From the NCBI GenBank assembly GCA_020012075.1, contig DWUP01000165.1:1-33895 (forward strand): a stretch of 33,895 nt of DNA, written 5' to 3'. This document shows positions 1-33,895 of the stretch, piece after piece. The notes under the pieces are model-generated. The model was not told the origin of the DNA, made no database searches, and saw only the letters and a program-made list of their open reading frames with translations. This stretch comes from Candidatus Avibacteroides avistercoris (GTDB lineage Bacteria > Bacteroidota > Bacteroidia > Bacteroidales > Bacteroidaceae). The stretch's first letter is position 1. Each line of letters starts with the position of its first letter. The translations under genes were made by a program, and so were the position numbers.

Positions 1-247
1 TCTTGCGCCGCCGGTCGTGCAGATCTGACAAGTTGCATGGATTGGTGGGGATGTCACTTGCATTTTGTTGCATCCGATGCTTAAAACATCTATACACGTC
101 CGTCGAATCGCGTGCGTCGCAAGCAATTGGATATGTTATCATTTTGTCACATATAATGGCTTATATGGACTATTTTCGGGGTTCGGTGATAAAATATTGC
201 AAGAAAAATGGGGCGAGATGAAACATTTTTGCATATTTGCATAAAAA

Positions 248-1156
248 ATGACCATGGAAATCATACACTCCTTTTCACAACTTTCCGAACATCTTGTTTC
301 ATCTTCCTGCCGTAAGCGCATAGCCGTGGCTTGCCCGCATGACGTCCATACGACAGACGCCATAATGATGGCTTTGCAGCGTGGCATAGCGACATTCACA
401 CTCTTCGGCGATGCTGCACGCATCAACAGTTTCGCCGGATTGGGCGGGATGCCGGGCGTCGAAGTCTATGACGAAGCCGATTGCGACAAGGCGACCGCAA
501 TGGCTGTCGATGCAGTCCGTCGCGGAGAGGCCGATATCCTGATGAAAGGCTCAATCAATACCGACAACATCCTCAAAGCTATCCTCAACAAGGAACACGG
601 CATATTGCCCAAGGGAAATGTCATATCACACGTGACGGTGATGGAGGTCCCCGGTCGTCCCAAACTGATTTTCATGGGCGACGTGGCGGTGATACCTTAT
701 CCGACATTGGCGCAGCGTGTGCAGATCATCAATTACATCCTGCGTTGCTGCAGGGCTTTCGGCATAGAACGTCCCCGCCTCGGGCTGATACATTTCACGG
801 AGAAGGTCAATCCCAAGTTCCCCAATTCGACAGACTATGTCGAATTGGTCAAGATGGCTCATGCCGGTGACTTCGGCGAATGCATCATTGACGGGCCGAT
901 GGATGTCCGCACCGCATTTGACAATGAGTCGGCCGTGATAAAGGGCATACACTCGCCGCTCGAGGGCGACGCCGACGGCCTTGTATTCCCCAATATCGAG
1001 TCTGGCAATGTATTCTATAAGACGATGACCTACTTTTGCCACGCCGAGATAGCAGGCATATTGCTCGGGGCACAATGCCCGGTGGTGGTCTCGTCGCGCG
1101 GTGACTCAGTGCTGTCCAAGTACAACAGCATAGCTTTGGCTTGTGCGATTTCCTAA
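248..1156 (+). CDS. ptb: Phosphate butyryltransferase (phosphate acetyl/butyryl transferase family)
   Basis: 302-aa ORF with phosphotransacylase-like sequence (ADILMKGSINTDNILKAILNKEHGI...VISHVTVMEVPG), directly followed by butyrate kinase. Confidence 0.9.
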   Translation: MTMEIIHSFSQLSEHLVSSSCRKRIAVACPHDVHTTDAIMMALQRGIATFTLFGDAARINSFAGLGGMPGVEVYDEADCDKATAMAVDAVRRGEADILMKGSINTDNILKAILNKEHGILPKGNVISHVTVMEVPGRPKLIFMGDVAVIPYPTLAQRVQIINYILRCCRAFGIERPRLGLIHFTEKVNPKFPNSTDYVELVKMAHAGDFGECIIDGPMDVRTAFDNESAVIKGIHSPLEGDADGLVFPNIESGNVFYKTMTYFCHAEIAGILLGAQCPVVVSSRGDSVLSKYNSIALACAIS

Positions 1157-1174
1157 CCTTAAATAATATCATCA

Positions 1175-2236
1175 ATGAAAATATTGGTAATCAACCCCGG
1201 TTCGACTTCGACCAAGATAGGGGTCTATGAAGACACAAATCTGTTGTGGAAGAAGAATATACATCATGACAGCGACCATCTGAAACAATTCGCCGGCATT
1301 GCCGGCCAGTACCCTTATCGCAAAGAACTGATATTGTCTGAATTGCGTGCCGAGGGGTTCAGCTCAGATGACTTCAGGGCAGTCATCGGGCGTGGCGGGC
1401 TGCTGTCTCCCCTCCAAGGCGGCGTATATGCTGTCAATGAGAAGATGATCGACGAACTGAAACATGCCACACGCGAACATGCCAGCAACCTTGGCGCAAT
1501 CCTGGCTTACGACATAGCAGCTGCCATAGACGGATGCATGGCATTCATCGCCGACCCCGTCGTCGTAGACGAGCTGGATGACGTGGCCCGCGTCTCGGGC
1601 CTGCCCGGACTGCCACGGGTGTCCATATTCCATGCACTCAATCACAAGGCCATAGCTCACCGTTATGCCCGTGACATGGGGCGTAAATATGAGGAGCTCG
1701 ACCTGATAGTCGTCCACATGGGCGGCGGTATATCGGTCGGGGCACACCGCCATGGACGCGTGATCGACGTGAACAATGCCCTCGATGGCGAGGGGCCGCT
1801 CTCGCCGGAGCGTGCCGGGACGCTGCCTGCGGGGCAATTGGTGGACTTATGCTTCAGCGGCAATTATGATAAAGCCGAAATCAAAAAGATGATTTCAGGC
1901 AAGGGCGGGATGGTGGCTCACTTGGGGACCAACGATGCCCGCGTAGCCGAAGATGCGGCATTGGCGGGCGATGCCAAAGCGAGACTCATCAACGAAGCCA
2001 TGATCTATGGTGTGGCCAAGCTGGTCGGTTCGATGTTTGTCGTCCTCGGTTGCCATGCCGACGCTATATTGCTGACAGGAGGAATGGCACATAGCGATTA
2101 TCTGACGGGTATGCTGAGGAGCTACGTCGGCAGCCTTGCACCGATCGTGATTTATCCCGGGGAGGATGAACTGGGAGCGTTGGCCGAGAATGCATATAAT
2201 GCTTTGACCGGGGCATACGAGGTAAAGGTCTATTGA
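1175..2236 (+). CDS. buk: Butyrate kinase
   Basis: 353-aa ORF; ASKHA acyl kinase motifs (MKILVINPGSTSTKIGVYED, VVHMGGGISVGAHRHGRVIDVNNALDGEGPLSPERAGTLP). Confidence 0.95.
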   Translation: MKILVINPGSTSTKIGVYEDTNLLWKKNIHHDSDHLKQFAGIAGQYPYRKELILSELRAEGFSSDDFRAVIGRGGLLSPLQGGVYAVNEKMIDELKHATREHASNLGAILAYDIAAAIDGCMAFIADPVVVDELDDVARVSGLPGLPRVSIFHALNHKAIAHRYARDMGRKYEELDLIVVHMGGGISVGAHRHGRVIDVNNALDGEGPLSPERAGTLPAGQLVDLCFSGNYDKAEIKKMISGKGGMVAHLGTNDARVAEDAALAGDAKARLINEAMIYGVAKLVGSMFVVLGCHADAILLTGGMAHSDYLTGMLRSYVGSLAPIVIYPGEDELGALAENAYNALTGAYEVKVY

Positions 2237-2264
2237 TGACAATGATATAATGTGATTTCTGAGG

Positions 2265-2301
2265 AGGCCGGATGAAGACTTAATTCCGGCCTTTTCTTTT
2301 T
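2265..2301 (+). terminator. Rho-independent terminator of ptb-buk
   Basis: AGGCCGGA...TCCGGCCT stem followed by TTTTCTTTTT, about 30 nt after the buk stop. Confidence 0.8.
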
Positions 2302-2404
2302 GCCATGTCGCCGGTCCCTGTTACTGCCGTCTACGATCCCGTCATGTGCCATGACGGGACTTAATTAGGTGTGGAGGCATGTCACTGAGTAATGCTATTT
2401 GCGC

Positions 2405-2412
2405 TAACTTTG
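2405..2412 (+). promoter_or_regulatory. Bacteroidetes -7 promoter element (TAnnTTTG) upstream of folC
   Basis: TAACTTTG 22 nt before the probable folC start. Confidence 0.55.
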
Positions 2413-2433
2413 CCACAACAAACAGTTTTACCA

Positions 2434-3732
2434 ATGGATTACCGCGAAGCGATACATTATTTGATTGATGAAGTACCGATGTTTCAGAATGTAGGCAAGT
2501 CGGCATACAAGGAAGGGCTGGAGAATACTTATACCCTTGACAGGCATTTCTGTCATCCGCATTGTAATTATAAGACAATCCATGTGGCCGGCACTAATGG
2601 CAAAGGTTCATGCTCGCACACTCTGGCAGCCATCCTGCAATCTGCCGGATATAGGGTGGGGCTGTACACGTCGCCGCATCTGGTGGATTTTCGCGAAAGG
2701 ATAAAAGTCGATGGCCGCATGATTGACGAATGTTATGTGGCAGACTTCATATCACGTGACATAGACTTGTTCAGAAGTCTCAATCCGTCTTTCTTCGAAC
2801 TGACGACCGCCTTGGCTTTCAAATACTTCAGTGATATGCAAGTCGATGTGGCAGTCATCGAAGTGGGAATGGGCGGCAGACTCGACTGCACCAACATCAT
2901 TACTCCTGATATTTCAATCATAACAAACATAAGTCTCGACCATGTGCAGTACCTCGGGAATACGCTTGAAAAGATTGCTGCCGAGAAGGCCGGCATCATC
3001 AAGCATGGCATCCCGGCCGTGATAGGCGAGACGGTGGCCGAGACGAGGCCTGTCTTTGAGCGGCGCGCCGCAGAGATGAATGCCCCGATAGTCTTTGCCG
3101 AAGACAATCCTATGCTGATTGCTGCTGACAGAAGTGCTGATGGCTATGACTATGAGTGCCGGGTTTTCGGGCGGCTGCACGGTGAACTGGGGGGAGACTA
3201 TCAGATTAAAAACACCAATACGATACTCACATCCGTCATCCGTCTAAGGCAGGATGGATATGATATCCCTGACGAGGCCGTCTGCCGGGGCTTTGCCCAT
3301 GTCGTCGAGGCGACCGGATTTAGCGGGCGGTGGCAGGTTCTGTCGCATTCGCCGCTTGTCGTCTGCGATGCAGGACACAATGTGGGCGGCATCGGGTGGG
3401 TGAGCCGGCAGCTTGCATCTGTGCCACACGGACGGCTGTATATAGTCATCGGGATGGTCAGTGATAAAGACATATCCGGAGTCCTTGACCTTTTGCCGCG
3501 TGATGCTGCTTATATATTTACAAAAGCCTCTGTCCACCGGGCCCTTGATGAGCATGAATTGATGCGTATCGCTGCATTCGCAGGACTGCATGGCGAGACC
3601 GCACCTGATGTGCCTGCCGCCTATCGCGCTGCGATGTCAAAGGCCGGGCCGCATGACATGGTGTTTGTCGGGGGAAGTTGTTTTATCGTGGCCGATTTGC
3701 TGTCATACCTCAACAATGGAAGCCGAAAGTGA
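2434..3732 (+). CDS. folC: Bifunctional folylpolyglutamate synthase/dihydrofolate synthase
   Basis: Mur-ligase-like ORF (HVAGTNGKGSCSHTLAAILQSAGYRVGLYTSPHLVDFRERI); the ORF-track start at 2392 lies upstream of the -7 element, so the ATG at 2434 (MDYREAIHYL) is preferred. Confidence 0.92.
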   Translation: MDYREAIHYLIDEVPMFQNVGKSAYKEGLENTYTLDRHFCHPHCNYKTIHVAGTNGKGSCSHTLAAILQSAGYRVGLYTSPHLVDFRERIKVDGRMIDECYVADFISRDIDLFRSLNPSFFELTTALAFKYFSDMQVDVAVIEVGMGGRLDCTNIITPDISIITNISLDHVQYLGNTLEKIAAEKAGIIKHGIPAVIGETVAETRPVFERRAAEMNAPIVFAEDNPMLIAADRSADGYDYECRVFGRLHGELGGDYQIKNTNTILTSVIRLRQDGYDIPDEAVCRGFAHVVEATGFSGRWQVLSHSPLVVCDAGHNVGGIGWVSRQLASVPHGRLYIVIGMVSDKDISGVLDLLPRDAAYIFTKASVHRALDEHELMRIAAFAGLHGETAPDVPAAYRAAMSKAGPHDMVFVGGSCFIVADLLSYLNNGSRK

Positions 3733-3786
3733 TTTTTTTCGTCAGATTTGTTCTAATTTTACCTGCATAAATCAAACCTACCTGAT

Positions 3787-4722
3787 ATGTCAAACAGAAG
3801 TTTAGTCGCAATAGAGGACTACACCAAGGACAAAATACTCTATATGCTCGAGATGGCAAAGGAATTTGAGAAACGTCCAGACCGTCGTTTGCTTGACTCC
3901 AAGATTATTGCCACATTGTTCTTTGAGCCGTCAACGAGGACACGCCTTAGTTTTGAAACAGCTGCCAACCGTCTCGGCGCAAAGGTCATAGGCTTCACCG
4001 ATCCCAAAGTGACCAGCTCGACCAAAGGAGAGACCCTGAAGGACACGATTATGATGGTCAGCAATTATGCCGACGTGATAGTGATGCGTCATTACCTTGA
4101 GGGAGCGGCGAGGTACGCCAGTGAGATAGCTCCCGTGCCGATTGTCAATGCCGGGGACGGAGCCAACCAGCATCCATCACAGACGATGCTCGACCTGTAT
4201 TCGATATACAAGACACAAGGCACGCTCGAAAACCTCAATATATACATGGTAGGCGACTTGAAGTATGGACGCACCGTCCATTCACTCCTTATGGCGATGC
4301 GCCATTTCAATCCCACCTTTCATTTTGTTGCTCCCGATGAGCTCAGGATGCCGGATGAATACAAGATTTATTGTCATAAGCATGGCATCAGATATACGGA
4401 GCACCGCGATTTCAACGAGGATGTCATAGCCGATGCCGATATTATCTATATGACGCGCGTGCAGCGTGAGCGCTTCACAGACTTGATGGAATATGAGAAG
4501 GTCAAGAATGTGTATATCCTGCACCGCTCCATGCTGGCCAAGACCAAGGACAATGTCAAGGTGCTGCACCCCCTGCCGAGGGTGAATGAGATAGCCACTG
4601 ACGTCGATGACAGTGACAAGGCATACTATTTCCAGCAGGCAAAGAACGGTCTCTATGCACGTCAGGCGATAATCTGTGATGTGCTCGGCATCACTTTGGA
4701 CGAAGTAAGAAACGATAAATAA
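3787..4722 (+). CDS. pyrB: Aspartate carbamoyltransferase catalytic subunit
   Basis: 311 aa; carbamoyl-phosphate motif [13 protein letters not shown] and [12 protein letters not shown]. Confidence 0.97.
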
Positions 4723-4731
4723 CCACCAATC

Positions 4732-5193
4732 ATGACAGACAACAGCAAAGAACTGCAAGTGGCCGCCATTGAAAATGGCACGGTCATCGACCATATACCG
4801 TCAGAGAAACTCTTCTCGGTCGTCTCGATACTCAAGCTCGCGCAGATGCCAAACAACATCACTATCGGTTTTAATCTCGAGAGCAAGAAGATAGGCAAGA
4901 AGGGCATTATTAAAATAGCGGGTAAATTTTTTGCGGAGGACGAACTCAACAAGATAGCATTGGTCGCTCCGCATGCGCACATCAATATCATCCGCAATTA
5001 TGAAATCGTCGAGAAGAAGTCGATAATGCTCCCCCATGAGCTGATAGGCATCGTCAGATGCAACAACCCCAAGTGCATCACCAACAACGAGCCTATGAAG
5101 ACCCATTTCACCGTGGTGGACGAGAATGCAGGCCTGTTGAAATGCCACTATTGTGAGAAAGAACAGAACAAAAAGGATGTAGAAATCCTATGA
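4732..5193 (+). CDS. pyrI: Aspartate carbamoyltransferase regulatory subunit
   Basis: 153 aa; zinc-site cysteines [10 protein letters not shown]...LKCHYCEKE; adjacent to pyrB. Confidence 0.96.
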
Positions 5194-5753
5194 AACAGGA
5201 TTGGAGACCCGGGACAATGATCTATCCGTTGCCGGCTGTCATGGTGACTTGCGGCACGATGGACGAACCGAATATCATCACAGTGGCATGGGTCGGGACT
5301 ATATGCTCGGACCCTGCGATGTGCTACATCTCGGTCCGTCCCGAGAGGCACTCACACGAGTTGCTGATGCGCACCATGGAGTTTGTCATCAATCTCACGA
5401 CGCGCGATCTGGCACGCGCCACTGACTGGTGCGGGGTGCGCTCGGGCAGCAAGCACGACAAGTTCAAGGAGATGGGATTGACTCCTGTCCCGGCCAAGAT
5501 GGTCTCTTGTCCGGTCATCGACGAGTCGCCGCTGTCCATCGAGTGCCGTGTCAGGCAGGTCGTCTCTCTCGGTACTCATGACATGTTCATAGCCGAAGTG
5601 CTCAATGTCAAGGCAGACTGCCGCTACATCAATCCTGAGACAGGACGGTTTGAGTTGGACCAGAGCGACCCTCTCGTCTATCTGCATGGCCACTATTATA
5701 CGCTCGGCGAATCGATTGGTAAGTTCGGATGGTCCGTCGAAAAAAAGAAATAG
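5190..5753 (+). CDS. Flavin reductase family protein (FMN-binding split barrel)
   Basis: 187 aa; [51 protein letters not shown] overlap with pyrI. Confidence 0.88.
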
Positions 5754-6457
5754 CATTCATCTTGTGCTTTGCCGTCAGCATGGCGGTGTGTGCGGGCGGT
5801 GACACCTTGCGTGTCAGGCAGCGTCAATCCCGTGAGGTCAGGCCGCAGGTCAGCTATGGCGTCAAGGGAGGGTTCAACTCGTCGATGTTTATCATCGATG
5901 AGTTCAAGGTCAATGGCACTTCGATCAAGGAGATGCAAAACAATTATAAGGTCGGTTTCAACCTTGCACTCTTCACGCGCATCAATTGGGGACGTCATTT
6001 ATTGCAGTTGTCGCCCGAGTTTTCGGTGATCAAAAGCGAGATAACATTCGACAAAAAGGCTTCGCAGCATCCCGATGTCGTGCCTGACTATGCGACCATA
6101 TCGACCAATCTGAAGACCTTCAATCTGCATGCCGTCTATGGCTACAGTGTCATCGATGAGGCTTCCTACGGCCTTGCCGTGTTTGGCGGCCCTGTCATAA
6201 AGTATATTTGGCGTGACAAGTCGCATATCAGCTACATCAACTTCTCTGACACGATGGTCGAGACCATTAAGCCCGTGTGTGTGAACTTCGAGGTCGGTGT
6301 CAGCGTCAAGATTTCATATTTGTTTTTTGATATATCCTACGAGGTCGGATTGACCAATGTCTCCAAGGCTATCGTCGAGCAGAATGGCGCTTCGTCAGAG
6401 ACCGTGCTCGACAGGCGCAACAATGTGCTGAGTTTTTCGTTCGGCTGTTCGTTCTGA
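5729..6457 (+). CDS. PorT-family outer-membrane beta-barrel protein
   Basis: 242 aa; signal-peptide-like N-terminus, VSYGVKGGFNSSMF barrel start, terminal aromatic FSFGCSF; overlaps the preceding gene, suggesting translational coupling. Confidence 0.7.
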   Translation: MVRRKKEIAFILCFAVSMAVCAGGDTLRVRQRQSREVRPQVSYGVKGGFNSSMFIIDEFKVNGTSIKEMQNNYKVGFNLALFTRINWGRHLLQLSPEFSVIKSEITFDKKASQHPDVVPDYATISTNLKTFNLHAVYGYSVIDEASYGLAVFGGPVIKYIWRDKSHISYINFSDTMVETIKPVCVNFEVGVSVKISYLFFDISYEVGLTNVSKAIVEQNGASSETVLDRRNNVLSFSFGCSF

Positions 6458-6521
6458 CGGACTTCCGCCCCGTGCGTGCTGGGTCTGTGCTGCGCTATTG
6501 GGGTGCGGTGCCATGCCGGAT

Positions 6522-6586
6522 GGCATACAATGTTTATGCCCGTGGCATACGGTGCTGTTGCCGTGGCATACGACCATTTTTGCGGC
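6522..6586. repeat. Three tandem ~22-bp GGCATAC repeats (family 2, locus 1)
   Basis: ggcatacaatgtttatgcccgt | ggcatacggtgctgttgccgt | ggcatacgaccatttttgcggc. Confidence 0.7.
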
Positions 6587-6646
6587 AGCGTCAGGTGTCG
6601 GCGGAGCGTATGGACGCCGTGCTTGTGAGTGACGGTGCGGGTGGAT

Positions 6647-6684
6647 GAAAAAAGTCTCCCCGGCATTCTGATGCCGGGGAGACT
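6647..6684 (-). terminator. Rho-independent terminator of the 6713-7540 gene
   Basis: agtctccccggcat-tctg-atgccggggagact perfect 14-bp stem; T-tract on the minus strand. Confidence 0.85.
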
Positions 6685-6712
6685 GTCTGTGGCTGTCATG
6701 CTTTGGGTGAGG

Positions 6713-7540
6713 TCATTCTTCCCATAAAATGTTGCTCAACAGTCCTGTCTCGCGTTCGTAGACATACCGGGCAGTCATGTCTTCATTGGAGAATCTGCCG
6801 TGATAGTCTATGTGTGCGCTGACCGGCAACTCTGCCGAAGGGCGGCCGAGGATGCCCGCCAGATAGGCATACCACACCTCGCGGAACGATGACTCGAAGC
6901 CTTCGGGGTCTAAGATATAGGGCATATAGCCTATGGTGTTGGGCGTGCCGTCGTAGCTGAACGTCACTTCGTCTTCTTCGTCGCTATAATCTGTGTAGGA
7001 TGCAAGGTTGCCACCCTCATAGCGCAGGACGCATTCGTCGCCTGATTCGTTGATTTTGATGAGGTGTCCCTCGCTGTCGTAGAAGTATCTCCAATATTCG
7101 CGTGTCCCGTCACCGGTGTAAACCTGCACCATGGAGTTGGCGAAGCCGTTGGGGCCTATCTGGTATTGGCAGATGGTCTGGACCGTCCCGTCGTAGGGCG
7201 GCTCTTCGATGCGGATTGTGGCTGTGCCGTTGGAATATTCATACCACAAGGATTGTGTCTCGCTCGGCACTTCTTCGCCGTTTTCGTCAATGTCATATTC
7301 TATGCCGTATATGCCCGTGAGCAGTCCGTCGTCGTCCAGCTCGAAGCGGCACGACAGCAAGTTGGCCAGATGGGCATTCGCAGTCGGGTCGGCCACTATG
7401 ACATTGGCAGGATTGACGTTGCCCGTCCCGCTGTTGTCTATTGCCGGAATGTCTTCGTCCTCACCGCACGCCGTGGTGAGACAGATGGCTGCCGTCATGA
7501 CGGGCAGCATGGTGATGCGTGCTAATATATTGTTTTTCAT
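6713..7540 (-). CDS. Hypothetical secreted lipoprotein (DUF4595-like)
   Basis: 275 aa; lipobox-like N-terminus (MTAAICLTTACGEDED), repeated YxY/YE...G segments; family assignment tentative. Confidence 0.6.
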   Translation of the reverse strand: MKNNILARITMLPVMTAAICLTTACGEDEDIPAIDNSGTGNVNPANVIVADPTANAHLANLLSCRFELDDDGLLTGIYGIEYDIDENGEEVPSETQSLWYEYSNGTATIRIEEPPYDGTVQTICQYQIGPNGFANSMVQVYTGDGTREYWRYFYDSEGHLIKINESGDECVLRYEGGNLASYTDYSDEEDEVTFSYDGTPNTIGYMPYILDPEGFESSFREVWYAYLAGILGRPSAELPVSAHIDYHGRFSNEDMTARYVYERETGLLSNILWEE

Positions 7541-7561
7541 CTTTTAATGTTTTTGCCGTGG

Positions 7562-8326
7562 TTAATATCTGAAGCTGATGTAGAAACTGGTCTGTGACGT
7601 CTTCATCTTGACCTTGCCGTTTACGTCAGAGATGGGAGTGTAGGCGTCTATGCCATAGTTGCCGCTGCCGAAACGGTGCTCCACACCGATGGATATGGCG
7701 TTGTAGGCCACTGACAGCCCGTAGTCGAACATCGAGGCATAGCAGCCGCTGAACGACTCGTCCATGATTGTCATCGAGTAGGTGGGGCGGTAGTGGAAGT
7801 AGACACGCAGCATCAACCGCGAGACTGGGTTGATGGTAAACGACGGCCCTATGCCGACGCTGGCGTCCAACTTGTGATTGCCGATGTCGATGATGTCGTC
7901 AGCTTCTGCATACGGGATGTCTGGTAGCGAGCTCGGCGGGTAGCTGACGTCCGACATCTTGTCATAGCTGATGCTGAGGAATGTGGCATCCAGCCCGAAT
8001 TTCATCATGCCTGCGAGGGCTTTTTTGTGCAAGTACCACGTCTTGCCCGTGCTGATTGACACACCGAGGTCGCTCGTGCAGTCATAGCCATCTGAGTCCG
8101 CCGGCTTGAAACTGCCTATCTGGTAGCCGATGTTGAAGAACTTCCTCCTCTTCTTCCACACGTCGTCGTCCTTGTCGTTTTGTGTGATTTCCGGCTCATT
8201 GCTTGCCGGTGGCAGTTGTGTGGTGTCTGCCGGCTCTTGGGCCGCGACCATGAGCGGCATTGCGGTCAATATGGCTAACAGCAGCGTGCGCACAAAGTTT
8301 TGATAGTGATGTTTGTCTGTCTTCAT
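7562..8326 (-). CDS. Hypothetical outer-membrane beta-barrel protein
   Basis: Signal-peptide-like start MKTDKHHYQNFVRTLLLAILTAMPLMVAAQ; alternating barrel strands ending SFYISFRY; start moved from 8383 to the ATG at 8326. Confidence 0.6.
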   Translation of the reverse strand: MKTDKHHYQNFVRTLLLAILTAMPLMVAAQEPADTTQLPPASNEPEITQNDKDDDVWKKRRKFFNIGYQIGSFKPADSDGYDCTSDLGVSISTGKTWYLHKKALAGMMKFGLDATFLSISYDKMSDVSYPPSSLPDIPYAEADDIIDIGNHKLDASVGIGPSFTINPVSRLMLRVYFHYRPTYSMTIMDESFSGCYASMFDYGLSVAYNAISIGVEHRFGSGNYGIDAYTPISDVNGKVKMKTSQTSFYISFRY

Positions 8327-8353
8327 TTTAATGATTGTTTGCATTTGGCATGG

Positions 8354-8364
8354 CAAATATAGTG
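8354..8364 (-). promoter_or_regulatory. Candidate promoter: TTG-N19-TATATTTG upstream of the 7562-8326 gene
   Basis: Minus strand reads TTGCATTGCTCCCACCTATCACTATATTTG. Confidence 0.6.
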
Positions 8365-8527
8365 ATAGGTGGGAGCAATGCAATGGGTGGAGGCTTGTTT
8401 ACACCCGGGCTGTGCCGAGCCGCCTCCTATATTCGTGAAACAAATATAGTGTTGTTTACTAAGCATCTGTGTCATGAGTTGCCAAATCTCTTTGCCGGGA
8501 GCGGCCGGGCTGACGTGCGGATACAAT

Positions 8528-8566
8528 AAGAGCCATGCATCATTGCCTCGTGGCTGCATGGCTCTT
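8528..8566 (-). terminator. Terminator hairpin of the decarboxylase operon
   Basis: aagagccatgca...tgcatggctctt, 12-bp inverted repeat just after the 8577 gene end. Confidence 0.65.
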
Positions 8567-8576
8567 GTGGTAGGCG

Positions 8577-9737
8577 TCAGTTGAGGAAACCGAGCAATAC
8601 GCCGGCCGCGACAGCCGAGCCTATGACTCCGGCGACGTTTGGCCCCATGGCGTGCATCAGCAGATAGTTGGTCGGGTCGTATTCCTGCCCTACGATCTGT
8701 GAGATGCGTGCAGAGTCAGGCACTGCCGAGACACCTGCATTGCCTATCAATGGGTTGATGCGGTTCTCCTTTTTCAATATCAAATTGAATAGCTTGACGA
8801 ATATTACGCCTGATGCCGTGGCTATGATGAATGACAGCGCGCCCAGCATGAATATCTTGACTGAATTGAACGTCAGGAATTCGGATGCTTGGGTCGAGGC
8901 GCCTACCGTCAATCCCAGCAGGATGGTGATGGTGTCGATCAGCGGTCCGTTGGCTGTGTTAGCAAGGCGGCGTGTCACCCCGCTCTCTTTGAGCAGATTG
9001 CCGAAGAAGAGCATCCCGAGCAGCGGGAGACCTGACGGCACGAGGAAGCATGTGAGCAGCAATCCGGCGATGGGGAAGATGACCTTCTCGGTGTGCGACA
9101 CGGCACGTGGCGGACGCATGCGCATGACTCGTTCCTTTTTGGTGGTCAGCAGGCGCATTATGGGCGGCTGGATGACCGGGACAAGTGCCATGTAGGAATA
9201 GGCCGACACGGCAATTGCGCCCATCAGGTTGGGGGCGAGTTTCGATGACAGGAAGATTGCCGTCGGGCCGTCGGCTCCGCCTATTATGCCGATTGCACCG
9301 GCTTGGCTGGGGTCAAAGCCCATCTGCAAAGCTATCATGTAGGCTCCGAATATTCCGAATTGTGCGGCTGCGCCTATCAACATCAGCTTGGGGTTGGATA
9401 TGAGAGCCGAGAAGTCGGTCATCGCTCCGATGCCAAGGAATATCAGCGGTGGATACCACCCGGATGTTACCCCTTGATACAGGATGTTGAGGACAGACCC
9501 CTGCTCATATATGCCTATCTGCAACCCGGCTTCCATGTTGAAAGGTATGTTGCCGATCAAAATCCCGAAGCCGATGGGAATCAGCAACATCGGTTCAAAT
9601 TCCTTGGCTATCGCAAGGTAAATGAAGAAGATTCCGACCAATATCATTATGAAGTGCCCATAGGTAGCGTTGGCAAACCCTGTGTAACTCCAAAAGATGG
9701 CCAGATTGTCGCTGATAAGGTTCAGGAGGTCTCCCAT
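8577..9737 (-). CDS. Sodium ion-translocating decarboxylase beta subunit (OadB/MmdB)
   Basis: 386 aa, highly hydrophobic; GFGILIGNIPF, GIIGGADGPTAIFLSSKLAP, LIGNAGVSAVPDSARISQ motifs. Confidence 0.95.
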   Translation of the reverse strand: MGDLLNLISDNLAIFWSYTGFANATYGHFIMILVGIFFIYLAIAKEFEPMLLIPIGFGILIGNIPFNMEAGLQIGIYEQGSVLNILYQGVTSGWYPPLIFLGIGAMTDFSALISNPKLMLIGAAAQFGIFGAYMIALQMGFDPSQAGAIGIIGGADGPTAIFLSSKLAPNLMGAIAVSAYSYMALVPVIQPPIMRLLTTKKERVMRMRPPRAVSHTEKVIFPIAGLLLTCFLVPSGLPLLGMLFFGNLLKESGVTRRLANTANGPLIDTITILLGLTVGASTQASEFLTFNSVKIFMLGALSFIIATASGVIFVKLFNLILKKENRINPLIGNAGVSAVPDSARISQIVGQEYDPTNYLLMHAMGPNVAGVIGSAVAAGVLLGFLN

Positions 9738-9747
9738 GTCAATCGTC

Positions 9748-10167
9748 TTATTCTATGATGATAAGGTCTGTGCCTTCGAGGACAGAGTCACCTTTGCTGA
9801 CGTTGATGGCGGTCACTGTGCCTTCGCGGTCTGCATTGATGTTGTTTTCCATCTTCATGGCTTCGAGGATGAGCAGTGTCTGTCCTTTTTTGACTGCATC
9901 ACCGACTTGGACTTTAATGTCGAGTATGACTCCCGGCAATGGTGATTTGATTCCGCTCTTGCGTGCTGCCGGTTTGGGAGCCGGGTTGGCCGGTGCGGCA
10001 GGCTTGTGTACTTCGTGCACTACCGGTTTTACCTCAGGCTTTGGTGCGGCTTCCAACTCTACATTGTATTTTGTGCCATTGACCTCGACTTCTGCGAGGT
10101 TGTCATTTACATTGTTTATGGCTACGTTGTATGTATTGCCATTGATTTTGTATTTGAACTCTTTCAT
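9748..10167 (-). CDS. Biotin carboxyl carrier protein of the decarboxylase complex
   Basis: 139 aa; biotinylation motif EAMKMEN with Ala/Pro-rich linker. Confidence 0.95.
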   Translation of the reverse strand: MKEFKYKINGNTYNVAINNVNDNLAEVEVNGTKYNVELEAAPKPEVKPVVHEVHKPAAPANPAPKPAARKSGIKSPLPGVILDIKVQVGDAVKKGQTLLILEAMKMENNINADREGTVTAINVSKGDSVLEGTDLIIIE

Positions 10168-10180
10168 GTGTTGTTGTTTT

Positions 10181-11101
10181 TTAGTGGTTACGGTTTGGGA
10201 TTTGTCTTAACGTGAGAATCTTTGAACTCCATGGTGAGTAGCTTTGCCGTGTCTTTGTTATTGTCATCACGGTTTTCTCTACGTCGTGGACATCGTTTTG
10301 CATTTCGTGCAATGCCATTGCTATGGCAGCATACACTTCGCCTTTACCGGCCATCGGTTTCGTGGCTTGTGCTGCGGCCTGGCTTGTTACATCTTTTGTA
10401 TCCATTTCTTTTTTTCTCATTAATCTCTTTGATAAGCAGCCTACGAGCTTGAAGCAGAAGTAGAGGAGTATGAGGGCTACAAAGACCACCGACATGGCTG
10501 TGAGCGACATTCCGCTGCCGCTGCCGTCATGCTCCTTGAATTTCTCTACTTTTTCGTTTTTATCGAGGGTTACATTATTGGCCTTTGGGGTGACATGTTT
10601 CCCGTTGATGCCTCGCACTTCCCAGACATTTCCTCCATCAGCAGCCCGGGCGTATGACTGGTCTATCCCCAAGGTGTTGGCGGGGATGGTCACTTCGTCT
10701 ATGAGTGTTTCACCGTTGGCATCATACAGGGCAATATAATTGTCCTTGGCCGGGTCTAAATTGAAATTGATGTGGAAAGTCCCGCGTTCGGGCTTGTCGT
10801 CAGCCCAAAACAATGCGTGCTGTCTTGGGCCAATCTTGGTAAGCTCGTCGCCTTTGGGAATGGGGTATTTCTTCGGGTTGTTCTTGTCGTTAGTCAAGTA
10901 GCATCCTTTCAAATCAACAGAAGCATAGGATGTGTTGAATATTTCTATCCATGCATTGTGTATGCCGTAGTCATCCTGATAGTTGCTTGAGTTGCTGATG
11001 AGCACCTCGTTGATTTTTAGAGATGTAGCACTTTGCGCCAGCATCCCGCAAGTGAATGCTGCCGCAAAGATGACTAAAAGTCCCAGCCTCTTCTTATTCA
11101 T
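10181..11101 (-). CDS. OadG-family (gamma) subunit with N-terminal lamin-tail-like domain
   Basis: 306 aa; signal peptide, then LKINEVLISNSS...HNAWIEIFNTSYASVDLKGCYLTND (lamin-tail-like), then a single TM segment SLTAMSVVFVALILLYFCFKLVG; sits between the MmdA-type and biotin carrier genes. Confidence 0.8.
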   Translation of the reverse strand: MNKKRLGLLVIFAAAFTCGMLAQSATSLKINEVLISNSSNYQDDYGIHNAWIEIFNTSYASVDLKGCYLTNDKNNPKKYPIPKGDELTKIGPRQHALFWADDKPERGTFHINFNLDPAKDNYIALYDANGETLIDEVTIPANTLGIDQSYARAADGGNVWEVRGINGKHVTPKANNVTLDKNEKVEKFKEHDGSGSGMSLTAMSVVFVALILLYFCFKLVGCLSKRLMRKKEMDTKDVTSQAAAQATKPMAGKGEVYAAIAMALHEMQNDVHDVEKTVMTITKTRQSYSPWSSKILTLRQIPNRNH

Positions 11102-11126
11102 ATTACAGAATTAAGTCGGTTAGGCA

Positions 11127-12680
11127 TCACAATGGAATATTGCCATGCTTCTTGGCCGGATTCGTGAGCCGTTTGTTTTGGAGTTGTTGCAGGGCTTTGA
11201 TTACACGGAAGCGTGTATTCCTTGGCTCTATGACATCGTCGATATACCCATATTTTGCCGCATTGTAGGGGTTAGCAAAGAGTTTGGTATATTCGACTTC
11301 TTTCTCGACCATGAATGCCTTGGGATCTGCGGCCTCTTTTGCTTCTTTGGCATACAGCACCTCGACTGCTCCCGCACCGCCCATTACGGCGATTTCGGCT
11401 GTGGGCCATGCATAGTTCATATCACCACGCAGTTGCTTGCAACTCATGACAATGTGCGAACCGCCATAGGATTTGCGCAGTGTCACTGTGACTTTGGGTA
11501 CTGTAGCTTCGCCATAAGCGTAGAGGAGTTTTGCTCCATGCAGGATGACGCCGTTGTATTCCTGGCCTGTGCCCGGCAGGAAGCCCGGGACGTCTACGAG
11601 CGATACGATGGGGATATTGAAGGCGTCGCAGAATCTCACGAAGCGTGCTCCTTTGCGTGATGCATTGCTGTCGAGCACACCTGCCATGACTTGCGGCTGG
11701 TTGGCTACTATTCCGACTGATTGGCCGTTGAATCTTGCGAAGCCGATTATGATGTTGCGGGCATAGTCTTTCTGTATTTCGAGGAACTCACCGTTGTCCA
11801 CGATTGCTCCGATTACTTCATACATGTTGTATGCCTTGTTGGGATTGTCGGGGATAATCTCGTTGAGAGAATCTTCCAGACGGTCTATCGGGTCAGTACA
11901 TTCTGTCTGTGGAGCTTCTTCGAGATTGTTTTGTGGTATATAGCTGAGCAATTTGCGTATGAGCGCCATTGCTTCTTCTTCGGTTTCCGCTGTGAAATGT
12001 GTGACGCCAGACTTGGTCGAGTGCACACTTGCGCCGCCAAGGTCCTCTGCCGTCACATCTTCGCCGGTCACAGTCTTGACGACTTTCGGGCCTGTGAGGA
12101 ACATATATGATGTGCCTTCCATCATCAATGTGAAGTCTGTCAGAGCCGGTGAGTAGACTGCTCCGCCGGCGCATGGGCCGAAGATGCCGGAAATCTGTGG
12201 AATCACGCCTGATGCGAGGATGTTGCGTTGGAATATCTCGGCGTAACCGGCGAGTGCATTGATGCCTTCCTGTATACGTGCGCCTCCCGAGTCATTGAGC
12301 CCGATGCATGGTGCTCCCATCTTCATTGCCTGATCCATTACTTTGCAGATCTTCAATGCCATAGTCTCAGAGAGCGAACCTCCGAACACAGTGAAGTCTT
12401 GCGCGAAGACGTATACCAGACGGCCGTCTATCGTGCCATAACCTGTCACTACGCCATCGCCGAGGAAGGTCTTCTTGTCTTGTCCGAAGTTGGTGCATCT
12501 GTGCTTTACGAACATATCCATTTCTTCGAAAGACCCTTCGTCGAGCAGCATTGCAATTCTCTCACGGGCTGTGTATTTGCCTTTGTCGTGTTGTTTTGCA
12601 ATAGCCTTTTCTCCACCGCCAAGGCGTGCTTGGGCACGGAGTTCTATCAGTTCTTTGATTTTATCAAGTTGATTGCTCAT
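11127..12680 (-). CDS. mmdA: Methylmalonyl-CoA decarboxylase alpha / acyl-CoA carboxylase carboxyltransferase subunit
   Basis: 517 aa; [79 protein letters not shown]. Confidence 0.95.
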
Positions 12681-12716
12681 AATCTATGTGGATTTAGTGG
12701 TTTTATGTCTTTAGTT

Positions 12717-13121
12717 TTAGTTCTCGCAGAGCTCTGTCAGCACTCCTTGGGTCGATTTGGGGTGCAGGAAAGCTATATTGAGTCCTTCTGCTCCTTTGCG
12801 TGGGGCTTTGTCTATGAGTTTTATTCCTTTCGCTTCCGCAAAGGCCAACGCGTTTGCCACACCGTCTTCGATGGCAAAGGCTACGTGGTGGACTCCTGCG
12901 CCTTTCTTTTCTATGAATTTTGCTATAGTGCTTTCAGGGCTTGTCGGCTCGAGTAGCTCGATTTTGGTCTGGCCCACTTTGAGGAATGCAGTCTTGACTT
13001 TCTGGTCTTCCACTACCTCGATGTTGTAGCACTTAAGGCCGAGGACTTCTTCGTAGTAGGGCAATGCTTCCTCAATGCTATTGACAGCAATGCCCAAGTG
13101 TTCGATGTGTGAAATCTTCAT
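12717..13121 (-). CDS. mce: Methylmalonyl-CoA epimerase
   Basis: 134 aa glyoxalase fold; IEHLGIAVNSIEEALPYYEEVLGL...GAGVHHVAFAIED. Confidence 0.95.
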   Translation of the reverse strand: MKISHIEHLGIAVNSIEEALPYYEEVLGLKCYNIEVVEDQKVKTAFLKVGQTKIELLEPTSPESTIAKFIEKKGAGVHHVAFAIEDGVANALAFAEAKGIKLIDKAPRKGAEGLNIAFLHPKSTQGVLTELCEN

Positions 13122-13350
13122 ATTAATATGGTTTATTAATAATATTGGTTTATCTTCTTCACAAAGGAAACATATTTAATCATAATGAGGAAATATTTCC
13201 GTAACTATTTCCTGTGATTTTGTCGAATTGTCACCTCGTGGGGTGGGGTACTCCACTTGGCAGACGTGAAAAGTTGCATTTAGTCTGGCAAAAGCCTTGT
13301 TGATGGGTTACATATTGCCATCTTGCCTGTCATGCTGCGGTGTATGCCGG

Positions 13351-15798
13351 TCAGCGGAATTCAAACAGCAGGCGGACATTGAGCTGGCGGCCTGTCAGAT
13401 AGTTGGGCACGGCAAATTGGTTGTCATATACGTCAGTGACCCAATAGTAGGAATTGACATTGTTTATGCCCAAGAGGTTGAAGCAGTCCAGACCGAGCCA
13501 GATGTTCTTGAATGGTTTTGCCCAGCGGCGGTGATTGTTGCCATCTTCGTTGTCGAGCAACCTGTAGGACATCCCGATGTCCACGCGCTTGTAGGCCGGG
13601 GCTTTGAAGACTTGTCCGTCCACTCCCGAGTGCGGTGCCCTGAATGGCAGGCCGTCGGCCACCGATGCTTTGAGGCTCAATTTCCAGCGGTCGTTCTTTG
13701 TGAAATAGTCTGTGAAGTAGAGTGACAGGTTATACCGTTGGTCAGTGGGGCGTGGCACCCACCGGCCGTTGATGTTTTCCTGTGTCTTCATGAGTGAAAA
13801 TGTGATCCACGAGTCTGTGCCCTTGACAAATTCACCGTAGAACTTCAGGTCGATGCCGGTAGCATAGCCGTGCGACATGTTATGCCCGAAGTAGGTAATC
13901 TTGACGTTATCCACGTTGTAGGGTATGAGATTGCTCATTTTCTTGTAATAAGCCTCGACCGTCACCTTGAACGGACGCCCGATGGCTCTGAACTTGTAGT
14001 CGCCGGCCACGACAAAGTGTACCGAACGCTGCGACCTGATGTCACGGTTGAGGCGCACGTCGGTGTTGCCATTGACGGTGAATGTGTCACGGAACTCTTT
14101 GTAAAACGGTGCCTGATAGTACAGACCCGATGCTATGCGGAATGTGAAGTCCTCATTGAACTTGGGGATAAGGCCGATCGATCCCCGGGGACTGAAGATA
14201 AACTCACGGTTGAAGCCCCAGTAGCTCCCGCGTATCCCGAGGTTGATGGTGAACAAACCTATCTTGGAGTTGAATTTATAAGTGTCTTGCGCGTAGAATG
14301 AGAATCGGTTGCTTGCGAGGCTGTTGTGTGAATTGAGGTTGTAGATGACGCTTACTCTGTCGGGCAGGTGCGGCAACGAATAGCCGGCCGAGTCGCGCAT
14401 TTCCCACTCGCGCATCCTTTCGTTGATTTTCTCATGCTTCAGCTCCAGCCCCCAGTTGAGGTCATGTGCCTTGATGCGGTGGTTGCCGGTGAGCGAATAG
14501 GTCTGGACATCGGCGGTCAGGAAATTGCGGGCATGTTCCAGATAGGTCCCTACACCAGATGTATTGCCCTCGGGCGACTGCTCGGTCTCGTCGAGGTCAC
14601 TGAGCCAATATTGTCCTTGGATGTCGTATGTCTCCTGTTCGTTGGTGCGGAATGCAGCCGCGCGCAGTGCCACCGAGTTGAAATCATTGAGCCTGTACCT
14701 CAATTCGAGCGACCCGAAGTAGGTGCGGAACAGGTCGCGCTCGGCCCCGTCAAAGTAGACTTGGAACTCGCGCATCGTCTCCAGCGTGCCAAACCGCGTA
14801 GTCCTGTTGGCCGGGATGAAGTTGTAGCGGTTTTGCGAGAAGTTGCCGATGAAACCTATCTCCCATCTCTTGGCCGGCTTCCAAGTGATGTAGGTCTGAT
14901 AGTCTACGAAGTTGGGGTCATATTCGCCTTTGGTGTCCATCGTGCCCAGCAGGTAGCGGCTCGTCTTATAGCGCAGGCCGTGCGTCATCGAGAAGTGCTC
15001 GTTGCCATATCCCACGTATGCCGTCGCCCCGAGCAGGCTCATCGAGGCCGATGCCTCGAATGCTTCGGGCCGGCGGTAGGTGATGTCGAGCACAGATGCC
15101 ATCTTGTCGCCATATTTTGCTTCGTATCCTCCCGATGAGAAGCCCACATTCTCTACCATGTCGGGGTTGATGAAGCTCAGTCCTTCCTGCTGTCCGGAGC
15201 TGATGAGCAGCGGGCGGTAGACCTCGATGCCATTGACATACACGATGTTTTCGTCGAAGCTGCCGCCGCGCACGTTGTATTGCGAGCTCAGCTCGTTGTT
15301 CGAGCTGACGCCCGCCTGTGTGGTGATGAATGACTCGATGCCCCCGCCCGTCGCGCTCGGCATGAGGTGTGTGTCGTCGAAGTCCAGATCTTGCATCGTG
15401 CCGGTCTGCCGTTTGACTTCGGTGACAGTCACTTCGCCCAGCTCATATCCCGTGTGTGGCAGCGTCACGTTGAGCGTCACCTTGCCTTGCGGGCGGGTGA
15501 GTACCCGCTTGCGCGTGTTGTAGCCGATCATCGAATAGACCACCACCAGGCTGTCGGCCGACCTCGCCTGCAGGGTGTATTCACCCTTGAGGTTGGTCAT
15601 TGTGCCTGCGGGCTGGTGCTCGACGTGGACGGTGGCAAATTCGATAGGTGCTCCATCGCCGTCGGTCACCACCCCGGTGATTGTCACATCGTTCTGCGCC
15701 AGCAGGTGTGGTGCGCCGCTCCATGCGATGATGATGGCCATCACGAGGCGGACTATTGCCGGGCACTGCGTGGTTGTAGTCTTTGTGCGGTTGCTCAT
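13351..15798 (-). CDS. TonB-dependent receptor with carboxypeptidase-regulatory-like N-terminal domain
   Basis: 815 aa; VTGDGAPIEFATVHV..., plug domain (QYNVRGGSFDENIVYVNGIEVY), C-terminal barrel ending LNVRLLFEFR. Confidence 0.93.
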   Translation of the reverse strand: MSNRTKTTTTQCPAIVRLVMAIIIAWSGAPHLLAQNDVTITGVVTDGDGAPIEFATVHVEHQPAGTMTNLKGEYTLQARSADSLVVVYSMIGYNTRKRVLTRPQGKVTLNVTLPHTGYELGEVTVTEVKRQTGTMQDLDFDDTHLMPSATGGGIESFITTQAGVSSNNELSSQYNVRGGSFDENIVYVNGIEVYRPLLISSGQQEGLSFINPDMVENVGFSSGGYEAKYGDKMASVLDITYRRPEAFEASASMSLLGATAYVGYGNEHFSMTHGLRYKTSRYLLGTMDTKGEYDPNFVDYQTYITWKPAKRWEIGFIGNFSQNRYNFIPANRTTRFGTLETMREFQVYFDGAERDLFRTYFGSLELRYRLNDFNSVALRAAAFRTNEQETYDIQGQYWLSDLDETEQSPEGNTSGVGTYLEHARNFLTADVQTYSLTGNHRIKAHDLNWGLELKHEKINERMREWEMRDSAGYSLPHLPDRVSVIYNLNSHNSLASNRFSFYAQDTYKFNSKIGLFTINLGIRGSYWGFNREFIFSPRGSIGLIPKFNEDFTFRIASGLYYQAPFYKEFRDTFTVNGNTDVRLNRDIRSQRSVHFVVAGDYKFRAIGRPFKVTVEAYYKKMSNLIPYNVDNVKITYFGHNMSHGYATGIDLKFYGEFVKGTDSWITFSLMKTQENINGRWVPRPTDQRYNLSLYFTDYFTKNDRWKLSLKASVADGLPFRAPHSGVDGQVFKAPAYKRVDIGMSYRLLDNEDGNNHRRWAKPFKNIWLGLDCFNLLGINNVNSYYWVTDVYDNQFAVPNYLTGRQLNVRLLFEFR

Positions 15799-15841
15799 AT
15801 TAGTATTAACGCCGAAAGTGCATTTAGCGTATGTCGGCCTG

Positions 15842-15849
15842 CAAAGTTA
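15842..15849 (-). promoter_or_regulatory. -7 element TAACTTTG upstream of the TonB-dependent receptor
   Basis: Minus strand gcacaTAACTTTGcaggc, about 45 nt before the ATG. Confidence 0.5.
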
Positions 15850-16025
15850 TGTGCTTTTTCGGTAAGCCGCTCAGTTTTCTTCAATGCCGGTCACCGGCAC
15901 GGCTGCCGTGCACGGATGTATATAATATGATATGGGCCGCTCCGCCTGACGGCATGCCGGGTGGGTGTGTGCCGGATACAAAACTGCCTGCCCGCCGCCT
16001 GAACTCACTTTCCCCCGCACGCAAA

Positions 16026-16109
16026 GTATATTCGCAACTTTCGAATGTACATTCGCAAGCTGCGAATGTATATTCAAAACTTTCGTTTATATATTCGCAA
16101 CTTGCGAAT
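16026..16109. repeat. 21-bp tandem near-palindromic repeat array A (4 units)
   Basis: GTATATTCGCAACTTTCGAAT / GTACATTCGCAAGCTGCGAAT / GTATATTCAAAACTTTCGTTT / ATATATTCGCAACTTGCGAAT. Confidence 0.9.
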
Positions 16110-16218
16110 ATAGTTTATGTCCTGCCTTCGGGAAGTTTGCCCGCCGTGCAACAGCGTTTTGTGTGCCGGGCAGGTGGTTTTAAGGGGCGGGCAATGGGCA
16201 TGGTAAGCAAATAGTTTG

Positions 16219-16226
16219 TAACTTTG
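16219..16226 (+). promoter_or_regulatory. -7 element TAACTTTG upstream of fabD
   Basis: agtttgTAACTTTGcggc, 26 nt before the fabD ATG. Confidence 0.55.
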
Positions 16227-16251
16227 CGGCCAAACAAACTGTCAATTTGAT

Positions 16252-17133
16252 ATGAAAGCATTCGTATTTCCGGGGCAAGGCGCCCAGTTTTCGGGTATGG
16301 GTAAGGACTTCTATGAAAAGTCCGAAGAGTTTAAAGCCTTGTTTGAGAAGGCCAACGAGGTCTTGGGTTACAGGATTACCGACATAATGTTTGACGGCAC
16401 GGACGACGAGCTCAAGCAGACCAAGGTGACACAGCCGGCCGTATTCCTACATTCTGTGGTGGCTGCGCGTTCGATACTTGGCACTGTCAAGCCTGATGCA
16501 GTGGCCGGCCACTCGCTGGGTGAGTTTTCGGCGCTTGTCATCTCGGGTGCGCTTTCGTTTGAAGACGGGCTCAACCTCGTCCTGCATCGTGCCATGGCAA
16601 TGCAGAAGGCGTGCGAGATGCGTCCCTCGACAATGGCGGCCATCATAGCATTGCCCGATGAGAAGGTGGAGGAGATCTGCGCATCGATAAACGACGAAGT
16701 GGTCGTGGCGGCCAACTATAACTGCCCGGGCCAAATAGTCATCTCAGGCTCAGTGCCTGGCATAGAGCGTGCGTGCGAATTGATGAAAGCCGCCGGGGCC
16801 AAGAGGGCGCTGGTGCTGAAAGTGGGGGGAGCCTTCCATTCGCCGCTCATGGAGCCTGCCAAGCAGGAACTCGAGGAGGCAATCAACTCGGTGGAATTCC
16901 ATGTGCCGTCGTGCCCGATATATCAGAATGTCAATGCATTGCCGCAAACTGATCCTGCCGAGATAAAGAAAAACCTCATCGCACAGCTCACTTCACCCGT
17001 GAGATGGACGCAGACTGTCCGTAACATGGTGGCCGACGGGGTGGACGAATTTGTGGAGTGCGGCCCGGGCAGTGTGTTGCAAGGTCTCATCCACAAGGTT
17101 GATCCGTCGGTCAATGCACATGGCATAGCCTGA
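16252..17133 (+). CDS. fabD: Malonyl-CoA:ACP transacylase
   Basis: 293 aa; FPGQGAQFSGMGKDFYE, VAGHSLGEFSALV active site, GAFHSPLM. Confidence 0.97.
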   Translation: MKAFVFPGQGAQFSGMGKDFYEKSEEFKALFEKANEVLGYRITDIMFDGTDDELKQTKVTQPAVFLHSVVAARSILGTVKPDAVAGHSLGEFSALVISGALSFEDGLNLVLHRAMAMQKACEMRPSTMAAIIALPDEKVEEICASINDEVVVAANYNCPGQIVISGSVPGIERACELMKAAGAKRALVLKVGGAFHSPLMEPAKQELEEAINSVEFHVPSCPIYQNVNALPQTDPAEIKKNLIAQLTSPVRWTQTVRNMVADGVDEFVECGPGSVLQGLIHKVDPSVNAHGIA

Positions 17134-17154
17134 CGGATTGGATTGATTCGTGTG

Positions 17155-17946
17155 ATGCCGCCGGCCGGATGTCATTATGGAGTGGGCTTCGCCCTCAGTG
17201 GCGGGTTCATCAAGGGGTTTGCTCATCTCGGGATGATGCAAGCCCTCTTCGAACATGGCATACGTCCTGAGATTATTGCCGGTGTGAGCGCCGGGGCTTT
17301 GGCGGGGGCTTTCATAGCTGACGGCCAGGAGCCATATCGAGTGGTGGAGATATTCCGCAGGGAGAAGTTCAATAGTCTGACGAGTTTCGCAGGCAGTGTC
17401 AGCGGCCTGCTCAAGCTGGACGAGTTTGCCGACTTCTTGCTCAGGAACATTTCGGTCAGACGCATCGAGCAGCTCAAATTGCCTCTTGTCGTCGTGGCCA
17501 GCGACCTCGATCACGGCAGATCCGTGCAGTTCCGCTCGGGGGACTTGAGCCTTTGTGTCCCGGCTTCGTGCTGTATGCCGATATTGTTCTCGCCTGTTGT
17601 CATCGACGGAGTGCATTATGTCGATGGCGGCGTGTTTATGAACCTGCCGGTCACACCCATCCGTGACGAATGCCGGCGTGTGGTGGCCATCAACGTCAGT
17701 CCCATCAATACGACAAGTTATAAGAAGAATCTCTTCAGCATCGGTGTGAGGTGCTATAACTATATGTTTAAGGCCAACACGCTACATGACAAAGCTATTG
17801 CCGATATGCTCCTCGAGGCTTATAACCTTGATTCATTCAGCAATCGTGATCTCGAGAAAGCGGGTGAAATATTTGAAAGCGGATACCGTCAGGCTAAGGA
17901 ACAGCTGAAAGACAAATTGAAAAAATGGGAAACAACAAGTTTGTAA
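17155..17946 (+). CDS. Patatin-like phospholipase family protein
   Basis: GFALSGGFIKGFAHLGMM oxyanion region, GVSAG (GxSxG), DGG; start moved from TTG 17143 to ATG 17155. Confidence 0.9.
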   Translation: MPPAGCHYGVGFALSGGFIKGFAHLGMMQALFEHGIRPEIIAGVSAGALAGAFIADGQEPYRVVEIFRREKFNSLTSFAGSVSGLLKLDEFADFLLRNISVRRIEQLKLPLVVVASDLDHGRSVQFRSGDLSLCVPASCCMPILFSPVVIDGVHYVDGGVFMNLPVTPIRDECRRVVAINVSPINTTSYKKNLFSIGVRCYNYMFKANTLHDKAIADMLLEAYNLDSFSNRDLEKAGEIFESGYRQAKEQLKDKLKKWETTSL

Positions 17947-19610
17947 TATATCAAGTGCTGCCGCGCTTGTTTGGCAATGACAGCGTCGAATGTGTGCCCG
18001 GTGGAGACATACGGACTAACGGCGTGGGAAAGTTTGCGGACTTCAATGCCTTGACGTTGCGTAAAATCAAGGACAAGGGCGTCACTCACATTTGGTATAC
18101 CGGCATCATAGAACATGCCTCGAAGACCGAATATCCGGGTCTTCCCGCCACTCACCCCGCCATTGTCAAAGGTAATGCCGGCTCGCCGTATGCCATAAGA
18201 GACTACTATGATGTGTCGGCCGACCTTGCCTTGAATGTCGAAGACCGTATGCGCGAGTTTGAGGACTTGGTGGCAAGGACACACCGCAACGGCCTGAAGG
18301 TGATTATAGATTTTGTCCCAAACCATGTGTCACGCCAGTATGTGTCAGATGCAAAGCCGGCAGGCGTCGAAGACCTCGGTGCTAATGACGACCAGACCAA
18401 GGCTTTCAGCCCGTATAACAATTTCTATTATATCCCGGGTACCAAGCTCGCAGGCAATTTTGATATGATTGCCGGAGCTGCTCATCCCTACGAGGAGCTG
18501 CCGGCCAAGGTGACGGGCAATGATTGCTTCAATCAATATCCGTCTGTCAATGATTGGTTTGAGACTGTGAAGCTCAACTATGGCATCGATTATATGAATG
18601 GCCGTACACGGGCGTTCAGTCCCATCCCCGACACGTGGTTTAAGATGCTGGACATCCTCCGCTTCTGGGCGGGCAAAGGTGTGGACGGTTTCAGATGCGA
18701 CATGGCAGAGATGGTGCCTGTGGAATTTTGGAACTGGGCCATATCTCGGATTAAAGACGAGTTTAAGGATGTGATTTTCATTGCCGAAGTCTATAATCCG
18801 TCACTTTACAATTCATATATAAAGGTCGGAGGCTTTGATTATCTGTATGACAAGGTCGGGCTGTATGACACGCTGCGTGACGTGGTGAGCCACGGACGTG
18901 CCGCGTCTGACATCTCTTATTGCTGGCAAAGCCTCGGGGACATACAGGAACACATGCTCAATTTCCTTGAGAACCATGACGAACAGAGAGTGGCATCAGA
19001 CTTTTTTGCCAAAGACCCATTCCGCGCCGTGCCTGCCTTGGCTGTCAGTGCTCTGATGAATGTCAATCCGTTTATGATATATTTCGGTCAGGAGTTCGGC
19101 GAGCGGGGCATGGACGCCGAAGGCTACAGCGGCCGTGACGGACGGACTACAATCTTTGATTATTGGTCGGTCGATACTGTGCGCCGATGGCGTAATGGCG
19201 GAAGCTATGATGGCCGTGCATTGACAGCACGCGAAACGGAGTTAAGCGGGATATATTCGGCAGTCATGCACATTGCACTTAATGAGAGGGCGGTGACCAA
19301 GGGGCGTTTCTTCGATGTGACTTATGCTAATTTTGACAATCCTGCTTATGACACCAATCGTCTGTATTCATTCGTGCGCGGCATAGATAACGAATATATA
19401 TTTGTATTGGCTAACTTTGCAGACCATCCGGCCGATGCCGAGGTCGTGTTCCCGCAGCATTTGTTTGATTACTTCGGGCTGAGAGAAACGATAGCTGGCG
19501 CGGTAGACCTGATGTCCGGGGAGAAGAAGTATGTGCATATCTCCTCAAGGAATAAACTCCGCCTGCATGTGGATGCTTTCGGGGTGAGGATATTGAAAAT
19601 AGAACTTTGA
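17925..19610 (+). CDS. Glycoside hydrolase family 13 (alpha-amylase family), no signal peptide seen
   Basis: 561 aa; GLKVIIDFVPNHVS, VDGFRCDMAEMVP, VIFIAEVY, NFLENHDEQR conserved GH13 regions; overlaps the patatin gene by 22 nt. Confidence 0.92.
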   Translation: MGNNKFVIYQVLPRLFGNDSVECVPGGDIRTNGVGKFADFNALTLRKIKDKGVTHIWYTGIIEHASKTEYPGLPATHPAIVKGNAGSPYAIRDYYDVSADLALNVEDRMREFEDLVARTHRNGLKVIIDFVPNHVSRQYVSDAKPAGVEDLGANDDQTKAFSPYNNFYYIPGTKLAGNFDMIAGAAHPYEELPAKVTGNDCFNQYPSVNDWFETVKLNYGIDYMNGRTRAFSPIPDTWFKMLDILRFWAGKGVDGFRCDMAEMVPVEFWNWAISRIKDEFKDVIFIAEVYNPSLYNSYIKVGGFDYLYDKVGLYDTLRDVVSHGRAASDISYCWQSLGDIQEHMLNFLENHDEQRVASDFFAKDPFRAVPALAVSALMNVNPFMIYFGQEFGERGMDAEGYSGRDGRTTIFDYWSVDTVRRWRNGGSYDGRALTARETELSGIYSAVMHIALNERAVTKGRFFDVTYANFDNPAYDTNRLYSFVRGIDNEYIFVLANFADHPADAEVVFPQHLFDYFGLRETIAGAVDLMSGEKKYVHISSRNKLRLHVDAFGVRILKIEL

Positions 19611-19619
19611 CAAAATATA

Positions 19620-19972
19620 TGGCAGTCGGCCGGTCTGTCGCTGCCGCAAGGCAGAGGAAAGTCTGGGCAACACAGAGCGTCCCCCTTCTTAAAAGGAAGT
19701 TGCCCGCGAGGGTGAGACAAGCGTAGAAGAAAATAACCGCCCGGGTATTCCCGGGTAAGGGTGAGAAGGTGAGGTAAGAGCTCACCAATCCTGTGGTGAT
19801 GCAGGAGTTGTACGCCCGGGGAGTTGCAAGACCAAGTAAACCGGCTATAAGGATTGCTCGTCCGTGCCGGAGGGTAGGTTGCTTGAGCATGATGGTGACA
19901 TTATGCCGAGATAAATGACAGACACAGTCTGAACTATGACTGTACAGAACCCGGCTTACAGACCGACTGCCA
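19620..19972 (+). ncRNA. rnpB: RNase P RNA, bacterial type A
   Basis: 5' tggcagtcgg pairs with 3' ccgactgcca; conserved CR-I gaggaaagtctgggcaacacagagc and CR-V/3' gccgagataaatgacag...acagaacccggcttacag. Confidence 0.95.
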
Positions 19973-19996
19973 TTTTTAATTGTTAATATTGGTATT

Positions 19997-21316
19997 ATGA
20001 AACTGGTCAAACGTATATGGCATTTCCTGACCGCCGATATCTTTACCATAACTGAGAAAGAAGTCAGCCGCGGCAAATATACTTTGATTGCCATCCTCAA
20101 AACGATAGTGCTGTCGATACGCCGTTTTTCTGAGGACAGGATTATGAATATGGCCTCGGCGCTCACCTACAGTTCGTTTCTGTCGATAGTCCCGGCATTG
20201 GCTATGGTCTTTGCCATCGCGCGCGGTTTCGGTGTGGACACTATCTTGGTCGAGCATCTGACAAGCTATTTCGACGGACAGCCTGAGATAATCGATTTGA
20301 TGACAGGTTTCGTCAATTCCTATATTGAGAATGCCCGCAGCGGTCTGTTTGTCGGCATTGGTCTGGTGCTGTTGCTGTGGACAGTGATCAATCTGGTGCT
20401 CAACATAGATTATTCGTTTAACAAAATCTGGGAGACAAAGGGTGGACGAGTCAATCGCAAGATATTCGACTACATGTCATTGTTTCTCATCGTCCCGATA
20501 TTCCTGATTGTCTCGTCAGGTTTTTCGGTCTATATGGCCACGGTTGTCAGCGACATGCATGATTACTTGTTGCTCGGCGGGTTGCTTAAGTTTGCCATAA
20601 AACTGGCACCATACTTGATTGCATGGGGAGTGTTTACGGGTCTATATATGTATGTGCCCAATACCAAGGTGCGTTTTGCCAATGCTTTAATCTCGGGCGT
20701 AATCTGCGGGACAGCATTCCAGCTGCTCCAGACAATCTATATTCACAGCCAGATATTTGTATCAGGCTATAATGCCGTCTATGGCAGTTTTGCTGCCATA
20801 CCGCTGCTGTTGATATGGCTTCAATTGTCATGGACGATTTGCCTCCTCGGTGTCGAGATTACTTACCTTGGGCAGAACGTGCAGAACTTCGACTTCGAGA
20901 TGAATACCAAGTCTGATTCGCGCTTTGAGACCGATTTCCTTTGCATATTGTTTATGACCCTCATCGTCAGGAATTACACTGACATGCACTCACGCCCTTA
21001 TCGCAGTGTGGATTTGTCAAAACTGACCAAGACGCACATAAGGCTTTCGCAGCAAGTCCTCAACAAGCTGATTGACATGGGACTGGTGTGCCAGACCGCT
21101 TTGCCTGACGGGAAGGGTGGGGTCGATATGGGGTATATGCCTGCCAAAGATATCTCAGGCCTGAGCATAGGCACGGTGATAGACAAACTGGACAATGGTG
21201 CCGGTTTTGCCGGCGCTGTCATGCCCAAAGGCAGGCCGTGGGCAGCTTTCGACAAAGCCCGTGACGACTATTATCGTGCGTGCAATGATATTCTGCTCAA
21301 GGACATCGATGTCTGA
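19997..21316 (+). CDS. YihY/virulence factor BrkB family membrane protein
   Basis: 439 aa; MNMASALTYSSFLSIVPALAMVFAIARGFG, FDYMSLFLIVPIFLIVSSG, YGSFAAIPLLLIWLQLSW. Confidence 0.9.
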   Translation: MKLVKRIWHFLTADIFTITEKEVSRGKYTLIAILKTIVLSIRRFSEDRIMNMASALTYSSFLSIVPALAMVFAIARGFGVDTILVEHLTSYFDGQPEIIDLMTGFVNSYIENARSGLFVGIGLVLLLWTVINLVLNIDYSFNKIWETKGGRVNRKIFDYMSLFLIVPIFLIVSSGFSVYMATVVSDMHDYLLLGGLLKFAIKLAPYLIAWGVFTGLYMYVPNTKVRFANALISGVICGTAFQLLQTIYIHSQIFVSGYNAVYGSFAAIPLLLIWLQLSWTICLLGVEITYLGQNVQNFDFEMNTKSDSRFETDFLCILFMTLIVRNYTDMHSRPYRSVDLSKLTKTHIRLSQQVLNKLIDMGLVCQTALPDGKGGVDMGYMPAKDISGLSIGTVIDKLDNGAGFAGAVMPKGRPWAAFDKARDDYYRACNDILLKDIDV

Positions 21317-21336
21317 GCATGGCGGCTTGCGGCGTG

Positions 21337-21750
21337 TCACTCACCCGATGGGCGGTAGAGTGTAAAGGTGAAGTCGTCCTTGCCTATTGTCACGAAGTCT
21401 TTGTAGCCTGAGCTTTTGAGCTTTGACGTCACCTTGTCATATTCCTTTTGCAGGTCCTTTGCGTCGCTGTCATAGAACACTGCGCAGGTCTTGTCGTGCA
21501 TGTTGAGCCTGTTGGACAGATAGAGCTTCAGCTGGAGGCTGTATTCTGACTCGTGATCGACGAATCCCTCTTTGTTGAGATAGAGGCTGTCCACCGTCTG
21601 TATGTCGGTGAAGAAGGCTGTCGAGTCGGTCATTGATATTCCTACGCCGAATATATAGGCTTGTCGTGGGGCATCGTCTTTGCGGTCTGCTGCCGAGATG
21701 CCGGCGGCAGCTGTTATTATGGCAGCTGTGATGATTGCTCTTTTAATCAT
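21337..21750 (-). CDS. Small secreted hypothetical protein
   Basis: MIKRAIITAAIITAAAGISAADRKDD signal-like start; about 137 aa; start moved from 21804 (inside nadE) to 21750. Confidence 0.55.
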   Translation of the reverse strand: MIKRAIITAAIITAAAGISAADRKDDAPRQAYIFGVGISMTDSTAFFTDIQTVDSLYLNKEGFVDHESEYSLQLKLYLSNRLNMHDKTCAVFYDSDAKDLQKEYDKVTSKLKSSGYKDFVTIGKDDFTFTLYRPSGE

Positions 21751-21775
21751 TGTTTGTCTTGGCTTTTGGTCGTGG

Positions 21776-23683
21776 TCAGTTGATGAATGTCTCGAATGAT
21801 GCATCGCTTGGCATCCTCCAGTCGCTCCTCGGGCTCAGTGTCACCGTGTCTACTTTCGGTCCGTCGGGGAGGCACGAGCGTTTGAACTGCTGGGTGAAGA
21901 AGCGGCGTATGAACGTGCGCAGCCATTTGTCCACCGTGGCTGTGTCATAGATGCCGTCGAATGCCCGGCAGGCCATATACCTGATTTTGTCCGGGCTGAA
22001 CTTGCTCTTTATCAGGTGGTACAGGAAGAAGTCATGCAATTCGTATGGCCCTACGATGTCCTCGGTCTTTTGGTTGATGGCCTGCCTGCCTTCGCCCGGC
22101 AGTAATTCGGGGCTTATGGGGGTGGCCACGATGTCGAGCAGTGTGTCTCTGATTCCGCTGTCTGTGGCATTCTCGGCCAGATGTGTGACTATGGTCCTGA
22201 TCATTGTCTTGGTTATCCCCGCATTGACTCCATACATGGACATGTGGTCGCCGTTGTAGGTTGCCCAGCCGAGGGCAAGCTCTGAGAGGTCACCTGTGCC
22301 GACGACGATGCCGCCCACTTGGTTGGCGATGTCCATCAATATCTGGGTTCTTTCGCGTGCTTGGGCATTTTCGTATGTGGTGTCATGCACGTTGGCATCG
22401 TGGCTGATGTCTTTGAAATGGCCTGTACAAGCATCGCGGATGCTGATTTCGCGCATTGTCACGCCGAGGGCCTCCATCAATGCCAGCGCGTTGTGATATG
22501 TCCTGTCGGTAGTGCCGAAGCCCGGCATCGTCACGGCAGTGATGCCGCGAGGGTCGAGGCCGAGTGTCTCGAATGCCTTGGTGCAGACGAGCAGCGCGAG
22601 GGTCGAGTCGAGGCCGCCCGAGATGCCTATGACCACATCCTTGCACCCGATGTGCGACAGTCTCTTGGCGAGACCGAGCGTCTGGATGGCAAAGGCTTCG
22701 TCGCACGCTGTGCCCGTCTCATCGGCCGGCGGCAGGAATGGCAGCTGGTCGAAGTGTCTGTCAGTCTCGCCATCGCGCGGCTTGGCATCGATGTGGATGG
22801 TCGTATATTCGTCACTGCCGGTGCGCGGCGCGCTGCCATAGGTCATGTTGGTGCGGCGTTCGTTCCTGAGCAGTTCGATGTCGAAGTCTGCACATGTCAG
22901 TTGCTCATCCATCTTGAAGCGGGCGGCTTCGGCGAGCATTTTGCCATTCTCGCAGAGGAAACTTTTGCCGGCGAATACCGTGTCGGTAGTGGACTCTCCA
23001 TAGCCTGCCGATGTGAAGGCATAAGCCGTGATCGTCTGTGCCGAGTGCACCGACACCAGACGGCGCAGGTAGCTGTGCTTGCGCAGAGCCTCATTGTCGG
23101 CAGATGTGTTGATTATCAGTTCTGCCCCGGCCAGTGCCAGTCCTGTGCTCGGCGGCACAGGTGCCCACAGGTCTTCACACAGCTCGATGCCGAAGGTCAC
23201 TTCGCCGGTGGCAAACAGCAGACGGTTGCCAAACACTGTGTCCTGTCCCGCGAAGCGTAGGGATGTGCATCCCGGGACGTCGCTGCCCGGGCAAAACCAC
23301 CTCTTTTCATAAAATTCTCCATAGTTGGGCAAATGCTGTTTGGGCACGATGCCGGCCACTTTGCCGCCGTGCATCACCACAGCACAGTTATAGAGCAGCG
23401 ACTTCCACCTCACCGGGCATCCGACGATGACCGTGATGTCGCGTCCCTTTGTCGTCCCGGCTATGCGCCCGACGGCCGTCTCTGCCGCGTCGAGCAACCG
23501 CTCTTGCAGCAGCAGGTCGGCGCACGTATATCCCGTGACACTCAGCTCGGGGAAGACGACCACCGAGGCACCCCGCTCGTCGGCTGCCTTGATCATGCCG
23601 GTTATATGCCCGGCATTGCGCTCCGGGCAGGCGACTTCTACGCGTGGGATAGCTGCCGCGACCCTGTAAAATCCATATTTCAT
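21776..23683 (-). CDS. nadE: Glutamine-dependent NAD+ synthase
   Basis: Nitrilase-type glutaminase domain plus synthetase motif VVIGISGGLDSTLALLV; start moved to 23683 (MKYGFYRVAAAIP), downstream of a -7 element. Confidence 0.95.
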   Translation of the reverse strand: MKYGFYRVAAAIPRVEVACPERNAGHITGMIKAADERGASVVVFPELSVTGYTCADLLLQERLLDAAETAVGRIAGTTKGRDITVIVGCPVRWKSLLYNCAVVMHGGKVAGIVPKQHLPNYGEFYEKRWFCPGSDVPGCTSLRFAGQDTVFGNRLLFATGEVTFGIELCEDLWAPVPPSTGLALAGAELIINTSADNEALRKHSYLRRLVSVHSAQTITAYAFTSAGYGESTTDTVFAGKSFLCENGKMLAEAARFKMDEQLTCADFDIELLRNERRTNMTYGSAPRTGSDEYTTIHIDAKPRDGETDRHFDQLPFLPPADETGTACDEAFAIQTLGLAKRLSHIGCKDVVIGISGGLDSTLALLVCTKAFETLGLDPRGITAVTMPGFGTTDRTYHNALALMEALGVTMREISIRDACTGHFKDISHDANVHDTTYENAQARERTQILMDIANQVGGIVVGTGDLSELALGWATYNGDHMSMYGVNAGITKTMIRTIVTHLAENATDSGIRDTLLDIVATPISPELLPGEGRQAINQKTEDIVGPYELHDFFLYHLIKSKFSPDKIRYMACRAFDGIYDTATVDKWLRTFIRRFFTQQFKRSCLPDGPKVDTVTLSPRSDWRMPSDASFETFIN

Positions 23684-23704
23684 AGGTGATAACTTTGCTC
23701 CCGG

Positions 23705-23712
23705 CAAAATTA
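23705..23712 (-). promoter_or_regulatory. -7 element TAATTTTG upstream of nadE
   Basis: Minus strand tttttgccTAATTTTGccggg, about 22 nt before the ATG. Confidence 0.55.
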
Positions 23713-23857
23713 GGCAAAAACGTGAAACGAACCCCCGTGACGTCCCGAAATGTGGCATAAGCTGGGCAAAAACCTCATCGCCCGCACACAAACCCGCCGG
23801 CGTCTGACATCAAACCGCTTTGCCCGGGACATAAAGTTGCCTTGGGTGGGACATAAA

Positions 23858-23941
23858 GTAAAAACGGAAGTTGCGAACGTATATTCGCAACTTCCGTATA
23901 TACATTCGCAAGTTTCGTATGTATATTCGCAACTTGCGAAT
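23858..23941. repeat. 21-bp tandem near-palindromic repeat array B (4 units, first degenerate)
   Basis: GTAAAAACGGAAGTTGCGAAC / GTATATTCGCAACTTCCGTAT / ATACATTCGCAAGTTTCGTAT / GTATATTCGCAACTTGCGAAT. Confidence 0.9.
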
Positions 23942-24097
23942 TAACTTTATCTGCGGTGTCCGCCAAGTTTATGCCGCACGTTGTGGCACTTTGTGTCAGA
24001 CTCCGCCGGCAATGGCACCCGGCATCGTCGGTGCGTCGCCCGTGTGCATTTGGCTCAAAGAACGTGTCATGACGGGTGGTATATAGTTTTTATTCCT

Positions 24098-24105
24098 TAA
24101 TTTTG
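24098..24105 (+). promoter_or_regulatory. -7 element TAATTTTG upstream of speA
   Basis: tattcctTAATTTTGcacc in the nadE/speA divergent intergenic region. Confidence 0.5.
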
Positions 24106-24221
24106 CACCGCCTTGTGGACGCAGGCCCTGTGTGCCTGCACCCGGGCAGTAGTTCATTTGTTTAACAATGTCCCGCCGGCCGCATTGAGCCGGGGACGCA
24201 AATCCGAATAAGTTCTAAGGA

Positions 24222-26114
24222 ATGAGAAAGTGGAAAATCGAGGATTCGGCCGAGCTGTACAACATCAACGGCTGGGGTCTGAATTATTTCTCCATTAACG
24301 ACAAGGGACACGTGACAGTGAGTCCCAAGGCAGGTGGACCGTCGGTCGACCTCAAGGAAGTCATGGACGAATTGCAGGTCAGGGATGTCTCGGCCCCGGT
24401 GCTGCTGCGCTTCCCGGACATACTCGACAACAGGATTGAAAAAATTTCCAGTTGCTTTGAGCGCGCCGCCAAGGAATATGGCTACAAGGCAAAGAACTAT
24501 ATCATCTATCCCATCAAGGTCAATCAGATGCGCCCCGTGGTCGAAGAGATCGTGAGCCACGGCACTAAGTATAACATAGGACTCGAAGCGGGCTCCAAAC
24601 CGGAACTGCACGCCGTGCTGTCAATCAACACCAATGACGACGGCATGATCATCTGCAACGGCTACAAGGATGAAAACTACATCGAGCTGGCACTGCTCGC
24701 CCAGAAAATGGGGCGGCAGATATACATCGTGGTCGAGAAACTCATGGAGCTGCGCAGCATAGCCTCGGTCGCCAAGAGGCTGAATGTCCGTCCCAATATC
24801 GGCATACGCATCAAGCTCGCCAGCTCGGGCAGCGGCAAATGGGAGGAGTCGGGGGGCGACGTGAGCAAGTTTGGCCTCAACTCGACCGAGCTGCTCGATG
24901 CCCTCGACATCCTGAATGCCAACGGGATGGAAGATTGCCTGCGGCTGATACACTTCCACATCGGCAGCCAAGTGACCAACATCCGCCGCATCAAGACGGC
25001 GCTCAAGGAGGCTTCACAATTCTATGTCCAGCTCAAGAAGATGGGCTATGCCATCCAATTCGTCGATATCGGCGGAGGCCTCGGCGTGGACTATGACGGG
25101 ACACGCTCGTCGCTGAGCGGCAACAGTATGAACTATTCCATTCAGGAGTACGTCAATGATGCCGTGTCACTCGTGACAGATGCCTGTGACAAGAATGGAC
25201 TCGAGCATCCCAATATTATCACAGAGTCGGGACGCTCGCTGGCCGCACACCATTCGGTCCTTGTCTTCGAGGCATTGGCCAGCACCAGCCTGCCGGACTG
25301 TAGCGATGATGAGACCATCGATGCCGATGCCCATGAGATAGTCAAAGAGCTGTATGACTTGTGGGACAATATCAATCAGCCCCGACTCATCGAGACATGG
25401 CACGATGCCATGCAGTGCCGCGAGGATGCACTCGGCCTGTTCAACCTCGGGCTGATAGACCTCAAGACCCGCGCCCAAGTGGAGAAACTGTTCTGGGCAA
25501 TAGCGAGAGAGGTCTATAATATGGCTGAAAGCATCAAGCACGCACCGGATGAACTGAAGAAGATTTCGAAGATTTTGCCCGACAAATACTTCTGCAACTT
25601 CTCTCTCTTCCAGTCATTGCCCGACGCATGGGCTATCGACCAGATATTTCCCATCATGCCACTGAGCCGTCTCAATGAACAACCGACCAAGTCGGCTACA
25701 CTGCAAGACATCACGTGTGACTCTGACGGCAAGATTGACAACTTTATCTCGACACGCAACTTCTCTTATTATCTGCCGGTGCATGAATTGAAGCCGGGCG
25801 AACCATACTATTTCGGTGTTTTCCTCGTCGGTGCATACCAAGAGATACTCGGCGACCTGCACAACCTCTTCGGCGACACCAATGCCGTACATATCAAGGT
25901 CAGCGGTGACCGCTATGTGATTGACAAGATAATAGAAGGCGAGACGGTGGCCGATGTGCTCGACTATGTGCAATTCAATCCCAAGAGAATGGCACGCAAC
26001 GTCGAAGTGTGGGTGATGACATCAGTCAAGAAAGGCATCATTTCACCCGAGGAGGGACGCGAATTCCTCTCCAACTACCGCTCCGGCCTCTATGGCTACA
26101 CCTATCTGGAGTGA
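24222..26114 (+). CDS. speA: Biosynthetic arginine decarboxylase
   Basis: 630 aa; YPIKVNQMRPVVEEIVSHG (PLP Lys), GLEAGSKPEL, HFHIGSQVTNIRRI, DIGGGLGVDYDG. Confidence 0.96.
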   Translation: MRKWKIEDSAELYNINGWGLNYFSINDKGHVTVSPKAGGPSVDLKEVMDELQVRDVSAPVLLRFPDILDNRIEKISSCFERAAKEYGYKAKNYIIYPIKVNQMRPVVEEIVSHGTKYNIGLEAGSKPELHAVLSINTNDDGMIICNGYKDENYIELALLAQKMGRQIYIVVEKLMELRSIASVAKRLNVRPNIGIRIKLASSGSGKWEESGGDVSKFGLNSTELLDALDILNANGMEDCLRLIHFHIGSQVTNIRRIKTALKEASQFYVQLKKMGYAIQFVDIGGGLGVDYDGTRSSLSGNSMNYSIQEYVNDAVSLVTDACDKNGLEHPNIITESGRSLAAHHSVLVFEALASTSLPDCSDDETIDADAHEIVKELYDLWDNINQPRLIETWHDAMQCREDALGLFNLGLIDLKTRAQVEKLFWAIAREVYNMAESIKHAPDELKKISKILPDKYFCNFSLFQSLPDAWAIDQIFPIMPLSRLNEQPTKSATLQDITCDSDGKIDNFISTRNFSYYLPVHELKPGEPYYFGVFLVGAYQEILGDLHNLFGDTNAVHIKVSGDRYVIDKIIEGETVADVLDYVQFNPKRMARNVEVWVMTSVKKGIISPEEGREFLSNYRSGLYGYTYLE

Positions 26115-26138
26115 CGCTTCGTGTGACGGTATATGGAT

Positions 26139-26173
26139 AAATTAAGGCAGCCCCGACGGGGCTGCCTTAATTT
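26139..26173. terminator. Bidirectional terminator between convergent speA and S46 peptidase
   Basis: aaattaaggcagccccg-a-cggggctgccttaattt, perfect 17-bp inverted repeat with A-tract/T-tract ends. Confidence 0.9.
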
Positions 26174-26194
26174 TATGCAATGTCTCCGCGGATA

Positions 26195-28363
26195 TCACTC
26201 GACTATACTCATCTCATCAATGAGGTGGTGCGCTCCGGCAAACTTGTCAATGATGAACAGCACATAGCGTATATCGACGCACACGGCACGCTGCAAGGCC
26301 GGATTATAGGCGATGTCGCCCGTCAGCCCCTCGACATTGCGGTCGAAGCCGCACCCGATGAGCTGTCCCTTGCTGTTGAAGACGGGTGAGCCCGAGTTGC
26401 CTCCCGTCGTGTCTACCCCGGTGGCGAAGCAGACAGGCATCCGTCCGTCTGGCATGGCATAGTGCCCGTAGTCTTTCATGCGGTAGAGCTCTTTCAATCT
26501 TTCCGGCACGATAAACTCGGGATTGTCCGCATCCTCCTTTTGCATTACTCCGTCGAGTGTGGTGTAACAGAGGTTGGTCACGCCGTCAGCGGGCTTATAG
26601 GATGCCACCGTGCCGTAGGTGAGCCTCAGTGTCAGGTTGGCATCCGGATAGAGTGGGGTGTCCTCGTGCCGCTTCAACTCCATCATGCCGGCCACCCAAG
26701 TGCGGTGTGCCTTGGCATAAGCCTTGTTTGCCTCGCTCATTTCCTCCCCTGTGCGTCTGTAGCCGTCGCGCACCGACCTTGCATATTTGACCATCGGGTC
26801 GTCTGCCAGCACTGACAGGCGCGGTCTGGCCATGAAGCGGTCGAATGAAGCCCGGCTGCCGAAGATTGAAGTGTCGAAGCAGTGGTCGACGAATGCGCCG
26901 GCGTCGCCGCCGAAGTCACGGTCAATCGTCTCGAAGATACTGATGCGTTGTCCTGCCGGGATGAGTGAAGCGTAGGCTTGCAGCATGAGTTTTGAGACCT
27001 TGCGGTCGATGTCTGGCGCGTAGTCGCGGTTGAAGTATTTGTCGGCCTGCGCCCTGAGCTTGCCGATGGCGAAGTCTATCGACGTGCGGTCTTTGCTCTC
27101 AAGTGCCGAAATGAGCAGGTCCACCGACGGGATGGCAGAAAACTCTGTGCCGAGCATCAGTGCCTCGGTGATGGCTTCGCGGTGGAACATCGCGTCGTGT
27201 CTCGTGGCCACAATCCCCTTGATAGTCTCGTAGGCCTCACGGTAGGCAGTCTCGCCGGTCGCGTCACCGTAGGCGAGGAGGCGCTGCTGCTGTGCCCGCT
27301 TGGTGTCGAGCACCTTGAGACGGATGAGGCCGCGGTTCATTCCCACCGCATTCTTCCAATAGTTGGCTATGCTGGCATATTTGCCGGCATATTGCAGTTT
27401 GACCATCGGGTCGCGTGCCATTTCTTCAGCCCATGCCTTGAGCCGTATGCCGCGGATGGTGTCACGCATGAAGTTGGTCGTCTGCATACGCTCCTCGACC
27501 TCGTCGCTTATCATATACCGCCAGTTGCGCCCCGGCAGTCCCATGACGAAGGTGAAGTCTCCCTCCCCGATGCCTGCCAGACTGATGGTCAGATGCTTCT
27601 TGACCTTGAGCGGGACGTTGGATGCCGAGTATTCGGCGGGCTGGCCGGTGCTGTCGGCGTATATGCGGAAGAGCGAGAAATCCCCCGAGTGGCGCGGCCA
27701 TTCATAGTTGTCTGTGTCCGCTCCGAACTTGCCTATCGACGACGGTGGTGCACCGACCATGCGCACATCGTGGTATTCGGTCTTGACGAACAGGTAGTAT
27801 TTGTTGCCGCCATAAAAGGGCTTCAGTTCCAGACGTGTGAATGGTGTCACCTCGATGCCTTGCCCGGCGGCAAACCGCACCGCCACACTGTCGAGGTAGG
27901 ATGCCGAGATATAGTTTGTCCCGTCGGGGTCCGGGTCTGTGGCCAAGCACTCATTGACATAGCCGGTCACGTCCATTATCTCGTCGATGTAGGTCACTGT
28001 CAGTCCCTCGCACGGCAGTTCCTCGTCGCGTGACATGGCCCAGAAGCCGTCGGTCAGATAGTCGTCGTCGATAGTGCTGTGCCTCTGGATGTAGTCATAA
28101 CCGCAGTGGTGGTTGGTAAGCAGCAGGCCGTCGGGCGAGATGACCTCTGCCGTGCATCCGCCGTCGAAATGCACGACAGCGTCCTTCAGACAGATGCTGT
28201 CGGGATTGTAGATGTCGTCGATGTCTATCTCCAGCCCGAGGGCTTGCATGAATGCGGCATTTTGCTCCTTGATGTCGGTGAGCATCCACATTCCCTCGTC
28301 GGCCATCGCCCCGTGTGTCAGGCATGTGAGCAGCGAGGCAAGGATTATCCGTGTCTTGGTCAT
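26195..28363 (-). CDS. S46 family dipeptidyl peptidase (DPP7/DPP11 family, DPP11-like specificity residue)
   Basis: Signal peptide MTKTRIILASLLTCLTHGAMADEGMWM; TNHHCGYD (His), DTTGGNSGSPVFN (Ser), VDIRYVLFIIDKFAGAHHLIDEM; start moved to 28363. Confidence 0.93.
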   Translation of the reverse strand: MTKTRIILASLLTCLTHGAMADEGMWMLTDIKEQNAAFMQALGLEIDIDDIYNPDSICLKDAVVHFDGGCTAEVISPDGLLLTNHHCGYDYIQRHSTIDDDYLTDGFWAMSRDEELPCEGLTVTYIDEIMDVTGYVNECLATDPDPDGTNYISASYLDSVAVRFAAGQGIEVTPFTRLELKPFYGGNKYYLFVKTEYHDVRMVGAPPSSIGKFGADTDNYEWPRHSGDFSLFRIYADSTGQPAEYSASNVPLKVKKHLTISLAGIGEGDFTFVMGLPGRNWRYMISDEVEERMQTTNFMRDTIRGIRLKAWAEEMARDPMVKLQYAGKYASIANYWKNAVGMNRGLIRLKVLDTKRAQQQRLLAYGDATGETAYREAYETIKGIVATRHDAMFHREAITEALMLGTEFSAIPSVDLLISALESKDRTSIDFAIGKLRAQADKYFNRDYAPDIDRKVSKLMLQAYASLIPAGQRISIFETIDRDFGGDAGAFVDHCFDTSIFGSRASFDRFMARPRLSVLADDPMVKYARSVRDGYRRTGEEMSEANKAYAKAHRTWVAGMMELKRHEDTPLYPDANLTLRLTYGTVASYKPADGVTNLCYTTLDGVMQKEDADNPEFIVPERLKELYRMKDYGHYAMPDGRMPVCFATGVDTTGGNSGSPVFNSKGQLIGCGFDRNVEGLTGDIAYNPALQRAVCVDIRYVLFIIDKFAGAHHLIDEMSIVE

Positions 28364-28502
28364 AATGCTTTTGATGATTTGTGAGTGCCGTGCCGTCTGG
28401 GCATGGCATGGCAAATGTAATAACATTGCACATCACGTCCAACAGCGTGCGGCATAAACTTGTGCGTCACGGCGGATAAACTTCATTTGCCCGGTGTGTG
28501 AA

Positions 28503-28565
28503 CTACATTCACAAGTTTCGTTTATACATTCGCAACTTTCGTATGTATATTCGCAACTTGCGAAT
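28503..28565. repeat. 21-bp tandem near-palindromic repeat array C (3 units)
   Basis: CTACATTCACAAGTTTCGTTT / ATACATTCGCAACTTTCGTAT / GTATATTCGCAACTTGCGAAT. Confidence 0.9.
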
Positions 28566-28673
28566 ATACTTTATGTCCTGTCGAGGCCGGTTTTGTGTGC
28601 GGCCTTGTGCAAGTTTGCGAGGCATGTCCGCGGCTTTGCATCAGGCACGGCCGCTGCGCAGTGTGCGTCGGGG

Positions 28674-28732
28674 CAAAAAAAAGACCTGCCGCCGCGGCCC
28701 CGAAACCGGTCATCGGGCACTGCGGCGGCAGG
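28674..28732 (-). terminator. Rho-independent terminator of the 28777-29448 gene
   Basis: cctgccgccgc...gcggcggcagg stem; minus strand continues tcttttttttgccc. Confidence 0.8.
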
Positions 28733-28776
28733 ATTGTTCCGTCGGTCGTCTGTGTGACGGCAGGAGCGGGAGTCTG

Positions 28777-29448
28777 TCAGAAGATGTAGGTGGCCGAGAT
28801 TTTCCACACGCGGCTCTTGACCGCGTTGCCGTCCCACGCCTCGCGGACGACGCCGCCCACGCCCCTGCCTTTGGCTGCGTCGGTGAGCCCGAGGTTGTAG
28901 GTGAAGCCGAGCTGCACCTTGCTCAGTATGGTCAGGCCTGCGCCGAAGTCCAGATAGACCTCTGTGCTATTGCGCTTATATGTGTGGTTGCCGTCGATTT
29001 CGTCAGCCACGGCTATCGTAAGGTCTTTCCAGAAGCTGTCGGGGTTGATGTTGAACCCGAAGCTCGGGCCGGCTGCAACATACAGTCCGAGGATGCTCCC
29101 GAGGTCGAAGTTGTATTTGAGGTGTACGGGAATCTCAAACATGTGCTGCTTGCTCTTCCTGTCCTGCATCTCAGGAGTCTCGATGGTATAGCTGTTGTAG
29201 GAGTATTGCAGGGCGATGTCTGCGCCGAAGCCGAGCAACGGGATTTTGATGTCCATCACCGGGCCGACGAAGAAGCCTGCATTGTTCTTGATGGCTACGT
29301 CCTTGAGCTGGTCGATTTCTCTCATTTCGGAGAAGTCGGTGTTTGAAATGTTTGTTCCCAACTTGAGTCCAAACTTGATTTGAGCCTTGGCCGGCATGGC
29401 GAGTGCGAGCCCCGCGATGATGACCAGCAGTAAGAATTGCTTTCTCAT
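28777..29448 (-). CDS. PorT-family outer-membrane beta-barrel protein
   Basis: 223 aa; signal peptide MRKQFLLLVIIAGLALAMPAKAQIKFGLKLGTNISN; barrel, terminal ISATYIF. Confidence 0.8.
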   Translation of the reverse strand: MRKQFLLLVIIAGLALAMPAKAQIKFGLKLGTNISNTDFSEMREIDQLKDVAIKNNAGFFVGPVMDIKIPLLGFGADIALQYSYNSYTIETPEMQDRKSKQHMFEIPVHLKYNFDLGSILGLYVAAGPSFGFNINPDSFWKDLTIAVADEIDGNHTYKRNSTEVYLDFGAGLTILSKVQLGFTYNLGLTDAAKGRGVGGVVREAWDGNAVKSRVWKISATYIF

Positions 29449-29485
29449 ACCTTGTTAAGTTTAGTTTTGAATGGTAATATGCGGC

Positions 29486-29493
29486 CAAAATTA
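29486..29493 (-). promoter_or_regulatory. -7 element TAATTTTG upstream of the PorT-like gene
   Basis: Minus strand aaatgcTAATTTTGgccgc. Confidence 0.5.
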
Positions 29494-29658
29494 GCATTTA
29501 TTATAAGATTATAATGCTTGTGTCGTGCATTTTCATCATTTCTGTGGATAATTCCGCCGGGCGCGGCGGCTGCCGGGACCGTTGCCGTCGCCTGACAAAA
29601 TCACAGTGCCGCGCCCAATCATTTGGCGCCGGCTGCCGCAGAATTGGGGGGAATAGAT

Positions 29659-29666
29659 TAATTTTG
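29659..29666 (+). promoter_or_regulatory. -7 element TAATTTTG upstream of metG
   Basis: gaatagatTAATTTTGcaaa, 16 nt before the metG ATG. Confidence 0.55.
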
Positions 29667-29682
29667 CAAAAAATCTGTAGAA

Positions 29683-31722
29683 ATGGAGAGTAAATTCAAG
29701 CGTACCACGGTGACATCGGCCTTGCCATACGCCAACGGCCCGGTGCATATAGGGCATCTGGCGGGCGTCTATGTCCCGGCCGACATCTATGTGAGATATT
29801 TGAGAGCCAAGCACGAAGATGTGATTTTCATCGGAGGCTCTGACGAGCACGGCGTGCCTATCACCATCCGTGCCAAAAAGGAGGGATGCACGCCGCAGGA
29901 CGTCGTAGACCGCTACCATAAATTGATTAAGGAGTCGTTTGACGAGTTCGGGATATCCTTTGACATATATTCGAGGACGACCTCCAAAGTGCACGAAGAG
30001 ACGGCATCCGACTTCTTCCGCAAGCTCTATGACAAAGGTGAGTTTGTCGAGAAGACGTCCGAGCAATATTATGACGAGGAGGCGGGACAGTTTCTCGCCG
30101 ACCGTTACATCGTGGGCGAATGTCCGCACTGCCACAATCCCCGCGCCTATGGAGACCAGTGCGAGGCCTGCGGCACGTCGCTCAGTCCCACCGAGCTCAT
30201 CAATCCGCACTCGGCGATCAGTGGCTCGAAACCTGTGATGCGTGAGACCCGGCATTGGTATCTGCCGCTCGACCGCCATGAGGCTTGGTTGCGCAAGTGG
30301 ATACTCGAGGAGCACAAAGAGTGGCGTCCCAATGTCTATGGGCAGTGCAAGAGCTGGCTCGACATGGGACTTCAGCCCCGTGCCGTGAGCCGTGACCTCG
30401 ACTGGGGTATACCCGTCCCGGTGGAAGGTGCTGACGGCAAGGTGCTGTATGTCTGGTTTGACGCCCCGATTGGTTATATATCTAATACAAAAGAACTGTT
30501 GCCCGACACGTGGGAGAAGTGGTGGAAAGATCCCGAGACACGTCTCATCCACTTCATCGGCAAGGACAACATCGTCTTCCACTGCATCGTCTTCCCCGCG
30601 ATGCTCAAGGCCGAGGGGTCGTATATCCTGCCCGACAACGTGCCGGCCAACGAGTTTCTCAATCTTGAGGGCGACAAAATCTCGACGACACGCAACTGGG
30701 CCATCTGGCTGCATGAATATCTGCGCGACTTCCCCGGCAAGCAGGATGTGCTGCGCTATGTCCTCACGGCCAATGCCCCGGAGACCAAGGACAATGACTT
30801 CACGTGGCGTGACTTCCAGGCCCGCAACAACAATGAGCTGGTCGCCGTCTTTGGCAACTTCGTCAATCGGGCATTGGTGCTGACCAAGAAATATTTCGAC
30901 GGGCATGTCCCGCCACTCGGCATGCTGACCGCCGCCGAAGATGAAGTCATGGCCGAGCTTGCTGCCGTCAAAGGCAATGTCGAGCGGCTGCTGGATGTAT
31001 TCAAATTCCGCGATGCCCAGAAGGAAGCCATGGCACTCGCCCGTGCCGGCAACAAGTATCTCGCCGACACCGAGCCTTGGAAACTGGCCAAGACCGAGAT
31101 GGGGCGCGTGGCAACCATTCTCAACGTCAGCCTTCAGCTGGTGGCAAACCTTGCGATAGTGTTCGGCCCATTCCTGCCATTCTCGGCAGAGAAACTGCGC
31201 AAGATGCTCAACTGTGATGTCAAAGATTGGGAACGTCTGGGCGAAACAGGTCTTTTGCCCGAGGGACATCTGCTGGGAGAACCCGAGTTGCTCTTCGAAA
31301 AGATAGACGACGCCGTCATCGAGGCACAGGTACAGAAACTGCAAGACACCAAGAAAGCCAACGAAGCCGCTGACCGCAAGGCCAATCCCATTAAGGAAGA
31401 TGCGCCGTTTGACGATTTCCAGCGGTTTGACATACGTGTCGGCACTGTCCTCGAATGTACCAAAGTGCCCAAGGCAGACAAACTGTTGCAATTCAAGATA
31501 GATGACGGCATCTCGACACGCACGATAGTCTCGGGCATTGCCAAGCACTATAATCCCGAGGAACTCGTGGGCAAGCAGGTATGCTTCGTGGCCAACTTCC
31601 CGGCACGCAAGCTCAAGGGCATCGAGAGCCAAGGCATGATACTCAGTGCCGAGGACCTCGACGGGTCGCTGTCGGTGATTACCCCCATGCGGCAAGTCAG
31701 GCCGGGCAGCGAAGTCAAGTGA
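29683..31722 (+). CDS. metG: Methionine--tRNA ligase with C-terminal tRNA-binding domain
   Basis: 679 aa; [16 protein letters not shown] (HIGH), zinc knuckle [19 protein letters not shown]-terminal [28 protein letters not shown]. Confidence 0.97.
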
Positions 31723-31742
31723 ACATTCGGAGGCACGATTTG

Positions 31743-31779
31743 ACGATTGGCACGGCGGCACGCCGTGCCAATCGTTTTT
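31743..31779 (+). terminator. Rho-independent terminator of metG
   Basis: acgattggcacggcg-gca-cgccgtgccaatcgt perfect 15-bp stem followed by TTTT. Confidence 0.93.
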
Positions 31780-31800
31780 ACATACGACCCTGTGACCGAT

Positions 31801-31851
31801 AGCATACAATGTTTTCACTCATGGCATACAATGTTTCTGCCTGTGGCATAC
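31801..31851. repeat. Three tandem ~22-bp GGCATAC repeats (family 2, locus 2)
   Basis: agcatacaatgttttcactcat | ggcatacaatgtttctgcctgt | ggcatac... Confidence 0.75.
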
Positions 31852-31859
31852 GATGACAT

Positions 31860-31895
31860 TGCCACGTCATGCCGGCAAAGCGGCATGACGTGGCA
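31860..31895. promoter_or_regulatory. Perfect 15-bp inverted repeat, 6-nt spacer, upstream of dnaK
   Basis: TGCCACGTCATGCCG-gcaaag-CGGCATGACGTGGCA. Confidence 0.85.
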
Positions 31896-31968
31896 GTGTT
31901 TTCGGCAAAAATGGCAGATTTCATGCGTGGCGCAACTAAAAATGGCAGAAAAATCCCCCGATTCCGCG

Positions 31969-31984
31969 TGGCACGCCATTTGCA
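31969..31984 (+). promoter_or_regulatory. Candidate sigma-54 (-24/-12) promoter of dnaK
   Basis: TGGCACGccatTTGCa matches TGGCACGrNNNTTGCW at all fixed positions except the r (c here), about 70 nt before the dnaK ATG. Confidence 0.5.
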
Positions 31985-32052
31985 AAACTCTGGTGTGTGC
32001 CGCAAGAAAGCGCACAAAACGATAAAAGAAAACAAATAAAAAATTGAATAAT

Positions 32053-33895
32053 ATGGGAAAGATTATTGGTATCGACTTAGGAACTACCAACTCATGTGTA
32101 GCAGTGTTTGAAGGCAATGAGCCTGTGGTGATTGCCAACAGCGAAGGCAAAAGGACTACCCCATCGGTAGTGGCATTCGTGGACGGCGGGGAGCGCAAGG
32201 TCGGCGACCCGGCAAAGAGACAGGCGATCACAAACCCGAAACGTACGATTTTCTCAATCAAACGTTTCATGGGAGAAAATTGGGATCAAGTGCAGAAAGA
32301 AATCGCACGCGTGCCATATCAGGTAGTGCGTGGCGCCAACAACATGCCTCGTGTCGAGGTCGATGGCCGTCAATATACGGCACAGGAAATCTCTGCAATG
32401 GTCCTTCAGAAGATGAAAAAAACTGCCGAAGACTATTTGGGCGAGGAAGTTACACAGGCAGTCATAACCGTGCCGGCCTACTTCTCTGACTCACAGCGTC
32501 AAGCGACCAAGGAGGCAGGTGAGATAGCAGGCCTCAAAGTCGAGAGGATTGTCAATGAACCGACGGCAGCCGCATTGGCATACGGCGTAGACAAGTCCAA
32601 CAAGGATATGAAGATCGCAGTCTTCGACCTCGGTGGCGGTACGTTTGATATATCAATCCTCGACTTCGGCGGCGGCGTCTTTGAAGTGCTCTCGACCAAT
32701 GGCGATACACACCTCGGCGGTGATGACTTCGACCAAGTGATTATCGACTGGCTGGCAGATGAGTTCAAAAACGACGAAGGGGTAGACCTGAGGCAAGACC
32801 CGATGGCACTCCAACGCCTGAAAGAAGCAGCCGAGAAAGCCAAGATAGAGCTGTCTTCGACAACTTCTACCGAGATTAACCTGCCTTACATCATGCCTGT
32901 CAATGGTGTGCCAAAGCACTTGGTCAAGACATTGACACGTGCAAAATTCGAAGCATTGGCCCACAGCCTCATCCAAGCCTGCCTTGAGCCATGTAAAAAA
33001 GCAATGGCAGATGCAGGATTGAGCAACTCTGACATCGATGAGGTCATCCTCGTCGGCGGTTCGTCAAGGATTCCGGCCGTGCAGAAGCTGGTGGAAGACT
33101 TCTTCGGCAAAGTGCCTTCCAAAGGTGTAAATCCTGACGAAGTCGTGGCAGTCGGCGCTGCTATCCAAGGAGCAATCCTGAACAAGGAGGGCGGGGTAGG
33201 CGACATCGTCCTGCTGGATGTGACTCCGCTGTCTATGGGTATTGAAACATTGGGTGGTGTCATGACAAAATTGATAGATGCCAATACGACAATACCGTGC
33301 AAGAAGAGCGAAGTCTTCTCGACGGCAGCAGACAACCAGACCGAAGTGACAATCCACGTGCTCCAAGGTGAGCGTCCAATGGCTGCTCAGAACAAGACCA
33401 TCGGCAACTTCAACCTCACCGGCATAGCTCCGGCTCGTCGTGGTGTCCCGCAAATCGAGGTCACATTCGATATAGATGCCAATGGCATATTGAAAGTCTC
33501 GGCTAAAGACAAGGCCACAGGCAAAGAGCAAGCTATCCGCATCGAGGCTTCCAGCGGCTTGACCAAAGAGGAAATCGAAAGGATGAAAGCAGAGGCCGAG
33601 GCAAATGCAGAAGCCGACAAGAAAGAACGTGAGAAGATTGACAAGATGAATCAGGCCGACTCAATGATTTTCCAAACCGAAAATCAGCTGAAAGAACTCG
33701 GCGACAAGCTCCCGGCAGACAAGAAAGCCCCGATTGAGGCTGCACTCCAGAAACTGAAGGATGCTCACAAAGCTCAGGATGTGGCGGCTGTCGATGCAGC
33801 CATGGCAGAACTCAACGCGGCATTCCAGGCAGCAAGTGCAGAGATGTATGCCAACGCAGGAGCACAACAGTCTCAATCTGCAGGTGCATCGTCAC
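32053..33895 (+). CDS. dnaK: Molecular chaperone DnaK (3'-truncated by window end)
   Basis: Reads [42 protein letters not shown]...[19 protein letters not shown]...[13 protein letters not shown], open to the window end; missing from the ORF track because it has no stop in the window. Confidence 0.97.

What the first reader, a model, noticed from the sequence alone, without database searches (positions are those of the whole stretch)
16026..16109. Array A: four 21-bp tandem units built on an ATTCGCAAcTTGCGAAT palindrome, between a TonB receptor and fabD
Seen directly: four head-to-tail 21-bp units, each a degenerate palindrome. The last unit forms a perfect 23-bp dyad (TATATTCGCAA-C-TTGCGAATATA, 16090-16112). 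21 bp is about two helical turns, so the dyads would fall on one DNA face, as expected for cooperative binding of a dimeric protein. The same family recurs at 23858 and 28503. It has no association with cas, transposase or phage genes and is not explained by the annotated features. Inference: an undescribed, genome-dispersed regulatory or nucleoid-binding array.
Basis: partly seen in the sequence, partly recalled or inferred. Interest (0 to 1): 0.8.

Follow-up and report, generated by a model that had tools for sequence, protein, structure and literature searches.

The report
Phased DNA arrays beside HU-fusion genes
The repeat is one of about 21 copies in this bacterium of a precisely built 230-bp element, four palindromes spaced two DNA turns apart with matching arms on both sides; it is most likely the docking site of an unstudied HU-type chromosome protein whose own gene carries the same element in front of it, and in sister species these elements lie where the chromosome has been broken and rejoined.

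Summary
Array A (core 16030-16109) is four 21-bp pseudo-palindromes, flanked on both sides by mirror-image arms of 22-bp half-site units. About 21 such elements lie in this genome; 19 have exactly four units. The exact motif is absent from 80 relatives. Two sister species carry roughly 90 homologous elements each ("family b"), with the same arms and architecture but a different half-site (CARAA instead of CGCAA). A second 21-bp family ("a") coexists in all three. The likely binder was found. Each of the three genomes has exactly two HU-wHTH fusion genes (Pfam HU-HIG). One has a b array ending about 80 bp upstream of its start in all three; the other has an a array upstream in all three. A remote genus shows the same pairing with an unrelated motif. 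So the arrays are probably operator/nucleoid sites of these proteins (inferred, no biochemistry). Between the two sister species gene order is broken at 24/29 b loci against 13/70 array-free intergenic regions, and usually a b array lies at the partner site too. Arrays B and C in the window are re-paired junctions of this kind. Whether the proteins drive the recombination, or repeat homology alone does, is open.

The parts
16030..16109 (.). Array A core: four 21-bp pseudo-palindromes (ATTCGCAACTTTCGAAT, ATTCGCAAGCTGCGAAT, ATTCAAAACTTTCGTTT, ATTCGCAACTTGCGAAT)
15960..16029 (.). left arm of A, about three 22-bp half-site units facing inward (...GCACGCAAAGTAT)
   Evidence: alignment of 42 arms; outer limit approximate
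16110..16179 (.). right arm of A, about three 22-bp half-site units (ATAGTTTATGTCC...GAAGTTTGCCC...GTTTTGTGTG)
   Evidence: outer limit approximate
23862..23941 (.). Array B core, four units, between divergent NAD synthase and arginine decarboxylase genes; re-paired junction relative to sister genome G001
23792..23861 (.). left arm of B (GGGACATAAAGTTGCC...GGGACATAAAGTAA)
   Evidence: outer limit approximate
23942..24011 (.). right arm of B (TAACTTTATCTGCGG...AAGTTTATGCC...ACTTTGTGTC)
   Evidence: outer limit approximate
28507..28565 (.). Array C core, three units, upstream of peptidase S46 gene; re-paired junction relative to G001
28437..28506 (.). left arm of C
   Evidence: outer limit approximate
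28566..28635 (.). right arm of C (ATACTTTATGTCC...)
   Evidence: outer limit approximate

Best explanation
Array A is one of about 21 copies of a dispersed, dyad-symmetric element of about 230 bp. It is most likely the binding platform of a sequence-specific HU-type nucleoid protein: the HU-HIG protein (HU domain fused to a winged helix) encoded at G000:C120, about 209 aa. Proposed working: each 21-bp palindrome holds one dimer whose winged helices read the TTGCGAAT-type half-sites. Single half-sites in the arms extend the assembly outward at 22-bp steps. Because all sites lie two helical turns apart, they stack on one face and the HU parts bend the DNA into one compact complex. The protein represses or adjusts its own gene through the array in its promoter. 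Its paralogue does the same with family a. Shown here: anatomy, copy number, fixed unit count, species-specific motif at conserved positions, pairing of each HU-HIG gene with its own array family, and the association of family b with gene-order breakpoints between the sister species. Inferred: physical binding, dimer stoichiometry, bending, autoregulation, and any role of the protein in recombination.
For: Architecture: 19 of 21 arrays in this genome have exactly 4 units of 21 bp, with mirror-symmetric arms in 22-bp steps and position-specific conservation that fades outward. G000 copies look like independent draws from a degenerate motif (nearest-neighbour identity 0.869 against 0.856 simulated), so sequence is free but layout is kept. 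An excess of 4-unit repeats occurs essentially only at 21 and 22 bp in sister genome G001 (66 and 66, against 0-2 at 19, 20 and 23-25 bp; shuffles 0). Binder: G000, G001 and G003 each hold exactly two long HU-HIG genes. HU-HIG#1 has a b array ending 79-80 bp before its start codon in all three. HU-HIG#2 has an a array upstream in all three. Only 2.0% (b) and 2.7% (a) of 859 G001 gene starts have such an array within 200 bp upstream. In another genus (G007) an HU-HIG gene has a 4x22-bp CATATGATCATATG array 47 bp upstream. Congener G002, without a/b arrays, has no HU-HIG, only ordinary HU. HU-HIG#1 is 98.6% identical between G001 and G003, which share the CARAA motif, but 54.6% between them and G000 (CGCAA), where the median orthologue is about 80% identical. 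The AlphaFold2 model gives an HU fold plus a C-terminal HTH-type domain.
Against: No binding data. Families c and d (22 bp) have no HU-HIG partner, because only two HU-HIG genes exist, so similar arrays can exist without one. G009 has 19 PF18291 matches but its arrays are not next to them. In HU-HIG#1 the HU part diverged more (48%) than the presumed reading domain (69%) between G000 and G001. The three-genome pairing is partly shared ancestry, not three independent events. Model confidence is moderate (pLDDT 75, pTM 0.41). The G001 HU-HIG#2/array pairing rests on coordinates alone, as that contig was not read.
Confidence: 0.68

Rival explanations
1. The elements are MITE-like mobile DNA, a Bacteroidaceae counterpart of BrickBuilt, spread by a transposase acting on the arms; the HU-HIG pairing is coincidental.
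For: Dispersed intergenic copies with inverted arms; family b cores in G001 are near-identical copies (nearest-neighbour 0.975 against 0.908 expected); presence/absence differences exist between G001 and G003.
Against: No clean empty site or target duplication seen in ten compared loci; one 'empty' G001 site keeps arm remnants. Copies with identical cores have different arms directly outside. For 8 of 10 G000 b arrays with an orthologous neighbour in the held half of G001 an array lies beside the same gene. G000 copies show no copying signal. Conservation is strictly phased and fades outward, whereas transposon ends are normally conserved at the tips. No Y1 (REP-type) transposase in the five genomes.
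Confidence: 0.12
2. Family b is primarily a site-specific recombination system (shuffling sites), and the phased palindromes are recombinase sites with arm-type accessory sites.
For: Gene order broken at 24/29 b loci against 13/70 without arrays (p=2.7e-9; 22/27 against 6/37 for gaps of 300 bp or more); a b array at the partner site in most cases, both flanks in 8 loci; symmetric sites would allow orientation-independent exchange; three G001 junctions re-paired as arrays B and C of the window.
Against: No dedicated recombinase: G000 has only two tyrosine recombinases, both of a conserved type also present in the genomes without a/b arrays, and no serine recombinase. Family a, of the same architecture, is not at breakpoints (1/7). 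Between G000 and G001 the excess at G000 b loci alone is not significant for gaps of 300 bp or more (8/8 against 18/27, p=0.08).
Confidence: 0.13
3. Breakpoints are passive: short near-identical repeats recombine by ordinary homologous recombination or slippage, whatever their function.
For: Family b cores in G001 share exact repeats with median 72 bp, in G003 53 bp; the diverged family a is not at breakpoints.
Against: Breaks persist for arrays without exact repeats of 55 bp or more (8 of 10 anchor tests). It does not explain the fixed 4x21 layout or the HU-HIG pairing, so it can only explain the rearrangements. It is compatible with the best explanation.
Confidence: 0.45
4. Arrays are ordinary regulatory operators of a transcription factor controlling the adjacent genes.
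For: Most arrays lie upstream of at least one gene; an array upstream of fabD is kept in G000, G001 and G003, although its type differs.
Against: Neighbours are functionally mixed (fabD, NAD synthase, YidC, DnaB, RF3, HisRS, TonB receptors, peptidases); 9 of 45 b arrays in G001 lie between convergent genes.
Confidence: 0.15

Closest known systems
HU-HIG (PF18291) proteins, described in silico in Bacteroidetes; HU/IHF nucleoid proteins
   Same: The candidate binder scores 81 bits against PF18291 and folds as HU (5lvt, 6n2l).
   Different: As far as I recall no DNA target of an HU-HIG protein has been reported (no paper on it in the open library). HU is largely non-specific and IHF sites are asymmetric singles; here sites are arrays of four palindromes with arms.
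BrickBuilt MITE of Porphyromonas gingivalis (PMC4596501)
   Same: Dispersed intergenic tandem repeats of about two helical turns in a Bacteroidales genome, about 19 copies, with flanking leader and tail.
   Different: 23-nt unit AGAYCATARTATCCTCTCRTRTG, copy number 1 to 22.8, different leader and tail of up to 318 nt, IS-type inverted repeats. Here 21 bp, four units fixed, mirror-image 22-bp arms, no such inverted repeats.
REP/BIME elements with RAYT transposases
   Same: Intergenic palindromic repeats in small clusters.
   Different: No Y1_Tnp/RAYT gene in the five congeneric genomes; strict 21/22-bp phasing without spacers.
MatP/matS, Noc/NBS and similar dispersed chromosome-organising sites (from memory)
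   Same: Species-wide dispersed palindromes read by one nucleoid protein.
   Different: Single sites confined to a domain; here tandem arrays spread along every long contig, several families per genome, with rapid motif turnover.

Membership tests
BrickBuilt MITE | 23-nt unit with its consensus and variable copy number | tested here: not met
   21-bp unit, 19/21 arrays with exactly four units, unrelated consensus (consensus from PMC4596501)
MITE (general) | terminal inverted repeats with target-site duplications and clean empty sites | tested here: not met
   inverted arms exist, but no clean empty site in ten orthologous comparisons; arm remnants at one 'empty' site; few pairs were comparable
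REP/BIME-RAYT | RAYT (Y1_Tnp, PF01797) gene in the genome | tested here: not met
   0 of 5 genomes
CRISPR | repeats separated by unique spacers, cas genes | tested here: not met
   units abut with 4-bp linkers; no cas genes among flanking proteins scanned
Structured RNA element | match to an Rfam family | tested here: not met
   only RNase P at 19622-19974 in the window
Operator/nucleoid array of an HU-HIG protein | binder gene carries its own array | tested here: met
   HU-HIG#1 with b and HU-HIG#2 with a in three genomes; G007 in another genus
Operator/nucleoid array of an HU-HIG protein | array family absent where the HU-HIG gene is absent | tested here: inconclusive
   G002 lacks both; G004 has one HU-HIG gene and other arrays, pairing not readable; c and d families have no HU-HIG partner
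Operator/nucleoid array of an HU-HIG protein | protein binds the array in vitro and in vivo | not testable with these tools
   needs EMSA, DAP-seq or ChIP-seq
Site-specific recombination system | dedicated recombinase gene | tested here: not met
   only two conserved tyrosine recombinases and no serine recombinase in G000; genome 88% complete
Site-specific recombination system | exchange at a fixed point within the site | tested here: inconclusive
   G001 and G003 elements are too diverged: orthologous arms no more alike than random

The most novel reading that the evidence does not exclude
In these Bacteroidaceae each HU-winged-helix paralogue owns a private, genome-wide set of phased palindrome arrays whose sequence changes in concert with the protein. 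In the currently homogeneous family the assembled arrays gather at distant loci and act as recombination hubs, so that gene blocks between arrays are shuffled as units while their order changes: a protein-specified chromosome-organisation and rearrangement system.
Probability: 0.3. Interest if true: 0.92.

Novelty: new variant of a known kind. Interest (0 to 1): 0.78.

Why it matters
HU-HIG proteins form large families in some Bacteroidota but, as far as I know, have no known DNA target. This gives a concrete target, its geometry and a species-swap prediction (CGCAA against CARAA) that can be tested in vitro within weeks. It also offers a system in which a nucleoid protein and dozens of its sites change together within one genus, and a candidate cause for why gene order in this genus breaks where it does.

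Tried and rejected
Searching relatives for the same consensus found nothing in 80 genomes, in genome contigs or in viral contigs: the motif, not the element, is species-specific. A simple MITE reading was tested by orthologous alignment and not supported. Site-specific recombinase and RAYT searches gave no dedicated candidate. Misassembly as the cause of the apparent breakpoints was tested: breaks persist for arrays without long exact repeats, GC skew keeps one sign along three long G001 contigs across most b arrays, and the longest exact repeat between G000 b arrays is only 19-39 bp. The idea that arms travel with their genes was not supported: orthologous arms 0.50 identical, random arms 0.475, p=0.46. 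In G000 against G001 the b loci (9/9 broken) do not exceed other long gaps significantly; seen from the G001 side, b is 16/16 broken against 15/50 for array-free sides (counted per anchor, not per locus). Literature searches found no description of these arrays or of HU-HIG targets.

Full report
What is there. Array A is real: four 17-bp pseudo-palindromes with 4-bp linkers, exactly 21 bp apart, at 16030-16109. Arrays of the same family lie at 23862-23941 (four units) and 28507-28565 (three units). Shuffled sequence never approaches this. In the whole genome (1.99 Mb, 201 contigs, 88% complete) the two-unit pattern has 57 forward and 58 reverse hits, the reversed control none. I located 21 arrays; 19 have four units, one five, one three.

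The arrays are cores of a larger element. Aligning the 42 flanks shows that both sides carry inward-facing units at 22-bp steps, 'ATAC TTTAYGTCC..G..GNAAG TTTATGTCC...', with near-invariant TTT at +4, +26 and +48 from the core and conservation fading by about +75. Left and right arms are mirror images, so the whole element of about 230 bp has dyad symmetry, with all sites two helical turns apart. G000 copies are no more alike than independent draws from the column composition, while layout is fixed. This pattern points to selection for protein binding rather than recent copying.

Relatives. The G000 motif is missing from 80 relatives, including four congeners. Yet upstream of fabD two congeners, G001 and G003, have a four-unit 21-bp array with a different palindrome. 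A scan for any periodic array shows an excess at 21 and 22 bp in G001, none of it in shuffles (short 12- and 15-bp periods and a few 18-bp ones also score, with some 15-bp hits in shuffles, and were not pursued). Four families account for it: a (YTRMAWW half-sites, 21 bp), b ([17 protein letters not shown], 21 bp, with the same GACATAAAGT/ACTTTATGTC arms as the G000 arrays), c (CATNSNATG, 22 bp) and d (TTGTTAGT..ACTAACAA, 22 bp, always three units). In 1.13 Mb of G001 there are 29, 46, 40 and 23 of them, nearly all intergenic. The G000 arrays are the b family of that species: the arms match, and of ten G000 arrays with an orthologous neighbour in the held half of G001, eight have an array beside the same gene, six of type b and two of type a. 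So positions are kept while the half-site changed in concert. Isolated four-unit 22-bp arrays with other motifs were seen in 20-kb samples of further genera; two of those (G013 at 16093, G014) lie inside predicted genes and should be discounted.

The likely binder. Among genes beside G000 b arrays one encodes an HU-HIG protein (PF18291), an HU domain fused to a winged helix. A search of 12 genomes showed that G000, G001 and G003 have exactly two long HU-HIG genes each plus ordinary HU. HU-HIG#1 has a b array ending 79-80 bp before its start codon in all three; HU-HIG#2 has a family a array upstream in all three (in G001 the second pairing is by coordinates only). About 2% and 2.7% of G001 gene starts have such neighbours. 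In genus g4 (G007) an HU-HIG gene has a 4x22-bp CATATGATCATATG array 47 bp upstream. Congener G002 has neither a/b arrays nor an HU-HIG gene. HU-HIG#1 is 98.6% identical between G001 and G003, which share the motif, and only 54.6% between these and G000, whose motif differs; the median orthologue is about 80%. The change is larger in the HU part (48%) than in the winged helix (69%), so the tie between protein change and motif change is suggestive only. AlphaFold2 gives an HU fold and a C-terminal helix-turn-helix domain with moderate confidence.

Breakpoints. Family b arrays mark where gene order differs. Between G003 and G001, 24 of 29 b loci are broken against 13 of 70 array-free gaps, 1 of 7 with a, 0 of 3 with c and 1 of 9 with d (p=2.7e-9; for gaps of 300 bp or more 22/27 against 6/37, p=1.8e-7). 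In eight loci both flanking genes map to different G001 places, each beside a b array. In the window, G001 junctions (NAD synthase|b|other), (Arg decarboxylase|b|peptidase S46) and (other|b|OMP) are re-paired as (NAD synthase|B|Arg decarboxylase) and (peptidase S46|C|OMP). Misassembly does not explain it: the effect persists without exact repeats of 55 bp or more, and GC skew is mostly of one sign along long contigs. For G000 against G001 all nine b loci are broken, but so are many other long gaps, so for the window's own genome the association is weaker. Family b cores in G001 are near-identical copies while the arms just outside differ, which fits frequent exchange between copies. No dedicated recombinase was found. 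I therefore regard homologous exchange between repeats, perhaps helped by protein-mediated gathering, as most likely, and keep a site-specific system as a rival.

Verdict. The regulatory-promoter version and the family assignment are not supported. Binding itself is untested.

Noticed in passing
window 31803-31859 and 6513-6571: 22-bp repeat arrays of a different family (c: CATACAATG-type units), the first between the methionyl-tRNA synthetase and dnaK genes; same family as about 40 arrays in half of sister genome G001.
   Followed up: partly
G001 (L087-L146) and G003 (L177-L196): Family d: three 22-bp units TTGTTAGTCGCACTAACAA, always exactly three in G001 (23/23), near gene ends; at some orthologous gaps one species has c and the other d. 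No HU-HIG partner found for c or d.
   Followed up: partly
G004 loci L157-L166: About 12 four-unit 22-bp arrays in 145 kb built from two kinds of word (GATGTACGCCATC and GATCGGCTCGATC types), absent from the other congeners; G004 has one HU-HIG gene whose upstream region could not be read.
   Followed up: no
L254:5764-5844 and L218:2851-2910: A G003 contig identical to G001 in both flanking proteins, where the b array has four units in one and three in the other: a clean one-unit difference, or possible cross-binning of MAG contigs.
   Followed up: no
window 19622-19974 (+): RNase P RNA (bacterial class A), complete, between an alpha-amylase family gene and a BrkB-family gene.
   Followed up: no
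G009:C1 (for example 1105985-1106062, 1210355-1210454): A complete AT-rich relative has about 14 loci of AAAGCTATGCTTT repeats at 22-bp steps and 19 PF18291 matches, not adjacent to each other.
   Followed up: no
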